Of a stretch of 64,000 nucleotides of DNA, positions 1 through 64,000 are shown piece by piece; positions within the stretch are counted from its first letter, which is position 1; the number at the start of each line of letters is the position of its first letter. The translations under genes and the position numbers were made by a program. Below the pieces are notes generated by a model that worked only from the letters and a program-made list of their open reading frames with translations, was not told the DNA's origin and did not search any database. This stretch comes from Salinimonas profundi (GTDB lineage: Bacteria; Pseudomonadota; Gammaproteobacteria; Enterobacterales; Alteromonadaceae): assembly GCF_014750655.1 (NCBI RefSeq), contig NZ_JABBXD010000001.1, forward strand, positions 605,102 through 669,101. The letters are read 5' to 3'.

Positions 1-2
1 GA

Positions 3-185
3 TTATTTGTTGCCGGCCTTATCAGCTTGCGTCCCGATCGAAGCGAGATTATCGATACAGTCCGGCATGCCATTCGTCGTAAGCACTACGCTGTCGTTAT
101 CACTATGAAAAAGCATCAGTCGGTAAAAACAGTGACGGAAGTTCTTTCACGAAAAAGTCATAAAGTGGTTGATGCCGCATCATAA
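3..185 (+). CDS. C-terminal fragment of an unidentified protein (partial)
   Basis: An open frame runs in from the left edge and encodes about 60 residues, ending with TAA just before a hairpin terminator. The fragment is basic (motifs such as RRKHYAVVITMKKHQ), with a short hydrophobic start, and looks like the cytoplasmic tail of a larger protein. I do not recognise the family. Gene status rests on the clean open frame, the position of its stop directly before a terminator and the absence of a better frame. Confidence 0.5.
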   Translation, partial: LFVAGLISLRPDRSEIIDTVRHAIRRKHYAVVITMKKHQSVKTVTEVLSRKSHKVVDAAS

Positions 186-190
186 AAAAA

Positions 191-210
191 GCGCCGCATG
201 GCGCTTTTTT
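191..210. terminator. Rho-independent terminator, probably bidirectional
   Basis: A GCGCC-GCAT-GGCGC hairpin is followed by six T and preceded by seven A. It lies between the end of the left-edge gene and the end of the convergent SDR gene, so it can serve both strands. Confidence 0.8.
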
Positions 211-217
211 ATTCACG

Positions 218-907
218 TTACCAATTAATTTCTTTTTTATCCCTGAAGAACTTACCAGAAGGACCATCTTCTTCAAGCTGTCCAAGCCAAATCGCTGTTT
301 CAGCGCCTTTTTCAGGTGAACGCGGCGCATCTCTTCCGCCCATCCGGGTATGGACCCACCCCGGACACATTGCATTAATTTTAATATTAGAATGGTCAGC
401 TGTCTCATTAGCTAATTTTACTGTCATCGCGTTTAGCGCAGCTTTGCTGACTGCATAAGCAAGTGGCCCTTCCATGCCTTCAGCAAATGACCCATAGCCG
501 GACGATACATTTACAATCCGACCATAACCACGGTCTATCATCCCTGGCAACACCTGCTGGCATAATGCAAACGGACCGTTCACATGGACCTGCATCGAAC
601 GCTTCAATTTAGCCAAATCGAGCTCCTGCCAGTTTTCGTCGTCCATCACACCGGCATTATTAACCAACACATCAATTCTGCCGAACACTGCAGCGGCGCG
701 GGTAATATTGTCAATTACTGCCTGTTCGCTGGACAGATCCATTTCAATGATCTGAATGTCAGCGCCCACAATATCTTGTTTTACTTCTTCGCCGGCTTCT
801 TCATCGCGACAGCCCAACAGCACTTTACACCCGGCTTTCGCATACCCCCTGACAATTTCAAGACCGATTCCCCTGTTTCCACCGGTAACAAAAACAATTG
901 GTGTCAT
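218..907 (-). CDS. Short-chain dehydrogenase/reductase (carbonyl reductase-like)
   Basis: A 229-residue NAD(P)-dependent oxidoreductase of the classical SDR family, probably cytosolic. The N-terminal cofactor loop TGGNRGIG (about residues 8-15), the NNAG motif (about 84-87), a serine in VNVSSGYGS and the catalytic YAVSK tetrad segment are all visible. The central region resembles carbonyl reductase-type SDRs, but the substrate cannot be read from sequence. Its ATG overlaps the TGA of the upstream membrane-protein gene (ATGA on the minus strand), so the two are translationally coupled. A shared terminator lies downstream. Confidence 0.88.
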   Translation of the reverse strand: MTPIVFVTGGNRGIGLEIVRGYAKAGCKVLLGCRDEEAGEEVKQDIVGADIQIIEMDLSSEQAVIDNITRAAAVFGRIDVLVNNAGVMDDENWQELDLAKLKRSMQVHVNGPFALCQQVLPGMIDRGYGRIVNVSSGYGSFAEGMEGPLAYAVSKAALNAMTVKLANETADHSNIKINAMCPGWVHTRMGGRDAPRSPEKGAETAIWLGQLEEDGPSGKFFRDKKEINW

Positions 908-1452
908 GATTTCTCCTGTCTTTTAAGTTGTGATTTATCTTTAAAATAGGTTTCAACATATCGGGTTAGCACCATACAAAGCGGGAAAATCGCCGCCCAC
1001 ACTATTGCCAGAGTGAATAGTGTCAATCCCAATGATTGAGGAAATACCACCGCCCCGAACCGTTCACCCGCCCAGTAGCTTATTGGGCCAAAAATAGCGC
1101 CAAGTAATGCGCACAACAGTGTCTTACTCTGTAAATAATTCAGGCTGTAGGGCAATGTCAGGCCAAATGCACCCCATAGTGCAATCAGCCAGAAGGGGAT
1201 GGGCACGACAAAAACTGCTGAGTTGAATAAAAACAGATTTGCCAGCGTCAGCGCGCTATCAACAACGCAACCCAGTACGATAACGATGGTAAGCAGAACC
1301 ATATCCCTTGTTTTAGCAGGAGATATAAGAAAAAAAGCGACAAAAAGTAAGCCTATCACCCAGATAAACTCGTACTGTGTAAAAATCGCCAGAAACCAGA
1401 TTGTCTGAAACCAGATAAAATTCGCAGCTTTATTTAACATACTGGAATTCAT
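904..1452 (-). CDS. DUF2878-like multi-pass membrane protein
   Basis: 182 residues with about five hydrophobic segments (around residues 15-45, 50-70, 80-100, 108-125, 138-160) and a basic C-terminal tail. Its size and pattern fit the DUF2878 family of inner-membrane proteins of unknown function found in Vibrio, Shewanella and Alteromonas; that assignment is from memory. It is the first gene of a two-gene unit with the SDR, overlapping it by four bases (ATGA). No strong ribosome-binding site precedes the chosen ATG, and an internal Met at residue 5 is an alternative start. Confidence 0.7.
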   Translation of the reverse strand: MNSSMLNKAANFIWFQTIWFLAIFTQYEFIWVIGLLFVAFFLISPAKTRDMVLLTIVIVLGCVVDSALTLANLFLFNSAVFVVPIPFWLIALWGAFGLTLPYSLNYLQSKTLLCALLGAIFGPISYWAGERFGAVVFPQSLGLTLFTLAIVWAAIFPLCMVLTRYVETYFKDKSQLKRQEKS

Positions 1453-1593
1453 GGCAAAAATTCTGCATTAGCTGTATCCCGTTTTTTATAAAAATACGCA
1501 TTACGAAGACATGTTGAATTAATTACGCATTATCGGGTCGACGGTTCATTCGCCAGAATGACGAATAATTAAATCTATAAGGGAGTAAGCACG

Positions 1594-3219
1594 TTGAAAA
1601 TGGTAAAGTATTACGTTCTGGGCGCAGTCGTTTCTATTCTGCTGGCTATTTTCATTCCTTCAATTGTCGCTGCGATTTTCTTTGGCTGGATTGCTTTTTC
1701 TCTGGCAGTAGTAAGCTTTGCTTACATCTGTAATTACCCTTCACTCTTCCGCAAGCGGGAAGATGGCTCTATTCCTTTCTATGTGCGATGGGCATTCATC
1801 CCTTTTTTAATTGGTACTGGCGCATACAATCACTTCGCGAGAAAATACGATAAAGTGCCCGCGATTCAACAGATTGATGAAAATCTCTATCTTGCCTGTC
1901 GTCTGTTTTCTAAAGACATTGAAGAGATGAAAGAAAATGGGGTTACGGCCGTTTTAGATGTCACTGCAGAGTTTGACGGTCTCGACTGGACAGCGCATCA
2001 ACTGGATCTTGAATATCTCAATATTCCCGTCCTTGACCATACCAGCCCCACTGAAAATCAGCTAAACACAGCGATAAACTGGATTGAGCAGCAAATTGAC
2101 AGCGGCAGAAAAGTCGTTGTGCATTGTGCGTTGGGTCGGGGACGCTCGGTACTCACCGTCGCTGCATATCTTCTGGCAAAAGATTCGCGCCTTTCAGTGA
2201 TTGATGCCCTCAATACGATTCAATCGGTGCGCTCTACCGCTCGATTGAACAAACGCCAGTTAAGCTCGCTTAAAAAGATTAAGCAAGGCGGCAGGCTACA
2301 ACTTACACGATCTCTGGTGCTTATTGCTAATCCTGTCGCCGGCGGCGGTAAATGGATGATGGAGAAAAATGATATTCTTGCTCAGTTAAATCCCCATTTC
2401 AGAGTTCATGTGCTGGAAACCAGTAAAGAGCAAAATGGTACCGTCATGGCCGAAAAAGCAATCAGCGAGGGTGCAGATATCCTCGTGGCCTGTGGCGGGG
2501 ATGGCACAATCGCAGAAGTCGCGCATGCCTGTATCGATCGCAATGTCATACTCGGTGTCATTCCGCTGGGAACTGCAAATGCTCTGAGTCAGGTCATCCA
2601 CGGCTATTATTCAAAACTTGTTCCCATCAGCCACGCGTGTGACGTCATAGTGGAAGGGAATACCATACAAATGGATACTGCACAGTGTAACGATAAACTA
2701 ATGCTGTTAGTGGCAGCAGCGGGCTTTGAAGAACAGATGATTTCATCGGCGGATCGTGAGCAGAAAGATGCCGGTGGTCAGATGGCGTATCTTCGTGGAC
2801 TGTGGGAAGCCATCACCCAAAACGATGTGCAGGAACTCGTTGTCACCTTTGACAATGATGAGCCAGTGACCATTACTACTCCCAGTTTTGTTATCGCCAA
2901 CGCAGCTCCATTGACGACAGCGTTGGCTCAGGGCGGTGATGAACCTGACATGACAGACGGAAAGCTTGATATCACGTGGTTGCAGCCTCAGGAGCAGGCA
3001 GACCAACAGTTCTTATCACTCGCTGAACTGGTTTTTTCCAATCATGATTATAAGAAACAATCAGAGCGCCTTGAACACAGACAAGTAGAAAAAGTCGTTG
3101 TTGAGTTTAAAGAAAAGAGCGACTACGCCCTGGACGGCGAAATTCTTCAGGCTAAATCAATCACAGTAGAAACAAAGCCTGCCAGTCTGACGATATTTAA
3201 TTACAGGCAGCCAGACTAG
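1594..3219 (+). CDS. Membrane-anchored dual-specificity phosphatase fused to a diacylglycerol kinase-like lipid kinase
   Basis: 541 residues in three parts. Residues 5-47 form a hydrophobic hairpin, with a weaker segment near 66-80. Residues about 95-235 are a dual-specificity phosphatase domain with the signature H177-C178-x5-R184-S185 and an upstream aspartate in PVLDHTSP. Residues about 240-540 are a YegS/DAGK-type lipid kinase with NPVAGGGK (from 246), GGDG (301-304), PLGTANAL and a C-terminal DGE. The start is TTG at 1594 because AAGGGAG lies 8 bases upstream; the ATG at 1600 is too far from it. The fusion suggests kinase and phosphatase steps on membrane lipids or phosphoinositide-like substrates, but the substrate is unknown. 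Confidence 0.88.
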   Translation: MKMVKYYVLGAVVSILLAIFIPSIVAAIFFGWIAFSLAVVSFAYICNYPSLFRKREDGSIPFYVRWAFIPFLIGTGAYNHFARKYDKVPAIQQIDENLYLACRLFSKDIEEMKENGVTAVLDVTAEFDGLDWTAHQLDLEYLNIPVLDHTSPTENQLNTAINWIEQQIDSGRKVVVHCALGRGRSVLTVAAYLLAKDSRLSVIDALNTIQSVRSTARLNKRQLSSLKKIKQGGRLQLTRSLVLIANPVAGGGKWMMEKNDILAQLNPHFRVHVLETSKEQNGTVMAEKAISEGADILVACGGDGTIAEVAHACIDRNVILGVIPLGTANALSQVIHGYYSKLVPISHACDVIVEGNTIQMDTAQCNDKLMLLVAAAGFEEQMISSADREQKDAGGQMAYLRGLWEAITQNDVQELVVTFDNDEPVTITTPSFVIANAAPLTTALAQGGDEPDMTDGKLDITWLQPQEQADQQFLSLAELVFSNHDYKKQSERLEHRQVEKVVVEFKEKSDYALDGEILQAKSITVETKPASLTIFNYRQPD

Positions 3220-3250
3220 CGGTTATTCGCTGAAATAAATACCGTTTTTC

Positions 3251-3287
3251 TTTACCCGATGATCAATGTCGGGCTACAGCGGGTAAA
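3251..3287. promoter_or_regulatory. Inverted repeat upstream of gdhA
   Basis: A perfect 8-base inverted repeat, TTTACCCG (3251-3258) and CGGGTAAA (3280-3287), with a 21-base spacer, sits 31 bases before the gdhA start. It has no T-tract, so it is more likely an operator or 5' UTR stem than a terminator. No known regulator is recognised. Confidence 0.35.
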
Positions 3288-3318
3288 CAGATTTATTAGT
3301 GGCCAATAAAGTTTACCT

Positions 3319-4659
3319 ATGAGTTACCAATCAAATTTTGATGATTTTAATGACTGGATAACAGACGTGTTTCCCGATCAAAGCGAATACTTACAAGCGA
3401 CCCGCGAAATAGCCCGGGACGTTGTAGATGTTTACAACGCCCATGACCCGTATAAAAAAAATGACGTGTTGCGCCGGCTAAGTATACCGGAGCGCATTAT
3501 TCATTTTTCTGTTACATGGCTAAACGATAACGACGAGGTTGAAATTCATCAGGGTTGGCGGGTCCAGCACAATGGGACGATAGGCCCTTACAAAGGAGGG
3601 TTACGTTTTCATCCAACCGTCAACGAATCTATTCTTAAATTTCTTGCCTTCGAACAAAGTTATAAAAATGCCCTGACAGGCTTACCCATCGGTGGAGCAA
3701 AAGGCGGCGCTAACTTTAATCCTAAGGGGCGTTCAGATCGTGAAATTATGCGATTTTGCCAGGCATTTATGGGTGAGCTTCAGCGCCATATTGGCCCCTA
3801 CACCGATGTGCCAGCTGGGGATATCAATGTCGGTTCACGGGAAATCGGTTATATGTATGGCGAATACCGACGCATCAATAATCGGTTTGGCGGCGCATTG
3901 ACCGGAAAAGATCTGAGCTTTGGCGGCAGTTATGTGCGCACAGAAGCCACAGGCTTCGGGCTAATCTACATGCTGCAAGCTGTGCTTAAAGAACATCACG
4001 AAAGTATTCAGGGTATGCGAATTGGCATTTCAGGCGCCGGCAACGTTGCACTGCACGCCGCGCTTAAAGCTGCAGAACACGGCGGTACAGTTATCACGCT
4101 ATCTAACAGTCGCGGATACCTTCATTATGACAAAGGGATTTCGTGTGATGATATTAAATGGGCAATAAACAACAAAGGAAAAGAAGACAACATTCTTACA
4201 GCACTCGGCGAACGTATTGGTGCTGACTGGCATGACAGTAAAGCGCCCTGGCATGAAAAAATGGATATTGCCCTGCCCTGTGCCACACAGAATGAATTGG
4301 ACGGAGAGGCAGCCAAAACTCTGCTTCAAAACGATCTGAAGTATATTCTTGAGGGCGCCAACATGCCCTGTACGGATGACGCGAGACAAGAATTTGAGCG
4401 AAGTGAAACGCCTTTTGTGCCAGGCAAAGCGTCAAATGCTGGCGGCGTGGCAATATCGGGTTTGGAAATGTCTCAAAATGCGAGTTTTCGTCGTGGTTCA
4501 TATGAACAGATTGATAAAACTCTGGAAGATATCATGCAAAGCATTCATCAACAGTGTGTTGAAGAGGGCAAAGAAAACGGTCGAATTAATTATGCAAAAG
4601 GCGCCAATATCGCCGGTTTCAGACGCTTAGCTGACGCAATGGTTGCACAGGGCGTTTAA
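3319..4659 (+). CDS. gdhA: NADP-specific glutamate dehydrogenase
   Basis: 446 residues, the usual length for the hexameric NADPH enzyme that makes glutamate from 2-oxoglutarate and ammonium. Substrate-binding K92 lies in GPYKGGLRFHP, catalytic K128 in GGAKGG and D168 in PAGDINVG; the numbering matches the E. coli enzyme. The C-terminal Rossmann domain shows GISGAGNVA near residue 235. Glutamate is both a nitrogen hub and a salt-stress counter-ion, which suits a marine host. It is separated from its neighbours by about 100 and 170 bases and is probably monocistronic. Confidence 0.97.
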   Translation: MSYQSNFDDFNDWITDVFPDQSEYLQATREIARDVVDVYNAHDPYKKNDVLRRLSIPERIIHFSVTWLNDNDEVEIHQGWRVQHNGTIGPYKGGLRFHPTVNESILKFLAFEQSYKNALTGLPIGGAKGGANFNPKGRSDREIMRFCQAFMGELQRHIGPYTDVPAGDINVGSREIGYMYGEYRRINNRFGGALTGKDLSFGGSYVRTEATGFGLIYMLQAVLKEHHESIQGMRIGISGAGNVALHAALKAAEHGGTVITLSNSRGYLHYDKGISCDDIKWAINNKGKEDNILTALGERIGADWHDSKAPWHEKMDIALPCATQNELDGEAAKTLLQNDLKYILEGANMPCTDDARQEFERSETPFVPGKASNAGGVAISGLEMSQNASFRRGSYEQIDKTLEDIMQSIHQQCVEEGKENGRINYAKGANIAGFRRLADAMVAQGV

Positions 4660-4827
4660 CCGTTTTTGCATACCGTTGTGTAATAACTACGAAACAAGCA
4701 ATAGAAAATCGTGATAACAATGTTAGAGAACAAGAGCAAAGTCATGATTTAATTAGATTTTTATAGTGATGCGTTGATGGTATGGAATTAGCTTGTTGTA
4801 TTGAAAGACGGTAGAAAGGAGTAGCTA

Positions 4828-5271
4828 ATGAAAATTTTTGATGAGCTTCGTGAAGATCATGAAAAGCAGCGTACATTATTAAAGATTCTGGCTGAAACCA
4901 GCGGCGATACCCCCGCCAGACGCGAGTATTATTCTCAGTTAAAAGAACAACTGGAAAGTCATGCTGTTGCGGAAGAGCGCTATTTTTACTCCAGATTGAT
5001 GGAGTCTGATACTACTGTTGAGATGTCCCGCCATGGTATCGCTGAACATCATGAGATAGATGAGTTAATCGAAACGCTGGATCAAACAGACATGGGCTCA
5101 TCTGCCTGGCTGACGCATTTAAAGTCATTGCAGGAAAAGGTAGAGCACCACCTTGCAGATGAAGAGCAAGAATTCTTTCAGGTAGCTGGTCGGGTCTTAA
5201 ATGACCAGGAGAAAAATCAGTTAGCTGGGGAGTATCGTGAAGAAATGGAAAAAGAACTGGCTAAGCACTAA
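4828..5271 (+). CDS. Hemerythrin HHE domain protein
   Basis: 147 residues, all-helical and highly charged, with the iron-ligand pattern of HHE cation-binding domains: H11 in EDHEKQ, SHAVAEE, EHHEIDE near 72-78 and [12 protein letters not shown] near 110-121. Such proteins bind a non-haem di-iron centre and sense or buffer oxygen, NO or iron. It is likely cytosolic. A strong site (GAAAGGAG) precedes the ATG. It is followed after 29 bases by the DUF1328 gene and then by a DUF2254 gene, and the three look like one stress-type operon. Confidence 0.9.
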
Positions 5272-5300
5272 TAGCAGTTAAATTAACTAGGAGAAAAATC

Positions 5301-5474
5301 ATGTTGAAATGGGCACTGATATTTTTAGTCGTAGCAATTATTGCCGCTATCTTTGGCTTTGGCGGAGCAGCAGGTACAGCCGCCACCATTGCACAATACT
5401 TATTCTACGGTTTTGTTATCTTATTGGTAGTTTCACTGATAGCATCCGTTGTTCGTGGTGGCTCACGAAGATAA
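5301..5474 (+). CDS. DUF1328 small membrane protein (YtjA family)
   Basis: A 57-residue protein with two hydrophobic segments (about 3-24 and 31-50) joined by a glycine/alanine-rich turn ([11 protein letters not shown]) and ending in basic residues. This is the typical size and pattern of the YtjA/DUF1328 family, whose members are often stress-induced; the function is unknown. TAGGAG precedes the ATG by 7 bases. The stop codon directly abuts the ATG of the DUF2254 gene. Confidence 0.88.
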
Positions 5475-6794
5475 ATGGCCAACAAAAATGCCTTTCCGGA
5501 ACTGACAGTCAGGTTCCGGACATGGTGGGAAGGCGTTAGCACCAGCTATTGGTTTATACCGGTATGCATGATGCTAACGTCTTTTTTATTGTGTTATTTA
5601 TGTCTGACATATATTGAACGAACAAAATTACCCGATAATTTGCAGTCGTTAGTTCCAATGGTGACCCAAAACGGGGCACAACAGATCTTATCGACTATCG
5701 CTTCGTCAATTATTACTGCGACCAGCATTGCCTTTTCAATGACGGTTGTCGCGCTTACTCTGGCCTCCTCACAGTTCGGACCACGGTTATTAAGAACATT
5801 TATGCTCGACCGGGGCACTCAGTATGTTCTTGGGCTACTTGTCTCATCTTTTACATTTTGTCTTATATCGCTACATCACTTAAGTAGCATGGTCGAGAAC
5901 GACGATGCGCTTGCTATTCTCAGTGGTATTTCTGTTGTGGTCGGCATTCTGGATATATTTGCCATCATTTTCTTTATCCATCACATCGGAAGATTTATAC
6001 AGGCAGATGAAGTTATTTTCAGGTGTTATGACGAACTGATGCAGAATATTGACGAACTTTTGCCCAAACCGGAAGATGCGCCAAGAGAAAGAGCACTACC
6101 AGAAGCGTTAATTTCAGATTCACATTTTCAGATTGCGATAAAAATTGACAAAAGTGGTTATGTGCAGTCAGTCAATTATGAAAAGTTGCTGACCAGTGAC
6201 TATGAAGGTCTTGAGGGAATAGAAGTAAGAGCAAGGTCAGGAGACCATGTTTTCCCCGATGCTTCGGTGCTGATAATACACAGTCGATATCGCAAACCAC
6301 CTGAACATTACCAGGATTTACTTGACCTGATTATTCTGGGCCACCGAAGAACGCCTGTCCAGGACCCTGAGTTTGCGATAAGTCAGATGGTAGAATTAGC
6401 TCTGCGTGCACTATCACCAGGGATAAATGATCCCATCACAGCGATCTCATGTTTGGATAGATTGACAGCCAGTTGTATTTACATGAGTAAACGCACCTTT
6501 CCGGCTCAATGTGTAATGAATAAAGAAACCGGCGTATGGTTGAAACGACGAACTTTTAGTATAGAAGGGGTCATTAATACAGCATTTGACCAGATAAGAC
6601 AGGCGGGCAAAGACCACGTGGATATTGCACTGCACATTTTGTTTTGTCTGAAGACACTGACCGCTCACCTACCCGACTATTTACATCCATTATTAAAACT
6701 GCAAGCTGAATCAACCTACCAGCTAATTCTTGATAACCCCTTAAGTGAACAGGATAAGAAAACAATTAATAATGCTTTTATATTCTTTCGCTAA
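5475..6794 (+). CDS. DUF2254 integral membrane protein
   Basis: 439 residues. There are about four transmembrane helices in the first 190 residues (around 24-45, 75-105, 120-140, 150-175), including the family-typical stretch SIAFSMTVVALTLASSQFGP, followed by a soluble C-terminal half. This matches DUF2254, a family of unknown function. The ATG abuts the preceding stop with no separate ribosome-binding site, so translation is probably coupled to the DUF1328 gene. A terminator follows. Confidence 0.85.
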   Translation: MANKNAFPELTVRFRTWWEGVSTSYWFIPVCMMLTSFLLCYLCLTYIERTKLPDNLQSLVPMVTQNGAQQILSTIASSIITATSIAFSMTVVALTLASSQFGPRLLRTFMLDRGTQYVLGLLVSSFTFCLISLHHLSSMVENDDALAILSGISVVVGILDIFAIIFFIHHIGRFIQADEVIFRCYDELMQNIDELLPKPEDAPRERALPEALISDSHFQIAIKIDKSGYVQSVNYEKLLTSDYEGLEGIEVRARSGDHVFPDASVLIIHSRYRKPPEHYQDLLDLIILGHRRTPVQDPEFAISQMVELALRALSPGINDPITAISCLDRLTASCIYMSKRTFPAQCVMNKETGVWLKRRTFSIEGVINTAFDQIRQAGKDHVDIALHILFCLKTLTAHLPDYLHPLLKLQAESTYQLILDNPLSEQDKKTINNAFIFFR

Positions 6795-6818
6795 GTAACG
6801 AGTATGCGCTTAACACAC

Positions 6819-6849
6819 AAAAAAGCCTGGTGATGACCAGGCTTTTTTT
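6819..6849. terminator. Bidirectional Rho-independent terminator
   Basis: AGCCTGGT/ACCAGGCT stem with a short loop, an A-run before it and seven T after it. It lies between the convergent DUF2254 and yqaE-like genes. Confidence 0.88.
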
Positions 6850-6853
6850 CGTT

Positions 6854-7012
6854 CTATCGGGTAGCGATAATATAAACCGCGTGGACAATTCCTGGAATAT
6901 AACCAAGCAGTGTCAGAAGTACATTTATCCAGAATTGCGCGCCTATACCAACTTGAAGAAAGACGCCTAACGGTGGTAACAGAATTGACAAGATAATACG
7001 TAAGATATCCAT
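6854..7012 (-). CDS. yqaE: YqaE/Pmp3 family small hydrophobic peptide
   Basis: 52 residues, almost entirely two transmembrane helices, with the family pattern MDILRIILSILLPPLGVFL and a C-terminal LLGYIPGIVHAVYII. Pmp3/YqaE proteolipids sit in the plasma membrane and are linked to salt and membrane-potential stress. The start was chosen by the family length and by AAGGAA placed 6 bases upstream; a longer reading of the frame adds residues that look non-coding. Confidence 0.88.
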   Translation of the reverse strand: MDILRIILSILLPPLGVFLQVGIGAQFWINVLLTLLGYIPGIVHAVYIIATR

Positions 7013-7488
7013 TTCGCGTTCCTTTAATAATAAAGATAGTTGTATACCCGTACGTGGTTGCAAGTCCTTTGCCACACTCAAGTATTTTGACGAGATGCTT
7101 GGTTTATTTACCCCTTCAGCGCCAGGCCCCGTGCAGCTTAGCCTCACAAGATGCAGACATCAGCGACCGGAACGTAGAATTGCCTGCGCCAATCAGAAAC
7201 AACAAGTTACTTGGAAGTTATCAATACACAAGTGTAAATTATACACTGTCACTTTATCGAACACGGTTAAAAGCGCTGAAGCAAAGGTGGCTAGTCAAAG
7301 AGCGAGAGAGAATTAGCTGACTGTTGTCTTTGAAACATCTGCTGTTGAAGCGGGCCTGCTAAACAAAAACAGTATTCAATGGTCTGGAGCGGTAAAGAAA
7401 AGTCTGAACGGTTTAATATATTAGTGACCCCGCTCCGGCGCAGCAAGTTTATTGCAGTACCAGAGCGGGAAATCGAGTCGTAACAAAT
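7013..7488. other. 476-base gene-free region
   Basis: No convincing coding frame was found; the frames over 60 codons here have no family resemblance and no ribosome-binding site. It holds a cluster of TACAC/GTGTA half-sites (7225-7247) and a CCCGCTC...GAGCGGG inverted repeat (7429-7435 and 7463-7469) close behind the PEP-CTERM gene. The latter may form a weak hairpin in that transcript. Confidence 0.5.
7225..7247. promoter_or_regulatory. Cluster of three TACAC/GTGTA half-sites
   Basis: TACAC-AA-GTGTA (7225-7236) overlaps AGTGTA-AATTA-TACACT (7231-7247), giving three alternating half-sites in 23 bases. This is a plausible operator upstream of the yqaE-like gene. The regulator is unknown. Confidence 0.3.
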
Positions 7489-8151
7489 TTACTTCTTACG
7501 ACGTAATTGCACTAACCCAGCCATTGATAACGCAAGAATAGCAAGTGAAGAAGGTTGTGGTACCTCTACACTGATATTACGAAACTGAGTAGAGTTACTG
7601 CAATTTTCATCATCACAGTCATTCATAAATACGAGGTATTGGTACTGGCCATTCAGGGCAGAGGAAAGATCGATGTTAAAGCTTTGCCATGTAGGCGTAC
7701 CGTTATCCAGATTATTAAAATCATAGCGGAAAGCTTTACTTCCCCAGTTCTGGGTACCAGAAAGATTAAAACCGAACACACCGTCATTTCCGTCGATGTT
7801 CTTTACAGTCTCACCGTCAGCAACCATAACACCACCGATTTCAGAAGGCATACCCGGGTTGTTGTCACCTTGCGAAATGCGCATGTCGAAATTAAGTGAG
7901 TAAAAACGGTTGTCAAAGTTCAGACTGCGCAGACCAAATAAATCTTCAGTTGAGATATACGTCCAGGCTTCAGTGCCTAGGTCGAGACGGCCGCCATCTA
8001 CATCACGAACTGTGTATTCGCCTTTATTTTGATTGGAATCAGATTTGAAATCACCCTGAGCAAAATTTTCGACAATATTAGTTTCAATAACTGCAGAATG
8101 AGAGGCAAAGCTTAGCGCTGACAGACCTAATGCAACAAACACGTTTTTCAT
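7489..8151 (-). CDS. PEP-CTERM sorting-domain secreted protein (variant PQP motif)
   Basis: 220 residues. It has an N-terminal signal peptide (about 1-19, MKNVFVALGLSALSFASHS), an acidic Asn/Asp-rich beta-type ectodomain with a CDDENC cysteine pair, and a C-terminal tripartite tail: VPQPSS, a hydrophobic helix and the basic end RRKK. This is the PEP-CTERM architecture processed by exosortase (EpsH/XrtA) in exopolysaccharide producers, with Gln replacing the usual Glu of PEP. The ectodomain family is not recognised. No exosortase gene is present in the window. A sigma-54-type promoter lies about 65 bases upstream, as is common for this regulon. Confidence 0.85.
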   Translation of the reverse strand: MKNVFVALGLSALSFASHSAVIETNIVENFAQGDFKSDSNQNKGEYTVRDVDGGRLDLGTEAWTYISTEDLFGLRSLNFDNRFYSLNFDMRISQGDNNPGMPSEIGGVMVADGETVKNIDGNDGVFGFNLSGTQNWGSKAFRYDFNNLDNGTPTWQSFNIDLSSALNGQYQYLVFMNDCDDENCSNSTQFRNISVEVPQPSSLAILALSMAGLVQLRRKK

Positions 8152-8215
8152 ATTTAATAACCTACTACTAAATTTATCATCCAGATATTACTACATATCC
8201 CTGAAACCCAACCAA

Positions 8216-8231
8216 AGCAAAGATAATGCCA
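8216..8231 (-). promoter_or_regulatory. Sigma-54 (-24/-12) promoter of the PEP-CTERM gene
   Basis: Read on the minus strand the site is TGGCAT-TATCT-TTGCT, with the invariant GG and GC separated by exactly 10 bases. The predicted start of transcription is near 8205, giving a leader of about 54 bases before the ATG at 8151. PEP-CTERM systems are known to be tied to RpoN and the PrsK/PrsR two-component pair, which supports the call. Confidence 0.72.
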
Positions 8232-8731
8232 AAGCCGTAGGTGCTTGTTATTTATGAAAAAATTAAGAAAGCGAAATGATATAAAACAAAACTGTAAAAT
8301 AGTCAGACAGTACTATGACTGTTTTTATTACACCTTTATTAGTAATTTAAAGGTGTGCGTTTAACGGTGTCCGTTTACATTTCATCTGATTTCAAATGGT
8401 CATATCGATAGTTATTTTGGATCAGCATTTTGCTCGGATGATTCAATAACGCCCTACTTGGCTAGTTCCCCATGAATTTCCGCTCAGTGAGTTACATGGG
8501 CCATGTAGATCCATTTTGCAATGGTTTCGGACATGTAGATTGAAAATGAGAAACAGCGAGGAGTCTAACGAAATTTAAATTTTTTCGTGTAATTATCAAA
8601 GGCTGAATGACCGCATCTGGTAAACCTGCAACACCTATGTGGCATGCATTAATCTTCTTTACTGCACATTCACGTAAATCGCTTAACGAAAGAGGATTAC
8701 CCGACTGAACAAATATTTATTTACCGGCAAC
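8232..8731. other. Gene-free region upstream of the sigma-54 promoter, with short repeats
   Basis: No credible gene was found in either direction. It contains a palindrome ACATGG-G-CCATGT (8494-8506), an inverted repeat CCATT-TTGC-AATGG (8511-8524) and a 9-base direct repeat CATGTAGAT (8502-8510 and 8532-8540) spaced 30 bases apart, about three helical turns. At 270-310 bases from the promoter these could be enhancer sites for a sigma-54 activator. Confidence 0.4.
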
Positions 8732-8762
8732 AAAAAAGCCTGCACAACATAACTGTACAGGC
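8732..8762 (-). terminator. Rho-independent terminator after tRNA-Leu
   Basis: On the minus strand GCCTGTACA pairs with TGTGCAGGC (one wobble), followed by six T. It closes the secG-tRNA-Leu transcript. Confidence 0.82.
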
Positions 8763-8771
8763 GTTAAGATT

Positions 8772-8856
8772 TGGTGCGGAAAGCGGGACTTGAACCCGCA
8801 CGACCGAAGTCACCACCCCCTCAAGATGGCGTGTCTACCAATTCCACCACTTCCGC
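8772..8856 (-). tRNA. leuU: tRNA-Leu (anticodon GAG)
   Basis: An 85-base class II tRNA with the CCA end encoded. The acceptor stem pairs GCGGAAG with TTTCCGC (one G-T). The D arm carries TGGTGGAATTGGTAGACACG. The anticodon stem pairs CCATC with GGTGG around loop TTGAGGG, so the anticodon is GAG. A long variable arm (TGACTTCGGTCG) and a T arm GCGGG-TTCAAGT-CCCGC complete it. It starts 10 bases after the secG stop, so it is co-transcribed with secG, as in enterobacteria and vibrios. Confidence 0.97.
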
Positions 8857-8866
8857 AAAACTTTTA

Positions 8867-9220
8867 TCAATCAGGTGTATCAGACGACTCGTTGTCATCG
8901 CCACCCGGAATATCTTCTTCTGTAACTGCTGGCGCAGTTTCTTGCGCTGGCGCTTCAAGGTTATTCCAATCATCTGACGGGCTCTCACGATTTGCCGTTA
9001 AATTACCCAGAGTCAGACTTATCAAAAAGAACAACGTTGCTAATATCGCCGTTGTACGTGTCATAAAGTTGCCAGAGCCAGAAGAGCCAAACACGGTGTT
9101 TGAACCGCCAGCACCAAAGGAGGCTCCCATGTCTGCACCTTTACCTTGTTGAATCAGAATAAAGCCAACAAGAATAAGTGCTACTACCAAATAGGCTACT
9201 AACAGAACTTCGTATACCAT
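8867..9220 (-). CDS. secG: Protein translocase subunit SecG
   Basis: 117 residues with two membrane helices (about 3-22 and 52-74) and the signature loop [16 protein letters not shown] between them, then an acidic hydrophilic tail ending in [10 protein letters not shown]. SecG binds SecYE in the inner membrane and aids SecA-driven export. It lies 10 bases after tpiA and 10 bases before tRNA-Leu. Confidence 0.97.
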
Positions 9221-9230
9221 AACTTCCTCG

Positions 9231-9974
9231 TCAAATTGCCGCTTGGCAAATTGCCATAAAATCGTCAGTCTTCAGACTGGCTCCGCCGATCAGGCCACCA
9301 TCAATATCAGGCTGACCAAATAGCGCTTTAGCATTATCAGGCTTTACACTGCCGCCATATAAAATGCGGGTGCGATGAGCTAACGCTTCATCGTGTTCAG
9401 TCAGGGTCTTGCGAATAAAAGCGTGTACTTCCTGAGCCTGCTCCGGTGTCGCAGTCTTACCTGTACCTATAGCCCAGATAGGCTCATAAGCGATAACGGC
9501 ATCATTAAGCGTATCAGACGTCATTTCTGCAAACAGCGCCGCTATTTGTTCGCCAACAAAGGATTTCACGTCGCCCGCCTCACGAACTGATAGGGATTCC
9601 CCGACACAGATAATGGGAATCAATCCAGCCTGTTTGGCTTTTGCTGCCTTTTTGGCTACCAACAAATTGGTTTCGTTGTGATCTTCACGACGCTCAGAAT
9701 GCCCGACAATAACATACTTTGCACCAAGTTCCTTGAGCATATCCGTCGACATGTCACCGGTATGCGCCCCATTATCTAAATGGCTAACATCCTGAGCCCC
9801 GAGTGAAAAATGTTCGTTATTGAACATGCTCAGGTACCCATCTGGTGGACATACGACGACATCGAGCCCTTCAAATGATTGCGCATTAAGCGAATGGCTA
9901 AATGTTTCAACCAGAGAACGACTTCCGTTCATTTTCCAGTTACCCGCAACCAATGGCGTTCTGTTATTTGTCAT
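9231..9974 (-). CDS. tpiA: Triosephosphate isomerase
   Basis: 247 residues, the normal length of the glycolytic TIM-barrel enzyme. Visible motifs are the N-terminal AGNWKMNG (catalytic Lys), GHSERR (electrophilic His), [10 protein letters not shown] (catalytic Glu and loop 6) and YGGSVKPDN near the C-terminus. It is in the minus-strand transcript between glmM and secG, an arrangement found in vibrios and alteromonads but not in E. coli. Confidence 0.98.
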
Positions 9975-10068
9975 GCTTAGACCTTACCCTGTCTGTAAAG
10001 CGGGCGTGATATTAACGATATACGCCCGAATATACAAGTGGAAAAATTGATAATGTATCGAATTTCAG

Positions 10069-11412
10069 TTAATTGGCCACTTCACGAACAACATCGGCTA
10101 TCTTCTGTGCCCACGCTGTTGCATCTGAAGCTTGCTCAGCCTCAACCATGACCCGAATAAGAGGCTCCGTACCACTTTTTCGTAACAATACCCTTCCACC
10201 ATCACCCAGTGCTTCTTCCGCTGTTGCTTTGGCATCAAGGACCTGAGCCATTTCAAGTGGATTTTGCGGTCCCGGAGTATACCGGACGTTAACCAGCTCC
10301 TGCGGATACTTTTCGAAGCCCTTACTGAGATCATGAAGATTCATGCTGGCGCGTAACATAGACGTTAACACCTGCAGTCCGGCAACAATTCCGTCTCCTG
10401 TCGATGCTAAATTAAGGTTGAGTACGTGCCCGGAGCTTTCACCACCAATTGCCCAGCCTTTACGCTGTAAAAGCTCCATGACATAACGATCACCAACAGC
10501 ACTGCGTGCAAAGGGAATACTTAGCTTTGTCAGTGCGTTTTCTAACCCCAGATTAGTCATTAGTGTACCGACCACGCCGCCCTGCAAACGACCTGACTTG
10601 AGCGCATCACGGGCAACAATATAAAGAATTTGATCACCATCAAGGATATTCCCCTTGTGGTCTACCATCATGATGCGATCACCATCGCCATCCAACGCAA
10701 AACCCAGGTCGGCGCCTTCTTCCAGCACGCGCTGTCGGATACCTTCCATCGATGTCGCACCTACCTCGTCATTGATATTTAAACCATCAGGTTTAGTACC
10801 TATTTCAATGACATCAGCACCCAGCTCTGACAACACATTCGGCGCAATGTGGTAAGTTGCCCCATGGGCACAATCAACCACGATTTTCAGCCCCTTTAAT
10901 GATAAGTCCGAAGGGAACGTTCCTTTACAAAATTCAATATAACGACCAGCAGCATCACTGACTCTTACGGCTTTGCCCAATCTGTTAGACGCCACACATT
11001 CCATTGGCTCGTCCATCATCTTTTCAATAGCGATCTCAATGTCGTCGTCAAGTTTGAAGCCGTCTGCAGAGAAAAACTTAATTCCATTATCATGATAAGG
11101 GTTATGCGAGGCACTTATTACAATCCCCGCTTCCGAACGAAAAGTACGGGTAAGATAAGCAATAGCCGGTGTAGGCATTGGCCCTAATAAGCCGATATTA
11201 ATGCCTGCCGCTGACAAACCAGATTCCAGCGCAGACTCAAGCATATAACCGGAAATACGGGTATCCTTACCTATCAGCACCTTATTTGTACCTCTGCCAG
11301 CAAGCACTTTACCTGCCGCCCAACCCAGCTTCACCACAAACTCGGGGTTGATCGCACTTTCACCCACTTTGCCGCGTATACCATCAGTACCGAAATACTT
11401 ACGCTCACCCAT
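10069..11412 (-). CDS. glmM: Phosphoglucosamine mutase
   Basis: 447 residues. It interconverts glucosamine-6-phosphate and glucosamine-1-phosphate for peptidoglycan and LPS precursors. It has the N-terminal [10 protein letters not shown], the phosphoserine loop [17 protein letters not shown] near residue 100, the metal-binding DGDGDR and the C-terminal phosphate site [12 protein letters not shown]. It starts 4 bases after the folP stop, so it is co-transcribed with folP and ftsH. Confidence 0.98.
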
Positions 11413-11416
11413 TTCT

Positions 11417-12265
11417 TTATTCTCCTTTTAAAGTGTAGTCACGATAAGCATTAACGATTGCAATCACATCAACCGTTTCCTGCACATCATGCACACGAAT
11501 TATTTGTGCGCCGGCCTGTGCGGCGATTGTGGCAAGCGCAAGGCTGCCTGCCAGTCGTTCGTTAATCGAATTATTTAAGACATTACCGACCATCGATTTA
11601 CGGGACATACCTACCAATAATGGGTACCCCATCTCTTGGAGTCGGCCTAAGCCCGCTAACAGCTGATAATTATGCGCCAGAGTTTTTCCAAAACCAAAGC
11701 CGGGATCCAGAATTATGTTGCTTTTATGTATACCAGCGTCTGAACAGGCTGCTATTCTGGCGCTTAAAAATGCCTGGACGTCACTGATAACATCGTTATA
11801 TGAAGGGGCGTTTTGCATTGTCTCAGGCGCGCCCTGCATATGCATCAGACAGACCGGAACGTTGCACTCTGCGGCTGCGTCAAGCGCACCGGGCTCCTGC
11901 AATGCTCTGACATCATTTATTAACGCCGCACCGGCGCTTACCGCTTGCCTCATGACTTGCGGTTTACTTGTATCCACTGAAACAACGGTGTCGAATCTGT
12001 CAGAGAGAGCCTCAATAACAGGAATAACTCTTTCAAGCTCTTCGTCAAAAGATACCAGAGGTGCTCCAGGACGCGTCGACTCCCCCCCTACATCAATAAA
12101 TGCAGCGCCAGCCTGAACCATGGCTGCACAGCGATCTATGGCGGCATCTACACTATTAAACCGCCCCCCGTCCGAAAAAGAATCCGGGGTCGTATTTATT
12201 ATTCCCATGACCACCGGTCGGGTCAGGTCTACAGTTTGGTTTTTGAAATTCAACGTCTTCACCAT
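11417..12265 (-). CDS. folP: Dihydropteroate synthase
   Basis: 282 residues. It condenses p-aminobenzoate with dihydropterin pyrophosphate in folate synthesis and is the sulfonamide target. The TIM-barrel motifs [16 protein letters not shown] and GGESTRPGA (flexible loops 1 and 2) and the C-terminal IIRVHDV are present. It lies between ftsH and glmM in the conserved order. Confidence 0.98.
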
Positions 12266-12319
12266 TTATGGATAATGGGATACTTTAGGCAGGAAATATT
12301 AGATCGATTATCACAAATG

Positions 12320-12346
12320 AAAAAGCGCCAGCAAGGTGCTGGCGCT
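12320..12346 (-). terminator. Rho-independent terminator after ftsH
   Basis: On the minus strand AGCGCCAGC-ACCTT-GCTGGCGCT is followed by TTTT. It lies in the ftsH-folP gap, so it probably attenuates readthrough and does not fully isolate folP-glmM. Confidence 0.75.
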
Positions 12347-12353
12347 TCAACTA

Positions 12354-14303
12354 TTAACCCGGCAAGTCGCCTGGTTTACCTACTGAGGGCTTATCGACAC
12401 CATCATCGGTAATTTCACCTTCTCTGGCAGGTTTACCACCACTGGGCTTATCACCGCCATCTGGAGTGCGATCATCCCAATCTGCAGGAGGACGAACATC
12501 GGTACGGTTCATCAAATCATCAATTTGCTTTGCATCAATGGTTTCGTAACGCATTAACGCATCTTTCATTGAATGCAGAATATCGACGTTCTCTTCCAGT
12601 ATGGTTTTCGCTCTGTCATAGTTTCTGTCTATGATGGCTTTGATTTCAGCATCGATGGCACGCGCTGTGTCATCAGACATGCTGGACGCCTTAGACATCG
12701 ACTTACCTAAAAAGACTTCACCCTCTTCTTCGGCATACAGCATCGGCCCCATTTTACTGGACAAGCCCCATTGTGTGACCATTTTACGGGCTATTTCAGT
12801 AGCTCGCTCAATATCATTTGAAGCGCCCGTCGTGACTTTATCGTCACCGTAGATTATTTGCTCAGCAATACGGCCACCGAACAAGCTGGAAATCATGCTC
12901 TCCAGATGCTGTTTGGAATGACTGACACGATCTTTCTCTGGCAGATACATCGTCACACCCAACGCTCGGCCGCGCGGAATGATGGAAACTTTGTATACCG
13001 GATCATGCTCAGGAACCAGACGACCTACAATGGCATGTCCAGCCTCGTGGTACGACGTCATCGCCTTCTCATCTTCAGACATCACCATCGACTTGCGCTC
13101 TGCGCCCATCATGATCTTATCTTTAGCTTTATCGAACTCTTCCATCGATACTAAACGCTTGTTAGCGCGAGCGGCAAACAACGCAGCCTCGTTAACAAGG
13201 TTAGCCAAATCGGCCCCTGAAAAACCAGGTGTTCCGCGAGCTATAACAGCAGGGTCTACATTATCAGCCACCGGTACCTTGCGCGCGTGAACTTTAAGAA
13301 TCTGTTCACGTCCACGAATATCCGGTAATCCGACCACAACCTGACGGTCAAAGCGTCCGGGACGCAATAATGCAGGGTCTAGTACATCCGGGCGGTTGGT
13401 TGCAGCAATAACGATGATGCCTTCGTGACCTTCGAAACCATCCATTTCAACAAGCATCTGGTTAAGGGTTTGCTCACGCTCATCATGACCACCACCAAGG
13501 CCTGCGCCACGCTGACGACCAACAGCATCAATCTCGTCAATAAAAATGATACATGGTGCTGACTTTTTCGCCTGCTCAAACATGTCACGAACACGCGATG
13601 CACCTACACCGACGAACATTTCCACAAAGTCAGAACCAGAGATTGTGAAGAAAGGCACCTTTGCTTCACCGGCAATCGCTTTTGCCAGTAGTGTCTTACC
13701 GGTTCCCGGTGGACCCACCATCAACACGCCTTTAGGAATTTTACCGCCTAATTTCTGGAATTTAGAAGGATCACGCAGGAAGTCTACCAGTTCAGACACA
13801 TCTTCTTTTGCCTCATCACAGCCAGCGACATCCGCAAAAGTCGTTTTAATCTGATCTTCACCCAGTAGTCGCGCTTTACTTTTACCAAACGACATAGCAC
13901 CGCGACCACCGCCGCCCTGCATTTGTCGCATAAAGAAGATCCATACCGCGATAAGCAGCAACATAGGGAACCAGGAAATGAAGATAGACGTCAAAATTGA
14001 CGGCTCTTCAGTAGGCTCACCATAAATGCGGATATCTTTTGAAGCTAAGTCAGATATTAATTTATCGTCATAATAAGGAATGTACGTGACAAACGTTTCG
14101 CCGGAACGCTTCGTTCCACGAATTTCCCGAGACTCGCTGTCAATGCGGACCTCACGGATGTTGCCCTGATTAGCTTCTTTAAGAAAGGTTGTGTAATCCG
14201 TCTGCGCTCGTGTCGACTCTCCCGGAGAAAAACTCTGGAAAACTGACATCAGAACTACAGCGATGACTAACCATAAAATTAAATTCTTTGCCATATCGCT
14301 CAA
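12354..14303 (-). CDS. ftsH: ATP-dependent zinc metalloprotease FtsH
   Basis: 649 residues. An inner-membrane AAA+ protease that degrades membrane proteins and LpxC. It has TM helices near residues 7-25 and 105-125, Walker A GPPGTGKT, Walker [12 protein letters not shown], the second region of homology [19 protein letters not shown] and the zinc site HEAGH. The chosen start is TTG at 14303, with GAGG 9 bases upstream; the ATG at 14294 (MAKNLILWL) is a good alternative. The C-terminus ends in a Gly/Asp/Pro-rich tail with two similar units, DKPSGGKP and DKPSVGKP. Confidence 0.98.
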
Positions 14304-14427
14304 TGCTACTAACCTCTAAAAATACCGGAATAAGCCTGTATAATCAGCATTATCAGTACGTTACTGTACTTAACTGCTATACAAAACCGGACGAATGTCG
14401 TTCCTTTTTGCACTATCTGTAAGCGTA

Positions 14428-15057
14428 CTACACTTTATAGCCGCAAGCCACCAGATAGACTTCCCGCGAACGTGCTCTGGATGAATCAGGCTTTCGGGTC
14501 TTGATTGTCGTGAATGACTGGCGCAACGCCGTTAAAAACTCGTCAAAGCCTTCACCCTGGAATACTTTGATAGCAAAGTTTCCTCCTGGCTTAAGCACCT
14601 GATGACACATGTCCAAAGCCAATTCACACAGATACATGGACCGCGCCTGATCGGCCGCATTATTGCCAGACATATTCGGTGCCATATCAGACAACACAAT
14701 ATCTACGTTGTTCCCATCGATTCTGTTCAACAATGCATTGAGAACTGCCTCGTCGCGAAAATCTCCCTGCAAAAAATCAACGCCGGCAATAGGGTCCATC
14801 TCCAGTATATCGCACGCAATAACCTGTCCGTTACTGCCGACCAGATCAGACGCCAGCTGCGACCATCCGCCCGGCGCCGCGCCCAGGTCAACCACCGTCA
14901 TACCCGGCTTTATAAGCTTATCTTTTTGCTGCATTTCCTCAAGTTTGAAAACCGCACGAGACCGTAAGCCCTGCTTTTGTGCTTTTTGCACATAATGGTC
15001 ATCAAAATGCTCTTTGAGCCAGCGCTTACTGCTGGCTGAATGTTTCTTTTTAGTCAT
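14428..15057 (-). CDS. rlmE: 23S rRNA 2'-O-ribose methyltransferase RlmE (U2552)
   Basis: 209 residues. A SAM-dependent enzyme that methylates U2552 in the A-loop of 23S rRNA. It shows the SAM site [21 protein letters not shown] and the K-D-K-E catalytic set with Lys in [10 protein letters not shown]. It lies upstream of ftsH on the same strand and divergent from yhbY, as in E. coli. Confidence 0.98.
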
Positions 15058-15147
15058 CGCCGCACTTTGTGATTGGGAATGTGGTCAAGATGGCGTTAGA
15101 ATATAGGTTTTCAAGTTATAAATGCTAAATAATTAAAGAAGCAGGTA

Positions 15148-15444
15148 ATGAAACTTTCCAATAAACAAAAGCAATTTCTAAAAGGTCTGGCCCATTCACT
15201 GAAACCCGTCGTTCAACTGGGTGGCAATGGTCTTACAGAAGGTGTTGTCGCAGAAATTGATAACGCGCTGAATCACCACGAACTGATTAAAGTTAAAGTG
15301 CCTACTGATGATCGTGAGGAAAAAACACTTATAAATGATGCCATCGTCAGGGAGACCGGCGCGGTGAAGGTTCAGGTTATTGGTCACATGCTTGTTCTGT
15401 ATCGCCCTACCGAAGAGCGTAAAATACAATTGCCAAAACAGTAA
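15148..15444 (+). CDS. yhbY: CRM-domain ribosome assembly RNA-binding protein YhbY
   Basis: 98 residues: a single CRM domain beginning LSNKQKQFLKGLAHSLKPVV, with the GGNGLT loop (the family GxxG) near residue 30. YhbY associates with pre-50S particles. It is divergent from rlmE across a 90-base gap that must hold both promoters, and AAGCAGG precedes the ATG. Confidence 0.96.
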   Translation: MKLSNKQKQFLKGLAHSLKPVVQLGGNGLTEGVVAEIDNALNHHELIKVKVPTDDREEKTLINDAIVRETGAVKVQVIGHMLVLYRPTEERKIQLPKQ

Positions 15445-15534
15445 ATAATCCTTTTCTTCATTTTTGCTTTCCATAGTTATTTAACTGTTAAACAAGTAAG
15501 CTTTATGCCTCTTTTTCGTTAACAGGAATTAAAA

Positions 15535-16311
15535 ATGGATGTAAGTCAAATTACGGCTATTGTAACTGGTGGGTGCTCAGGCCTTGGGCACGCTACGGCG
15601 ATTGCCTTGCGAGAAGCCGGCGCGAAAGTCGCATTGTTCGATTTAAATGATGAAATGGGTGCGCAGCGCGTTTCTGAGTTAGGCAGCGATGCTACCCGCT
15701 TTTTCAAAGTCGATGTTCGCGATGAGTCTCAGGTACAATCCGCTATCGACAGCGTAAAGTCAGAATTTGGCGATATTCATGTATGTATCAACTGTGCTGG
15801 TATCGCGCCCGCTAAGCGCACTCTGGACAAAGACGGCAACGCTGCACCTCTGCAGGACTTTCAAAAAACCGTCGATATCAATCTGATTGGTACATTTAAT
15901 GTTGCGCGGTTGGCTGCAGCCGCAATGAGCGGACAAGGTATGCTCAATGATGATGGTGAGCGTGGTCTGATAATCAATACCGCCTCTATTGCCGGCTATG
16001 AAGGCCAAATTGGTCAGACCGCTTATGCGGCAAGTAAGGGTGGCATCATTGCTTTAACCTTACCGATGGCAAGAGATCTGTCTGCGCTGGGTATTCGCGT
16101 AAATACGATAGCACCGGGCGTGATGGGAACGCCACTGCTGCTGGCCATGCCAGAGAAGGTTCAGGATGCGCTGGCAGCTAATGTCCCCTACCCTAAACGA
16201 CTGGGTTACCCTGAAGAATTTGCCAGTCTGGTTACTCATATGATCAGTAATACCTATATGAATGGCGAAACGGTTCGCCTGGATGGCAGTTTGCGTATGC
16301 CACCGAAATAG
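15535..16311 (+). CDS. Type II 3-hydroxyacyl-CoA dehydrogenase-like SDR
   Basis: 258 residues, classical SDR. It has the cofactor loop VTGGCSGLGHATA, NCAGIAPA (the family NNAG position reads NCAG), a serine in IINTASIAGYEGQIGQ and the catalytic YAASK. The middle segment (KRTLDKDG...PLQDFQKTVDINLIGTFNV) closely resembles HSD17B10/3-hydroxy-2-methylbutyryl-CoA dehydrogenase enzymes of fatty-acid and isoleucine breakdown. AGGAAT precedes the ATG. It stands alone, so its pathway cannot be fixed from context. Confidence 0.88.
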   Translation: MDVSQITAIVTGGCSGLGHATAIALREAGAKVALFDLNDEMGAQRVSELGSDATRFFKVDVRDESQVQSAIDSVKSEFGDIHVCINCAGIAPAKRTLDKDGNAAPLQDFQKTVDINLIGTFNVARLAAAAMSGQGMLNDDGERGLIINTASIAGYEGQIGQTAYAASKGGIIALTLPMARDLSALGIRVNTIAPGVMGTPLLLAMPEKVQDALAANVPYPKRLGYPEEFASLVTHMISNTYMNGETVRLDGSLRMPPK

Positions 16312-16336
16312 ATATTGCTTACGCACATTTACAGCA

Positions 16337-16380
16337 AGCTACAGTAAAATAACAGGTCTTATTTTACTGTAGCTTCTTTT
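16337..16380. terminator. Long-stem bidirectional terminator
   Basis: A perfect 16-base stem (AGCTACAGTAAAATAA and its complement) with a six-base loop, followed by TTCTTTT. It lies between the convergent SDR and Lon-family protease genes. Confidence 0.85.
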
Positions 16381-16389
16381 GTCGGAACT

Positions 16390-18783
16390 CTACTCTTCAC
16401 CGCCATTCACGATAAGCGCAATGTTATACAAACGGTTCACCGCCAAATAGTTAATAGTATTTTTGGGATAGCGACCACGAGAGCTCAGGGCTCCCGCTTC
16501 CTGCTGCATCAACAGACTGAGCGCTTCGTCCACAGTTTTTACCGGATAAATATGAAACTGGCCACGGGATACTGCATCAACAACCGTATTATCCAGAACA
16601 AGGTTCACTTTGTTCGAATAAGGAATGATGACCCCCTGCTCACCGGTCAGTCCCCGGTGCCGACACAGGTCAAAAAATCCTTCAATTTTTTCATTGACAC
16701 CACCAACAGCCTGCACTTCGCCGTATTGATTGATTGAGCCGGTGATTGCCAGTCCCTGCAATGCAGGCAGCTCGGTAAGCGCAGAAATAAGTGCTACCAG
16801 CTCTCCCAGCGAGGCGCTGTCACCATCAATATGGCCATAAGACTGTTCTAGCGCGATATTAGCCGACAGTGTAAGAGGAAAATGCTGCGCATATTTGTTA
16901 CCCAGGTAACCGGTCAACAACATGACCCCTTTAGAGTGAATAGGCTGACCGAGTTCAACCTCGCGTTCAATATCCACAACGCCATTAGCCCCGGCGTATA
17001 CGGTCGACGTAATACGTGCTGGGGTGCCAAACGCTGTATCGCCTATCTCCAGTACCGTCAGACCATTCACTGTTCCTACAGACTTACCTTCGGTGGCAAT
17101 AAGCACATGGCCTTCTTTTATATCATCAAGTAACGTTTGACTGACCCTGCCGGTCCGGCGTTTTTTCGCATGCAAGGCGGTTTCGATATGTTGCTCCAGC
17201 AATACGGAATCTTCAGTTTTTTTACAAAAGTAAACCGCTTCATTCACCAGTTCGAGAATTTCGGCAATGTGGGCAGACAGCTTATTTTTATGTTCTGCCA
17301 TTCGTAAAGACTGGTGTATAAGACGGTGCATCGCACAGGCTGCAACTTTTTCAAGTCCCTGCGTCTGAACATGTTTGTTCACGCGTCCGATAAAACTGTA
17401 GAGGTTACTGTCTTTAGCCGGTATTTCGAGATCAAAGTCGACCAGGACACGGAATAGCTCATCGAATTCATCATCGTAATCCTGCAACATATAATAGAGA
17501 TCCCGGGAGCCCAGCAATATCACTTTGACATCCAGGGACATCGGCTGTGGATTCAGTGTAATCGCATTCACCATCCCGACTTCCTGCTGCGGCAGGTCCA
17601 TTTTCAGAATACCCGACTTAATTGCACGCTTGAGACTGTCCCAGACATAAGGTTGCTCAACCAACTGGTCAGCATCAAGTAGCAGATACCCTCCATTTGC
17701 CTTATGCAGCGCGCCAGGGCGTATCATCCGGTAATCGGTATACACCCCGCCATGCATATTCTGGTATTCGATGCGACCGAACAAGTTTTGCCAGGTGGGG
17801 TTGGATTCGTAAATGATTGGAGCACCAGCATCATATTTATGCGAGACAAGAATATTGGGCAGATATAACTCTTCCAGATACCCTCTTTTTTCAGCATCGT
17901 CAGACTTCTCTTCACGCTGCTCATCAAGCCAAATCTCAGCAACAGTATTTGGTAAATGTGTGCGTAACTGGCGCAAGTATTTCAGGACGCCGAGGTTATC
18001 GGCATACGCATGCTCCAGCGCCTTGATTAATGGTTTTACCCCACCTTCGGCCGTCTGCCGGTTGAGGGTTCTTAGCTGCTCGGCATTTTCACGTCGCCAT
18101 ACCGGCAAGCTGAGTAAACTTTCACTAAGTCGATTTTCTAACTCATCAATTAAATCAAAAAAGTGCTGGCGTCGGGTGGTATCAAGCTGCGCAAATTGCG
18201 TTTCGGTGGCAGGTGCGTCCTCAATAACGGGCACAAAGTTGATGGTGCCTGACTGTTCCTGCATCACCAGCTGATTGGCATTCGCGTAACGTTCAACCCC
18301 GTCTACCGCCTCATCATACTTTTGCTGATACGCGCGGTTGATTGCAGCTTTTTTTCGTTGATAGCCAGGCGTGTCAAATGCTGCAGGAAAAGTAGCCAGT
18401 ACATCATCAATCAAATCTTTCATCGCCTTTTGAAAACGATGGGCTTGTGAGGCTGGTAATTTTAGCAACAGCGGCTCACGCTCTTCTTCAAGATTGGCAA
18501 TATAGCACCAGTCGTCGGGCGAGCTGAGTTTCGCCGCCGCACGTTCAATGTGCGACTTTACTAAAGAGAACCGCCCGGTTGCCGGTTCTCCCATAACGTA
18601 CAGGTTGTAGCCAGGCGCGGTGATGCCAAGCCCGAACGCCATTGCTTCCTGAGCACGTTCCTGACCGACAAAAGACGCCTCGACGGAGGCAGGATCATTA
18701 AGGGTTTGCTCAATAAAGCTGCGATCAAGCGTCGGCGCCAGCTCATCGTGAGAAATTGCCGGTATCGTCTTAGCAATTGGCAT
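16390..18783 (-). CDS. Lon-related ATP-dependent protease (AAA + S16 domain)
   Basis: 797 residues from the chosen start. The N-terminal ATPase part has YNLYVMGEPATGRFSLV, a P-loop with Arg where Lys is usual. The middle contains GGYLLLDADQL (Walker B-like) and a helical insert. The C-terminal S16 Lon protease domain has the catalytic Ser in GDSASLGE and Lys in GGVNEKIEGFF. This is the single-chain Lon-like family related to E. coli YcbZ/LonH and archaeal LonB. A start at 18867 adds 28 residues, but it has no ribosome-binding site and would leave only 44 bases to the divergent gene. The internal Met fits the family N-terminus better. Confidence 0.9.
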   Translation of the reverse strand: MPIAKTIPAISHDELAPTLDRSFIEQTLNDPASVEASFVGQERAQEAMAFGLGITAPGYNLYVMGEPATGRFSLVKSHIERAAAKLSSPDDWCYIANLEEEREPLLLKLPASQAHRFQKAMKDLIDDVLATFPAAFDTPGYQRKKAAINRAYQQKYDEAVDGVERYANANQLVMQEQSGTINFVPVIEDAPATETQFAQLDTTRRQHFFDLIDELENRLSESLLSLPVWRRENAEQLRTLNRQTAEGGVKPLIKALEHAYADNLGVLKYLRQLRTHLPNTVAEIWLDEQREEKSDDAEKRGYLEELYLPNILVSHKYDAGAPIIYESNPTWQNLFGRIEYQNMHGGVYTDYRMIRPGALHKANGGYLLLDADQLVEQPYVWDSLKRAIKSGILKMDLPQQEVGMVNAITLNPQPMSLDVKVILLGSRDLYYMLQDYDDEFDELFRVLVDFDLEIPAKDSNLYSFIGRVNKHVQTQGLEKVAACAMHRLIHQSLRMAEHKNKLSAHIAEILELVNEAVYFCKKTEDSVLLEQHIETALHAKKRRTGRVSQTLLDDIKEGHVLIATEGKSVGTVNGLTVLEIGDTAFGTPARITSTVYAGANGVVDIEREVELGQPIHSKGVMLLTGYLGNKYAQHFPLTLSANIALEQSYGHIDGDSASLGELVALISALTELPALQGLAITGSINQYGEVQAVGGVNEKIEGFFDLCRHRGLTGEQGVIIPYSNKVNLVLDNTVVDAVSRGQFHIYPVKTVDEALSLLMQQEAGALSSRGRYPKNTINYLAVNRLYNIALIVNGGEE

Positions 18784-18911
18784 AGCGATTCGATTACTCT
18801 TTTGATAGTGCCCCTGCACAGCGACCTTTCCAGATACATCCGGAATACATTCGTTGTACAGTGCCATAATACATAATAGGGTTATTATTCCAGTCTTGTC
18901 AGGATAACGCT

Positions 18912-19445
18912 ATGAAACGCGCACATTTTCTATCAGGTTTTTTAGTTTTAAACGCCGCAGTGGCACCTGAGGCGTTCGCCGAGGTTACAGAAGTCTCTGA
19001 GCATGGCTTTGTCATCAGAAACTCATTTGTAACACGTCAGCCTGCAGATACGGTGTGGTTATCGCTGATTAATGATGTCGATAACTGGTGGCCTAAAGAT
19101 CATAGCTGGTGGGAGGGCACGTTTTCTATCAATGCAACCGCAGGCGGCTGTTTCTGCGAAAGAAAAAATAACAAAAGTGCCGAACACATGCGGGTAAGCT
19201 ATGTCGATCCGCCCGTTTCACTGGTGATGACAGGCGGCTTAGGCCCCCTGCAGTCGATGGGTGTATATGGTGCGCTAAACTGGCAGATAACCCCTGATGA
19301 CGGTCAGACAAGGGTGACACTTACCTACCAGGCACAGGGCTATCTGCCATCGGGTTTTAAACAACTGGCCCCGGTGGTGGATCAGGTCCAGGCGGGTCAG
19401 CTGGCGCGTTTGCACGCCTGGCTACGTCAAACTTATCCTGACTAA
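18912..19445 (+). CDS. Exported SRPBCC (polyketide cyclase/START-like) protein
   Basis: 177 residues. It has a signal-peptide-like start (1-23, cleavage after FA), then a SRPBCC fold pattern: a N-terminal strand FVTRQPADTVWLSLIND, the tryptophan-rich VDNWWPKDHSWW, a central GGCFCERK, and a C-terminal helix ending LHAWLRQTYP. SRPBCC domains bind hydrophobic ligands; the ligand here is unknown. AGGATAACGCT precedes the ATG. It is divergent from the Lon-like gene and lies upstream of leuS. Confidence 0.75.
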   Translation: MKRAHFLSGFLVLNAAVAPEAFAEVTEVSEHGFVIRNSFVTRQPADTVWLSLINDVDNWWPKDHSWWEGTFSINATAGGCFCERKNNKSAEHMRVSYVDPPVSLVMTGGLGPLQSMGVYGALNWQITPDDGQTRVTLTYQAQGYLPSGFKQLAPVVDQVQAGQLARLHAWLRQTYPD

Positions 19446-19557
19446 GCATAGTTTGGACAGAAAAACCCGTGGCGGCTATTGTGGGGCGGCGGGCCCCTGG
19501 GGTATTCTATGCCGCTAATTATTTCTACCTACAACCAACGCGGAATTTTCGATTTTC

Positions 19558-22161
19558 ATGGCCGAAAAACAGTATAACCCGAAAGAGATTGAGCAACAGG
19601 TTCAGCAGTACTGGCAAGAAAACCAGTCTTTTAAAGCAACTGAGAATCCCGACCAGGAAAAATTTTATTGTCTGTCGATGTTCCCGTATCCCAGTGGCCG
19701 ACTCCATATGGGACACGTGCGCAATTATACCATCGGCGACGTCATCAGCCGCTTTCAGCGTATGCAGGGCAAAAACGTGCTACAGCCTATGGGCTGGGAT
19801 GCGTTTGGCTTACCCGCCGAGAATGCCGCCATTAATAATAAAACCGCGCCGGCAAAATGGACTTATGCCAATATTGACTATATGAAAGGTCAATTGGCGT
19901 CTCTGGGATTTGGCTACGACTGGGATCGTGAGGTCACGACCTGTAAAGCAGATTACTACCGTTGGGAACAGTGGTTCTTCACCCGTCTATACGAAAAAGG
20001 CCTGGTGTACAAAAAAAATGCCACAGTCAACTGGGATCCGGTTGATCAAACCGTGCTCGCTAATGAACAGGTGGTGGACGGACGTGGTTGGCGCTCAGGC
20101 GCCCTGGTCGAACAAAAAGAAATTCCGCAATGGTTTATTAAAATTACTGATTATGCTGAAGAGCTGTTGACCGACCTGGAACAACTTGATGAGTGGCCGG
20201 AGCAGGTTCGTGCCATGCAGGCAAATTGGATCGGCCGTTCTGAAGGTGTGGAGATAACTTTTGATCTGGAAAAGCCGGACACTGAGCTTTCAGCGTTGGA
20301 CGTTTACACGACCCGCCCAGATACACTTTTTGGTGTGACCTACGTAGGTATTGCCGCACAACACCCTCTTGCTGAAAAAGCCGCAGCCACCAATGACGCT
20401 GCCGCACGCTTTATTGAAGAATGCAAAAACACTAAGGTTGCCGAAGCAGAATTGGCGACCATGGATAAAAAGGGTTGTGCCACCGGATTTTATGTCATTC
20501 ATCCTTTAACCAAAGAAAAACTGCCTGTATGGATTGCTAACTTTGTTCTGATGGATTACGGCTCCGGCGCTGTAATGGCGGTTCCGGGGCACGACCAGCG
20601 CGACTGGGAGTTTGCTACCAAGTACGATTTGCCCATCAAACAGGTGGTCGAACCCGCTGATGAAACAGACAGCCAATGCGATCTTAGCCAAAGCGCCTAC
20701 ACCGAAAAAGGTAAATTAATCAATTCTGGTGGCTTCAGCGGGCTGGCGTTTGAAGACGCTTTCGACCAGATAGCTGCTGAATTAGCCAGCCTGGGGCATG
20801 GCAAAAAGAAGGTGAATTACCGGCTACGGGATTGGGGTGTCAGCAGACAGCGCTACTGGGGCTCTCCCATCCCGATGCTGAACCTGGAAAATGGTGAATC
20901 GGTACCTGTTCCGGCAGAAGATTTACCGGTCAGACTGCCTGAAGATGTTGAGATGGATGGCGTCACATCACCGATAAAATCGGATCCTACCTGGGCCTCC
21001 ACAACGTACCAGGGCCAGCCTGCTACCCGGGAAACAGATACCTTTGACACCTTTATGGAGTCATCCTGGTACTATGCGCGCTACAGTTGCGCGCAAAATC
21101 AGGACGCTATGCTGAATCCTGAACAGGCTAATTACTGGTTGCCTGTAGATCAGTATATTGGTGGTATCGAACATGCAATTTTGCACCTGCTCTATTCACG
21201 TTTTTTCCATAAGCTGCTGCGCGATGAAGGTCTGGTTAAATCTGACGAGCCCTTCAAACGCCTGTTATGTCAGGGAATGGTGCTGGCAGACTCTTACTAC
21301 AGTGAAGATGAAGTGGGCAAAAAGACCTGGCATGCTCCTTCTGATGTGTCCGTTGAGAAGGATGATAAAGGCCGGATAACCAAAGCCTGGTTAACCACAA
21401 CCGGTGAGACTGTCACTCATGGTGGCATGACTAAAATGTCAAAGTCTAAGAACAACGGCATCGATCCTCAACAGGTTATTGACCAGTATGGTGCTGATAC
21501 CGTGCGTTTGTTTACTATGTTTGCAGCGCCGCCGGAACAAACCCTTGAGTGGATTGATTCAGGTGTTGAAGGTGCAAACCGCTTTTTACGTCGTGTGTGG
21601 AAGCTGGTACAGGACCACCTGGTACATACCGATGTACCTGATATCGATACATCAGCGCTAACCAAAGCGCAGAAAGATTTGCGCAGAGAAGTGCATCGTA
21701 CTATCGAAAAAGTTACTGATGACCTGGGTCGTCGTCAGACATTTAACACGGCGGTGGCGGCTGTTATGGAGCTTTTGAATCACCTGCAAAAAGCGCCGGC
21801 AGATGATGCGCAGGATAAAGCCATTATGCGCGAGGCGATTACAGCGTTACTGCAGCTTCTTAACCCTATTACGCCACACATCTGCCATGATTTATGGCTG
21901 CAGTTAGGTCATACCCAGCCGGTAGAACAGTCCGGCTGGCCGGTGGTCGATAAAGATGCGCTGGTTGAGGATGAAAAGCTGATCATCGTTCAGGTGAATG
22001 GCAAGTTGCGGGCGAAAATTACGGTCAGTGCTTCAGCCAGTAAGGATGAGGTAGAGACAGCCGCAGTCTCGCATTCCAATGTTCAGCAGTTTACTGACGG
22101 CAAGACGATCAGAAAGGTGATTGTCGTACCGGGTAAGCTGGTCAACATTGTCGCTAACTGA
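19558..22161 (+). CDS. leuS: Leucyl-tRNA synthetase
   Basis: 867 residues, class I synthetase charging tRNA-Leu. It shows the HIGH-type motif [14 protein letters not shown], the CP1 editing site TTRPDTLFG, and KMSKSKNN near residue 625. A C-terminal anticodon-binding domain completes it. It heads the conserved leuS-lptE-holA-nadD run; its TGA overlaps the lptE ATG by one base (TGATG). Confidence 0.98.
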
Positions 22162-22676
22162 TGCCATTCATGCGCAGTGCGATTATGCTGATAACAACCT
22201 GCCTGGTCATGGCAGGTTGTGGTTTTCACTTGCGGGGATCTCAGACACTTCCTCCTGACATCAATGCCGTGGCATCAACTTCCGTCGTTGCCCATTCACT
22301 ATTAAAACGTGAACTTGATGAACGACTGAGCGTCTATGAAATTCCGCGAAAACCCTTTGACGCGGTGACGCGCGAAGATATGAACGACACCGTCATTATA
22401 AGGTTACTTCCTGAGACTATTGAGCGACGACTGCTGTCAGTATTTTCTACCGGCCAGGTTGCTGAATATGAGCTCATCTATGGCGTAAATTATCTGGTGA
22501 CCTTTCCCGGGCATGATCCCATAAAAGCGTATTTTGAAATAATGCGAGATTATCAGGATGATCCGGACAAAGTGCTGGCCAAGTCCAGAGAACTTGACCT
22601 GGTAGTCAGCGAAATGCGTAAAGAAGCAGCGGACAGAATCATCCGCCGACTGGCTTTACAGGCCAGCGAGCTGTAG
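22161..22676 (+). CDS. lptE: LPS-assembly lipoprotein LptE
   Basis: 171 residues. An outer-membrane lipoprotein that plugs the LptD barrel for LPS export. The signal peptide ends in the lipobox VMAGC (Cys near residue 20), followed by the family-typical GFHLRGS. The start overlaps the leuS stop by one base, giving translational coupling, and holA follows after 8 bases. Confidence 0.96.
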   Translation: MPFMRSAIMLITTCLVMAGCGFHLRGSQTLPPDINAVASTSVVAHSLLKRELDERLSVYEIPRKPFDAVTREDMNDTVIIRLLPETIERRLLSVFSTGQVAEYELIYGVNYLVTFPGHDPIKAYFEIMRDYQDDPDKVLAKSRELDLVVSEMRKEAADRIIRRLALQASEL

Positions 22677-22684
22677 ACCTGATT

Positions 22685-23707
22685 ATGCAGGTATATCCAA
22701 ATCGCTTCGAGAGCGAAATTGCCGGGTCACTTAAACCCTGCTATATGCTCTTTGGTGATGAGCCACACCAGAAACTCAGCATGCTACAGTCTGTTCGGCG
22801 ACACGCCCGCGAACAAGGATTTGATGAGCGTACGGTGCTGGTTGCCGATAAAGATTTCAGCTGGTCACAACTGATTGAGGCCACGCAAACACTGTCATTG
22901 TTTTCAACTGCCCAGATTATCGAGTTGGAGCTTCCAACCGGTAAACCTGGCACCGAAGGCAGTAAAGTTTTGCAGGATATCGCCCCGACGCTCGGCCAGG
23001 ATGTGTTGTTGGTAATTCACGGTCCGAAAATCGGCAAAGATGTACAGCGGGCTAAATGGTTCAAAGTCCTGGATGACATCGGCGTTTTTTCCCTTGCCTA
23101 CCCCCTTGAAGGCAAACATCTGGATACTTGGCTTAATCAGACGCTAAAAGCATTTTCCTTATCAGCGGACGCTGACGTAATTCAATTGATTGCGGAATTT
23201 ACCGAAGGCAACATGTTGGCTGCCTATCAGGAAATTGAAAAGCTTGCGCTGGTTTATCAGGGCCAGCATGTGGATCGTCATCAGGTAGAGGCGATCATTG
23301 TTGACCAGTCGCGCTTCAATGTATTCCAGCTGGTTGATGTCATGCTAAGCGGTGATCAACAGCGCTGTGTGAAGATGCTGTATCGTCTGGAAAGTGAAGG
23401 TATTGAGCCAACCATCGTGTTGTGGGCCCTTGCCCGGGAGTGGCAGCTGTTATGGAAACTGAAACAAATGCTCAACCGGCATGAAACCATTCAATGGCAG
23501 CGTCATGGGATCTGGCGTAACCGGCAGGCAGGTTATCAGGCTGCGCTGTCGCGCTTGTCGATGACGTCACTGGCTGCATTGCGTGATCAGTTGCGCGACG
23601 CTGATATTGCCTTTAAGCAAAATCAGGTTGTCAGGCCCTACGTTAAGCTGTGTCACCTGACATTATTGTTTATGGGCATGCCCGCCACGCTATCACTGGG
23701 TGTCTGA
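22685..23707 (+). CDS. holA: DNA polymerase III delta subunit
   Basis: 340 residues. The clamp-loader wrench that opens the beta ring. It shows YMLFGDEPHQKL near the N-terminus, an AAA+-like fold lacking a P-loop, and the central EFTEGNMLAAYQEIEKLAL typical of HolA. Its TGA overlaps the nadD ATG (TGATG). Confidence 0.96.
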   Translation: MQVYPNRFESEIAGSLKPCYMLFGDEPHQKLSMLQSVRRHAREQGFDERTVLVADKDFSWSQLIEATQTLSLFSTAQIIELELPTGKPGTEGSKVLQDIAPTLGQDVLLVIHGPKIGKDVQRAKWFKVLDDIGVFSLAYPLEGKHLDTWLNQTLKAFSLSADADVIQLIAEFTEGNMLAAYQEIEKLALVYQGQHVDRHQVEAIIVDQSRFNVFQLVDVMLSGDQQRCVKMLYRLESEGIEPTIVLWALAREWQLLWKLKQMLNRHETIQWQRHGIWRNRQAGYQAALSRLSMTSLAALRDQLRDADIAFKQNQVVRPYVKLCHLTLLFMGMPATLSLGV

Positions 23708-24357
23708 TGGACGCTTCTGTGATATGCCTGCTTGGTGGCACCTTTAATCCGCCACATGAAGGACATGTTAAGGCCGCACTGGATGTAGCCTGTGAAATTC
23801 ATGCGCCTTCGGTCGGGCTTATGCCATGTCGCATGCCGCCCCATAAAGAAACAGAGGGCGTCTGTGAAAAACACCGGGTAGAAATGACCCGGCGTGCCAC
23901 CCACAATCACCCGACGCTTTATACCGAATTAGCGGAGCTGGCGCTCGACGAGCCGTCATATACGGTAAAGACCCTCCAACATTTGCGTAAAGAGAATGCA
24001 CAATCGTCGATTATTTTTGTGATGGGTGAAGATTCATGGCATTCGTTGACCAGTTGGTTCAATTGGCAGCAATTACTTGATCTTGCGCACATTGTTGTTA
24101 TGCGACGTCAAACGACAGAAAAAAAGTTAGCACCTGCGCTTGTAAAGATAAAATCAGACCATAAAATATGCGACCCGGCTAAGCTTTACCAGCAACCGGC
24201 TGGCTTTATCTATTTTGCCGAAACCCAACTGCAGCCGATTTCCTCTTCGCAACTCAGAGCAGCGTTGAGACAATCTTCATCCCATTCATCGTGGCTTGAT
24301 GACTGGTTGCATCCATCTGTACTACACTACATAAGAGAGAATAGACTGTATGTCTGA
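23707..24357 (+). CDS. nadD: Nicotinate-nucleotide adenylyltransferase
   Basis: 216 residues from the chosen ATG. It transfers AMP to nicotinate mononucleotide in NAD synthesis. The nucleotidyltransferase signature LLGGTFNPPHEGH is at the N-terminus and the second motif ISSSQLRAALR near the C-terminus. The ATG at 23707 overlaps the holA stop; an upstream in-frame start inside holA would add 19 residues before the conserved start and is unlikely. It overlaps rsfS by 8 bases. Confidence 0.96.
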   Translation: MDASVICLLGGTFNPPHEGHVKAALDVACEIHAPSVGLMPCRMPPHKETEGVCEKHRVEMTRRATHNHPTLYTELAELALDEPSYTVKTLQHLRKENAQSSIIFVMGEDSWHSLTSWFNWQQLLDLAHIVVMRRQTTEKKLAPALVKIKSDHKICDPAKLYQQPAGFIYFAETQLQPISSSQLRAALRQSSSHSSWLDDWLHPSVLHYIRENRLYV

Positions 24358-24700
24358 TACCGCACCGTCACGGGGAGAACCTTTGCAGAACACAGAATTA
24401 AAACAGTTTGTGGTCGATAAAATCGACGACATGAAAGGCCGGGACATTATTGAAGTTGATGTCGAAGGTAAATCTAACGTCACCGATACAATGATTATTT
24501 GTTCGGGTAACTCTAAACGTCATGTTATGGCTATTGCGGATAATCTTCTTGTTGAAGCCAAGCACGCTGGCCACCCCCCGCTTAGTGTTGAAGGCAAGGA
24601 TACCGGAGACTGGGTATTGGTTGATCTTGGCGAAATCATCGTGCATGTTATGCAGGATGAAACGCGGGATTTCTACCAACTCGAAAAGTTGTGGGCGTAA
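24350..24700 (+). CDS. rsfS: Ribosomal silencing factor RsfS
   Basis: 116 residues. It binds L14 on the 50S subunit and blocks subunit joining in stationary phase. The conserved stretch VVDKIDDMKGRDII and the C-terminal DLGEIIVHVMQDETRDFYQLEKLW are clear. The first ATG overlaps nadD. A TTG at 24383, five bases after GGGGAG, gives an N-terminus that lines up with the E. coli protein and may be the real or a second start. Confidence 0.96.
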   Translation: MSDTAPSRGEPLQNTELKQFVVDKIDDMKGRDIIEVDVEGKSNVTDTMIICSGNSKRHVMAIADNLLVEAKHAGHPPLSVEGKDTGDWVLVDLGEIIVHVMQDETRDFYQLEKLWA

Positions 24701-24771
24701 ATTAACCACTGATACAGCCTGACATGTCTGATAGAGCAGGATGTAGATTAGAATAATAAGAGAGTGGCGCT

Positions 24772-25242
24772 GTGCGAATTCAAATAGTGGCTGTGGGCAC
24801 AAAAATGCCCGACTGGGTAAGTACCGGAGTAGAAACTTTCCTTAGCCGCTTTCCTACCGATATGCCCGTTTACTTTACTGAAATCGCTGCTGGCAAGCGC
24901 GGTAAAAACGCAGACATCAAGCGTATTTTACAAAAAGAAGGTCAGGCGACATTAGCAGCCATCCCGAAAAGTAATCGCATTGTCACGCTTGAAGTTAATG
25001 GTTGCCCCTGGGATACCCCTAATCTAGCCAGTCAGCTTGATAACTGGAAGATGGATGGCCGCGATGTCTCGCTTCTTATCGGCGGGCCTGAAGGGCTTGC
25101 GCCGGAATGTTTGCGTGTTTCAGAACAGCGCTGGTCACTGTCTCCACTGACCCTGCCCCATCCCCTGGTTCGAATCATCGTGGCTGAAAGCTTATATCGG
25201 GCCTGGTCCGTTACACAAAATCACCCCTATCATAGAGAGTAA
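24772..25242 (+). CDS. rlmH: 23S rRNA pseudouridine-1915 N3-methyltransferase RlmH
   Basis: 156 residues, SPOUT family. It methylates pseudouridine 1915 on assembled 70S ribosomes. It has [13 protein letters not shown] at the start, the SAM-binding [14 protein letters not shown] and the C-terminal [14 protein letters not shown]...LYRAWS with HPYHRE at the end. The start codon is GTG at 24772. It follows rsfS and precedes mrdA by 5 bases. Confidence 0.97.
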
Positions 25243-25247
25243 ACCGA

Positions 25248-27155
25248 TTGGCTCGTAAACGTCAGCATATTCGCGATCACAGTGCAGAGGCCAACCTGTT
25301 TGCCCGGCGCTGTGCTATTGCACTGTTGATCGTAATTGGAATGCTGGGCGTGGTCGTCAGCAATCTGTACAGCCTGCAAATCAGTCAGTTTGAAGACTAT
25401 CAAACGCGGTCAAACGGAAACCGGATAAAAGTGTTGCCGGTAGCCCCTAACCGCGGTCTGATTTACGACAAAAACGGTGTACTGCTGGCGGAGAACCGTC
25501 CGGTTTTCAGTCTTGAGGTTATTCCTGAACAGATAGATGACCTGGCCTCCACCATCGCAGACTTGTCTGCCCTGATGAATATCAGCCAGGAGGAGCAGGA
25601 TGATTTTTTCAACACTCTGAAAAGCCAGCGACGCTTTAAACCGGTTGCGCTGAAATCACAGTTGAGTGAACAGGAGGTGGCCAAGTTTTCCGCCCACCAG
25701 CATCAGTATCCTGGCGTATCAATTGAAGCGCGCTTGTCCCGCTATTATCCTTATGGCGATACGCTGACACATATCCTGGGTTACGTTGCCAAAATTAATA
25801 AAACTGATTTACAGAAAATTGTCGAGGCCGGCCAGGAAGCCAACTATGCGGCCACCCACGATATCGGTAAGCTGGGTATCGAAAAGTTTCATGAAGATCT
25901 TTTACACGGAGAAGTGGGTTACCAGCAAGTGGAGGTAAACAGTCAGGGTCGCATTATCAGAACTCTGGATGTCGATCCGCCGGTACCGGGTAAAGACATT
26001 GTACTGAATATTGACCTACAGCTGCAGATGGCCGTGCAGAAGACGCTGGAAAATCAACGTGGCACCGTGGTTGTGTCAGACCCGCACACTGGCGGACTAC
26101 TGGCAATGTACTCCAGTCCAAGTTACGACCCCAATTTGTTTGTGCACGGCATCAGCCGGGCCAACTATGCCGCGCTGCTCAATTCGCCTGACCGACCGCT
26201 GATCAACCGGGCCACTCAGGGGCAGTACCCGCCTGCCTCCACCATTAAGCCTCACCTGGCGTTGATTGGACTGGACTCTCAGACCATAGATAAAGGCTAT
26301 ACAATCAACGATACCGGTCGATTCCGACTGCCTAACGTCTCCCATGTCTGGCGTGACTGGAAACGTTGGGGACATGGCAAGGTCAATGTCAGTAAGGCGA
26401 TTGAAGTATCCTGTGATACGTTTTATTACGATCTGGCCTATAAACTGGGGATCGATAAAATCAGTGCCGCGATGACCGACTTTGGTTTTGGTGACTATAC
26501 CGGTATCGATCTGTATGAAGAGTCTGATGGAAATATGCCCAGCCGGGGCTGGAAAAGGGCCCGCTTTAATCAGCCATGGTATATCGGCGACACCATCCCT
26601 GTTGGTATCGGACAAAGTTTCTGGACGGCTACACCAGTGCAGCTTAATCAATCCATCAATACATTGATAAATCGTGGTACACGCTTTGTGCCTCAATTAC
26701 TGCACGGCTATATGCAGGACAATGGCGAGGTGATTGCTGAGCCGCCAAAAACGCTTCGGCCGTTTTTAGTACAGCAGGACAAAAACTGGGACATCGTGTT
26801 AAATGCCATGTGGAAGGTGGTCAATGGTGAGGAAGGGACCGCGCGACACGCCTTCGACGACGTGCCCTATATCTCAGCGGGTAAAACCGGAACCGCACAA
26901 CTTTTTTCTATTGGTCAGAACGAGTCTTACGAAGAAGACGAGGTTGCTGAGCATCTTCGGGACAATGCAATGTACGTCGGGTTTGCCCCTTTCCAGGACC
27001 CTGAAGTGTCAGTAACGGTGGTAATTGAAAATGCCGGTGGCGGCAGTTCCAACGCCGCCCCGGTGGCGCGACAGGTCATGGATTACTACTTTGAAAATAT
27101 CTCAACAACCCGCCTGCCGGAGGATGAAAGTCAGACCCAGGATGCAGCACCATGA
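25248..27155 (+). CDS. mrdA: Penicillin-binding protein 2 (elongasome transpeptidase)
   Basis: 635 residues, the class B PBP for lateral wall growth. It has a cytoplasmic start rich in Arg, a TM anchor near residues 22-42, the pedestal domain, and the transpeptidase motifs PPASTIKPH (catalytic Ser), SCDTFYYD (SxN-type) and KTGTAQ. The start is TTG at 25248, with AGAGAG about 9 bases upstream. The stop overlaps mrdB by four bases (ATGA). Confidence 0.98.
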   Translation: MARKRQHIRDHSAEANLFARRCAIALLIVIGMLGVVVSNLYSLQISQFEDYQTRSNGNRIKVLPVAPNRGLIYDKNGVLLAENRPVFSLEVIPEQIDDLASTIADLSALMNISQEEQDDFFNTLKSQRRFKPVALKSQLSEQEVAKFSAHQHQYPGVSIEARLSRYYPYGDTLTHILGYVAKINKTDLQKIVEAGQEANYAATHDIGKLGIEKFHEDLLHGEVGYQQVEVNSQGRIIRTLDVDPPVPGKDIVLNIDLQLQMAVQKTLENQRGTVVVSDPHTGGLLAMYSSPSYDPNLFVHGISRANYAALLNSPDRPLINRATQGQYPPASTIKPHLALIGLDSQTIDKGYTINDTGRFRLPNVSHVWRDWKRWGHGKVNVSKAIEVSCDTFYYDLAYKLGIDKISAAMTDFGFGDYTGIDLYEESDGNMPSRGWKRARFNQPWYIGDTIPVGIGQSFWTATPVQLNQSINTLINRGTRFVPQLLHGYMQDNGEVIAEPPKTLRPFLVQQDKNWDIVLNAMWKVVNGEEGTARHAFDDVPYISAGKTGTAQLFSIGQNESYEEDEVAEHLRDNAMYVGFAPFQDPEVSVTVVIENAGGGSSNAAPVARQVMDYYFENISTTRLPEDESQTQDAAP

Positions 27156-28273
27156 AGCAAAAACGCGCAACGCTGAACACCAACGCCCCACGGTTTCTGG
27201 AACGTTTTCACATCGACGTCATACTACTGATGGGCCTGCTCACCTTAATGGCAGTAGGAATGGTCACCCTTTACTCTGCCTCAGGACAGGATATTGCTCA
27301 GATGGAACGTCAGCTTGCCCGCCTTGCCGTAGGCCTGGGGGTTATGCTGTTTATGGCACAGATACCGCCGATGGCCTATCGACGTTTATCAACCTATGCC
27401 TATATAGCCGGACTGCTGATGTTGGTAGCTGTCTTACTGTTCGGTGACATGGGCAAAGGTGCACAGCGCTGGCTGGACCTGAAAGTGATTCGTTTTCAGC
27501 CTTCTGAACTTATGAAGCTGGCAGTGCCCATGATGGTGGCCTGGTATATCAGTAAATTTACCCTGCCACCGCGAACCATCCATGTTGTGACCGGCTTCAC
27601 ACTGGTCGTTATTCCTACGGTTCTTATTGCCAAACAACCTGATTTGGGGACCTCATTACTGATTGCCAGTTCGGGGGTATTTGCAATATTTCTGGCCGGA
27701 ATGAGCTGGCGTCTTATTGGTATTGTCGCGGGGTTAGGCGGGGCTTTTTTGCCTGTCATGTGGTTCTTCCTGATGAAAGAATACCAAAAGCAACGGGTGT
27801 TAACGTTTCTCAACCCGGAAAGCGATCCCCTTGGAGCAGGCTACCACATCATCCAGTCTAAAATAGCCATTGGCTCTGGCGGTGCGCAGGGCAAAGGCTG
27901 GCTTCAGGGTACACAGTCTCAACTGGAGTTTTTACCCGAGCGTCATACCGATTTCATCTTTTCGGTTTTCAGCGAAGAATTTGGCCTGCTGGGTGTGATT
28001 GGTTTGCTGGCAATTTATGTTTTTATTATCTGCCGCGGGCTGATTATCGCCACACGGGCACAAGATGCGTACAGTAAATTACTGGCCGGCAGCATTACGC
28101 TGACCTTTTTTGTTTATGTTTTTGTCAACATGGGCATGGTATCAGGATTATTGCCAGTGGTAGGCGTTCCCCTGCCCCTGATCAGCTATGGTGGCACGTC
28201 TATGGTGACATTGATGGCAGGATTTGGCATTCTGATGGGAATAGGAACTCAGAAACGTTTTTTATCACGATGA
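27152..28273 (+). CDS. mrdB: Rod-shape SEDS glycosyltransferase RodA
   Basis: 373 residues with about ten TM helices. A peptidoglycan polymerase that works with PBP2. SEDS hallmarks are present: LGDMGKGAQRWLDL, QPSELMKLAVP, KQPDLGTSLL, and the C-terminal LPVVGVPLPLISYGGTSMV. It overlaps mrdA by four bases and rlpA by four bases. Confidence 0.98.
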   Translation: MKQKRATLNTNAPRFLERFHIDVILLMGLLTLMAVGMVTLYSASGQDIAQMERQLARLAVGLGVMLFMAQIPPMAYRRLSTYAYIAGLLMLVAVLLFGDMGKGAQRWLDLKVIRFQPSELMKLAVPMMVAWYISKFTLPPRTIHVVTGFTLVVIPTVLIAKQPDLGTSLLIASSGVFAIFLAGMSWRLIGIVAGLGGAFLPVMWFFLMKEYQKQRVLTFLNPESDPLGAGYHIIQSKIAIGSGGAQGKGWLQGTQSQLEFLPERHTDFIFSVFSEEFGLLGVIGLLAIYVFIICRGLIIATRAQDAYSKLLAGSITLTFFVYVFVNMGMVSGLLPVVGVPLPLISYGGTSMVTLMAGFGILMGIGTQKRFLSR

Positions 28274-29187
28274 TGAAGTCAGTATTACGTTTAACGGTAA
28301 TAGCCGGCGTCATAACGCTGGCCGCTTGTCAGGCACCGGGCCGATACGCTCAGAAGCAGGATTCTGAGCCTACCTTTGCGTATGAAGAGCCGCTCATGGA
28401 AGATATGATGCCTCGTTACGAGCCCTACCGCACCTTCAATTCCCGTCCTTATGAGGTGTTAGGTAAGCGCTATTATCCGTTGCAGACCGGTAAAGGGTAT
28501 GAGGAGGAAGGCCTGGCTTCCTGGTATGGTCAGAAATTTCATGGCCATCTGACCTCAAATGGCGAAGCGTACAATATGTTTATGATGACGGCGGCACACA
28601 AAACGCTGCCGCTACCAAGCTTTGTCAAAGTTACAAATCTGGCAAACGGCAAGACCGCCGTTGTCAGAGTTAATGACCGCGGGCCATTTCATGATAATCG
28701 CATCATCGATTTATCATATGCTGCAGCGAAGAAACTGGGCTATCAAAAACACGGTACAGCCCGGGTGAAGCTGGAAGTCATTCATTTCGACGAAGATAAT
28801 AATGTTACCGTAGGCAGTGCGCCCACCGTCTCTTACGAAGAATATGCCGGGCTTACGCCCTCCGAACCGGTAACAGTGACGGTGAATGCAGCCAAGAAGT
28901 TCAGTGTTGAAGAAACAGATGTGAAAGCCTCACCGGTTTTCGACAACACCGAAGGTGACAACGAAACATTCATACAGGTTGCCGCGTTAAGCGATCTGGA
29001 TAAAGCCAAGTCGGTATCGACCGTATTGTCTGCGCTGTATCAGGTTCCTACACAGATTCCGTTTATCGACGATATTTATAAATTGCGTCTCGGTCCTCTC
29101 AAAGATCGCTTTCAGGTGCAAATGTTATTGGAAGAGTTAAAAAATAACGGTTACCCGAATGCTTATACAGTACAGGGAACGTTATAA
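28270..29187 (+). CDS. rlpA: Septal-ring lytic transglycosylase lipoprotein RlpA
   Basis: 305 residues. The lipobox is LAACQ (Cys near residue 17). The double-psi beta-barrel domain starts at GLASWYGQKFHGHLTSNGE and includes VRVNDRGPFHDNRIIDLS with the active-site Asp. The last 75 residues are a SPOR domain that binds denuded septal glycan. It overlaps mrdB by four bases and ends the wall-elongation sub-operon. Confidence 0.96.
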   Translation: MMKSVLRLTVIAGVITLAACQAPGRYAQKQDSEPTFAYEEPLMEDMMPRYEPYRTFNSRPYEVLGKRYYPLQTGKGYEEEGLASWYGQKFHGHLTSNGEAYNMFMMTAAHKTLPLPSFVKVTNLANGKTAVVRVNDRGPFHDNRIIDLSYAAAKKLGYQKHGTARVKLEVIHFDEDNNVTVGSAPTVSYEEYAGLTPSEPVTVTVNAAKKFSVEETDVKASPVFDNTEGDNETFIQVAALSDLDKAKSVSTVLSALYQVPTQIPFIDDIYKLRLGPLKDRFQVQMLLEELKNNGYPNAYTVQGTL

Positions 29188-29372
29188 TTTTTTCGCCGGA
29201 TAGGGATGTTCCTTAGTTTAGCGTCTCAAATTGTGGCAGGAATATGGAAATCTGCAGTTTATGGTCGGAAAAAGATAAACTTTTACCCCGTAAACTAGTC
29301 CTATACCGGGGCTTGCGATAGAATCCTGCGCTAAGACCCAGTTAGCAACATCAACACGGTATTAAATAAATC

Positions 29373-30566
29373 ATGCATAATTATAATCTACGCGCTAACC
29401 CGTCGACATTTGCTCGATTTTTATCAGTTTTAGCATTCACTCTGACATTCTTCAGCGCAGCGACGTTTGCCGCTGTTGTTACGCCGCCTGCACCCGATGT
29501 CGCAGCCGAAGGTTTTGTCCTGATGGACAATGATACAGGGCACGTCATTGCAGAAAAAAACGCGGATATGCAGCTTGCCCCGGCCAGTTTGACCAAGATG
29601 ATGACGACCTATGTCATCGGTAAAGAACTTGAAGCGGGCAATATCAGCCTGAACGATGAGGTGACTATTTCAGAAAACGCCTGGGCGAAGAAATTTCCGG
29701 ATTCATCAAAAATGTTCATCGAAGTGGGGACCCAGGTGAAGGTCTCTGACTTACTGCGCGGTATAATTATCCAGTCGGGTAATGATGCGTGTGTTGCGAT
29801 GGCTGAGCACGTTGCCGGGTCTGAGAGTGCATTTGCCAGCATGATGAATGCCCACGCGCAGTCATTGGGAATGACATCTTCGCATTTTGTTAATAGTCAC
29901 GGTCTGCATGATCCAGACCACTACACCTCCCCGCGTGACATGGCAATTCTGTCCCAGGCGTTGGTGGATGAAACCCCTGAAATCTACGGCATGTATAGCG
30001 AAAAAGAATTCAGCTATAACGGTATCAAGCAATACAACCGAAACAGCCTGTTATGGGATAAGAGCATGAACGTGGACGGCATCAAAACCGGTCATACGTC
30101 AGATGCCGGCTATAGCCTTATCACCTCTGCCAAGCAGGGAGATATGCGTTTAATTTCTGTAGTAATGGGCACAGATAGCGAACGTGCCCGTAAAGTAGAA
30201 AATAAAAAGTTGTTGCGCTATGGCTTCAGATTCTATGAAACCGTAACGCCTTATAAAGCCGGCGAAAGCTTCGTATCTCATCGCATTTACATGGGCGACA
30301 GAGAAACAGTTGACCTGGGAATCAATCAGGCCACGCCTATCACGATTCCGCGCGGTCAGGCTGAAAACCTGGAAGCAAATTTTGAACTGGATAAAAAGCT
30401 GGAAGCACCTTTGGACAAGGGTCAGGTAGTCGGCACGCTTTACATTCAGCTGGAAGGCAAAGATGTTGCCGAATATCCGCTGGTTACCTTACAGGAAGTG
30501 AATGAAGGTGGCTTATTTGACCGGGTTTGGGACTGGGCAATGTTACAAATCGGTTGGGAAGAGTAA
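29373..30566 (+). CDS. dacA: D-alanyl-D-alanine carboxypeptidase (PBP5)
   Basis: 397 residues. It trims pentapeptide stems in the periplasm. A signal peptide (about 1-33), the active-site PASLTKMM, SGNDACVAM and KTGHTSDAG motifs, and a C-terminal amphipathic anchor (FDRVWDWAMLQIG) are visible. A 185-base gap from rlpA may hold its own promoter. A strong terminator follows. Confidence 0.98.
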   Translation: MHNYNLRANPSTFARFLSVLAFTLTFFSAATFAAVVTPPAPDVAAEGFVLMDNDTGHVIAEKNADMQLAPASLTKMMTTYVIGKELEAGNISLNDEVTISENAWAKKFPDSSKMFIEVGTQVKVSDLLRGIIIQSGNDACVAMAEHVAGSESAFASMMNAHAQSLGMTSSHFVNSHGLHDPDHYTSPRDMAILSQALVDETPEIYGMYSEKEFSYNGIKQYNRNSLLWDKSMNVDGIKTGHTSDAGYSLITSAKQGDMRLISVVMGTDSERARKVENKKLLRYGFRFYETVTPYKAGESFVSHRIYMGDRETVDLGINQATPITIPRGQAENLEANFELDKKLEAPLDKGQVVGTLYIQLEGKDVAEYPLVTLQEVNEGGLFDRVWDWAMLQIGWEE

Positions 30567-30598
30567 TTAGTTATTATTAACTAAACCTAGTTCTCATG

Positions 30599-30629
30599 CG
30601 GCCAGATTTGTTACAATCTGGCCGTTTTT
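30599..30629 (+). terminator. Rho-independent terminator after dacA
   Basis: CGGCCAGATT-TGTTAC-AATCTGGCCG, a perfect 10-base stem, followed by TTTTTA. It lies only 20 bases before ybeD. Confidence 0.9.
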
Positions 30630-30650
30630 ATTTGCAGTCAAGGATATCAC

Positions 30651-30914
30651 ATGGATACCCGTTTTGATGAATTACTGGATTTCCCGACATTCCAGACATT
30701 TAAAGTACTGGGCGTAGCGCACGATGACCTTCCCGGTCAGGTTGTGGCTTGCCTTCAGGAACACGCACCTGGCGATTACTCGCCGGCAGTTAAGCCAAGT
30801 GCAAAAGGAAATTATCACTCTGTTTCTGTCAGTGTTAAGGTAACCAGTAAAGAACATATGGAAACCATTTACACGGAGCTTGCGAAAATTGAATTGGTCA
30901 GGGTTGTTTTATAA
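30651..30914 (+). CDS. ybeD: DUF493 family protein YbeD
   Basis: 87 residues, with the family pattern [17 protein letters not shown] at the N-terminus and a ferredoxin-like fold related to regulatory ACT/ThiI domains. Conserved upstream of lipB; in E. coli it is proposed to help lipoate metabolism. AAGGAT precedes the ATG. Its stop directly abuts the lipB GTG. Confidence 0.94.
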
Positions 30915-31571
30915 GTGAGCAATCAGCCCTCCCCTTTAATAGTTCGCCAGCTGGGACGTCAGGCATACCTGCTGGTATGGCAGAAAATGCAGGCGTATAC
31001 CGATGAGCGCCAGGCTGATGATGCAGATGAAATCTGGCTGGTCGAGCACGATCCCGTTTTTACGCAAGGCCAGGCAGGTAAAGCTGAACATATTCTCATG
31101 CCTGGTGATATCCCTGTCGTAAAAGTGGATCGCGGTGGTCAGGTAACCTATCACGGCCCGGGTCAGCAGGTGATTTATCTGCTGCTGGATATCAAACGCC
31201 GTAAACTGGGTGTCCGGCATCTTGTGAACGCGATGGAAAACGCCGTGATTGCGCTATTGGCAGCAGATGATGTGGTTGCTTATGCCAAAAAGGATGCGCC
31301 GGGCGTTTACGTTGATGAAAAAAAAGTGTGTTCGCTGGGTCTGCGCATTCGCCGTGGTTGCTCATTCCACGGTCTGGCACTTAATGTCGCGATGGATCTT
31401 GAGCCTTTTACCCGCATCAACCCCTGCGGTTATGCCGGAATGGAAATGACCGACACCCGGACACTGGGAGGCGCAGATTGCCTTGAAGTTGCAGGCCCTG
31501 CCCTCATAAAGAAGATACTGAACGAGCTGGATATCCAGCAGACAGAATGTAAAGAAGGTTTTGATGAGTAA
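30915..31571 (+). CDS. lipB: Octanoyl-[ACP]:protein N-octanoyltransferase
   Basis: 218 residues. It moves octanoyl from acyl-carrier protein to lipoyl domains. It shows [13 protein letters not shown], the catalytic Lys region [19 protein letters not shown] and Cys in INPCGYAGM. The start is GTG directly after the ybeD stop, so translation is coupled. It overlaps lipA by 8 bases. Confidence 0.97.
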
Positions 31572-32526
31572 TGCACGTCCCCAAGCCGGAGTGAAGCTCC
31601 GCGACGATGAAAAAGTCAAACATATTCCCGTCACCGTCATTCCTACTGAAAAAGAGGAAATGCTGCGTAAGCCTGAGTGGATAAAGATCAAGCTACCTCG
31701 TACAACTGATCGTATCGACCATATCAAAAAGACGCTGCGCAAAAATAATCTTCACTCTGTGTGTGAAGAAGCCAGCTGCCCGAACCTGGCCGAATGTTTT
31801 AACCACGGCACGGCAACGTTCATGATTCTGGGCGATATCTGTACCCGCCGCTGTCCGTTTTGTGATGTGGCGCATGGTAAGCCGTTACCGCCAAGCGCTG
31901 AAGAGCCTGAGAAGCTGGCCAAAACTATCGCAGAGATGGATTTAAAATACGTGGTCATTACCTCTGTGGACCGCGATGATCTACGCGACGGTGGCGCCCA
32001 GCATTTTGTTGACTGTATTAATGCCATCCGTGAACATAGCCCGAGCACGACTATTGAAGTTCTGGTACCGGATTTCCGTGGTCGCATGGACCGTGCACTG
32101 GAAATCTTCAAAAACGGTGTGCCGGATGTGTTTAATCACAATCTTGAGACCATTCCGCGTTTGTACCGGGAGTGCAGACCTGGCGCAAATTATCAGTGGT
32201 CTTTGGATTTGCTGAAGAAATTCAAAGCGCAGCATCCTCACGTGCCGACCAAATCGGGCTTGATGATGGGTATGGGAGAGGAGTCTGAAGAGATAAAAGG
32301 CGTATTACAGGATTTGCGTGATCACGGCGTAGACATGTTGACACTCGGGCAATACCTTCAGCCAAGTCGCCATCATTTCCCGGTCAAAAAATACGTGCAC
32401 CCTACCGAATTTGACGCATTGGGCGATTTCGCCCGCGAAATTGGCTTTAAACAGGCTGCATGTGGTCCGATGGTGCGCTCAAGCTACCACGCAGACCAAC
32501 AGGCTGCCGGCAAGGAAGTTAAATAA
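31564..32526 (+). CDS. lipA: Lipoyl synthase (radical SAM)
   Basis: 320 residues. It inserts two sulfurs into the octanoyl group using two Fe-S clusters. The auxiliary-cluster motif [12 protein letters not shown] and the radical-SAM motif CTRRCPFC are visible, and the C-terminal RSSYHADQ supplies the conserved Ser. The ATG at 31564 has AGAAGG 5 bases upstream; the in-frame TTG three bases earlier is too close to that site. Confidence 0.98.
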
Positions 32527-32547
32527 CCAGCAGCGATATTCTGGTAT

Positions 32548-32576
32548 AAAAAAACCCGGCCTTAGCCGGGTTTTTT
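32548..32576. terminator. Bidirectional Rho-independent terminator
   Basis: AACCCGGC-CTTA-GCCGGGTT flanked by an A-run and six T. It separates lipA from the convergent response-regulator gene, whose stop codon lies next to the T-tract. Confidence 0.92.
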
Positions 32577-32577
32577 A

Positions 32578-33213
32578 TTAGCTGAGCTGCAATTTATCCA
32601 TCAGCAACACCGCCTGAGTTCGGGTGTTGATTTCCAGCTTTCTCAAGATGGCACTGATATGTGCTTTTATGGTTGCCTCTGTCACATTCATTTCATGGGC
32701 AATTTGCTTATTCATCAGTCCGGCGCGTAAAAAAGATAATACCTGTATCTGTTTGGGCGTCAACTCTCTGAAGCGTTTGAGCAGGGACGACAACTCTTCG
32801 TTAACGGCCTCCAGGTCTGCTTTTTTATCTTCAGGTACCCAGGTTTCACCGTCTTGCACCCGTACAATCGCATCAGCAATATCTTTGGTTGCTGAAGATT
32901 TGGGTATAAATCCCTGCGCACCAAGACTCATTACCTGAGCAATAACTTCAATGTTCTCGCTGGCTGAAACCACTGCAACCGGCGTATCAGGAAATGCATC
33001 TTTTAATGTAATTAAGCCATTGTAGTACTCACCGCCTGGCATATTTAAATCCAGGAGTACCAAATCAATTTCATGATGTTGCTCCATTAACGCCATCATT
33101 GAATCGAGCGAGTCTGCCTCTGAAATTTTAGCTTCTGTAAAATGCGGCGACAACGCGCCACGCAATGCTTCACGGAAGAGTGGATGATCGTCCGCTACCA
33201 GAATATGGGTCAT
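32578..33213 (-). CDS. NarL/FixJ-family response regulator (orphan)
   Basis: 211 residues. The N-terminal receiver domain has acidic DDHPLF (11-16 region), the phospho-acceptor Asp in LVLLDLNMPGGEY, and a Lys in GFIPKSSA. The C-terminal LuxR-type helix-turn-helix shows ELTPKQIQVLSFLRAGLMNK and EATIKAHISAILRKL. No histidine kinase is adjacent, so partner and signal are unknown. It resembles two-component regulators of carbon use in marine bacteria, but I do not assign a symbol. Confidence 0.92.
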   Translation of the reverse strand: MTHILVADDHPLFREALRGALSPHFTEAKISEADSLDSMMALMEQHHEIDLVLLDLNMPGGEYYNGLITLKDAFPDTPVAVVSASENIEVIAQVMSLGAQGFIPKSSATKDIADAIVRVQDGETWVPEDKKADLEAVNEELSSLLKRFRELTPKQIQVLSFLRAGLMNKQIAHEMNVTEATIKAHISAILRKLEINTRTQAVLLMDKLQLS

Positions 33214-33381
33214 GGGCTAATTACATACCTTGTTACGAAAAACTACTTACATGACACTTTAGTCTAACATACCGCTGCATGAAAGGTTTTGACGTTAAAA
33301 ACGTGGGGTAACGGCTGTTCTAATTGGAAATTGCGCTCAAACAGGTAAAATTAACGTATTGTGACCCTGAAGGTTAATACC

Positions 33382-34134
33382 GTGCAAAAACAAGATACCA
33401 TCTTTGCCAATCCCATGGATTCGGTAAAAGACTTTAAATTTGACGAAGCAGTGGCTGATGTTTTTCCGGACATGATACAGCGTTCGGTACCGGGCTATCA
33501 GACCATAATCCATACTATCGGGGAGCTGGCGGCACGCTACGTGCGCTCTGCCAGCAATGTGTATGATTTAGGATGCTCGCTGGGTGCCGCCAGCTTATCG
33601 GTAGCCAGGGCTACCGCTGATACACCCTGCGACATCTTTGCGATCGACAGTTCACCGGCGATGACCGGGCGTTGTGAAAGAATGGTTCGCTCTTTTTCAC
33701 TGCCTAATCCGATTAATGTGCAATGCCAGCTGGCTCAGGACACGACCATCAATAATGCGTCGATGGTTATCATGAACTTTACGCTTCAGTTTATTGAGCC
33801 AGAGCATCGCTTAGCATTACTCAGGCAAATTTTTGATGGCATGAATGAGGGCGGTATTCTGGTGCTGTCTGAAAAAGTCAGTCATCCTACAATTGGGGGT
33901 AACGAACTACTGATCGATCTTCATCATCAGTTTAAACGCGACAATGGCTACAGCGAGCTGGAAGTCTCTCAAAAGCGCGCCGCGCTGGAAAATGTCATGC
34001 TGACCGATTCTTTTGCGACGCATGAGCAGCGTCTTAAAGATGCCGGTTTCAGCGATGTCGTCATGTGGTACAAGTGTTATAACTTCATGTCATTAGTTGC
34101 CATCAAATCCGGCCAGGAAAACGATAATGAATAA
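33382..34134 (+). CDS. cmoA: Carboxy-SAM synthase CmoA
   Basis: 250 residues. It makes carboxy-S-adenosylmethionine from SAM and prephenate for the wobble modification cmo5U34. It shows FPDMIQRSVPGYQTII and the SAM site YDLGCSLGAASLS. The GTG at 33382 has GAAGG 8 bases upstream and lines up with the E. coli start; a GTG at 33361 would add 7 residues without a good site. It overlaps cmoB by 8 bases. Confidence 0.95.
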   Translation: MQKQDTIFANPMDSVKDFKFDEAVADVFPDMIQRSVPGYQTIIHTIGELAARYVRSASNVYDLGCSLGAASLSVARATADTPCDIFAIDSSPAMTGRCERMVRSFSLPNPINVQCQLAQDTTINNASMVIMNFTLQFIEPEHRLALLRQIFDGMNEGGILVLSEKVSHPTIGGNELLIDLHHQFKRDNGYSELEVSQKRAALENVMLTDSFATHEQRLKDAGFSDVVMWYKCYNFMSLVAIKSGQENDNE

Positions 34135-35110
34135 ACAGGCACAGAGCTGGTTTGAAAGTACTTACCGGTCGTTATTAGGTACACCGCTGGCCCATTGGCT
34201 TGAGACGCTACCGCAACAGATGCGAGAGTTTGACCGACAAGGCAAGCATGGCGAGTTCGACAAATGGTGCAGGATGTTAGAAAAGCTACCGCAGACGGCC
34301 CCCTCCACCACGAACTTCAGTAATGCGGTCACAATTGGGCATGCAGAGGACATTGATACATATACCGCGAAACAAATTTCAGGCTTATTGAAACAATTCA
34401 TGCCATGGCGTAAGGGCCCCTATGCACTTCATGGGATTGATATCGACACCGAATGGCGTTCTGACTTTAAGTGGAACAGGGTCGCCCCCCATATCAGTGA
34501 TTTACGTGACAGAGTAGTGTTAGACGTAGGCTGCGGAAGCGGCTACCACATGTGGCGAATGCTTGGTGCCGGTGCACGTGGTGTTTATGGCATAGACCCT
34601 ACTCAGTTGTTTATGATTCAGTTTCAGGCCATCAAGCACTTCGCGCCAGATAACAACATTCACTTTTTGCCACTGGGCATAGAACAAATGCAGCCGCTAA
34701 ACGCGTTTGACACGGTCTTTTCGATGGGTGTGTTATATCACCGTAAGGATCCTATCGCCTTTCTGGAGCAACTTAAGCATCAGTTAAGACGTGGTGGTGA
34801 GCTTATTCTGGAAACGCTGGTTGTCGATGGTGATGAAAATACCGTATTAATGCCGGGAGAGCGTTATGCCCAAATGCGAAACGTGTGGTTTTTGCCCAGC
34901 GTTGACGCATTAAAGAAATGGCTGGAGCGGCTCGGTTTTGTTGATATTACTCTGGCTGACATTAATCACACAACACTTGAAGAGCAACGTGCTACAGAAT
35001 GGATGACCGGCCAGTCCTTGCAAGATTTTCTAAACCCTGAAGATCTTTCACTGACGGTCGAGGGCTACCCCGCCCCCCAGCGTGCTGTGCTTATCGCAAC
35101 CCGTAAGTAA
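34127..35110 (+). CDS. cmoB: tRNA U34 carboxymethyltransferase CmoB
   Basis: 327 residues. It transfers the carboxymethyl group of carboxy-SAM to 5-hydroxyuridine-34. The SAM-binding VLDVGCGSGYHMWRM and the conserved HGIDIDTEWRSDFKW segment are clear. The ATG at 34127 has AGGAA about 8 bases upstream and overlaps the cmoA stop. An in-frame start 30 bases earlier lies within cmoA and is unlikely. Confidence 0.97.
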   Translation: MNKQAQSWFESTYRSLLGTPLAHWLETLPQQMREFDRQGKHGEFDKWCRMLEKLPQTAPSTTNFSNAVTIGHAEDIDTYTAKQISGLLKQFMPWRKGPYALHGIDIDTEWRSDFKWNRVAPHISDLRDRVVLDVGCGSGYHMWRMLGAGARGVYGIDPTQLFMIQFQAIKHFAPDNNIHFLPLGIEQMQPLNAFDTVFSMGVLYHRKDPIAFLEQLKHQLRRGGELILETLVVDGDENTVLMPGERYAQMRNVWFLPSVDALKKWLERLGFVDITLADINHTTLEEQRATEWMTGQSLQDFLNPEDLSLTVEGYPAPQRAVLIATRK

Positions 35111-35137
35111 CTGCCATACGTCCAGTTTTGTGTCTCT

Positions 35138-35199
35138 TGGCACAATAGTTGTTACCTGTTTTGCTATTATTAATGTGCACAATGCACCAAGACAGGTAA
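35138..35199 (+). promoter_or_regulatory. Nested inverted repeats in front of the glucosylglycerate operon
   Basis: TTACCTGT (35152-35159) is the exact complement of ACAGGTAA (35192-35199). Within the loop, GTGCA-CAA-TGCAC (35175-35187) forms a second palindrome. The right arm contains the AGG of the ribosome-binding site for the first gene, so a stem in the mRNA could hide it. TGGCAC-AATAG-TTGTT (35138-35153) resembles a sigma-54 site, but it has GT where GC is required. Roles are inferred. Confidence 0.35.
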
Positions 35200-35203
35200 T
35201 GAC

Positions 35204-36082
35204 ATGGATATTGCCCCCTTTATCGCAGCGCATCAGTTACCCGACAATTACGCAGATGTTGCACAAAATTGGTTCAATCCACTGGCTGAAGAGATCGCTA
35301 TGCTCCAGCATAGTGCAGATATGCCAGTATTTGTGGGCGTGAATGGGAGTCAGGGTTCCGGCAAATCAACCCTTTGTGACTATATTGCGTTCTATCTCAA
35401 AAATACCCGTTCGCTCAACGTCGTCGTGCTCTCTGTTGATGATTTTTATCTGTCCAGAGAGCAGCGCTTTAAACTTGCTGAAAAAGTCCATCCTTTATTA
35501 ACGACCCGCGGTGTACCGGGCACGCACGATACCCAATTGGCCCAGGCAACGTTATGGGCGTTGAAAAATAACCAGCATGTCGCACTGCCACGGTTTGATA
35601 AGGCCACTGACGATCCAAAACCAGAATCTGACTGGCCTGTGATCAATAAACCGGTAGACATCGTTCTTATTGAGGGCTGGTGTTGGGGTGTGCCTGCGCA
35701 GGCTGACAGCGCACTTACTGAACCGGTGAATGCGCTGGAGCGCGGCGAAGATCCTGAAGGAATTTGGCGCCGGTTCGTCAATACGCAGCTTGCAGGTACC
35801 TATCAACAGCTTTTTGAGCAAATGGATTATTGGGTGATGTTAAAAGCCCCTTCCTTTGAACATGTCTACCGATGGCGCTGCGAGCAGGAACACAAATTAG
35901 CAGCACGCCAGCAACCTGGCGAAGTCAGCAATGTGATGAGTGATGACCAGATTGCCCGGTTTATCCAACATTATCAACGCCTCACTGAACACGCACTCAG
36001 CACTCTGCCTGGTCAGTGCGACAAAGTCTTCGAACTAGATGGCGACAGAAAAATAACGAACGTACTTAAAGGTAACCGATGA
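35204..36082 (+). CDS. P-loop glycerate kinase-like protein (GLYK type)
   Basis: 292 residues. It has a Walker A loop GSQGSGKSTLCDYI near residues 48-61, then VLSVDDFYLS, the TTRGVPGTHD segment and a Lys/Arg-rich lid (HVYRWRCEQEHKLAARQ). This pattern fits the plant/fungal-type D-glycerate 3-kinase and E. coli YggC-like family. In this operon it would phosphorylate the glycerate released by the downstream phosphorylase to 3-phosphoglycerate, the acceptor of the synthase. The stop overlaps the phosphatase ATG (ATGA). The substrate is inferred from context. Confidence 0.82.
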   Translation: MDIAPFIAAHQLPDNYADVAQNWFNPLAEEIAMLQHSADMPVFVGVNGSQGSGKSTLCDYIAFYLKNTRSLNVVVLSVDDFYLSREQRFKLAEKVHPLLTTRGVPGTHDTQLAQATLWALKNNQHVALPRFDKATDDPKPESDWPVINKPVDIVLIEGWCWGVPAQADSALTEPVNALERGEDPEGIWRRFVNTQLAGTYQQLFEQMDYWVMLKAPSFEHVYRWRCEQEHKLAARQQPGEVSNVMSDDQIARFIQHYQRLTEHALSTLPGQCDKVFELDGDRKITNVLKGNR

Positions 36083-36903
36083 GTTCTAAGGACACACTAG
36101 TATTCACCGACATGGATGGCACCCTGTTGGACCATCATACATACAGTTTTGATGCGGCCAGACCCGCGTTGACGGCACTCAAGGAAAAAAATATTCCGGT
36201 TATCCCCTGTACCAGTAAAACCTACGCTGAAATGGTTGAGCTGCGAAATTACATCGGACTGACTGGTCCGTTCATTGTTGAAAATGGGGCAGCGGCGTTT
36301 GTTCCTCATGGCGTACTTAGTCAGAAGCCGGTCGGCGCAATTTGGCAGGATGGCTTCTGGTGCCAGTCGTTTACCTCGCCTAAAGCGCACTGGCTCAAGC
36401 TGCTTGAAATGATTAAGCCTGAGTTTGACGGTGAGTTTACGCACTTTAGCGAAATGAGTATCGATGCCATTGTTCAGGCGACCGGACTTGATGAAGCGTC
36501 TGCCGCTCGTGCTGCTCAGCGACAGTATGGCGAGCCGGTCATGTGGCTGGGTGACGAAAAAAGAAAAGCAGCGTTTTTAAGCGCTGTAAAAGCACGGGGC
36601 GCACAACCGCTGGAAGGTGGTCGTTTTATTCACGTTTCCGGTGATTGTGATAAAGGTGCCGCTTTGCGCTGGCTCGTCCAGGCGTTTAGTCGTCAAAGTG
36701 AGGCAGCACCGCGCGCTATTGCATTAGGCGATGGAAAAAATGACATTGCGATGCTAGAAGCAGCGGATATTGCAGTGATTATTAAATCACCCAATCATCC
36801 GCCCCCTGAGGTTAAAAAAGAAAAAGCGCTTTACACCAGTACCCTACCCGGTCCAGAAGGCTGGACAGAAATGCTTACTAAATTGCTTTCATTAAAAAAT
36901 TAG
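36079..36903 (+). CDS. Glucosyl-3-phosphoglycerate phosphatase (HAD, MpgP/YedP family)
   Basis: 274 residues, HAD Cof-type. Motif I is FTDMDGTLLDHHTY at residues about 9-22, motif II is in PCTSKT, and motif IV is ALGDGKNDIAMLEAAD. The IVENGAA segment is typical of the mannosyl-3-phosphoglycerate phosphatase family. Placed between the kinase and the synthase, it most likely dephosphorylates glucosyl-3-phosphoglycerate to glucosylglycerate; mannosyl specificity is possible but less likely because the synthase is GT81-like. Confidence 0.87.
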   Translation: MSSKDTLVFTDMDGTLLDHHTYSFDAARPALTALKEKNIPVIPCTSKTYAEMVELRNYIGLTGPFIVENGAAAFVPHGVLSQKPVGAIWQDGFWCQSFTSPKAHWLKLLEMIKPEFDGEFTHFSEMSIDAIVQATGLDEASAARAAQRQYGEPVMWLGDEKRKAAFLSAVKARGAQPLEGGRFIHVSGDCDKGAALRWLVQAFSRQSEAAPRAIALGDGKNDIAMLEAADIAVIIKSPNHPPPEVKKEKALYTSTLPGPEGWTEMLTKLLSLKN

Positions 36904-36911
36904 GAGGTACC

Positions 36912-38135
36912 ATGGCCGATTTTTATCAAAACGGTGTGGTGACAACATTACATAACCTGGCTAATCGTCCCACGGAAGATCTTGAAGCTGAGTTATTACG
37001 CTTTTCACAAAAGCGCCCTATGGCCCTTATTCTGCCATCTTTGTATTCCGAACTTGAAGGCAAAGCGCTACCCAATATTCTTGACGAACTGACCAATGTT
37101 CCCTATTTGTCGGAAATTGTCATCGGTCTGGACCGGGCAGATAAAGCCCAGTACCAGCATGCGCTGAAGTTCTTTGGCCGACTGCCTCAGCACCACCGGG
37201 TCTTGTGGAACGATGGCCCGCGCCTCAAAGCAATTGATGAAGAACTGTTAGAGCTTGGTCTGGCCCCTAAGGAGCTGGGAAAAGGAAGAAATGTCTGGTA
37301 TTGCATGGGGTATATTCTTGCCTCCAACCGGGCTGAATCGGTAGCACTTCATGATTGTGATATCGTCACGTATAACCGGGACTTACTGGCCAGACTTATC
37401 TATCCGGTTGCCAACCCGATGTTCAACTATGAATTTTGCAAGGGTTATTATGCCCGGGTGGCCGATGGCAAGATCAATGGACGTGTGTCTCGCCTGTTAG
37501 TCACGCCATTGCTGCGTGCTTTGAAGCGTACGTTAGGTGATCATGAATATCTTGAATTCATGGATAGCTTTCGTTACCCGCTTGCCGGCGAGTTCTCTTT
37601 CAGACGCGACGTGTTGAATGATATTCGAATTCCAAGTGACTGGGGCCTGGAAATCGGCGTGCTATCTGAAATGCATCGAAATTATTCTCACAACCGCCTC
37701 TGCCAGGCCGATATCGCTGAAACCTATGATCACAAGCATCAGGATCTATCGTTAAATAACGATCAGGGTGGCTTGTCTAAAATGTCTATCGATATCACCA
37801 AAGCGGTATTCCGTAAGCTGGCCACACAAGGGTTTACATTTAGTAACGAGATGTTTCGTTCAATAAAGGCTACGTACTACCGGATTGCGCTGGATTTTGT
37901 CGAAACCTATCATAATGACGCCATCATGAACGGTCTGACTCTGGATATTCACCGGGAAGAAAAAGCCGTCGAAATGTTCGCAAGTAACATTATGAAAGCA
38001 GGCCAAAGCTTTCTGGAAAGTCCGATGGAAACGCCTTTTATACCTAGCTGGAACAGGGTTACCAGCGCGGTGCCGGATATTTTAGACCGACTGTTAGAAG
38101 CAGTGGAAGCAGATACGTCCGAATTACTGGGGTAG
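36912..38135 (+). CDS. Glucosyl-3-phosphoglycerate synthase (GT81)
   Basis: 407 residues. A retaining GT-A glycosyltransferase that joins glucose from an NDP-glucose donor to 3-phosphoglycerate. It shows the N-terminal ALILPSLYSELEGKALPNIL, a metal-binding DCD in ALHDCDIVTY and the GKGRNVWYCMGYILA stretch characteristic of bacterial GpgS. AGGAGG overlapping the phosphatase stop gives a strong start at the ATG. Only 3 bases separate it from the phosphorylase gene. Confidence 0.9.
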   Translation: MADFYQNGVVTTLHNLANRPTEDLEAELLRFSQKRPMALILPSLYSELEGKALPNILDELTNVPYLSEIVIGLDRADKAQYQHALKFFGRLPQHHRVLWNDGPRLKAIDEELLELGLAPKELGKGRNVWYCMGYILASNRAESVALHDCDIVTYNRDLLARLIYPVANPMFNYEFCKGYYARVADGKINGRVSRLLVTPLLRALKRTLGDHEYLEFMDSFRYPLAGEFSFRRDVLNDIRIPSDWGLEIGVLSEMHRNYSHNRLCQADIAETYDHKHQDLSLNNDQGGLSKMSIDITKAVFRKLATQGFTFSNEMFRSIKATYYRIALDFVETYHNDAIMNGLTLDIHREEKAVEMFASNIMKAGQSFLESPMETPFIPSWNRVTSAVPDILDRLLEAVEADTSELLG

Positions 38136-38138
38136 CCC

Positions 38139-39899
38139 ATGACAGCTAATCTGAAAGCATTACACGAAAAAGTTTCGCATCATCTTCAGGCGATTTACGC
38201 TGATGTGGTGCTGGACCGGCCGGTTGGTGAGCTGGCCACTGCACTTATGCAAACAATGCGCATTGATACAGATGATGACATTACGGCGCCGCAGTCTCAC
38301 TGTAATTACTGGGATGAGGGCGATGTAGTAATGATCACTTATGGTGACAGTATTACCGACGGCCATGAAAAGCCGTTGTCCACGCTGCATCGCTTTTTAA
38401 ACACATATTGTGTTAATACCATCAATAATGTGCATATTTTGCCATTTTTTCCATACAGCTCAGATGACGGATTTTCAGTTATCGATTATTCCAGTGTCAA
38501 TGAGTCCCTGGGGGAATGGGAGGACATCACCAGTCTGGCCGAAGAATACGGGCTGATGTTCGATTTGGTGGTCAATCATTGCTCTTCTCGCAGTGCCTGG
38601 TTCGAAAACTTCATCAAGGGCGAAGGTGTTGGCAGTGACTTTTTCTATACAGCCAGTCCGGATGATGATTTGTCCATGGTAACCCGGCCACGAGTCTCCC
38701 CTTTATTGCGTGAAACCCAAACCAGCGAAGGGACAAAGTATGTCTGGTGTACGTTTAGTCATGACCAGGTCGATTTTGATTTTCGTAATCCCAAAGTGTT
38801 ACTCGCATTTATGGAGATAATTCGTCTGTACATCGACAAAGGTGCGAAGATTTTCAGAATGGATGCGGTCGCTTTTTTATGGAAAATTGTCGGCACAACC
38901 TGCATCAACCTGGAACAGACGCACGAAATCATACGCCTGATGCGCACGCTCATTGAGCATGTCGACCCGCGAATTATCATCATCACTGAAACTAACATAC
39001 CGAACCGGGAGAACCTTACCTATTTTGGTAATGCCAATGAAGCGCACGCAATCTATAACTTTTCTCTGCCTCCTTTATTGGTCAATACGCTGGTCACTGG
39101 CGACTGCCGTTACCTGAAAAGCTGGATGATGAGTATGCCACCCGCGCAAAGCGGTACGACTTACTTTAACTTTATTGCTTCGCATGATGGTATCGGTCTG
39201 CGTCCGGCAGAAGGATTGCTGGCAGATGAAGAGATTTCATCACTGGTGCATGCCATGCAACATTTTGGCGGCAAAGTTTCCTGGCGCGCTTCAGCACACG
39301 GCCAGCAAAAGCCATACGAAATTAACATCACCCTGTTTGATGCGTTACAGGGGACCATTGCAGGACCTGACAGGTGGCAGGTAGACAGATTTATTTGTGC
39401 TCATGCGATTATGCTGGCTATGGAGGGCATTCCGGGAATTTATATTCACAGCTTGCTTGGCACATCAAACGATTATGAAAAGGTTGCCAATACAGGGCAG
39501 AATCGTTCAATCAATCGCAAGCGCTGGGATCTTTCTGAATTGGAAGCACTGCTTGACTCACCCTTTTCACAGCACCATAAGGTACTGACGCGACTGTCAC
39601 AGCTTATACGTATCCGAAAAGTCCAACCGGCCTTTCATCCCAATGCAACGCAGTTTACTTTGCAATTAGGCAATCAGGTATTTGGCTTCTGGCGACAAAG
39701 CCTCGACCGTCAGCAGAGCCTGTTCAGTATCAGCAATATCAGTGATAAAGAGCAGTCTGTCCTGCTTTCTGATATCAATCTGTTCGGTACCGATCACTGG
39801 ATGGATCTTATTACCAGAGAGCCCATCGATAACGATGAAAATTACCTGCAGTTAAAACCCTATCAAACTGTTTGGATAAGTAACCGCGATCCTTCCTGA
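38139..39899 (+). CDS. GH13_18 glucosylglycerate phosphorylase-like enzyme
   Basis: 586 residues, sucrose-phosphorylase-like. The nucleophile Asp is in [11 protein letters not shown] and the acid/base Glu in [21 protein letters not shown] carries the third acidic-site region. [10 protein letters not shown] and TETN are patterns of glucosylglycerate phosphorylases (E. coli YcjM group), unlike the sucrose enzyme. The reaction would be glucosylglycerate plus phosphate to glucose-1-phosphate plus glycerate. Its place with the synthase and phosphatase genes supports this and argues against sucrose. Confidence 0.87.
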
Positions 39900-39904
39900 C
39901 TATT

Positions 39905-39928
39905 CAGGCGCTCCGGCGCCTGATTTTT
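39905..39928 (+). terminator. Rho-independent terminator ending the glucosylglycerate operon
   Basis: CAGGCGC-TCCG-GCGCCTG followed by ATTTTT, five bases after the phosphorylase stop. Confidence 0.85.
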
Positions 39929-40013
39929 CTTTGATATCAACTGCAAAGCGGTAGCCTCACTGCCGCTTTTCATGGATAATCCCGTTTTTATCGTGATACC
40001 AAGGAGCGTATTT

Positions 40014-41234
40014 ATGGCCCCACCTGTCTGGCTTTCTCTGGACGATGCCTTAAATCACTTGCGCTCAGCTGCGCCCCGCCCCACCGCTACAATGCTATGT
40101 AATACAGAAGCTGCCCTCGGGCGGGTTGTCAGTATAGACATTGTCGCTCCCTGCAACGTGCCTCCGCTCGCGGTATCAGCAATGGATGGGTTCGCGATTT
40201 GTCTGGATAACCTCACAAGCGAAATAGCATTGCCTGTTACCCAGACCATTTTGGCGGGTCAGGATATTTCGACCATACAACTTGGTAAAGGTGAAGCTGC
40301 CAGAATTATGACCGGCGCAGGCATACCGTCAGGTGCAGATGCTGTGGTCATGCAGGAAAATACCACCTATGACGAAGATACCGTGACCGTAAATCAGATT
40401 CCGGTCCATGGTGAGAACATCCGGCCACAAGGCAATGATATTTGTCGCGATGATATTATTATTACCAGGGGCACCCGATTACAAGCCCGCCATCTGATGC
40501 TCCTGGCGTCTGTGGGCCAAACCACCTGTGAAGTTTATTCGCCCCTCAAAATCGGGTTGCTGGCGACCGGTGATGAAATTAAAGCACCAGGTACGACGCT
40601 GAATCCGGGCCAGATTTTCAATGCCAATAGTATTGGGATTGCAGGACTATTGGCACCACTTGGTGTTCAGGTGACTGACCTGGGCATTTGTCCGGACGAT
40701 GCGGATGCTTTGCAGCGCTGTCTGCAGGAGGCAGCTGAAAAATTTGATCTCATTATCAGTTCTGGCGGCGTGTCAGTTGGCGATGCGGATCACGTCAAGC
40801 CGGTCCTGGACAAACTGGGCCAGGTTGATTTCTGGAAGGTTGCCATAAAGCCCGGTAAACCCTTTGCATTTGGCACATTGGGTAAGAGTTTATTTTGTGG
40901 GCTGCCTGGCAATCCGGTATCAGCTTATGTCACCACTGAGCAATTGGTCATTCCCCTGATAGCGTCGATGCAGGGGCTTGCTTCAAGTCCCACACCTGTT
41001 ATCGGACTCGCTGCGCTTACTACCGATATCAAGCGTCAGCCTGGTCGACAGGAATTTATGCGCGCAACGCTTTGTGTACAGCCAGATGGTCAGTGGCAGG
41101 TCACGCCACTAGCAAAGCAAAGTTCAGGCGTGATGACCAGCGTCACCAAAGCGAATGCCTATATTGTCGTGCCCGCACATACAAAGCACCTGGCAACCGG
41201 CGAGCGCGTTCAGGTTCTTCCTTTTACCCGTTAA
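40014..41234 (+). CDS. moeA: Molybdopterin molybdenumtransferase MoeA
   Basis: 406 residues. It inserts molybdate into adenylylated molybdopterin. It shows PPLAVSAMDGFAI, RIMTGAGIPSGADAVVMQE, the MoCF-binding TGDEI, SSGGVSVGDADHVK and FCGLPGNPVSAYV. The ATG at 40014 has AAGGAG 7 bases upstream; a start at 39972 would add 14 residues without a site. The next genes include other molybdoenzyme accessory functions. Confidence 0.97.
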   Translation: MAPPVWLSLDDALNHLRSAAPRPTATMLCNTEAALGRVVSIDIVAPCNVPPLAVSAMDGFAICLDNLTSEIALPVTQTILAGQDISTIQLGKGEAARIMTGAGIPSGADAVVMQENTTYDEDTVTVNQIPVHGENIRPQGNDICRDDIIITRGTRLQARHLMLLASVGQTTCEVYSPLKIGLLATGDEIKAPGTTLNPGQIFNANSIGIAGLLAPLGVQVTDLGICPDDADALQRCLQEAAEKFDLIISSGGVSVGDADHVKPVLDKLGQVDFWKVAIKPGKPFAFGTLGKSLFCGLPGNPVSAYVTTEQLVIPLIASMQGLASSPTPVIGLAALTTDIKRQPGRQEFMRATLCVQPDGQWQVTPLAKQSSGVMTSVTKANAYIVVPAHTKHLATGERVQVLPFTR

Positions 41235-41270
41235 CACAAGAACAGCCCTACAGGGCAATATGAGGCAGTG

Positions 41271-42659
41271 GTGAATTTTTTCTCAAAACGGTTTCTGTTG
41301 GAAAGTAAACGACTGGTCCAGCTAACCTGGCCACTTCTGGTGGCACAACTTACTCAAATGCTTATGGGCGTTGTCGATACCGTGATGGCTGGCCATTATG
41401 ATGCCCTGGATATGGCTGCGGTTGCTTTGGGTTTCAGTGTTACGATCCCGCTGATGTGCTTTTTGCAGGGCATTGCACTGGCATTGCCGCCGATCATCTC
41501 GCGCTATCAGGGAAGCAGGCAATCTGATCAGGTTGCGTTTGCTGCGCAGCAGGCAGGTTATTTGTTGCTCGTTATCAGTTTGATTATTTTGCTTCTGTAC
41601 CCGGCCATTCCGACGATATTACAGTGGTTCCCCATGGAAGACGGACTGTTTCAGATTACGCTGGACTATGTGCGCTATGTCCTGCTGGCGATGCCAGCAT
41701 TTGCCCTCTATCAGTGGTTACGCAACTATTGTGAGGGGCTGGGGAATACTAAGCCAACCATGATTATCACCGTTATCGGATTGCTGTTTAATGTGGTTGC
41801 TAATTACTGTTTTATTTATGGTGCCGGCCCTCTGCCTGCATTTGGTGGCGCAGGATGCGGTATTGCGACCGCAATCGTTATTACCGTGATGTTCATTAGC
41901 ACACTGATTTACACCCGTATGAGCCGCCGATTGGCGCATTACGCACTGTTTTCTGTTTTATTCGGCCCCGACTTAAAGCAAATGTTACGGACTTTTCGCC
42001 TCGGCTTTCCTGTCGCCATGACGTTGTTGTTTGAGGTCACGTTGTTTGCTGTGGTTGCGCTTATGCTCACGCCTTTTGGCGCCACCACCATTGCCGCGCA
42101 CCAGATTGCCCTTAACTTTTCATCCTTAATGTTCATGTTTCCGCTGAGCATGGGCATGGCGATCTCTATCCGGGTAGGCTTTCGCGTAGGCCAGAACAAT
42201 TACCGCCAGGCAGCAACGGCAGTAAAAAGTGCGCTTGTGATAGGCTTATGCGTAGCCGTACTGACTGCCACGTTCACGGTGGTTGGCAAAGGGATTATCA
42301 TCAGTCTTTACACCACCGATACGGCCGTTATTAATACTGCCAGCGCACTGCTCATCTATGCAGCTTTGTTTCAGTTTTCTGATGCGATTCAGGTTATCTC
42401 CGCCAATACGCTACGCGGGTATAAAGACACGACGGCCATGTTTATTCTGACGTTCTTTGCCTACTGGATTATTGGTCTGCCGGCCGGGATCATCCTGGGG
42501 CGAACTGATTGGATAACTGACGCACCGATGGAGGCAGCAGGCTTCTGGATTGGGTTCATCATCGGCCTGAGTAGTGCCGCTGTATTACTGGGCCTGCGTG
42601 TGTGGGTGTTGCATCGTCGTTATGCATCCGGACAGTCCCCACGCGAGGTACATGCCTGA
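41271..42659 (+). CDS. norM: MATE family Na+/H+-coupled multidrug exporter (NorM-like)
   Basis: 462 residues with twelve predicted membrane helices in two similar halves; typical segments are QLTQMLMGVVDTVMAGHYD (helix 1-2) and AAHQIALNFSSLMFMFPLSMGMA. It exports cationic drugs. Two GTG codons lie in tandem at 41268 and 41271; GAGG at 41262-41265 favours the second. It follows moeA by 36 bases and is convergent with the rhomboid gene after an 18-base gap with no terminator. Confidence 0.93.
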   Translation: MNFFSKRFLLESKRLVQLTWPLLVAQLTQMLMGVVDTVMAGHYDALDMAAVALGFSVTIPLMCFLQGIALALPPIISRYQGSRQSDQVAFAAQQAGYLLLVISLIILLLYPAIPTILQWFPMEDGLFQITLDYVRYVLLAMPAFALYQWLRNYCEGLGNTKPTMIITVIGLLFNVVANYCFIYGAGPLPAFGGAGCGIATAIVITVMFISTLIYTRMSRRLAHYALFSVLFGPDLKQMLRTFRLGFPVAMTLLFEVTLFAVVALMLTPFGATTIAAHQIALNFSSLMFMFPLSMGMAISIRVGFRVGQNNYRQAATAVKSALVIGLCVAVLTATFTVVGKGIIISLYTTDTAVINTASALLIYAALFQFSDAIQVISANTLRGYKDTTAMFILTFFAYWIIGLPAGIILGRTDWITDAPMEAAGFWIGFIIGLSSAAVLLGLRVWVLHRRYASGQSPREVHA

Positions 42660-42677
42660 CAGCGATGCCGGGCAGCA

Positions 42678-43358
42678 TTACTCGCGGTGCTGCTCGTTGC
42701 GTTCAGGTTCCCGCCAGAGATCCTGAATAACGGGGTCATCTTCTTCGTCTTCATTTTCCCACGAATACGTTTTACGGACTGGCTTAGGATCGTCGCGCCA
42801 AAAGAGTAGCGCGCAAGCCAGCCCCCCCACTGCGCCAAAAAAATGCGCTTCATATGAAATATCCGGCTCTGTGGGAAAAATAGTCAGAATCATTGTGCCA
42901 TACATAAAAAATGCGATCATCATCAGCCCTACAGACCGTGTGTCACGGCGCAGCACCGACACCACAAACAGATAGAAAAACATGCCGTGAGCGACGCCAC
43001 TGGCTCCCAGGTGGGTAGCCTCACGACCAAACAGCCAGACGCCCAGTCCGCTTACCAGCCAGGCAAACGCTAACACTTTCAGACGGGTTCTCGGGTAGCC
43101 ATATAAAAGCGCACTGCCAAGCACAATAAGCGGCAGGGTATTGTTAAAAAGGTGCTCGTAACCTGAATGCACCAACGGGGCGGTAAGAATGCCGTACAAT
43201 CTGACCGGGTCCATAGGAATAATGCCCAGCACTGACAGGGATAAATTGAAAAGCTCGCCGGCAGACTGTATGACCCATAAAACGGTGACTACCAGCGTGC
43301 TGGTAACTATTGCCTGACGAAGCGAGTACACATTCTTTTTTGCTGTATTCATCAGCAA
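42678..43358 (-). CDS. Rhomboid-family intramembrane serine protease
   Basis: 226 residues with six membrane helices. The catalytic serine is in HLGASGVAHGMFFY (GxSG), the histidine in EAHFFGAVGG, and an HSGYEHLFNNTLPL segment supplies the conserved His/Asn of the oxyanion hole. A 35-residue acidic cytosolic tail follows (ENEDEEDDP). It is the last gene of the minus-strand set starting with the MoxR gene, but the substrate is unknown. An internal Met at residue 3 is an equally good start. Confidence 0.9.
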   Translation of the reverse strand: MLMNTAKKNVYSLRQAIVTSTLVVTVLWVIQSAGELFNLSLSVLGIIPMDPVRLYGILTAPLVHSGYEHLFNNTLPLIVLGSALLYGYPRTRLKVLAFAWLVSGLGVWLFGREATHLGASGVAHGMFFYLFVVSVLRRDTRSVGLMMIAFFMYGTMILTIFPTEPDISYEAHFFGAVGGLACALLFWRDDPKPVRKTYSWENEDEEDDPVIQDLWREPERNEQHRE

Positions 43359-43386
43359 TACATGGGGGAGACCTGGAAACTCTCAA

Positions 43387-43980
43387 TCACAACTTTATAC
43401 TTTTCAGCGCACTGACGGTATCAATATCGTAAGCCGCCTCTGGATGAGGCACTGCATAAGTGTGTACAGGCTCAGTATACATGCCTGCACTTAACAGTTT
43501 TCCGGCACCGCTGTCACCACGTAAATTCACTAACTGATTCCAGTATTGACGAGGGAAAATAGCAGGTGCGGTGCACCGGTTGTCCCAGTAACTGGCTATC
43601 ATCATATCTGGCTTTAGTGCGGCGACCTCTACAAGTACCGATAAAGACTGCGTCGTGATCAGGGGTAAATCTGCCAGCATGATCAGAATATGGGAGGTCG
43701 AAGAATATTCGGCCTGCACATGCTCTACTCCCGTCCGAATGCTTGCGGCCATGCCGTCCTGCCACATTTCACTAAATACGATGTCGACATCGGGGCCCAT
43801 ATATCGCGCTATTGCGTCATGATAGGCGCCCGTAACAATAGTAATGTTGTCGCACAGAGGTTTACACTGCTCAAAAACGCGTCTGAGGATGGGTTGACCG
43901 TCAGGAAGCTTTGCAAGTAATTTGTTTGCGTTAAATCGGCGGGCGCTGCCGCCAGCAAGAATCACTGTATTGAGTCGCAT
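43387..43980 (-). CDS. MobA-like/MocA nucleotidyltransferase
   Basis: 197 residues, GT-A-type NTP transferase. The nucleotide-binding loop is VILAGGSARRFNANKLL at the N-terminus, followed by LADLPLIT (metal Asp) and APAIFPRQYW. The size and pattern fit MocA/YgfJ, which adds CMP to molybdopterin for xanthine-dehydrogenase-type enzymes. It overlaps xdhC by 19 bases, so the two are coupled. Confidence 0.88.
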   Translation of the reverse strand: MRLNTVILAGGSARRFNANKLLAKLPDGQPILRRVFEQCKPLCDNITIVTGAYHDAIARYMGPDVDIVFSEMWQDGMAASIRTGVEHVQAEYSSTSHILIMLADLPLITTQSLSVLVEVAALKPDMMIASYWDNRCTAPAIFPRQYWNQLVNLRGDSGAGKLLSAGMYTEPVHTYAVPHPEAAYDIDTVSALKSIKL

Positions 43981-44951
43981 TGCCAGTCGCTACTACTTTG
44001 AGCATAGGGTTTATCATACAGCGCTGCATGGGCCTGGGATAAGATTGAAAGCGCGATAGACTCAGGTAAATCCCCCCCTACATTAAATCCCGCCGGCGAC
44101 TGCAATGGCACAGGCAGTTCTTCAACGGCAATGCCTGCCTGCGAAAGCACACGCTCTGTGCGATGCATTGGTCCCAGCAAACACAGATATTTTAAGTACG
44201 GCGGCGGAAAAGCTGCCACACTGGCCAGAAAACGGGCATCCATTTCCACCTGGTGATGCATTACGATCATCGCCTGCGCCTGTTGATAGGCAGTTTGCTC
44301 CTTGAGCTCAGCCACCGGATGCGCCAGACACGCACAGGATGAGGGAAAATCACCGGCTCGCGCGTAGCGGGCCCGTTCATCGTTAACGGCCGTCTGCCAC
44401 CCCAAGGTATGTGCAATTTGCGCAACCGGTACTGCATCCACGCCACCGCCGGCGATAAAGACGGTATTGGGGGGAGAAACAGAATGACAGAACCAGTCCT
44501 CGGAATCCGGTTTATCACCGATGTGTATCTGTGCTTTTGAATTATCTAACCGGTGACACACAGACACCGCCTGATTTGTTTCCAGCGCATCAAGAACTTG
44601 GGGCAGGCAAAGATAATCATTGTGCTCACTGACCGGCTGCAGTAACAGAGTAACCTCCCCCCCACATCCAATGCCAAGCCGCCAGGCTACATCGCCCTCT
44701 TCCTGCATGTCATACGTCACAGTGCGACTGGTATTGGTCATCCAGCACTTTCTGGCGTGATGAAACAAATCGCTTTCCAGACACCCGCCGCTCACCACAC
44801 CAAACTGATCACCGGTATCGCTGAATAACATCATCGCCCCGGCCTTTCTGTATGCCGAACCCCGGGTGCTGATAATAGTGGCAAGCAACCACTGGCCGAC
44901 ATCCTTTTGTGGAAACCAGGTCTTAAGAATGTGATAGATGTGGTGTCTCAT
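43962..44951 (-). CDS. xdhC: XdhC/CoxI-family molybdoenzyme maturation protein
   Basis: 329 residues. An N-terminal XdhC_CoxI domain (LLATIISTRGSAYRKAGAMM, VSGGCLESDL) precedes a C-terminal Rossmann domain (VFIAGGGVDAVPVAQIAHTLGW). The family binds molybdenum cofactor and helps its sulfuration and insertion into xanthine-dehydrogenase-type enzymes. No such enzyme is encoded in the window. Here the Rossmann loop reads GGGVDA, a glycine-rich variant. Confidence 0.92.
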   Translation of the reverse strand: MRHHIYHILKTWFPQKDVGQWLLATIISTRGSAYRKAGAMMLFSDTGDQFGVVSGGCLESDLFHHARKCWMTNTSRTVTYDMQEEGDVAWRLGIGCGGEVTLLLQPVSEHNDYLCLPQVLDALETNQAVSVCHRLDNSKAQIHIGDKPDSEDWFCHSVSPPNTVFIAGGGVDAVPVAQIAHTLGWQTAVNDERARYARAGDFPSSCACLAHPVAELKEQTAYQQAQAMIVMHHQVEMDARFLASVAAFPPPYLKYLCLLGPMHRTERVLSQAGIAVEELPVPLQSPAGFNVGGDLPESIALSILSQAHAALYDKPYAQSSSDWQCDSIQ

Positions 44952-45029
44952 TCACTGCTCATGATTTTTGCGATAATGCCGTAATTACGTGATCCAGCTA
45001 GACTTTGTTCACCGGGTGCATACCGGTTA

Positions 45030-46211
45030 CTAACCCGGCCTGCTCAGTCGGGTAATCGCCTCACTCAACCCATCAAGGGTTAAGGGAAACATACGCTGAT
45101 TCATAATTTCATGCATGATTCCCACAGAATGGTAGTACTGCCAGTGCTGACGAGGCTGGGGATTAAGCCATACTGCAGAGGAAAAATGGTTAAGCAAACG
45201 TTCCATCCAAACGGCGCCGGCTTCTTCGTTCCAGTGCTCTACGCTGCCGCCGGGATAGGTAATTTCGTATGGGCCCATTGTTGCGTCACCAACAAAGATG
45301 ACTTTGTAATCAGAACCAAAACGATGAATGATATCCCAGACGGGTATGGTTTGTTCGCGTCGTCTTGCATTGTCCTGCCAGACCGCCTCATACACGCAGT
45401 TGTGAAAATAAAAGTACTCAAGATATTTAAATTCACTGTGCACCGCAGAAAACAACTCCTGGGTTTCCTTGATATAGGGATCCATCGAGCCGCCGACATC
45501 AAAAAACATCAACACTTTTACCGCATTGTGTCGCTCCGGCGTCATATGAATATCCAGCAACCCACCCTTTCGCGCGGTCTCACGGATGGTGCCAGGTACA
45601 TCTAATTCGTAACTGGCGCCGGTACGGGCAAACTTTCTGAGTTTTCGCAGTGCCATTTTGATGTTACGCGTTCCCAGTTCGACATCACCGGAAAGGTTTT
45701 TAAACTCCCGCTTATCCCATACTTTGGCCGCGGAGAAATTGCGGTTGCCTTTTTGACCGATCCTCACCCCCTCGGGATTGTATCCATACGCGCCAAACGG
45801 CGATGTGCCGCCGGTGCCTATCCATTTATTACCTCCCTGATGCCGCTCTTTTTGCTCTTCAAGCCGTTCTTTCAGGGTTTCCATCAGCTTATCCAGCCCG
45901 CCAAGGGCTTTGACCTGCGCTTTTTCTTCTTCAGTCAGGTGCTTTTCAAGCTCTTTACGCAACCAGTCTTCAGGAATTTCCTCACCGAAAAGATCAATCG
46001 ATTGCACGCCATCGAAATAATCTGCAAACGCTTTATCAAAGCGGTCGAACTGCGTTTCATCCTTCACCATTATCATTCTGGCAAGGTAGTAAAACGCTTC
46101 AATGTCGGCGTAGACCACCTGCTGTTGCAAGGCTTTAAGCAGATCCAGCAGCTCTCTGACAGTGGTTTTGACCTTATAGCGGCGAAGCGTGAAGAAAAAA
46201 TCTATAAGCAT
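45030..46211 (-). CDS. CoxE-type VWA domain protein
   Basis: 393 residues. An N-terminal helical charged region (ELEKHLTEEEKAQ, KERLEEQKERHQ) leads to GTGGTSPFGAYGYNPEGVRIGQ-like sequence and a C-terminal von Willebrand A domain whose MIDAS begins FFDVGGSMDP. COG3825/CoxE proteins pair with a MoxR-type AAA+ ATPase, and here the start codon overlaps the MoxR stop (TGATG). Such pairs act as metal-centre chaperones, as with CoxD/CoxE in CO dehydrogenase, but this pair's client is unknown. Confidence 0.9.
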   Translation of the reverse strand: MLIDFFFTLRRYKVKTTVRELLDLLKALQQQVVYADIEAFYYLARMIMVKDETQFDRFDKAFADYFDGVQSIDLFGEEIPEDWLRKELEKHLTEEEKAQVKALGGLDKLMETLKERLEEQKERHQGGNKWIGTGGTSPFGAYGYNPEGVRIGQKGNRNFSAAKVWDKREFKNLSGDVELGTRNIKMALRKLRKFARTGASYELDVPGTIRETARKGGLLDIHMTPERHNAVKVLMFFDVGGSMDPYIKETQELFSAVHSEFKYLEYFYFHNCVYEAVWQDNARRREQTIPVWDIIHRFGSDYKVIFVGDATMGPYEITYPGGSVEHWNEEAGAVWMERLLNHFSSAVWLNPQPRQHWQYYHSVGIMHEIMNQRMFPLTLDGLSEAITRLSRPG

Positions 46212-47047
46212 CAGCGACGCGCCATAAATGCCAGCTTTTCAAACAGATGGATGTCCTGCTCATTTTTCAACAGTGCACCGTATAAAGGAGGAATAGCCGC
46301 CTTACCCTCTTTGTTGTGTAATGCCTCGGGCGGAATATCTTCAGCCACCAGCAGCTTCAGCCAGTCAATGAGTTCTGATGTTGACGGTTTTTTCTTCAAA
46401 CCGGGAACATCACGTAACTTAAAGAAGGCCTGCATCGCTTCTTCCAGTAGGTTTTGTTTAAGCCTGGGGAAGTGAACCTCAACAATTTTTTGCATCTGCT
46501 GCACAGTAGGAAACTGAATATAATGAAAAAAGCAGCGGCGTAGAAACGCATCTGGCAATTCTTTTTCATTGTTTGAAGTAATAATCACAATGGGACGTTG
46601 ACTGGCTTTTACCTGTTGCTGCGTTTCGTAAACAAAAAACTCCATCTTATCCAGCTCAAGCAACAGATCGTTAGGAAATTCGATATCGGCCTTATCAATC
46701 TCATCAATCAGCAACACAGGACGCTTTGGTGCTTCAAATGCCTGCCACAACTTGCCTTTAACGATGTAGTTACTGATATCATGCACCCGGTCATCCCCTA
46801 GTTGCGAGTCACGCAGCCGGGAAACCGCGTCATATTCGTACAAGCCCTGCTGAGCCTTGGTGGTTGATTTGATGTGCCATTGAATCAGTTCAGTATCGAG
46901 CGCCTCGGCCAGCTCCTCGGCCAGCATGGTTTTCCCTGTACCGGGCTCGCCTTTTATTAAAAGCGGCTTTTCAAGGGTTATCGCCGCGTTTACCGCAAGT
47001 TGCAGTTCTTTACTTGCTATGTAATTCGTTGTACCGGTAAAGGCCAT
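46211..47047 (-). CDS. MoxR-family AAA+ ATPase (CoxD-like)
   Basis: 278 residues. Walker A GEPGTGKTMLAEELAE, Walker B VLLIDEIDKADIEFPNDLL, sensor 1 VIITSNNEKELPDAFLRRC and arginine finger region are visible. MoxR proteins are chaperone-like ATPases for metal-cofactor insertion. The ATG at 47047 has AAGGAG 5 bases upstream; the upstream GTG at 47053 overlaps that site. It is first in the minus-strand set with vwa, xdhC, mocA and the rhomboid gene. Confidence 0.93.
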   Translation of the reverse strand: MAFTGTTNYIASKELQLAVNAAITLEKPLLIKGEPGTGKTMLAEELAEALDTELIQWHIKSTTKAQQGLYEYDAVSRLRDSQLGDDRVHDISNYIVKGKLWQAFEAPKRPVLLIDEIDKADIEFPNDLLLELDKMEFFVYETQQQVKASQRPIVIITSNNEKELPDAFLRRCFFHYIQFPTVQQMQKIVEVHFPRLKQNLLEEAMQAFFKLRDVPGLKKKPSTSELIDWLKLLVAEDIPPEALHNKEGKAAIPPLYGALLKNEQDIHLFEKLAFMARR

Positions 47048-47207
47048 TACCACTCCTTTTAGGGTGTGAAGATTATCTCAGCGGACCAGTTTAACGTGCT
47101 TGCTACAAATAACCATATCATATAGCGAAAAATCACTTTGCTTTTCTGACTGTGACCCTAATGATAAGGAGGTAGAAATAAAAATTGCGTTGTACACTGA
47201 GTATTTA

Positions 47208-47224
47208 TTACGTTTCAAACGTAA
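47208..47224. promoter_or_regulatory. 17-base perfect palindrome upstream of cysK
   Basis: TTACGTTT-C-AAACGTAA, a perfect dyad with one central base, lies 51 bases before the cysK ATG, where a regulator or RNA polymerase would bind. A CATAAT -10-like hexamer sits 9 bases downstream (47234-47239). It is unlike the loose CysB site pattern, so a different dimeric regulator is likely. Confidence 0.5.
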
Positions 47225-47275
47225 CGTAAACTACATAATACCCACAACGTATTCCACGAGAATAAAGGATAAGCA

Positions 47276-48241
47276 ATGAGAGTATTTGACGACAACTCAC
47301 TGGCAATCGGCGGCACCCCTTTGGTGAAACTAAACCGTGTAACCAGTGGTAATGTTTACGCCAAGATGGAATCCCGTAACCCAAGCTTTAGCGTAAAATG
47401 TCGTATCGGCGCTAATATGATTTGGGATGCAGAGAAGCGCGGTGTCCTGACCGATGGTAAAGAAATAGTCGAACCTACCAGTGGTAACACGGGTATCGCA
47501 CTGGCTTTTGTCGCTGCGTCGCGTGGGTACAAAATCACTCTTACCATGCCCAGCAGCATGAGTCTGGAACGTCGAAAGCTGTTAAAAGCGCTAGGTGCGA
47601 ATCTGGTACTGACCGAAGCCCCCAAAGGGATGAAAGGCGCAGTTGCCGCAGCGCAGGAGATTGTTGAGTCCGATCCGGATAAGTATGTGTTGCTACAGCA
47701 ATTTGACAACCCGGCAAACCCTGAAATCCATGAAAAAACGACGGGCCCGGAAATCTGGCAGGATACCGACGGGAAAATCGATGCCTTTGTTGCCGGTGTC
47801 GGAACCGGTGGTACGATTACAGGTGTCAGCCGTTACATCAAGAAAACACAGGGTAAAGCAATTACTTCAGTCGCCGTTGAGCCAACTGACTCGCCCGTCA
47901 TTACACAGGCTAAAAATGGTGAAGAACTGACACCAGGACCTCACAAAATTCAGGGGATCGGCGCTGGGTTTATCCCCGGTAATCTTGATTTGGACATGGT
48001 GGACGAAGTTGAGCAAATTACCAACGATGAATGCATGGAAATGTGCCATCGCCTGATGAAAGAAGAAGGTATTCTTGCCGGCATTTCATCCGGTGCCGCA
48101 GTTGTTGCCGCTAAGCGCTTTGCCGAGCGTCCTGAAAATAAAGATAAAATGGTTGTTGTGCTGCTGGCCAGTGCTGCTGAACGTTATTTGAGTAGTCCGC
48201 TTTTTGCCGGCGCATTCGGCGACCAGGAAGAAGTACAATAA
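47276..48241 (+). CDS. cysK: Cysteine synthase A
   Basis: 321 residues. A PLP enzyme that forms cysteine from O-acetylserine and sulfide. PLP-binding Lys is in [15 protein letters not shown] (near residue 43), with TSGNTG and [12 protein letters not shown], and the ISSGAA region closes the active site. AAAGGA precedes the ATG. It has its own terminator. Confidence 0.98.
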
Positions 48242-48263
48242 GACTCAGAAAATCGTCTATATC

Positions 48264-48293
48264 AAAGCGAAGCATGATGCTTCGCTTTTTTTT
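48264..48293 (+). terminator. Rho-independent terminator after cysK
   Basis: AAAGCGAAGCAT pairs with ATGCTTCGCTTT around a single-base centre (small loop), followed by eight T. Confidence 0.9.
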
Positions 48294-48382
48294 GTCTATA
48301 ATTTCTGTTATTCATGATAAAAAAGGTTATACCTTAGTCTGAAGGGCGCTGATGCCCGACACTAGCAGTAGGAAGCTTTGTC

Positions 48383-48835
48383 ATGCGTTTATCGATGTAT
48401 CCGTTTTTTATGTTGTGTAGTATCACACTGTTGTTACTGAGCGGGTGTAACAAACAAACGGGCAATGATACCGGTGAAGCCAGTGAGGGCACGCCGGAAT
48501 ACGCGGCCGTTGCCTTTGCTCACGCTTTGTATAATGATGCCGATATTAATGAAGCGCTGGCGCTGAGCACAGACCGGATGCGTCGTATTCTATCCAGCTA
48601 TCACACTACACGAAACGCCCAGCGCCATGTAATGAATCTTAAATATGATTCAGTAGAGATTAAGCCGGATGGTGGCAATCGCATAGGCCGGATGCAATTT
48701 GCCGAAAAAGCAACCATCACCTTGTTTTTCAGCGGATCATACAACAATGAGCGCATAGAAGATTTGCGCAATGTTCATCTGTTGCGACAAGGCGGTCAAT
48801 GGAAAATTGACCGCGTGTCTAATGATTATATGTAG
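48383..48835 (+). CDS. Putative lipoprotein, family not recognised
   Basis: 150 residues. The signal peptide ends in the lipobox LLSGC (Cys near 22). The mature part has an acidic linker, a helical segment AAVAFAHALYNDADINEALAL and a final beta-rich half. The layout is like DUF4878/nuclear-transport-factor-like lipoproteins, but this is a guess. It ends 2 bases before the stop of the convergent gamma-glutamyltransferase gene, with no terminator between them. Confidence 0.75.
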   Translation: MRLSMYPFFMLCSITLLLLSGCNKQTGNDTGEASEGTPEYAAVAFAHALYNDADINEALALSTDRMRRILSSYHTTRNAQRHVMNLKYDSVEIKPDGGNRIGRMQFAEKATITLFFSGSYNNERIEDLRNVHLLRQGGQWKIDRVSNDYM

Positions 48836-48837
48836 CG

Positions 48838-50520
48838 CTACTGACCTACCGCAACACCTTCACGGCGCGGATCCGCGCCGCCGATATACTTTCCATCTTT
48901 AATTTGTATACCGTGCAATCCACTGTTCAGGTCGATCACTTTCACATTGTGACCTAACTTCTCCAGTGGCGCTTTTAACCTTGCAGCATCAGTGCCTTTC
49001 TCCAGCGCTGTATAGTCATTTCTATTGGTAAATCTGGGCATGTTAATCGCCTGTTGAATATCCATATCAAAGTCCAGTACACCGATGATGGTTTGCGCTA
49101 CATAATCGATAATCCGGCTACCACCGGGTGAGCCGACAACCAATTCGAGATTCCCGTCTTTATCAAATACCATTGAGGGACTCATTGAGCTTCTGGGTCG
49201 CTTATGCGGCTCCACACGATTTGGCACTGGCTCGTGACCTCTGGAAGGATTGAAGGAAAAATCGGTCAGCTGATTGTTCAGCAAGAATCCTTCGACCATA
49301 AGCCCTGACCCGAACATAAATTCGATACTTGTGGTCATTGAAATAGCATTGCCCTGCTTGTCAATGATGGATATATGACTGGTGTTAGGCTGCTCCATAG
49401 AGCGGCCCAGCGTTACCCGGGCATCTTTATACGGTTTACCGGCTCTTGCTTTTTGCCATGGTTTATCAGCATTGATGGCCTGGGCACGACGTTTCAGATA
49501 AGCCGGGTTAATAAGCGCAGCAAAGGGCAGATTGGTAAAATCTGTATCACCGATATACATCTGACGATCAGCAAAGCTTAAGGCACTGGCCTGCGTGAAC
49601 ACATTGGCAAATTCAGCACTGTCAGCGGACATCGCTTTAAGATTCTTATCCTCCAGCATTTTCAGGATCTGGTAGACATTAATTCCACCTGAGCTGGGTG
49701 GCGCCATGCCACACACTTTTTTGTCGTGATAGTTTCCACAGACGGGCTGACGCAGCTTCGCCTGATAACTGCTGATATCATTTTTGCTGATGTTGCCCGG
49801 ATTAACAGGTGCCGAATTAACCGTTTTTACGATTTTGTCCGCCAGTTCACCGGTATACAGATAGTCAGCGCCTTGCTCGGCAATCCCTTTGAGTGTGCGT
49901 GCCAACGGATTATTGGTTTTATTTACTCCAGCCTGAAGCGGTTTTCCACCAGGAAAAAAATAGGTGCTACTGGTTGGAAACTCATCAAGTCCGGGGTGGT
50001 AGTCCAGAGCAACCAGTCGCGCCAGCCGCTCAGAAACTTTAAACCCTTCATCTGCCTGCTTAATGGCGTCACCAAACAACGCATTCCACGGCAGCTTTCC
50101 GAATTTATCATGAGCTAGCTCAAGGCCACGTAACACACCGGGTACGCCCACCGATTTTCCGCCGACTACCGCGTCCAGCCAGTCCATTTGCTTATTACCC
50201 TGCATAAACCAGTAAGCATTCACTGCTGCCGGTGCAGTCTCTCTGCCGTCAATGGTATAGAGCTTTTTCTCCTGATTATCCCAGTACAGGATGAATGCGC
50301 CTCCGCCTATGCCGGATGATTGCGGCTCTACCAAAGTAAGCATGGCCTGTACGGCAATAGCGGCATCAATAGCACTCCCGCCCTTTTCTATTATGTTTTT
50401 ACCGGCCCAGGACGCATAAGGGTTTGCGGCCACAACCATGTACTCACTCGCGGTAAACGCTATTTTCTGCGTAAAACCGGTATTTGCTTCTGGCTCGCGT
50501 GTTTCGACGTTTTGTGCCAA
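48838..50520 (-). CDS. ggt: Gamma-glutamyltransferase, N-terminus apparently frameshifted
   Basis: 560 residues from a TTG at 50520, all of it mature enzyme (Ntn hydrolase that cleaves glutathione in the periplasm). It shows PYASWAGKNIIEKGGSAIDAA, GIGGGAF, the nucleophile Thr in NTSHISIID and GSPGGSRI. The TTG start would leave no signal peptide. In the same frame upstream, residues encoded at 50521-50594 read as a good signal peptide (SIVLTVSLCIAPLALA) but have no start codon. A GTG with AAGGAG sits at 50594 in another frame. One missing base in an A-run would join them. It follows the enoyl-CoA hydratase-like gene on the minus strand. Confidence 0.9.
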   Translation of the reverse strand: MAQNVETREPEANTGFTQKIAFTASEYMVVAANPYASWAGKNIIEKGGSAIDAAIAVQAMLTLVEPQSSGIGGGAFILYWDNQEKKLYTIDGRETAPAAVNAYWFMQGNKQMDWLDAVVGGKSVGVPGVLRGLELAHDKFGKLPWNALFGDAIKQADEGFKVSERLARLVALDYHPGLDEFPTSSTYFFPGGKPLQAGVNKTNNPLARTLKGIAEQGADYLYTGELADKIVKTVNSAPVNPGNISKNDISSYQAKLRQPVCGNYHDKKVCGMAPPSSGGINVYQILKMLEDKNLKAMSADSAEFANVFTQASALSFADRQMYIGDTDFTNLPFAALINPAYLKRRAQAINADKPWQKARAGKPYKDARVTLGRSMEQPNTSHISIIDKQGNAISMTTSIEFMFGSGLMVEGFLLNNQLTDFSFNPSRGHEPVPNRVEPHKRPRSSMSPSMVFDKDGNLELVVGSPGGSRIIDYVAQTIIGVLDFDMDIQQAINMPRFTNRNDYTALEKGTDAARLKAPLEKLGHNVKVIDLNSGLHGIQIKDGKYIGGADPRREGVAVGQ

Positions 50521-50594
50521 GGCCAGTGGCGCTATACACAGAGAAACCGTCAGGACAATACTGCGAAGGCGCGTTTTATATGAAACGATAGCAC
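50521..50594 (-). other. Orphan signal-peptide segment of ggt (1-base deletion suspected)
   Basis: From the GTG at 50594, the frame reads MLSFHIK and then stops after 14 codons. If the run of four A (50574-50577 on the plus strand as TTTT) had five, it would read MLSFHIKTRLRSIVLTVSLC and continue through APLALA into the mature enzyme. The AAGGAG site lies 3 bases before the GTG and overlaps the stop of the upstream gene. Confidence 0.6.
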
Positions 50595-50601
50595 GTTCTC
50601 C

Positions 50602-51366
50602 TTATCTGAATTTTTCCGGGTTAATCGGACGCTTATGCAAGAACGCATCAAATGCTTCTCTGGCCGCTTCGGTCGTCATTGCTTCTAAAAAGACATCCAG
50701 CTCATCATTAATATGCTGATCGATGGCGTCTTTGTTATTCGTCAGTAACGATTTTGTATGCTTTAAAGAAAAAGCCGGTTTTTGCGCCAGCGATTCACAC
50801 ACAGAATGAACCCGGGCAGCCAGGGTATCCGCATCGGTCACGTCATTGACCAGTCCGAATTGCGCAGCCTGCGCAGCATCAAATGGCTCACCCAGCATCA
50901 ACCATTCAGCCGCCTTTCGGTGACCGGCCATACGGGGCAAAATGTAACTTGAGGCAAATTCAGGTACAAGACCAAGGTTGATGAATGGCAGAATAAAACG
51001 GGTCTGCGGCTCGCAGTAAACCAGATCGCAGTGCAACAACAATGTGGTACCTATTCCTACCGCCATGCCATGAACCTGAGCAACTACCGGCTTTGAGCAG
51101 TGCAGCAGTGCGTGCATAAAGGCAGACACCTCGGCAATATGCTGATTATCTTCCTGGCCGGCAAAATCACGGATATCGTTTCCGGCAGTGAAACAATCAC
51201 CGTTAGCGGTTAGTTTGACGACTTTTACAGACTCATCACCATCCGCTTCTTTCAGCGCATCAGCCATAGCCTGATACATGTCACGGGTCAGTGCATTTTT
51301 TTTATCAGCACGATCCATGGTGATAGTGACGATACCACCTTCGCTGCTCGTTGTTATATTGCTCAT
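50602..51366 (-). CDS. Enoyl-CoA hydratase/isomerase family protein
   Basis: 254 residues, crotonase fold. It shows the oxyanion-hole region CFTAGNDIRDF and AVGIGTTLLLHCDLVYC, and INLGLVPEFASSYILPR. The PEFASS glutamate with no second catalytic Glu at the classic hydratase position is like delta3-delta2-enoyl-CoA isomerases (Eci/PECI), so isomerase is a real alternative. No fatty-acid operon is nearby. The ribosome-binding site for ggt overlaps its stop codon. Confidence 0.85.
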   Translation of the reverse strand: MSNITTSSEGGIVTITMDRADKKNALTRDMYQAMADALKEADGDESVKVVKLTANGDCFTAGNDIRDFAGQEDNQHIAEVSAFMHALLHCSKPVVAQVHGMAVGIGTTLLLHCDLVYCEPQTRFILPFINLGLVPEFASSYILPRMAGHRKAAEWLMLGEPFDAAQAAQFGLVNDVTDADTLAARVHSVCESLAQKPAFSLKHTKSLLTNNKDAIDQHINDELDVFLEAMTTEAAREAFDAFLHKRPINPEKFR

Positions 51367-51456
51367 CGTGTTTTCCTTTTTATTAAAGTGATGACAAATA
51401 CCATTTAATTTTCGGTATGATAGCGATCCTGTTCAAAAATAAAAATCACTAAAAAG

Positions 51457-52062
51457 ATGTTGTCACTTCCGCTTTCCTTAAAATACAGCGCTGGCCCATT
51501 GATAATTGGTGTTACCGCACTGGTTCTCTTTCTTTTTGAACCAGCATCGAATGCTCTACTGGCGTACGACCGATATGCATTACAGGGCTGGGAAACATGG
51601 CGCGTCATCACCGGCAACTTCGTACATACGAACGGCTATCATCTTCTGCTCAATCTGGCTGGTCTTACACTATTGTGGCTGCTATTCGCCGAGCACTTTT
51701 CAATCTTTCGTTTTATCAAAGTGTTTATCTGGTGTTGTCTGGGTACATCACTGGGTATTTACTGGTACTCGCCTGATCTTATCTGGTATGCCGGATTATC
51801 CGGTGCATTGCACGGCGTATTTGCCTGGGGAGCCTGTCGCGACGTTACCAAAAACATTGTGTCAGGCTGGCTGTTGCTACTCGGTGTACTGGTTAAGGTA
51901 ATTTACGAGCAACTTGCCGGAAGTGCGACCAGCATGGCTGAGCTGATAGACGCGAATGTCGCGGTAGATGCCCATTTGTACGGCACGTTGAGTGGCATTC
52001 TGCTTTTTGCAGCGATGTATACCATACCGCTCATGAAACGGCAGATTCACCGTTCAGACTAA
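51457..52062 (+). CDS. Rhombosortase (GlyGly-CTERM rhomboid protease)
   Basis: 201 residues with about six TM helices. The catalytic Ser is in WYAGLSGALHGVFAWGA and the His in VAVDAHLYGTLSG, with the conserved HTNGYHLLLNLAGL segment. This short rhomboid form with GLSGALHG is typical of rhombosortases that process GlyGly-CTERM proteins in Vibrio, Shewanella and Alteromonas. No GlyGly-CTERM substrate is encoded in the window. The start is close to the divergent crotonase gene, 90 bases apart. Confidence 0.85.
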   Translation: MLSLPLSLKYSAGPLIIGVTALVLFLFEPASNALLAYDRYALQGWETWRVITGNFVHTNGYHLLLNLAGLTLLWLLFAEHFSIFRFIKVFIWCCLGTSLGIYWYSPDLIWYAGLSGALHGVFAWGACRDVTKNIVSGWLLLLGVLVKVIYEQLAGSATSMAELIDANVAVDAHLYGTLSGILLFAAMYTIPLMKRQIHRSD

Positions 52063-52095
52063 TCCATCGTCTGGCCTTTAGTGCTTATCTATTAT

Positions 52096-52128
52096 AAAAA
52101 AAACGGCGCTCGATGCGCCGTTTTTTTT
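52096..52128. terminator. Bidirectional Rho-independent terminator
   Basis: AAACGGCGC-TCGAT-GCGCCGTTT with eight A before and eight T after, between the rhombosortase and the convergent S9 peptidase gene. Confidence 0.92.
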
Positions 52129-52169
52129 ATCGCTTTTGCAGGTTCAGTAAGAACCGTATATTGCTCTTA

Positions 52170-54665
52170 TCAAAGATTTTCCTCAAACAGCTTATAAATA
52201 CGGCGATATTCATCCAGCCACGAGCTGGGCTGAACAAAGCCATGTGGCTCAACCGGGTAAATAGCCGTTTCAAAATCTTCTTTTTCCAGCTCGATCAGAC
52301 GCTGAACCAGTCTAACGGTATCTTCAAAGAAGACATTATCATCGACCATCGGTGCATTGATAAGTAGTGGATATTTTAACCCTTCAGCGTGATAGATGGG
52401 AGAGCTGCGGCGGTAGGCAATGGGGTCAACATCCGGGGTATTAAGAATGTTTGCCGTGTACGGGGTGTTGTAATGCGCCCAGTCCGTCACAGGCCGCAGC
52501 GCCGCGCCCGCTTTGAACAATTCAGGGGCATTAAACATCGACATAAATGTCAGGAAGCCACCGTAAGACCCCCCGTAAGTGCCTATCCGTTCACGATCAA
52601 CATTGGCATTTTCGACCAACCAGTTTACGCCATCTTGTAAATCCTGTACTTCCGGCTCGCCCATATTCCGGTAAATGGCGGTTCGCCAGTCACGACCATA
52701 GCCTGCCGATGCTCGATAATCCATATCCAGCACCACGTAACCCTGCTGCGTCAGCAAACTGTGAAACATAAACTCGCGAAAATAGCCTGACCAACCCAGA
52801 TGAGCATTTTGCAAGTAGCCCGCCCCATGATTAAACACCACCGCACGACGCGGTTCGCTGGCGTCATAGTTTTCAGGCAGATAAACTCGCGCATAAATGG
52901 GCTGGGCGGTGTGCGTGGAGGGAATGGCCACAATCTGCGGCGCTTTCCATGGCATGTTGGTGAAGGTCTTACTGACCGTGTCCGTTATTTTCTGTGCCGG
53001 TTGCGCACTGTCTACAGGTTTAATGTAAAGCTCTTCGGGACGGGTCACTTTACTGTGTGTCAGCAATAACGTTTGTTCATCGGGGCTGAGAACATAATCG
53101 GTCATGCCGTCAAGATCAGTCAGTGCTTCGCTTTCACCTGTCTGCGTGTTTACGCGATAAATTTCGTAGATACCCGGATGCTTTTTATTCGCTTTGTAAT
53201 AAAAATATTGATCATCCTTACTTAGCGTGGGCTCATCAACAATGAACTGACCGCTGGTCAATGGACGGGCAGCCTCCCCCGGCGTTTGGGTGTAAAGCTG
53301 AGAATAGCCTGATTCCTCAGATAAAAAGTACAATGTTTCGCTGTTATTCATCCAGCCAAACTGATTAAAACGGTAGTTAATCCAGGCATCATCATGCAGA
53401 CGGCGCTGGCTTACCAGGCTGGCCTTGTCTAAATCAACGGTCGCAATCCAACGATCTTTGTTATCCCATGCTTCCAGCATAACGGCAACCTGCCTGCCGT
53501 CAGCATGCCAGCGGATTGATGGTTCGCTCCAGTACCAGCTCTCAAGCAGGGTGATTTCACGCGGCAAACGATTTACCTGATAGGTTTCGCCCCGGGCTTT
53601 TGCATTTTCCGCTTTGACTTCCGCCAGCACGTCTTCGTTATAGCCCGGCAAACTGGTATAGGATAGCTCACGTTTCTCACCCGTTTTGATATCTACCAGC
53701 CATAAAACATGATTTTCAGGCTCTGCATCAGCCACTCTGCGTCTGACTTCTTTTGATGCAATGCGACCATCTTCCTGAATATAGTGCGGCATAATGTCGC
53801 CTTCACCACGCCAGGGTTTATCTTCGGTGGTGGCGACAATCGCTTTATCGCCTCGGGGAGAAACCGAAATTCCGACCAGGCGGTGCGCAGGATCAAAGTA
53901 AACGGGGTCCGGTGCTACAGATGCGTTGTTCTTGGCTAGCGCAGCGTCCCGGTCAGCTTCCTCCTGCCGTTGCTTTCGCTGCAGTGCGATATAATCGATA
54001 AGGGTAATTTGCTCCTGTGCAATGAAATCCTCTGGAGCGGATACCGCTTCAGGCTTTTCTGCAAAGTACCAGGAAAATAATTCTTCGCGCTGCCCGGTTT
54101 TCAAATCTATAGCGATGACGTTGGTATCGCTTTTTGCCATCAACCGACCATCAGTCATGAATGACAGATTCGATAAAGGCGCGCCGCCGCGCGTGAGCTG
54201 AACGGTTTTTCCGTTATCAAACTGTACAAAGACACTATCTTTATAGCGATAAGCCATGTTGCCAGTATTCGGATCAGTCACCAATTCATCAAAGCGATAT
54301 TCCTGCATCGCTGAAAGGGCAATCTCACTGGCTTTTGTTGGCGCAGATAATGGTGCTGCATAGGCCTGCATCAGAGCGCTGTCCATTTTTTCCCGCTCAT
54401 ACACTATATGTGTACCATCAACAGAAAAGCCCGCATTTTGCGGTGCTCTGCCCAACCATTGTGGGTCAGCCATAATCTGTTCCAGGGTAATTTGTCCGTC
54501 TGCGGAGGCAGAAGAATCGGTTTTTGGAGTAACAATGCTGGCAGGTTCAGAGGCCGCTGGCTGATTAGCCGCAGGAGCTGACTGGGTGTGCTCGGGAGTC
54601 GAACTGCACGCGCCCAGAGCTGAAGAAACGGCAGCAGCCACAAGCAACGTTTTTAATTTTTTCAT
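52170..54665 (-). CDS. S9-family prolyl oligopeptidase-like lipoprotein
   Basis: 831 residues. A signal peptide with lipobox ALGAC (Cys near residue 22) is followed by a Ser/Ala/Pro-rich linker, a beta-propeller domain (about 75-580) and an alpha/beta-hydrolase domain. The nucleophile is in GTYGGSYGGFLTFM, the His in EPHGFVQPSSW and the Asp in PMVDDNVFF. It resembles dipeptidyl-aminopeptidase/acylaminoacyl-peptidase enzymes attached to the outer membrane. The ATG at 54665 begins the lipoprotein signal; a start 51 bases earlier has no signal character. Confidence 0.92.
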   Translation of the reverse strand: MKKLKTLLVAAAVSSALGACSSTPEHTQSAPAANQPAASEPASIVTPKTDSSASADGQITLEQIMADPQWLGRAPQNAGFSVDGTHIVYEREKMDSALMQAYAAPLSAPTKASEIALSAMQEYRFDELVTDPNTGNMAYRYKDSVFVQFDNGKTVQLTRGGAPLSNLSFMTDGRLMAKSDTNVIAIDLKTGQREELFSWYFAEKPEAVSAPEDFIAQEQITLIDYIALQRKQRQEEADRDAALAKNNASVAPDPVYFDPAHRLVGISVSPRGDKAIVATTEDKPWRGEGDIMPHYIQEDGRIASKEVRRRVADAEPENHVLWLVDIKTGEKRELSYTSLPGYNEDVLAEVKAENAKARGETYQVNRLPREITLLESWYWSEPSIRWHADGRQVAVMLEAWDNKDRWIATVDLDKASLVSQRRLHDDAWINYRFNQFGWMNNSETLYFLSEESGYSQLYTQTPGEAARPLTSGQFIVDEPTLSKDDQYFYYKANKKHPGIYEIYRVNTQTGESEALTDLDGMTDYVLSPDEQTLLLTHSKVTRPEELYIKPVDSAQPAQKITDTVSKTFTNMPWKAPQIVAIPSTHTAQPIYARVYLPENYDASEPRRAVVFNHGAGYLQNAHLGWSGYFREFMFHSLLTQQGYVVLDMDYRASAGYGRDWRTAIYRNMGEPEVQDLQDGVNWLVENANVDRERIGTYGGSYGGFLTFMSMFNAPELFKAGAALRPVTDWAHYNTPYTANILNTPDVDPIAYRRSSPIYHAEGLKYPLLINAPMVDDNVFFEDTVRLVQRLIELEKEDFETAIYPVEPHGFVQPSSWLDEYRRIYKLFEENL

Positions 54666-54816
54666 GTGCTTATCTTTTGGTTTTGTTATAAGAATCGTCC
54701 CATTATAAGCAGGCACTTGTAACTGCGGTCAAGCTTCGTCGAAAATGTAAGGCAAACCGTCTTACCCGATAACCGCTCTATACCTGCTTACGGTTACCGA
54801 AAAAATCTACGGGCAT

Positions 54817-54842
54817 AAAAAAGCCCCGCAATCCGGCGGGGC
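54817..54842 (-). terminator. Rho-independent terminator after azoR
   Basis: On the minus strand GCCCCGC-CGGATT-GCGGGGC is followed by TTTTTT. It lies 95 bases past the azoR stop. Confidence 0.85.
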
Positions 54843-54936
54843 AATCAAGCACACTCAACTTGGAACACACTTTAGCGGACTCGTGTTATACAAAACTCAG
54901 CACGTCTGCATAACACATTTGGCTAACTGCATTAAT

Positions 54937-55548
54937 TTAGTCAACGGTATCACTGGTAAGTTCAACAATTTTTTCATTCGCATTATTAAATGCTTTACTG
55001 GCCTGCTCATCCCCCATCGCGAGCCCCTCTGCATAAACAAACCGGATATCGGTTATACCGATAAATGCGAAGAAGTGTTTAAGGTATTCGGTCTGGGTAT
55101 CCATAGGCGTTCCGACGTACTGACCACCACGAGCAGCAAGAATTGTTACCTTCTTACCTTCCAGTAGTCCCTGCGGCCCGTTCTCAGTATAGCGAAAGGT
55201 AATACCAGCTCGCGCAATACGGTCAATCCAGGCTTTTAACGCAGAGGGAATACCGAAATTATACATGGGTACACCGATAACAATTTCATCCGCAGCCTGT
55301 ACTTCTGCAATCAGCGTATCAGATAACTCCGCCAGCTTAGCCTGCTCATCAGTGCGCGAATCAGCATCAGTCATCCAGGCTTCCATCTCACTGGCTTCAA
55401 GGTGCCCCAGATTGCTGGCGTACAAATTACGTGAAGTCACAGAAACCGACTTACTGGCCTGCAGCGTTTCGATATATTTTTCGGTGAGTTTAGAAGAGTT
55501 CCCTGACGCTTCGTTCAGGCTTGAATTGATAACGAGAATATTTGACAT
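54937..55548 (-). CDS. azoR: FMN-dependent NADH:quinone/azo reductase AzoR
   Basis: 203 residues, flavodoxin-like. It shows the N-terminal ILVINSSLNEASGNSSKL FMN loop, VPMYNFGIPSALKAWIDRI, and the ARGGQYVGTPMD loop. A homodimer that reduces quinones and azo dyes by two electrons. It is transcribed alone. Confidence 0.95.
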   Translation of the reverse strand: MSNILVINSSLNEASGNSSKLTEKYIETLQASKSVSVTSRNLYASNLGHLEASEMEAWMTDADSRTDEQAKLAELSDTLIAEVQAADEIVIGVPMYNFGIPSALKAWIDRIARAGITFRYTENGPQGLLEGKKVTILAARGGQYVGTPMDTQTEYLKHFFAFIGITDIRFVYAEGLAMGDEQASKAFNNANEKIVELTSDTVD

Positions 55549-55848
55549 AATAGCTCCGTAACTAGCTGTTTGATGGGTAAAGTTTAGGAGCAGCGTTATC
55601 GAATTAAAACATCAAAATCTTTAATCAAACGTTCTATAAATTAGAATTTCAGTTAGCTAAATTATCACCAGTGACTGGGCCTTTAACCTGGCCAGCGCAT
55701 ACTGACCAATAGAAAACGACCGTTTTATCAACAACCTGAACTGCTTGTCTGCACTAAAAAACCATCTGCCGAGTAATACTGTACGAGGAACCTTATTCAG
55801 GTCATTATTGTCAGCTATACAATGAAAAATCTTTTACCAGGAACCACC

Positions 55849-57546
55849 ATGCGAATGTTTGCGATGGGGCTGATCCCAGTAATACTGTTAAGCGCTTGTA
55901 CCACTCGTGAGCCAATTATCAAGGGCGAGCCTTCCCGGGAACTTTCTACTCCCTACACGCTTAAATCAGGCGGCTTTGCTCCGCCTTTGCAGCAGGGTTT
56001 GGTTATTAATCACGCCGATTTATGGTTTAATTTTGATTTCAAGCGCCACGTTCTTTTTGGCTCTGCCACGCTCAAGCTTGACAGCGAACGGCCCAGGCGT
56101 ACCCTGTCTGTGGATCTGGACACGCGGTACAAAGTCGAAAATGTCTGGATAAACGGTGAACCTGTCCCCGCGGGCAATATCAAAAATCCGGATGGTCAGC
56201 TATTGATTACCCCTCAGCACGCGGTGGCGTTTCCGCTGACCATAAAAATCGATTATTTTGGTCAGCCCCGAAAGCCGCCCAATCCGCCATGGGACGGGGG
56301 CGTGATGTGGACACAAACCCCCAATGGCGATCCCTGGGTTGCAACCGCGGTGCAGGGTGAAGGCTGCGATCTCTTCTGGCCATGCATCGACCAGCCGTTT
56401 GGCGAGCCACGTCAGGCTGATATTCATATCACTGTGCCGACCAATCTGGTTGCCGCAAGTAACGGTAACCTGGTCAAAGTAACCGAGCAAAAGACGGCGA
56501 AAACCTATCACTGGAAGACCTCATCTGCGGTCAACACTTACGGCATCGCGTTAAACATCGGACCGTACGAAACCCTGACGTCGCGTTTTCGCAGTATCTA
56601 TAACAACGCCTATCCCCTGGTTTATTATTATCTTCCTGAGGTCAATCCGCAGGGCGCTGAAGCATTATTTAATGAACTGCCGGATATGCTCACCTTCTTT
56701 GAAAGAGTCATAGGCCCCTACCCTTTCCCCCAGGAAAAAGTCGGTGTGGTACAGACACCGCATAAAGGCATGGAACATCAGACCATCAATGCATATGGAA
56801 ATAATTACGAGAAAGATGAGTACGGGTTTGACTGGCTGATGCAGCACGAACTGGCGCATGAATGGTTTGGTAATCAGATGACCAATACTAACTGGGATCA
56901 CATGTGGCTTCATGAGGGGCTGGGCACCTACATGCAGCCCTTGTACGCTCAGTATCTTCATGGCGATGTCGCCTACATGGCCTACCTGAATAAAATCAGA
57001 AAAAATATCAGTAATAAGGCGCCTGTTGTGTCGGGCATGCCCCGCTCGGAAAAAGAGGTATATAATTCACAAAACGGTCCCGGACTGGATTTATATTATA
57101 AGGGCGCGTGGATAATGCATACCTTGCGCGGACTTGTGGGCGATGAAGTCTTTTTTGATATTGTGAAAGAGTTGGTGTATGACACAACTGAACCACGCCC
57201 CGGAAACTTTTCGCCGGTCTATCGGGATACAGAGGATTTTATCCGTATTGCCAATAAGCATTATGGTGAATCACTGGACTGGTTTTTTGATGTTTATCTG
57301 TTCCAGAACGCTCTGCCGAGGCTAAACGTGTCGCGCAGTAAAACAACCTTGAATCTTTCCTGGACAGTACCTCAGGCCATGCCATTTCCCATGCCCGTCG
57401 ATGTCAGAATAAATGGTGAGGTACGGACACTGGACTTAACCCAGCCCAAAAGCCTCGTGATCAACCCTGAGGACGTTATCGTTGTCGATCCTCAAAGTAA
57501 GTTATTGCGGTTTGAACAACGTTACGAAGACATCAAGAAACAATAA
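55849..57546 (+). CDS. M1-family metallopeptidase lipoprotein
   Basis: 565 residues. The lipoprotein signal ends LLSAC (Cys near 17). It has the N-terminal beta domain with an unusual GMEHQTINAYGN in place of the GAMEN motif and the zinc site HELAHEWFGNQ followed by Glu 18 residues later (HEGLGTYM). The length is that of the short, LTA4H-like M1 enzymes. The ATG at 55849 has AGGAA 5 bases upstream; the ATG at 55822 has no site. It is likely anchored to the envelope. Confidence 0.92.
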   Translation: MRMFAMGLIPVILLSACTTREPIIKGEPSRELSTPYTLKSGGFAPPLQQGLVINHADLWFNFDFKRHVLFGSATLKLDSERPRRTLSVDLDTRYKVENVWINGEPVPAGNIKNPDGQLLITPQHAVAFPLTIKIDYFGQPRKPPNPPWDGGVMWTQTPNGDPWVATAVQGEGCDLFWPCIDQPFGEPRQADIHITVPTNLVAASNGNLVKVTEQKTAKTYHWKTSSAVNTYGIALNIGPYETLTSRFRSIYNNAYPLVYYYLPEVNPQGAEALFNELPDMLTFFERVIGPYPFPQEKVGVVQTPHKGMEHQTINAYGNNYEKDEYGFDWLMQHELAHEWFGNQMTNTNWDHMWLHEGLGTYMQPLYAQYLHGDVAYMAYLNKIRKNISNKAPVVSGMPRSEKEVYNSQNGPGLDLYYKGAWIMHTLRGLVGDEVFFDIVKELVYDTTEPRPGNFSPVYRDTEDFIRIANKHYGESLDWFFDVYLFQNALPRLNVSRSKTTLNLSWTVPQAMPFPMPVDVRINGEVRTLDLTQPKSLVINPEDVIVVDPQSKLLRFEQRYEDIKKQ

Positions 57547-57560
57547 ACCGGAAAATCACT

Positions 57561-57583
57561 GCGCTGCGATTTATCCGCAGCGC
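57561..57583. terminator. Hairpin between convergent genes (no T-tract)
   Basis: GCGCTGCG-ATTTATC-CGCAGCGC, an 8-base stem between the M1 peptidase and the convergent PLP enzyme. It lacks a clear T-run, so termination is inferred from position only. Confidence 0.45.
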
Positions 57584-57595
57584 TGTAAATCTTCA

Positions 57596-58837
57596 TTACA
57601 TTGCGTCTAAGGCCTGACTGAAGTCAGCAATAATGTCATCAATATCTTCAATACCCACTGAAATTCGAATCATTGAATCTGAGATGCCCATTTTCTGGCG
57701 CTCCTGCTCCCCGCTTTCATAAAATATGGTCGAGGCCACGGGTAACGCGAGTGTGCGGTTATCACCTAAATGTGTCGCGCAAATAATCAGCTTAAGCTGA
57801 TTCAAAAATGCGATAGGGTCGATATCGTTAGCCAGATCGATACTTAATATTGCGCCATATCCACAACGCATTTGTTCGCGCGCAATAAAATGCTGTGGAT
57901 GATCCGCCAGACCCGGATAAAAGACATTCGAGACCTTTGGATGATTATCCAGAAACGTAGCCAGGTGTTTGGCGTTATCGCAGCTTCGCGGAATACGAAG
58001 CCCCATGGTCTCCATGCCAACAGCCAATTTATGCGCGGCCTCCGGGGCCAGGGTCGCACCCAAATCGCGTAGTCCTTTCTTTTTGATTTGTGTCAGCCCC
58101 CACTGAGAGGTATCAGCCACACGATAGGCTGGCTTTATATTGTCAAACGACTGCCAGTCATACAGCCCGGTATCGATTACCGCACCACCCAGCGCATTGC
58201 CGTGGCCGCCAACATATTTTGTCAGCGAGCAGACAATCAGACTGACCCCGGCGTCGCAGGCCTGAAATACCGGCGGTGGTGTCATTGTGTTATCCACAAT
58301 CAACATGACGCCACGCTCATGACAATAACGGCCAATCGCCTGTATATCAGCAACCTGTGTCACCGGGTTAGCCACCGTTTCGGTAAATATCGCCCGGGTG
58401 TTAGGCTGATAAGCTTCTTTGATATCCTGCAGGCTGGTTACATCGACAAAACTGATTTGAATTCCCAAGTCGATAAGCGTATTCATCAGGCTGCGCGTAT
58501 TGCCAAACAGGTACTGGCTGACAATAAGATGATCACCGTGTTTAAATAGCGCCAGAAAGGTACTGCTCAGTGCAGCCATTCCCGTTGCAAAACATACTGC
58601 ACCGTTACCCTGCTCAAGTGCATTGACCTGATTGGCCAAAGCAACGACTGAACCTGACGAAGACCGCGAGTAGACATGACCTGCTTTTTTGCCCTGAAAA
58701 ACATCGACGATGTCCTGCGCATCTTTATATTCGAATAAAACAGAGTTCGTAGATGGTGTGTGCACCGCCCCGTCTTCAGGTGTATTGAGCTGACGATCAG
58801 CATGAACCTGGGTGGTGGTGAAGCCTGATTTTGTCAC
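57596..58837 (-). CDS. Cys/Met-metabolism PLP enzyme (cystathionine gamma-synthase family)
   Basis: 413 residues, fold type I. The PLP Lys is in VCSLTKYVGGHGNALGG and the ligand Asp in LIVDNTMTPPP. The usual YSRxxNPT motif reads YSRSSSGSV here. It may act as O-acetylhomoserine sulfhydrylase, cystathionine synthase or lyase; the sequence does not decide. The GTG at 58837 has AGGAG 8 bases upstream; the TTG at 58864 would add 9 residues and has no site. Confidence 0.88.
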   Translation of the reverse strand: MTKSGFTTTQVHADRQLNTPEDGAVHTPSTNSVLFEYKDAQDIVDVFQGKKAGHVYSRSSSGSVVALANQVNALEQGNGAVCFATGMAALSSTFLALFKHGDHLIVSQYLFGNTRSLMNTLIDLGIQISFVDVTSLQDIKEAYQPNTRAIFTETVANPVTQVADIQAIGRYCHERGVMLIVDNTMTPPPVFQACDAGVSLIVCSLTKYVGGHGNALGGAVIDTGLYDWQSFDNIKPAYRVADTSQWGLTQIKKKGLRDLGATLAPEAAHKLAVGMETMGLRIPRSCDNAKHLATFLDNHPKVSNVFYPGLADHPQHFIAREQMRCGYGAILSIDLANDIDPIAFLNQLKLIICATHLGDNRTLALPVASTIFYESGEQERQKMGISDSMIRISVGIEDIDDIIADFSQALDAM

Positions 58838-59034
58838 GAAGCCATCTCCTGAATATTTCCTCAATTAGCACCGGAATAGCCTACCATAATCGGAAGTAAA
58901 TATGCTGTACGTCTTTTACACTTACGCACGCCGGTGATGTGTGTGCTTCGTTCCCGCCTGATCAAATGATCTAACGTATGCGTTGACTTATATAAGGAAC
59001 ACACACTTAAGGCTGAGAGGAGAAGTAGTGCCGT

Positions 59035-59802
59035 ATGTGTATCTTATTCATAGCCAGGGATCAACGAAAAGATTTCCCTTTAATCATCGCAGCAAATCGC
59101 GATGAATTTCATGCCCGACCGACTAAGGCCTCACATATCTGGTCGTCTCATCCTCCCATTTTCGCAGGTAAAGACCTGAAAGCCGGTGGCACCTGGATGG
59201 GTGTGACGCGCAGTGGTCGAATCGCTGCGCTGACCAATATTCGACAACCAGACAAAGAACGTCAGGATGCAAGGACCCGTGGTGAATTGGTGGTTAACTA
59301 TCTGACACATAAAGGTAGCAATCCGCAATTTCATGATGTGCTTAGGCGGCGGCGCGAAAAATACAACGGCTTTAACTTGCTACATGGCACCTGGCGGGAC
59401 CTGAAGGTCTACAATAATGAATCCGATTCGCTCTTATCATTGGAGCCGGGTATACACGGGCTCTCCAATGGGGCGCTTAACGACCCCTGGCCCAAAGTAT
59501 CTCGCGGCGTCAGTGCGCTGTCACAGTATTGCTCAGAAAGTGACACCTTAAGCGAAGATGCACTCTTCTCATTACTTAAAGATAAAACCGAAGCCCCCGA
59601 AAGTGCGCTTCCGGATACCGGAATATCGAAAGACTGGGAAAAGCGACTCTCGCCAATTTTCATACAATCTGATGAGTACGGGACCCGGGCATCAACACTG
59701 CTTCTGGTTAACCGAAATGGAAATGCCAGTTGGAGTGAGCGAACCTACGACATCCAAGGACAGGTGACCGATCAGGTTACAGCACATTTTCAGTTTCTGT
59801 GA
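59035..59802 (+). CDS. NRDE/TANGO2-family protein
   Basis: 255 residues. It starts MCILFIARDQ, with Cys at position 2 as in Ntn-type families, and carries the signature AANRDEFHARPT and GGTWMGVTRSGRIAALTN. The family (DUF833, human TANGO2) is widespread; proposed roles include lipid or haem handling, but the activity is unresolved. It precedes the aminotransferase after 116 bases. A possible promoter, TTGACT, lies in the 58980-58990 region. Confidence 0.93.
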   Translation: MCILFIARDQRKDFPLIIAANRDEFHARPTKASHIWSSHPPIFAGKDLKAGGTWMGVTRSGRIAALTNIRQPDKERQDARTRGELVVNYLTHKGSNPQFHDVLRRRREKYNGFNLLHGTWRDLKVYNNESDSLLSLEPGIHGLSNGALNDPWPKVSRGVSALSQYCSESDTLSEDALFSLLKDKTEAPESALPDTGISKDWEKRLSPIFIQSDEYGTRASTLLLVNRNGNASWSERTYDIQGQVTDQVTAHFQFL

Positions 59803-59918
59803 GCCGGTGCAGTTTTTGGTGCGCTGTATCTAAAAAAAGTCTGACAGGACTCGTATTTTTTAGCATCAGTGGCATAATGCTGAACTCGCTTATCAATCAC
59901 GCAACGTGAGGACTTATT

Positions 59919-61109
59919 GTGTTTGAAGTATTACCTTATCTGGAACCCGATCCCATTCTGGGTTTGTCTGCTGCATATAAAGAAGATTCCAATGCTGCTA
60001 AAATTGACCTTGGTGTAGGTGTCTATAAAGACGAACAGGGTAATACCCCTATTATGACGTCGGTCGCCAAAGCACAAAATATTCTTCTTGAAAGAGAAAA
60101 CACAAAAAGTTACATCACGCCGCAAGGTCATCAGGGTTTTATCGATAACATGCTTACCTTGTTGCTAGGCGATAAAAGCCCGGTATTGATGGAGAATCGT
60201 GTGGCAGGCGTTCAGGCACCGGGTGGTTGTGGAGCATTACGTATCCTTGCTGAACTTATCGCGCGAAGCAATGAAAAAGCACGGGTTTTTGTCAGCGATC
60301 CCACCTGGGCCAATCACATTCCGCTGATGGGCTCCGCCGGTCTGCAACTGGAAACTTACCCGTATTTTGATAAAGAAAAAGCCGGCATCCGCTTCGATGC
60401 CATGATGGATACTCTTAAAGAGGCCGGAAAAGGCGATATCGTGTTATTACACGGATGCTGTCATAACCCTACGGGTGCCGACTTAACCAATGAACAATGG
60501 GATGCCGTTCTGGAGCTTGCCCAGGAACGTGGCTTCACCCCGTTTATCGATGTGGCTTACCTTGGCTTTGGTGACGGACTTGATGAGGACGCCTACGGCA
60601 TACGCTTGTTGGCTGAGAACCTGCCAGAAGTTGTCATTGCCGCGTCTTGCAGTAAAAACTTTGGTTTATACCGTGAACGTGTCGGTCTGGCCGCCATTAT
60701 CACTGAAGATTCCAAAACACGGGATATCGTGCAGGGTCAAATTCAGTCAGTAGCACGCGGCAGTTATTCGATGCCGCCCAGCTATGGTGGTGCTCTGGTC
60801 GATATTATTCTGTCAGATACCAGCCTCAAAAAAGAATGGATGAGCGAAGTAAACAGCATGCGAAACAGAATGCAGAGCCTGCGTACTATGCTGGTAGATA
60901 AACTGGAAGAAAACGGCGCGCAACAGGATTTCAGCTTTTTGAATACTCAAAAAGGAATGTTCTCGTTTTTATGCATTACGCCAGAACAGGTACGTGAAAT
61001 GCGTGATAAGCATAGCGTGTACTTTGTCGGTTCCAGCCGCATTAACGTGGCAGGTATCAACCAACAAAATGTTGATACCCTGGCCCGCGCGTTGGTCTCT
61101 GTTCTATAA
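59919..61109 (+). CDS. Aromatic-amino-acid/aspartate aminotransferase
   Basis: 396 residues, class I fold. PLP Lys is in SCSKNFGLYRERVGL, with DLGVGVYKDEQGNTPI near the N-terminus and CHNPTGADLT in the middle, features of the TyrB/AspC group. It transfers amino groups between glutamate and oxaloacetate or aromatic keto acids. The start is GTG at 59919, with GAGG 8 bases upstream. I do not choose between tyrB and aspC. Confidence 0.94.
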   Translation: MFEVLPYLEPDPILGLSAAYKEDSNAAKIDLGVGVYKDEQGNTPIMTSVAKAQNILLERENTKSYITPQGHQGFIDNMLTLLLGDKSPVLMENRVAGVQAPGGCGALRILAELIARSNEKARVFVSDPTWANHIPLMGSAGLQLETYPYFDKEKAGIRFDAMMDTLKEAGKGDIVLLHGCCHNPTGADLTNEQWDAVLELAQERGFTPFIDVAYLGFGDGLDEDAYGIRLLAENLPEVVIAASCSKNFGLYRERVGLAAIITEDSKTRDIVQGQIQSVARGSYSMPPSYGGALVDIILSDTSLKKEWMSEVNSMRNRMQSLRTMLVDKLEENGAQQDFSFLNTQKGMFSFLCITPEQVREMRDKHSVYFVGSSRINVAGINQQNVDTLARALVSVL

Positions 61110-61113
61110 AATC

Positions 61114-61145
61114 AAAAAGGCCAGCGCATTTTCGCGCTGGCCTTT
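61114..61145. terminator. Bidirectional terminator
   Basis: AAAGGCCAGCGC pairs with GCGCTGGCCTTT around a short loop (ATTTTC region), between the aminotransferase and the convergent small lipoprotein. It has an A-run upstream and a short T-run downstream. Confidence 0.82.
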
Positions 61146-61151
61146 AGTACA

Positions 61152-61442
61152 CTATCTGCCTGACAGACAGTACTCTCTCACAGCATCATTGGCTTTTTCG
61201 GCTGCATCGTCATCGTTAATTTTCTTCGCTTTCAGATACGCTATTTTCGCCTCTTCACACTGCTGCTTTAATTCCGCATTCCTGATAGTCGCCTGATCTT
61301 TACTGTATTGGCGCATGCCTTCGGCACCGTTATTAGTGTCTCTGTCCTGTGGCTTTCTGTCCGTCTTATATGCGTCCGATTGCGTTGAACCGCAGGCCGT
61401 TATCGTGCTTGCAATAACGAGGATGATAAGTAAGCGCAGCAT
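61152..61442 (-). CDS. Small lipoprotein, function unknown
   Basis: 96 residues. A lipoprotein signal peptide with lipobox TITAC (Cys near 17) precedes a charged helical mature part (NAELKQQCEEAKIAYLKAKKI, two cysteines apart by 32 residues). AAAGGAA lies 8 bases before the ATG. I do not recognise a family. Confidence 0.75.
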   Translation of the reverse strand: MLRLLIILVIASTITACGSTQSDAYKTDRKPQDRDTNNGAEGMRQYSKDQATIRNAELKQQCEEAKIAYLKAKKINDDDAAEKANDAVREYCLSGR

Positions 61443-61499
61443 AAGCTAAATTCCTTTCGAAGTACCCTTCACCTGAATGTATGTTTTGACATAAAAATC

Positions 61500-61538
61500 A
61501 AAAAAACGGCAATCATTATTCTGATGGCTTGATTACCG
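61500..61538 (-). terminator. Rho-independent terminator after the VOC gene
   Basis: On the minus strand CGGTAATCA pairs with TGATTGCCG (one wobble) across a 14-base loop, followed by a run of T. It closes the DUF3224-VOC unit. Confidence 0.6.
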
Positions 61539-61582
61539 CCGAGTTGTTTGTCGGAAAGCTGTTTTTTCCAGCATAGGCAGCG

Positions 61583-61936
61583 TCAACTGAATACACGAAG
61601 CTGAATGATATTGCCATCACAGTCAGTAATATTGGTCACACTGAATATCGGATTCGCCCATTGCCCGTCCATTGACTGCCCACCCAGCTGCCTGGCCTGT
61701 TCGTGTGTTTCAGCGTGGCTATCTACAGTAATAAACAGCTTTACCGTATTGTACCGCGCCTCGGGAAGTGGTTCGGGTGGCAAATGAATCACAATGTTTA
61801 ATCCATCTGAAACAAGACTGTGCATCTGCTCCGATGACTTTACTATCTGCATATCAAATAATTTTGAATAAAATTGTGTCAGCCGATCCAAATCGTTGGT
61901 GTAAACAATTACACCGTGCTTAGCGGGTCCCTGCAT
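61583..61936 (-). CDS. VOC-family (glyoxalase/bleomycin-resistance-like) protein
   Basis: 117 residues, a small single-domain vicinal oxygen chelate fold. It shows HGVIVYTNDLDRLTQFYSKLF at the start and NITDCDGNIIQLR at the end, with the usual metal-side-chain pattern (H, E, plus terminal D or E positions). The substrate is unknown. It follows the DUF3224 gene by 9 bases, so they probably form one unit. Confidence 0.85.
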   Translation of the reverse strand: MQGPAKHGVIVYTNDLDRLTQFYSKLFDMQIVKSSEQMHSLVSDGLNIVIHLPPEPLPEARYNTVKLFITVDSHAETHEQARQLGGQSMDGQWANPIFSVTNITDCDGNIIQLRVFS

Positions 61937-61945
61937 AAACGTCCT

Positions 61946-62326
61946 TTAAAGTGAATATTCGAAGATATAGGTATGACTGTTCTCATCCTGATTGATTTGC
62001 ATTGAACCTGTCAGCGACGCTAACTCCCCTGAGCCAGATCCCTGGATAACCGTCACACTGAGCTCTCTGCTCTCGCTACTCATTTTTCCCTGATGAAGCA
62101 GGGTGAAGCCTCCCGATTTGCCTGCCAGATGGCCTTCAAACTCTTCAATTGCACAGTAAACAGACATGCCACCATCAACCTGCTTGCTAAGCATTTGCCC
62201 TTTACCGACGCCCTGTAATTCACCTTCATAATCTTTTTCAATGATCATTCGTCCTGCGCCAATAGCATCCTGCTGAGGCAGAATATTGACAGTGAACTGG
62301 CCTGTTGCTTTTTGCATAGTGCGCAT
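61946..62326 (-). CDS. DUF3224 family protein
   Basis: 126 residues. The start resembles the family (MQKATGQFTVNILP) and it contains GGMSVYCAIEEFEGHLAGKSGGFTLLHQG, typical of DUF3224, a lipocalin-like beta-barrel of unknown function. AAGGAG precedes the ATG by 7 bases. First gene of a likely pair with the VOC gene. Confidence 0.82.
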   Translation of the reverse strand: MRTMQKATGQFTVNILPQQDAIGAGRMIIEKDYEGELQGVGKGQMLSKQVDGGMSVYCAIEEFEGHLAGKSGGFTLLHQGKMSSESRELSVTVIQGSGSGELASLTGSMQINQDENSHTYIFEYSL

Positions 62327-62392
62327 TTGTTGACTCCTTTTAACAATTAGAAATTCCTGTCCGGGAAGACACGTCAGTACGATAACGTATAT

Positions 62393-62884
62393 TCATAACC
62401 ACTTGTACATCACAAGTGCATCTGTCAGTCCATATTCAGGATGCTGAAACGCGCGGGGTAGTCGTCCCTGAACAGCAAAGCCCAGTTTTTCCCACAGGCG
62501 AATTGCGCCGATATTGCTGGCCGCGACAAAATTAAACTGCATGGCCAGATAACCCATCGCTTTGGCTATCTGTTGTGAGTGCCTGCACATTTGGGTGGCG
62601 AGTCCCTGCCCCCGCGCATCAGCAGATACCATATAGCCACAGTTACAAACGTGACGGCCAGGACCAGCATGATTGGTTTTCAGATAATATGTACCTGCAA
62701 TCTGGTTATCCAATAACGCCACATACGACTTTTCAGGCACATCAAACCAGAGTGTTTTTGCCGCCGCCATATCAATATCAGGATCAATGCCGTAAGTACT
62801 GGCTTGTCTTACAATGTCGTGAAAAAAAGGCCACACCGCTTCCCAGTCGTCAGCCCTGGCTTCCCGAATGTGAAGAGTCGTCAT
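62393..62884 (-). CDS. GNAT-family N-acetyltransferase
   Basis: 163 residues from ATG at 62884. GNAT motif A is YMVSADARGQGLATQMCRHS, with the acetyl-CoA loop RGQGLA, and a C-terminal NIGAIRLWEKLGF. The acceptor is unknown. An upstream GTG would add 16 charged residues without family support and without a site, so the ATG is preferred. Confidence 0.9.
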   Translation of the reverse strand: MTTLHIREARADDWEAVWPFFHDIVRQASTYGIDPDIDMAAAKTLWFDVPEKSYVALLDNQIAGTYYLKTNHAGPGRHVCNCGYMVSADARGQGLATQMCRHSQQIAKAMGYLAMQFNFVAASNIGAIRLWEKLGFAVQGRLPRAFQHPEYGLTDALVMYKWL

Positions 62885-62976
62885 CTCAAAAATTTCGCCT
62901 TTTTCATCACCAGATTTACCTGTCTTTCTCACTCACAGTGAATCAAAAAACACATAAAACCGCTACACATTCCTGC

Positions 62977-63315
62977 CTAACGAGGGCTGGTCGGGCGCGG
63001 TTTACCGCAATTAAGAAGTTCAGATTTCAAATAAGCTTTTATTATAGATTGCTCGCAGCGTCTGCCAAAAAGAAGCGCTCCGTATAGGGCTGTCAGAAGC
63101 ATCGTCCACCGGATAGCGCCATGGAGACTGAATACCCCACTGTAAAACAGCGTTGTATAGGTGGGTACCAGCACGATAACGATGCAACATACCTTTATGC
63201 ACTCAAGCATAATCGCTGTCCCGGGAGTGATCCTTTCAATCAGACTATCGACATCGTCAAAGGAAATATGACGCAGTTCCGGGTAGGTCCGTTTGAACCA
63301 ATAGGCATAATCCAT
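62977..63315 (-). CDS. Small two-TM membrane protein of unknown function
   Basis: 112 residues. An acidic/aromatic N-terminal part (MDYAYWFKRTYPELRHISFD) is followed by two hydrophobic helices (about 37-60 and 63-83) and a basic C-terminal tail. AGGAGG precedes the ATG by 4-5 bases, which fixes the start; an upstream in-frame start would add 55 poor residues. A 9-base hairpin lies directly upstream of the ribosome-binding site. I do not recognise a family. Confidence 0.7.
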   Translation of the reverse strand: MDYAYWFKRTYPELRHISFDDVDSLIERITPGTAIMLECIKVCCIVIVLVPTYTTLFYSGVFSLHGAIRWTMLLTALYGALLFGRRCEQSIIKAYLKSELLNCGKPRPTSPR

Positions 63316-63328
63316 TTTACCTCCTGAT

Positions 63329-63357
63329 GAACTATCACATGTCAGTACTGATAGTTC
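63329..63357 (-). promoter_or_regulatory. Hairpin next to a ribosome-binding site
   Basis: A perfect 9-base inverted repeat GAACTATCA...TGATAGTTC (63329-63337 and 63349-63357) lies just before AGGAGG for the downstream two-TM protein. It could be a 5' UTR stem or a repressor operator. Confidence 0.4.
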
Positions 63358-63572
63358 GCGAGTAAGAAAACCGTTTAAAGAGTTCAGGAACACGTCTATG
63401 GAGGCGCTACCTGTTGATACTATATTTGTAAGCGTCTTCGCTAACGCTAATATTGTTAACCGGGGAAAGATAACCGACACGTTGCAACGTTGTACGGAAA
63501 CTTTTCAGCCCACCCACTATAAATAGTGAAAAAAGCTTAAGCCGGTTCACAGGTATGTCTAAAGTCTTACTT

Positions 63573-64000
63573 TCACTCTTTTATCATTGCCAGAATATCT
63601 GCAAACGCAGGATGCTGACTACTTCCCAACAGCTGGTACAGACACATCTCTACACTGCTGATAGCGGCACCGGCGTCACGTAAATTGGCCAGTGCCAGCT
63701 GCTTGTTATCAGGATCTCTTGATGACACTGCATCACTGACCGGGAAAACCGTGTAACCACGCTCAAGCAGCGATAATGCTGTCTGATAGACACAAATATG
63801 CGCTTCGATACCACATATCAGCCACTGATTTTTCCCGTTGCGCTGTATCGTATCCACAAATTGTGCGTTCTGACACGCATCAAACGTGCATTTTGTTATC
63901 AGTGAATTCCGGTTGATGAAAGGCTGTAAAACAGGCGTTGTTGCACCCAATTTATCCGGCACTTGCTCAAGCCATATAATGGGCAAAGCCAATACTTCTG
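63573..64000 (-). CDS. Isochorismatase-like cysteine hydrolase (5' part cut by window edge)
   Basis: At least 140 residues are visible and the frame runs past the right edge. The catalytic Cys lies in ICGIEAHICVYQTALSLLERGYTV, the cis-peptide loop region and the family VSDAVSSR segment follow. This is the isochorismatase/nicotinamidase fold (YcaC-like). The substrate is unknown. A start codon at 63992 is possible, but upstream residues keep family character (EVLALPIIWLEQ), so the real start is outside. Confidence 0.88.
   Translation of the reverse strand, partial: EVLALPIIWLEQVPDKLGATTPVLQPFINRNSLITKCTFDACQNAQFVDTIQRNGKNQWLICGIEAHICVYQTALSLLERGYTVFPVSDAVSSRDPDNKQLALANLRDAGAAISSVEMCLYQLLGSSQHPAFADILAMIKE

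Follow-up and report, generated by a model that had tools for sequence, protein, structure and literature searches.

Organization of the operon

The window, a 64-kb stretch of Salinimonas profundi DNA, contains four co-directional genes on the + strand (35204–39899), whose open frames are spaced by −4, +8 and +3 nt (Table 1). The hairpin that follows the last gene was listed first of seven terminator-like hairpins in 35050–40050; the number of hairpins is itself unremarkable because shuffled sequences averaged 5.0. A preliminary description of this DNA had proposed a packed four-gene operon ending at a terminator, which is borne out by the gene spacing and the hairpin. The operon has cmoAB and moeA as neighbours, together with a MATE-like efflux gene that was named by eye.

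Table 1. Positions of the genes and predicted regulatory features within the window
Feature	Position	Strand	Description	Basis
sigma54-type −24/−12 element TTGGCACAATAGTTGTT	35137..35153	+	predicted transcription start near 35163	
GLYK gene	35204..36082	+	plant-type (class III) D-glycerate 3-kinase; predicted glycerate to 3-phosphoglycerate	PDB sequence matches, motifs
NtrC box 1, in GLYK	35260..35276	.	12/14; +56 from ATG; centre ~+105 from predicted start	
NtrC box 2, in GLYK	35301..35317	.	12/14; +97 from ATG; centre ~+146 from predicted start	
GpgP gene	36079..36903	+	HAD-IIB glucosyl-(mannosyl-)3-phosphoglycerate phosphatase; 4-base overlap with GLYK	NF001218, TIGR01486, PDB MpgP family
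GpgS gene	36912..38135	+	glucosyl-3-phosphoglycerate synthase, GT81 type; 8-base gap after GpgP	NF040724 1.9e-111 (below cut-off), motifs
GGaP gene	38139..39899	+	GH13_18 glucosylglycerate phosphorylase; 3-base gap after GpgS	TETN, loop-A Glu, PDB GH13_18 phosphorylases
Intrinsic terminator-like hairpin with T tail	39904..39923	+		terminator scan

Enzyme families and the predicted cycle

The GLYK protein matched D-glycerate 3-kinases among PDB sequences at 9e-24 and 7e-23, and a third match (2e-20) was yeast 1odf, a homologue. Among P-loop kinases it falls in the PRK/uridine kinase group, nearest to GLYK (PF00485 matched at 0.0006, below cut-off), and GSQGSGKST, DDFYLS and EGW can be read directly in its sequence. 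Profiles for the other two classes of glycerate kinase gave no match in the same genome; class I (PF02595) was found in 96 and class II (PF05161) in 19 of the 197 genomes sampled from the order. The Arabidopsis enzyme of the GLYK class yields 3-phosphoglycerate (PMC4378991). This compound is the substrate of GpgS, and therefore the loop would close directly. GLYK and GpgP are fused in 12 of 74 loci, with HAD motif I fitting the pattern in 7 of the 12 fusions and motif IV in all 12; on a tree, the fusion state needs six changes, two of them forced by strong branches.

The GpgP protein passed the cut-offs of both NF001218 (384.7 bits; cut-off 362) and TIGR01486 (234.8 bits; cut-off 164.75). Judged by the neighbouring GpgS and GGaP, its substrate may be glucosyl rather than mannosyl. 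The synthase scored 372.7 bits against NF040724 (cut-off 700) and 66.5 of 262 against PRK13915; because the curated cut-off was not reached, it is named GpgS-like by resemblance and context. Residues 3–404 of 407 align to positions 2–401 of 402 in NF040724, and GKGRNVW and HDCDI (the DxD site) are invariant among nine aligned sequences. PDB matches to GpgS or MpgS were found only near 2e-4, and a structure predicted from nine sequences had a mean pLDDT of 62.8 and was set aside.

The GGaP protein matched TIGR03852, a model for sucrose-phosphorylase-like GH13 proteins, with 206.9 bits (4.3e-61; below the cut-off of 334.4), and its best PDB matches were sucrose and glucosylglycerol phosphorylases of GH13_18. 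Signatures published for glucosylglycerate phosphorylase are a (T/S)ETN motif and a Glu in loop A (described in PMC7178133), and the protein carries both, as TETN and the loop-A Glu. By pattern, TETN was detected in 111 of 113 loci and the Glu in 110, the other three failing the pattern used. A second GH13 match in the genome lies away from the operon and has 29% identity. These signatures also bear on whether the solute could be mannosylglycerate, made by MpgS/MpgP-like enzymes. The phosphatase exceeds the cut-off of an NCBIfam model named mannosyl-3-phosphoglycerate phosphatase and one of four PDB matches of the synthase is named MpgS (3f1y), but the top-scoring model of the synthase is GpgS, the adjoining phosphorylase has the GGaP signature and its subfamily is said, in the relevant part of PMC7178133, to bind the glucosyl group strictly. 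Mannosylglycerate is thus a highly improbable product.

With glucosylglycerate (GGA) as the solute, family and motifs suggest that GpgS would transfer the glucose of a nucleotide sugar onto 3-phosphoglycerate and that GpgP would remove the phosphate to give GGA. GGaP would then phosphorolyse GGA to glucose-1-phosphate and glycerate, from which GLYK would again form 3-phosphoglycerate. The interpretation put forward earlier is supported in part: its four enzyme families and closed loop are backed, as predictions from sequence, by homology, signature motifs and conserved gene order.

Conservation of the gene set

GpgP, GpgS and GGaP occur in the same order and on the same strand in all of the 80 named loci, which were found through the synthase and rank highest in score among at least 588; on sequence comparison, this arrangement is not due to chance. 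GLYK heads the operon in 55 of the same best-scoring 80. Locus counts, here and below, are not independent because the loci are related. A mainly catabolic route, in which GGA is imported from other organisms and the synthase and phosphatase carry little weight, would be in keeping with the putative transporter gene reported in or beside the GGA operon of Prochlorococcus (PMC11631117). However, no transporter gene is contained in the operon here, and synthase and phosphatase are kept throughout the 80 named loci, albeit loci found via the synthase, and we give import as the main role very little credence.

Kinase choice was followed in the 197-genome sample of the order by cross-tabulating counts by hand. 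GpgS was present in 58 genomes, 30 of which also have GLYK, adjoining GpgS in 29. All of the remaining 28 have a class I glycerate kinase, as do none of the 30 genomes with GLYK. The link of glycerate kinases to GGA is not exclusive, since genomes without GpgS also contain class I (68 of 139) or GLYK (8). For other solutes, trehalose-6-phosphate synthase (PF00982) was not found in the S. profundi genome and exceeded its cut-off in 5 of 14 control genomes. The ectoine synthase profile gave no match there or in any control genome, so absence of this enzyme is not established.

A candidate sigma54-type promoter element precedes the operon

A sigma54-type element lies upstream of GLYK and is, narrowly, the top-scoring 17-mer on both strands of the 64-kb window (15.85 of 21.3 bits; runner-up 15.79), scored with a weight matrix of hand-entered frequencies that was not fitted to these loci. 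Among upstream regions of other ORFs, 5 of 368 score as high. The −24 half (TTGGCAC at 35137) matches the sigma54 TGGCAC, while the −12 half has TTGTT at the right spacing instead of TTGC(A/T), with GT where GC is canonical; relatives have CTGCT (Halieaceae) or TTGAA (many others) at this position. The core is invariant in the window and seven aligned relatives (8/8). A strict TGGCAY-N5-YTG pattern was present in 63 of 118 upstream regions, the window included, compared with 100 shuffles that averaged 0.17 and never exceeded 2, and with one of 118 on the opposite strand. The element was detected in 82 of 114 distinct related loci; the 32 without it are defined by the chosen threshold, and promoter scores were low in Methylophaga, Amphritea and Pseudoalteromonas loci. 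Such elements are not specific to GGA, because non-operon GLYK copies of one genus also carry sigma54-like elements (at −129..−158), with no NtrC box.

Predicted paired NtrC boxes within the first gene

Two predicted NtrC boxes, 41 nt apart, lie within GLYK, downstream of the promoter element, and the position of box 1 is the same in relatives. They are the only enhancer candidates at this locus, because the best match within 400 nt upstream of the promoter reached only 9/14. The 4.07-Mb genome has 19 sites at 12/14, these two among them (6 for a reversed control pattern), and no other pair of the 19 is within 100 nt. A de novo search for dyads recovered the box: the two most frequent dyads together equal the published consensus TGCACCAnnnTGGTGCA (given in PMC8743547). 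The dyads preceded comparison with the printed consensus, although the same scan also covered patterns chosen beforehand.

Boxes of at least 12/14 occurred within 400 nt upstream in 30 of 116 loci, against 0.06 in shuffles and 1.07 for other ORFs (scaled from 325). When the span was −400..+250 nt and the threshold at least 11/14, 90 of 114 distinct loci had a box and 24 did not; the same span gave 7/120 for GpgS, 6/110 for GGaP, 0/23 for CmoB and 1/14 for MoeA, and a shorter span gave 3/72 for GpgP. Relative to the predicted start, most boxes (80 of 109) cluster in −180..−121 or +80..+159, with 29 outside both bands. The association between promoter and box presence was only modest (Fisher p=0.022). 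The genome itself has ntrC over cut-off and one match to the sigma54 DNA-binding domain, and boxes lie ahead of glnA (12/14 and 10/14) and an ntrB-like gene (13/14), both genes being named by eye.

The boxes might instead be coding coincidences in an operon that is real and mainly salt-responsive through an ordinary promoter. PMC7178133 describes GGA as an osmolyte, the two boxes of the window overlie recurrent peptide patterns, AQxWF and HQxxA among them, and codon choice alone would give a box in 12.6 of 75 loci. However, in-gene boxes were found in 48 of these 75, and 200 runs of synonymous-codon shuffling gave at most 20. Non-operon GLYK copies had no box at 11/14 or better (0 of 16), though 8 of the 16 retain HQKQAK, and in five genomes with both kinds of copy all five operon copies have one. 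Given the synonymous shuffles and the box-free copies, protein sequence alone does not explain the boxes within the gene. In many loci with GpgP first the box lies ahead of the start codon, and boxes of the in-gene and upstream kinds are seldom found together (in-gene only 44, upstream only 12, both 4, neither 13 of 73 loci; Fisher p=2e-4). Finally, a sigma70 scan of 35050–40050 gave four sites compared with 7.0 in shuffles, none of them before the first gene. Control by salt with coincidental boxes is, on this evidence, unlikely.

Nitrogen control would account for the element and the boxes together, and the nitrogen stress suggested in the preliminary description as a trigger has gained sequence evidence from both. 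Transcription would most likely start from the sigma54 promoter; under nitrogen limitation, phosphorylated NtrC bound to the two in-gene boxes would activate it by DNA looping. This would give the cell a negatively charged solute that contains no nitrogen and replaces glutamate; both halves of the solute could later be reclaimed. We infer that the operon is probably a closed GGA cycle under NtrC/sigma54 nitrogen control.

Comparison with known systems

Gene neighbourhoods of glucosylglycerate phosphorylase are reportedly treated by Franceus et al. (2017). According to PMC7178133, GGaP genes are often accompanied by a gene for glycerate kinase, GpgS or GpgP; these neighbourhoods share partner genes, TETN and the loop-A Glu with the operon here, whereas the kinase class, a fixed order and regulation, given here, are unnamed in the relevant part of that source. 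The Prochlorococcus NATL2A operon, as described in PMC11631117, likewise combines GGA synthesis with recycling to glucose-1-phosphate and 3-phosphoglycerate but is accompanied by a putative transporter gene. Regulation is the new part, the enzyme set being already in print in these two sources. A literature search for glucosylglycerate with RpoN, NtrC or nitrogen found no regulator for marine gammaproteobacteria, in a coverage mostly outside subscription journals that does not establish absence in print.

Enteric glnAp2-type enhancers also combine a sigma54-type promoter with a pair of NtrC boxes 100–150 bp away. Those of glnAp2 are 32 bp apart; the predicted boxes here are separated by 41 bp and differ in lying downstream of the start, within the first coding sequence. 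Flagellar genes have sigma54 enhancers downstream of the promoter, with activator sites likewise past it, but these involve other activators and not nitrogen control. In Caulobacter, an NtrC ChIP-seq peak lies within cdzI, downstream of the promoter of that operon, a direct effect being left open by the authors (PMC10274813); this too is an NtrC site in a coding region past a promoter, but no conserved pair is described in the part of that paper concerned.

Glucosylglycerate is reportedly linked with nitrogen stress in mycobacteria (Behrends 2012) and with nitrogen-poor seas in cyanobacteria (Klahn 2010). Cyanobacteria are not known to have sigma54, a further difference of the Prochlorococcus operon from this one. 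Behrends 2012 is also cited in PMC3870243 and PMC3662644. Mycobacteria share the link between GGA and nitrogen shortage but differ in phylum and in a nitrogen response that acts via GlnR (PMC3662644).

Implications

The comparisons point to a nitrogen-starvation enhancer that probably lies within a coding sequence. Its paired boxes would be maintained in several orders of marine gammaproteobacteria, where they would shape the N-terminal peptide of the kinase (AQxWF ... HQxGA), the boxes of other lineages being located upstream. GGA synthesis and recycling would thus belong to the Ntr regulon, with the solute serving as a nitrogen-free substitute for glutamate. The function of bacterial class III glycerate kinases was termed unclear in 2007 (PMC2063504), and the operon suggests a possible role for them. 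A concrete regulator, NtrC with sigma54, its enhancers in an unusual place, is proposed for GGA in marine gammaproteobacteria, and this bears on a possible release of glucosylglycerate by Alteromonas to Prochlorococcus, an idea raised in PMC11631117.

Operon layout and predicted enzyme identities

As the preliminary description had claimed, the four genes are tightly packed and end at one terminator: neighbouring genes are separated by -4, +8 and +3 nt, and 4 nt past the stop codon of the last gene stands a hairpin that resembles a terminator.

Coordinates of the operon, its candidate regulatory elements and related features (window positions unless stated)
Feature	Position	Remark (enzyme functions predicted)
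Operon	35204-39899	+ strand
Gene 1, GLYK	35204-36082	D-glycerate 3-kinase
Gene 2, GpgP	36079-36903	glucosyl-(mannosyl-)3-phosphoglycerate phosphatase
Gene 3, GpgS	36912-38135	glucosyl-3-phosphoglycerate synthase
Gene 4, GGaP	38139-39899	glucosylglycerate (GGA) phosphorylase
cmoA, cmoB		upstream of operon
moeA		downstream of operon
Sigma54-type element	35137-35153
Runner-up sigma54-like site	8232	- strand, TTGGCATTATCTTTGCT
Predicted transcription start	~35163
Candidate half NtrC box	35183-35199	TGCACCAAGACAGGTAA, right before start codon
NtrC boxes	35260 and 35301	inside gene 1, +56 and +97 from ATG
NtrC boxes before glnA and ntrB-like gene	3433 and 5854 of locus L182	own genome
GLYK-GpgP fusions	loci L035, L047, L087, L115, L120, L125-L128, L145, L146, L150
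Split GpgS, locus L048	G090:C1:1931557-1932767	adjoining matches, residues 1-59 and 60-404

Best matches of gene 1 were solved D-glycerate 3-kinases (9e-24, 7e-23), followed by yeast 1odf (2e-20), a homologue. Judged by sequence, gene 1 is a class III, plant-type glycerate kinase. In excerpts of one study, the Arabidopsis enzyme yields 3-phosphoglycerate and both E. coli enzymes yield 2-phosphoglycerate (PMC4378991). The S. profundi genome yielded neither a class I nor a class II glycerate kinase and has a single GLYK, so gene 1 is the sole glycerate kinase found among the three classes. Gene 2 is a HAD-IIB phosphatase scoring above the cut-off of a model named mannosyl-3-phosphoglycerate phosphatase, and gene 3 aligns with almost the whole GpgS model at a score under the curated cut-off; its closest named relative is from Salinimonas chungwhensis (95 %). 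The product of gene 4 is a phosphorylase of GH13_18 type and carries both features, TETN motif and loop-A Glu, that PMC7178133 gives as marks of glucosylglycerate phosphorylases.

Conservation of the gene set

The order phosphatase-synthase-phosphorylase occurred in all 80 named loci (the best 80 of at least 588), and GLYK came first in 55 of these 80 within the stretch covered per locus. Co-occurrence was assessed in 197 genomes sampled from the order, with the cross-table compiled by hand. GpgS was present in 58 genomes. GLYK occurred in 30 of these, adjoining GpgS in 29 (in the exception, genome G040, GpgS begins 737 nt from the contig start), and a class I kinase occurred in all 28 others, so that no GpgS genome in the sample is without a glycerate kinase of one of the two kinds. 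A phosphorylase of at least 40 % identity was present in 56 of the 58 (none in G018, only a weak match in G126). The 58 genomes are not independent because kinase type tracks family lines. No class I kinase was found in the 38 GLYK genomes; among the 139 genomes without GpgS, 68 had a class I kinase and eight had GLYK.

GLYK and phosphatase form a single open frame in 12 of 74 GLYK loci, and well-supported branches of the tree force at least two changes in this character. QWV06805.1 of Pseudoalteromonas (580 aa, directly before GpgS), annotated solely as a HAD-IIB family hydrolase, is probably such a fusion. The split GpgS of L048 is a frameshift or assembly error. At L054, L055, L066 and L067, GpgP-GpgS have a phosphorylase homologue (43-48 % identity) close by in the opposite orientation, with GLYK alongside in L054 only.

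Sigma54-type promoter element

When the window was aligned with seven relatives, a block before gene 1, TTGGCAY-N5-TTGT, proved invariant. Its -24 half and spacing fit the sigma54 consensus TGGCAC-N5-7-TTGCT (excerpt of PMC12316311), but the -12 half is off, with GT for GC. When both strands of the window were scored with a sigma54 weight matrix set independently of these data, the element came out narrowly on top at 15.85 bits (runner-up 15.79); of 368 regions upstream of other ORFs in related loci, 5 scored as high (95th percentile 9.1). A strict sigma54 pattern matched 63 of 118 GGA-operon upstream regions, window included (shuffle mean 0.17, n=100; opposite strand 1 of 118), with a peak 60-80 nt upstream of the start codon. 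At the threshold used, the element was not seen in 32 of 114 distinct loci. In one genus, second, non-operon GLYK copies (L153-L163) are often preceded, at a distance of 129-158 nt, by a sigma54-like element.

Discovery and distribution of NtrC boxes

When the 200 nt preceding promoter-like sites were scanned for inverted repeats without a preset motif, the dyads TGCAC-N7-GTGCA and GCACC-N5-GGTGC came up most often (seven of 85 loci each; commonest dyad of one shuffled set, four loci). Combined, they make up TGCACCAnnnTGGTGCA, the NtrC box consensus as excerpted from PMC8743547. Boxes matching at least 12 of its 14 fixed positions were present within 400 nt upstream in 30 of 116 loci, compared with 0.06 in shuffles and 1.07 at other ORFs (scaled from 325). 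The window has no upstream box of at least 12, the best within 400 nt being 9/14; its boxes lie inside gene 1, at positions shared with Alteromonas, Glaciecola, Neiella and Halieaceae relatives, and at +97 with Methylophaga too. By its sequence TGCACCAAGACAGGTAA, almost identical in S. chungwhensis, is half an NtrC box extending into the ribosome-binding region.

Over -400 to +250 nt, a box of at least 11 was found in 90 of 114 distinct loci and not seen at this threshold in 24; the same span gave 7/120 for GpgS, 6/110 for GGaP, 0/23 for CmoB and 1/14 for MoeA, and a shorter span around GpgP, where GLYK is first, gave 3/72. Promoter and box presence were weakly associated across loci (P=0.022). 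All locus counts are inflated by relatedness, and three duplicate rows stood in the counts made before the set of 114 distinct loci was drawn up.

Relative to the predicted transcription start, 80 of 109 box centres (at least 11) fell in -180 to -121 or +80 to +159, the other 29 being scattered; the window boxes lie at +105 and +146. Pair spacing is 41 nt in the gene and 40 nt in three upstream pairs (L060, L062, L135). The S. profundi genome holds 19 sites of at least 12/14 (reversed control pattern, six), among which the gene 1 boxes are the only pair less than 100 nt apart. Its best single site is directly before an ntrB-like gene and another is 165 nt before glnA (genes named by eye); these are a positive control for the NtrC box in this organism. 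A single sigma54 DNA-binding domain and an ntrC scoring above the curated cut-off were found in the genome.

Protein conservation or DNA signal

The in-gene boxes might reflect mere protein conservation, a reading that three lines of evidence contradict. Synonymous codon shuffling that kept the peptide (200 runs) predicted in-gene boxes in 12.6 loci on average and in 20 at most, against 48 observed among the 75 loci, a set that includes the window and two duplicate rows. Peptide HQKQAK is kept in eight of 16 non-operon GLYK copies, and none of the 16 examined has a box of at least 11; six have a site of 10, either away from +56/+97 or as far as three hundred nt upstream. Copies L153-L163 often carry a sigma54-like element, yet no such box, and in five genomes examined of one genus that has GLYK twice, a box of at least 11 was present in 5/5 operon copies and 0/5 others. 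Finally, in-gene boxes tend to be missing where upstream boxes exist (73 loci: in-gene only 44, upstream only 12, both four, neither 13; P=2e-4).

Proposed regulation

The enzyme set is already known: GGaP genes are often accompanied by glycerate kinase, synthase or phosphatase genes (PMC7178133, in part), and a GGA operon is also described in Prochlorococcus (excerpt of PMC11631117). NtrC binding within a gene has already been seen in Caulobacter (excerpt of PMC10274813). The literature searched, mostly outside subscription journals and partly as excerpts, made no mention of GGA genes being controlled by NtrC or sigma54. The putative NtrC/sigma54 regulation of a GGA operon, with a conserved enhancer pair within coding sequence, appears to be new.

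From what was observed, namely the genes, their motifs and order, and the conserved promoter-like and box sequences, we infer enzyme activities, flux direction and NtrC dependence. Under nitrogen limitation, phosphorylated NtrC would occupy the box pair, and looping of the DNA would let it switch on sigma54 RNA polymerase at the promoter-like element. The noncanonical -12 half, the loci in which promoter or box is not seen at these thresholds, the sigma54-like elements of non-operon GLYK copies and the weak promoter-box association speak against this model. The expressed operon would convert a glucose nucleotide and 3-phosphoglycerate to GGA. Since opposing enzymes would be co-expressed, either substrate levels or control of the enzymes would have to determine flux. 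Once nitrogen limitation lifts, GGaP and GLYK would return glucose-1-phosphate and 3-phosphoglycerate.
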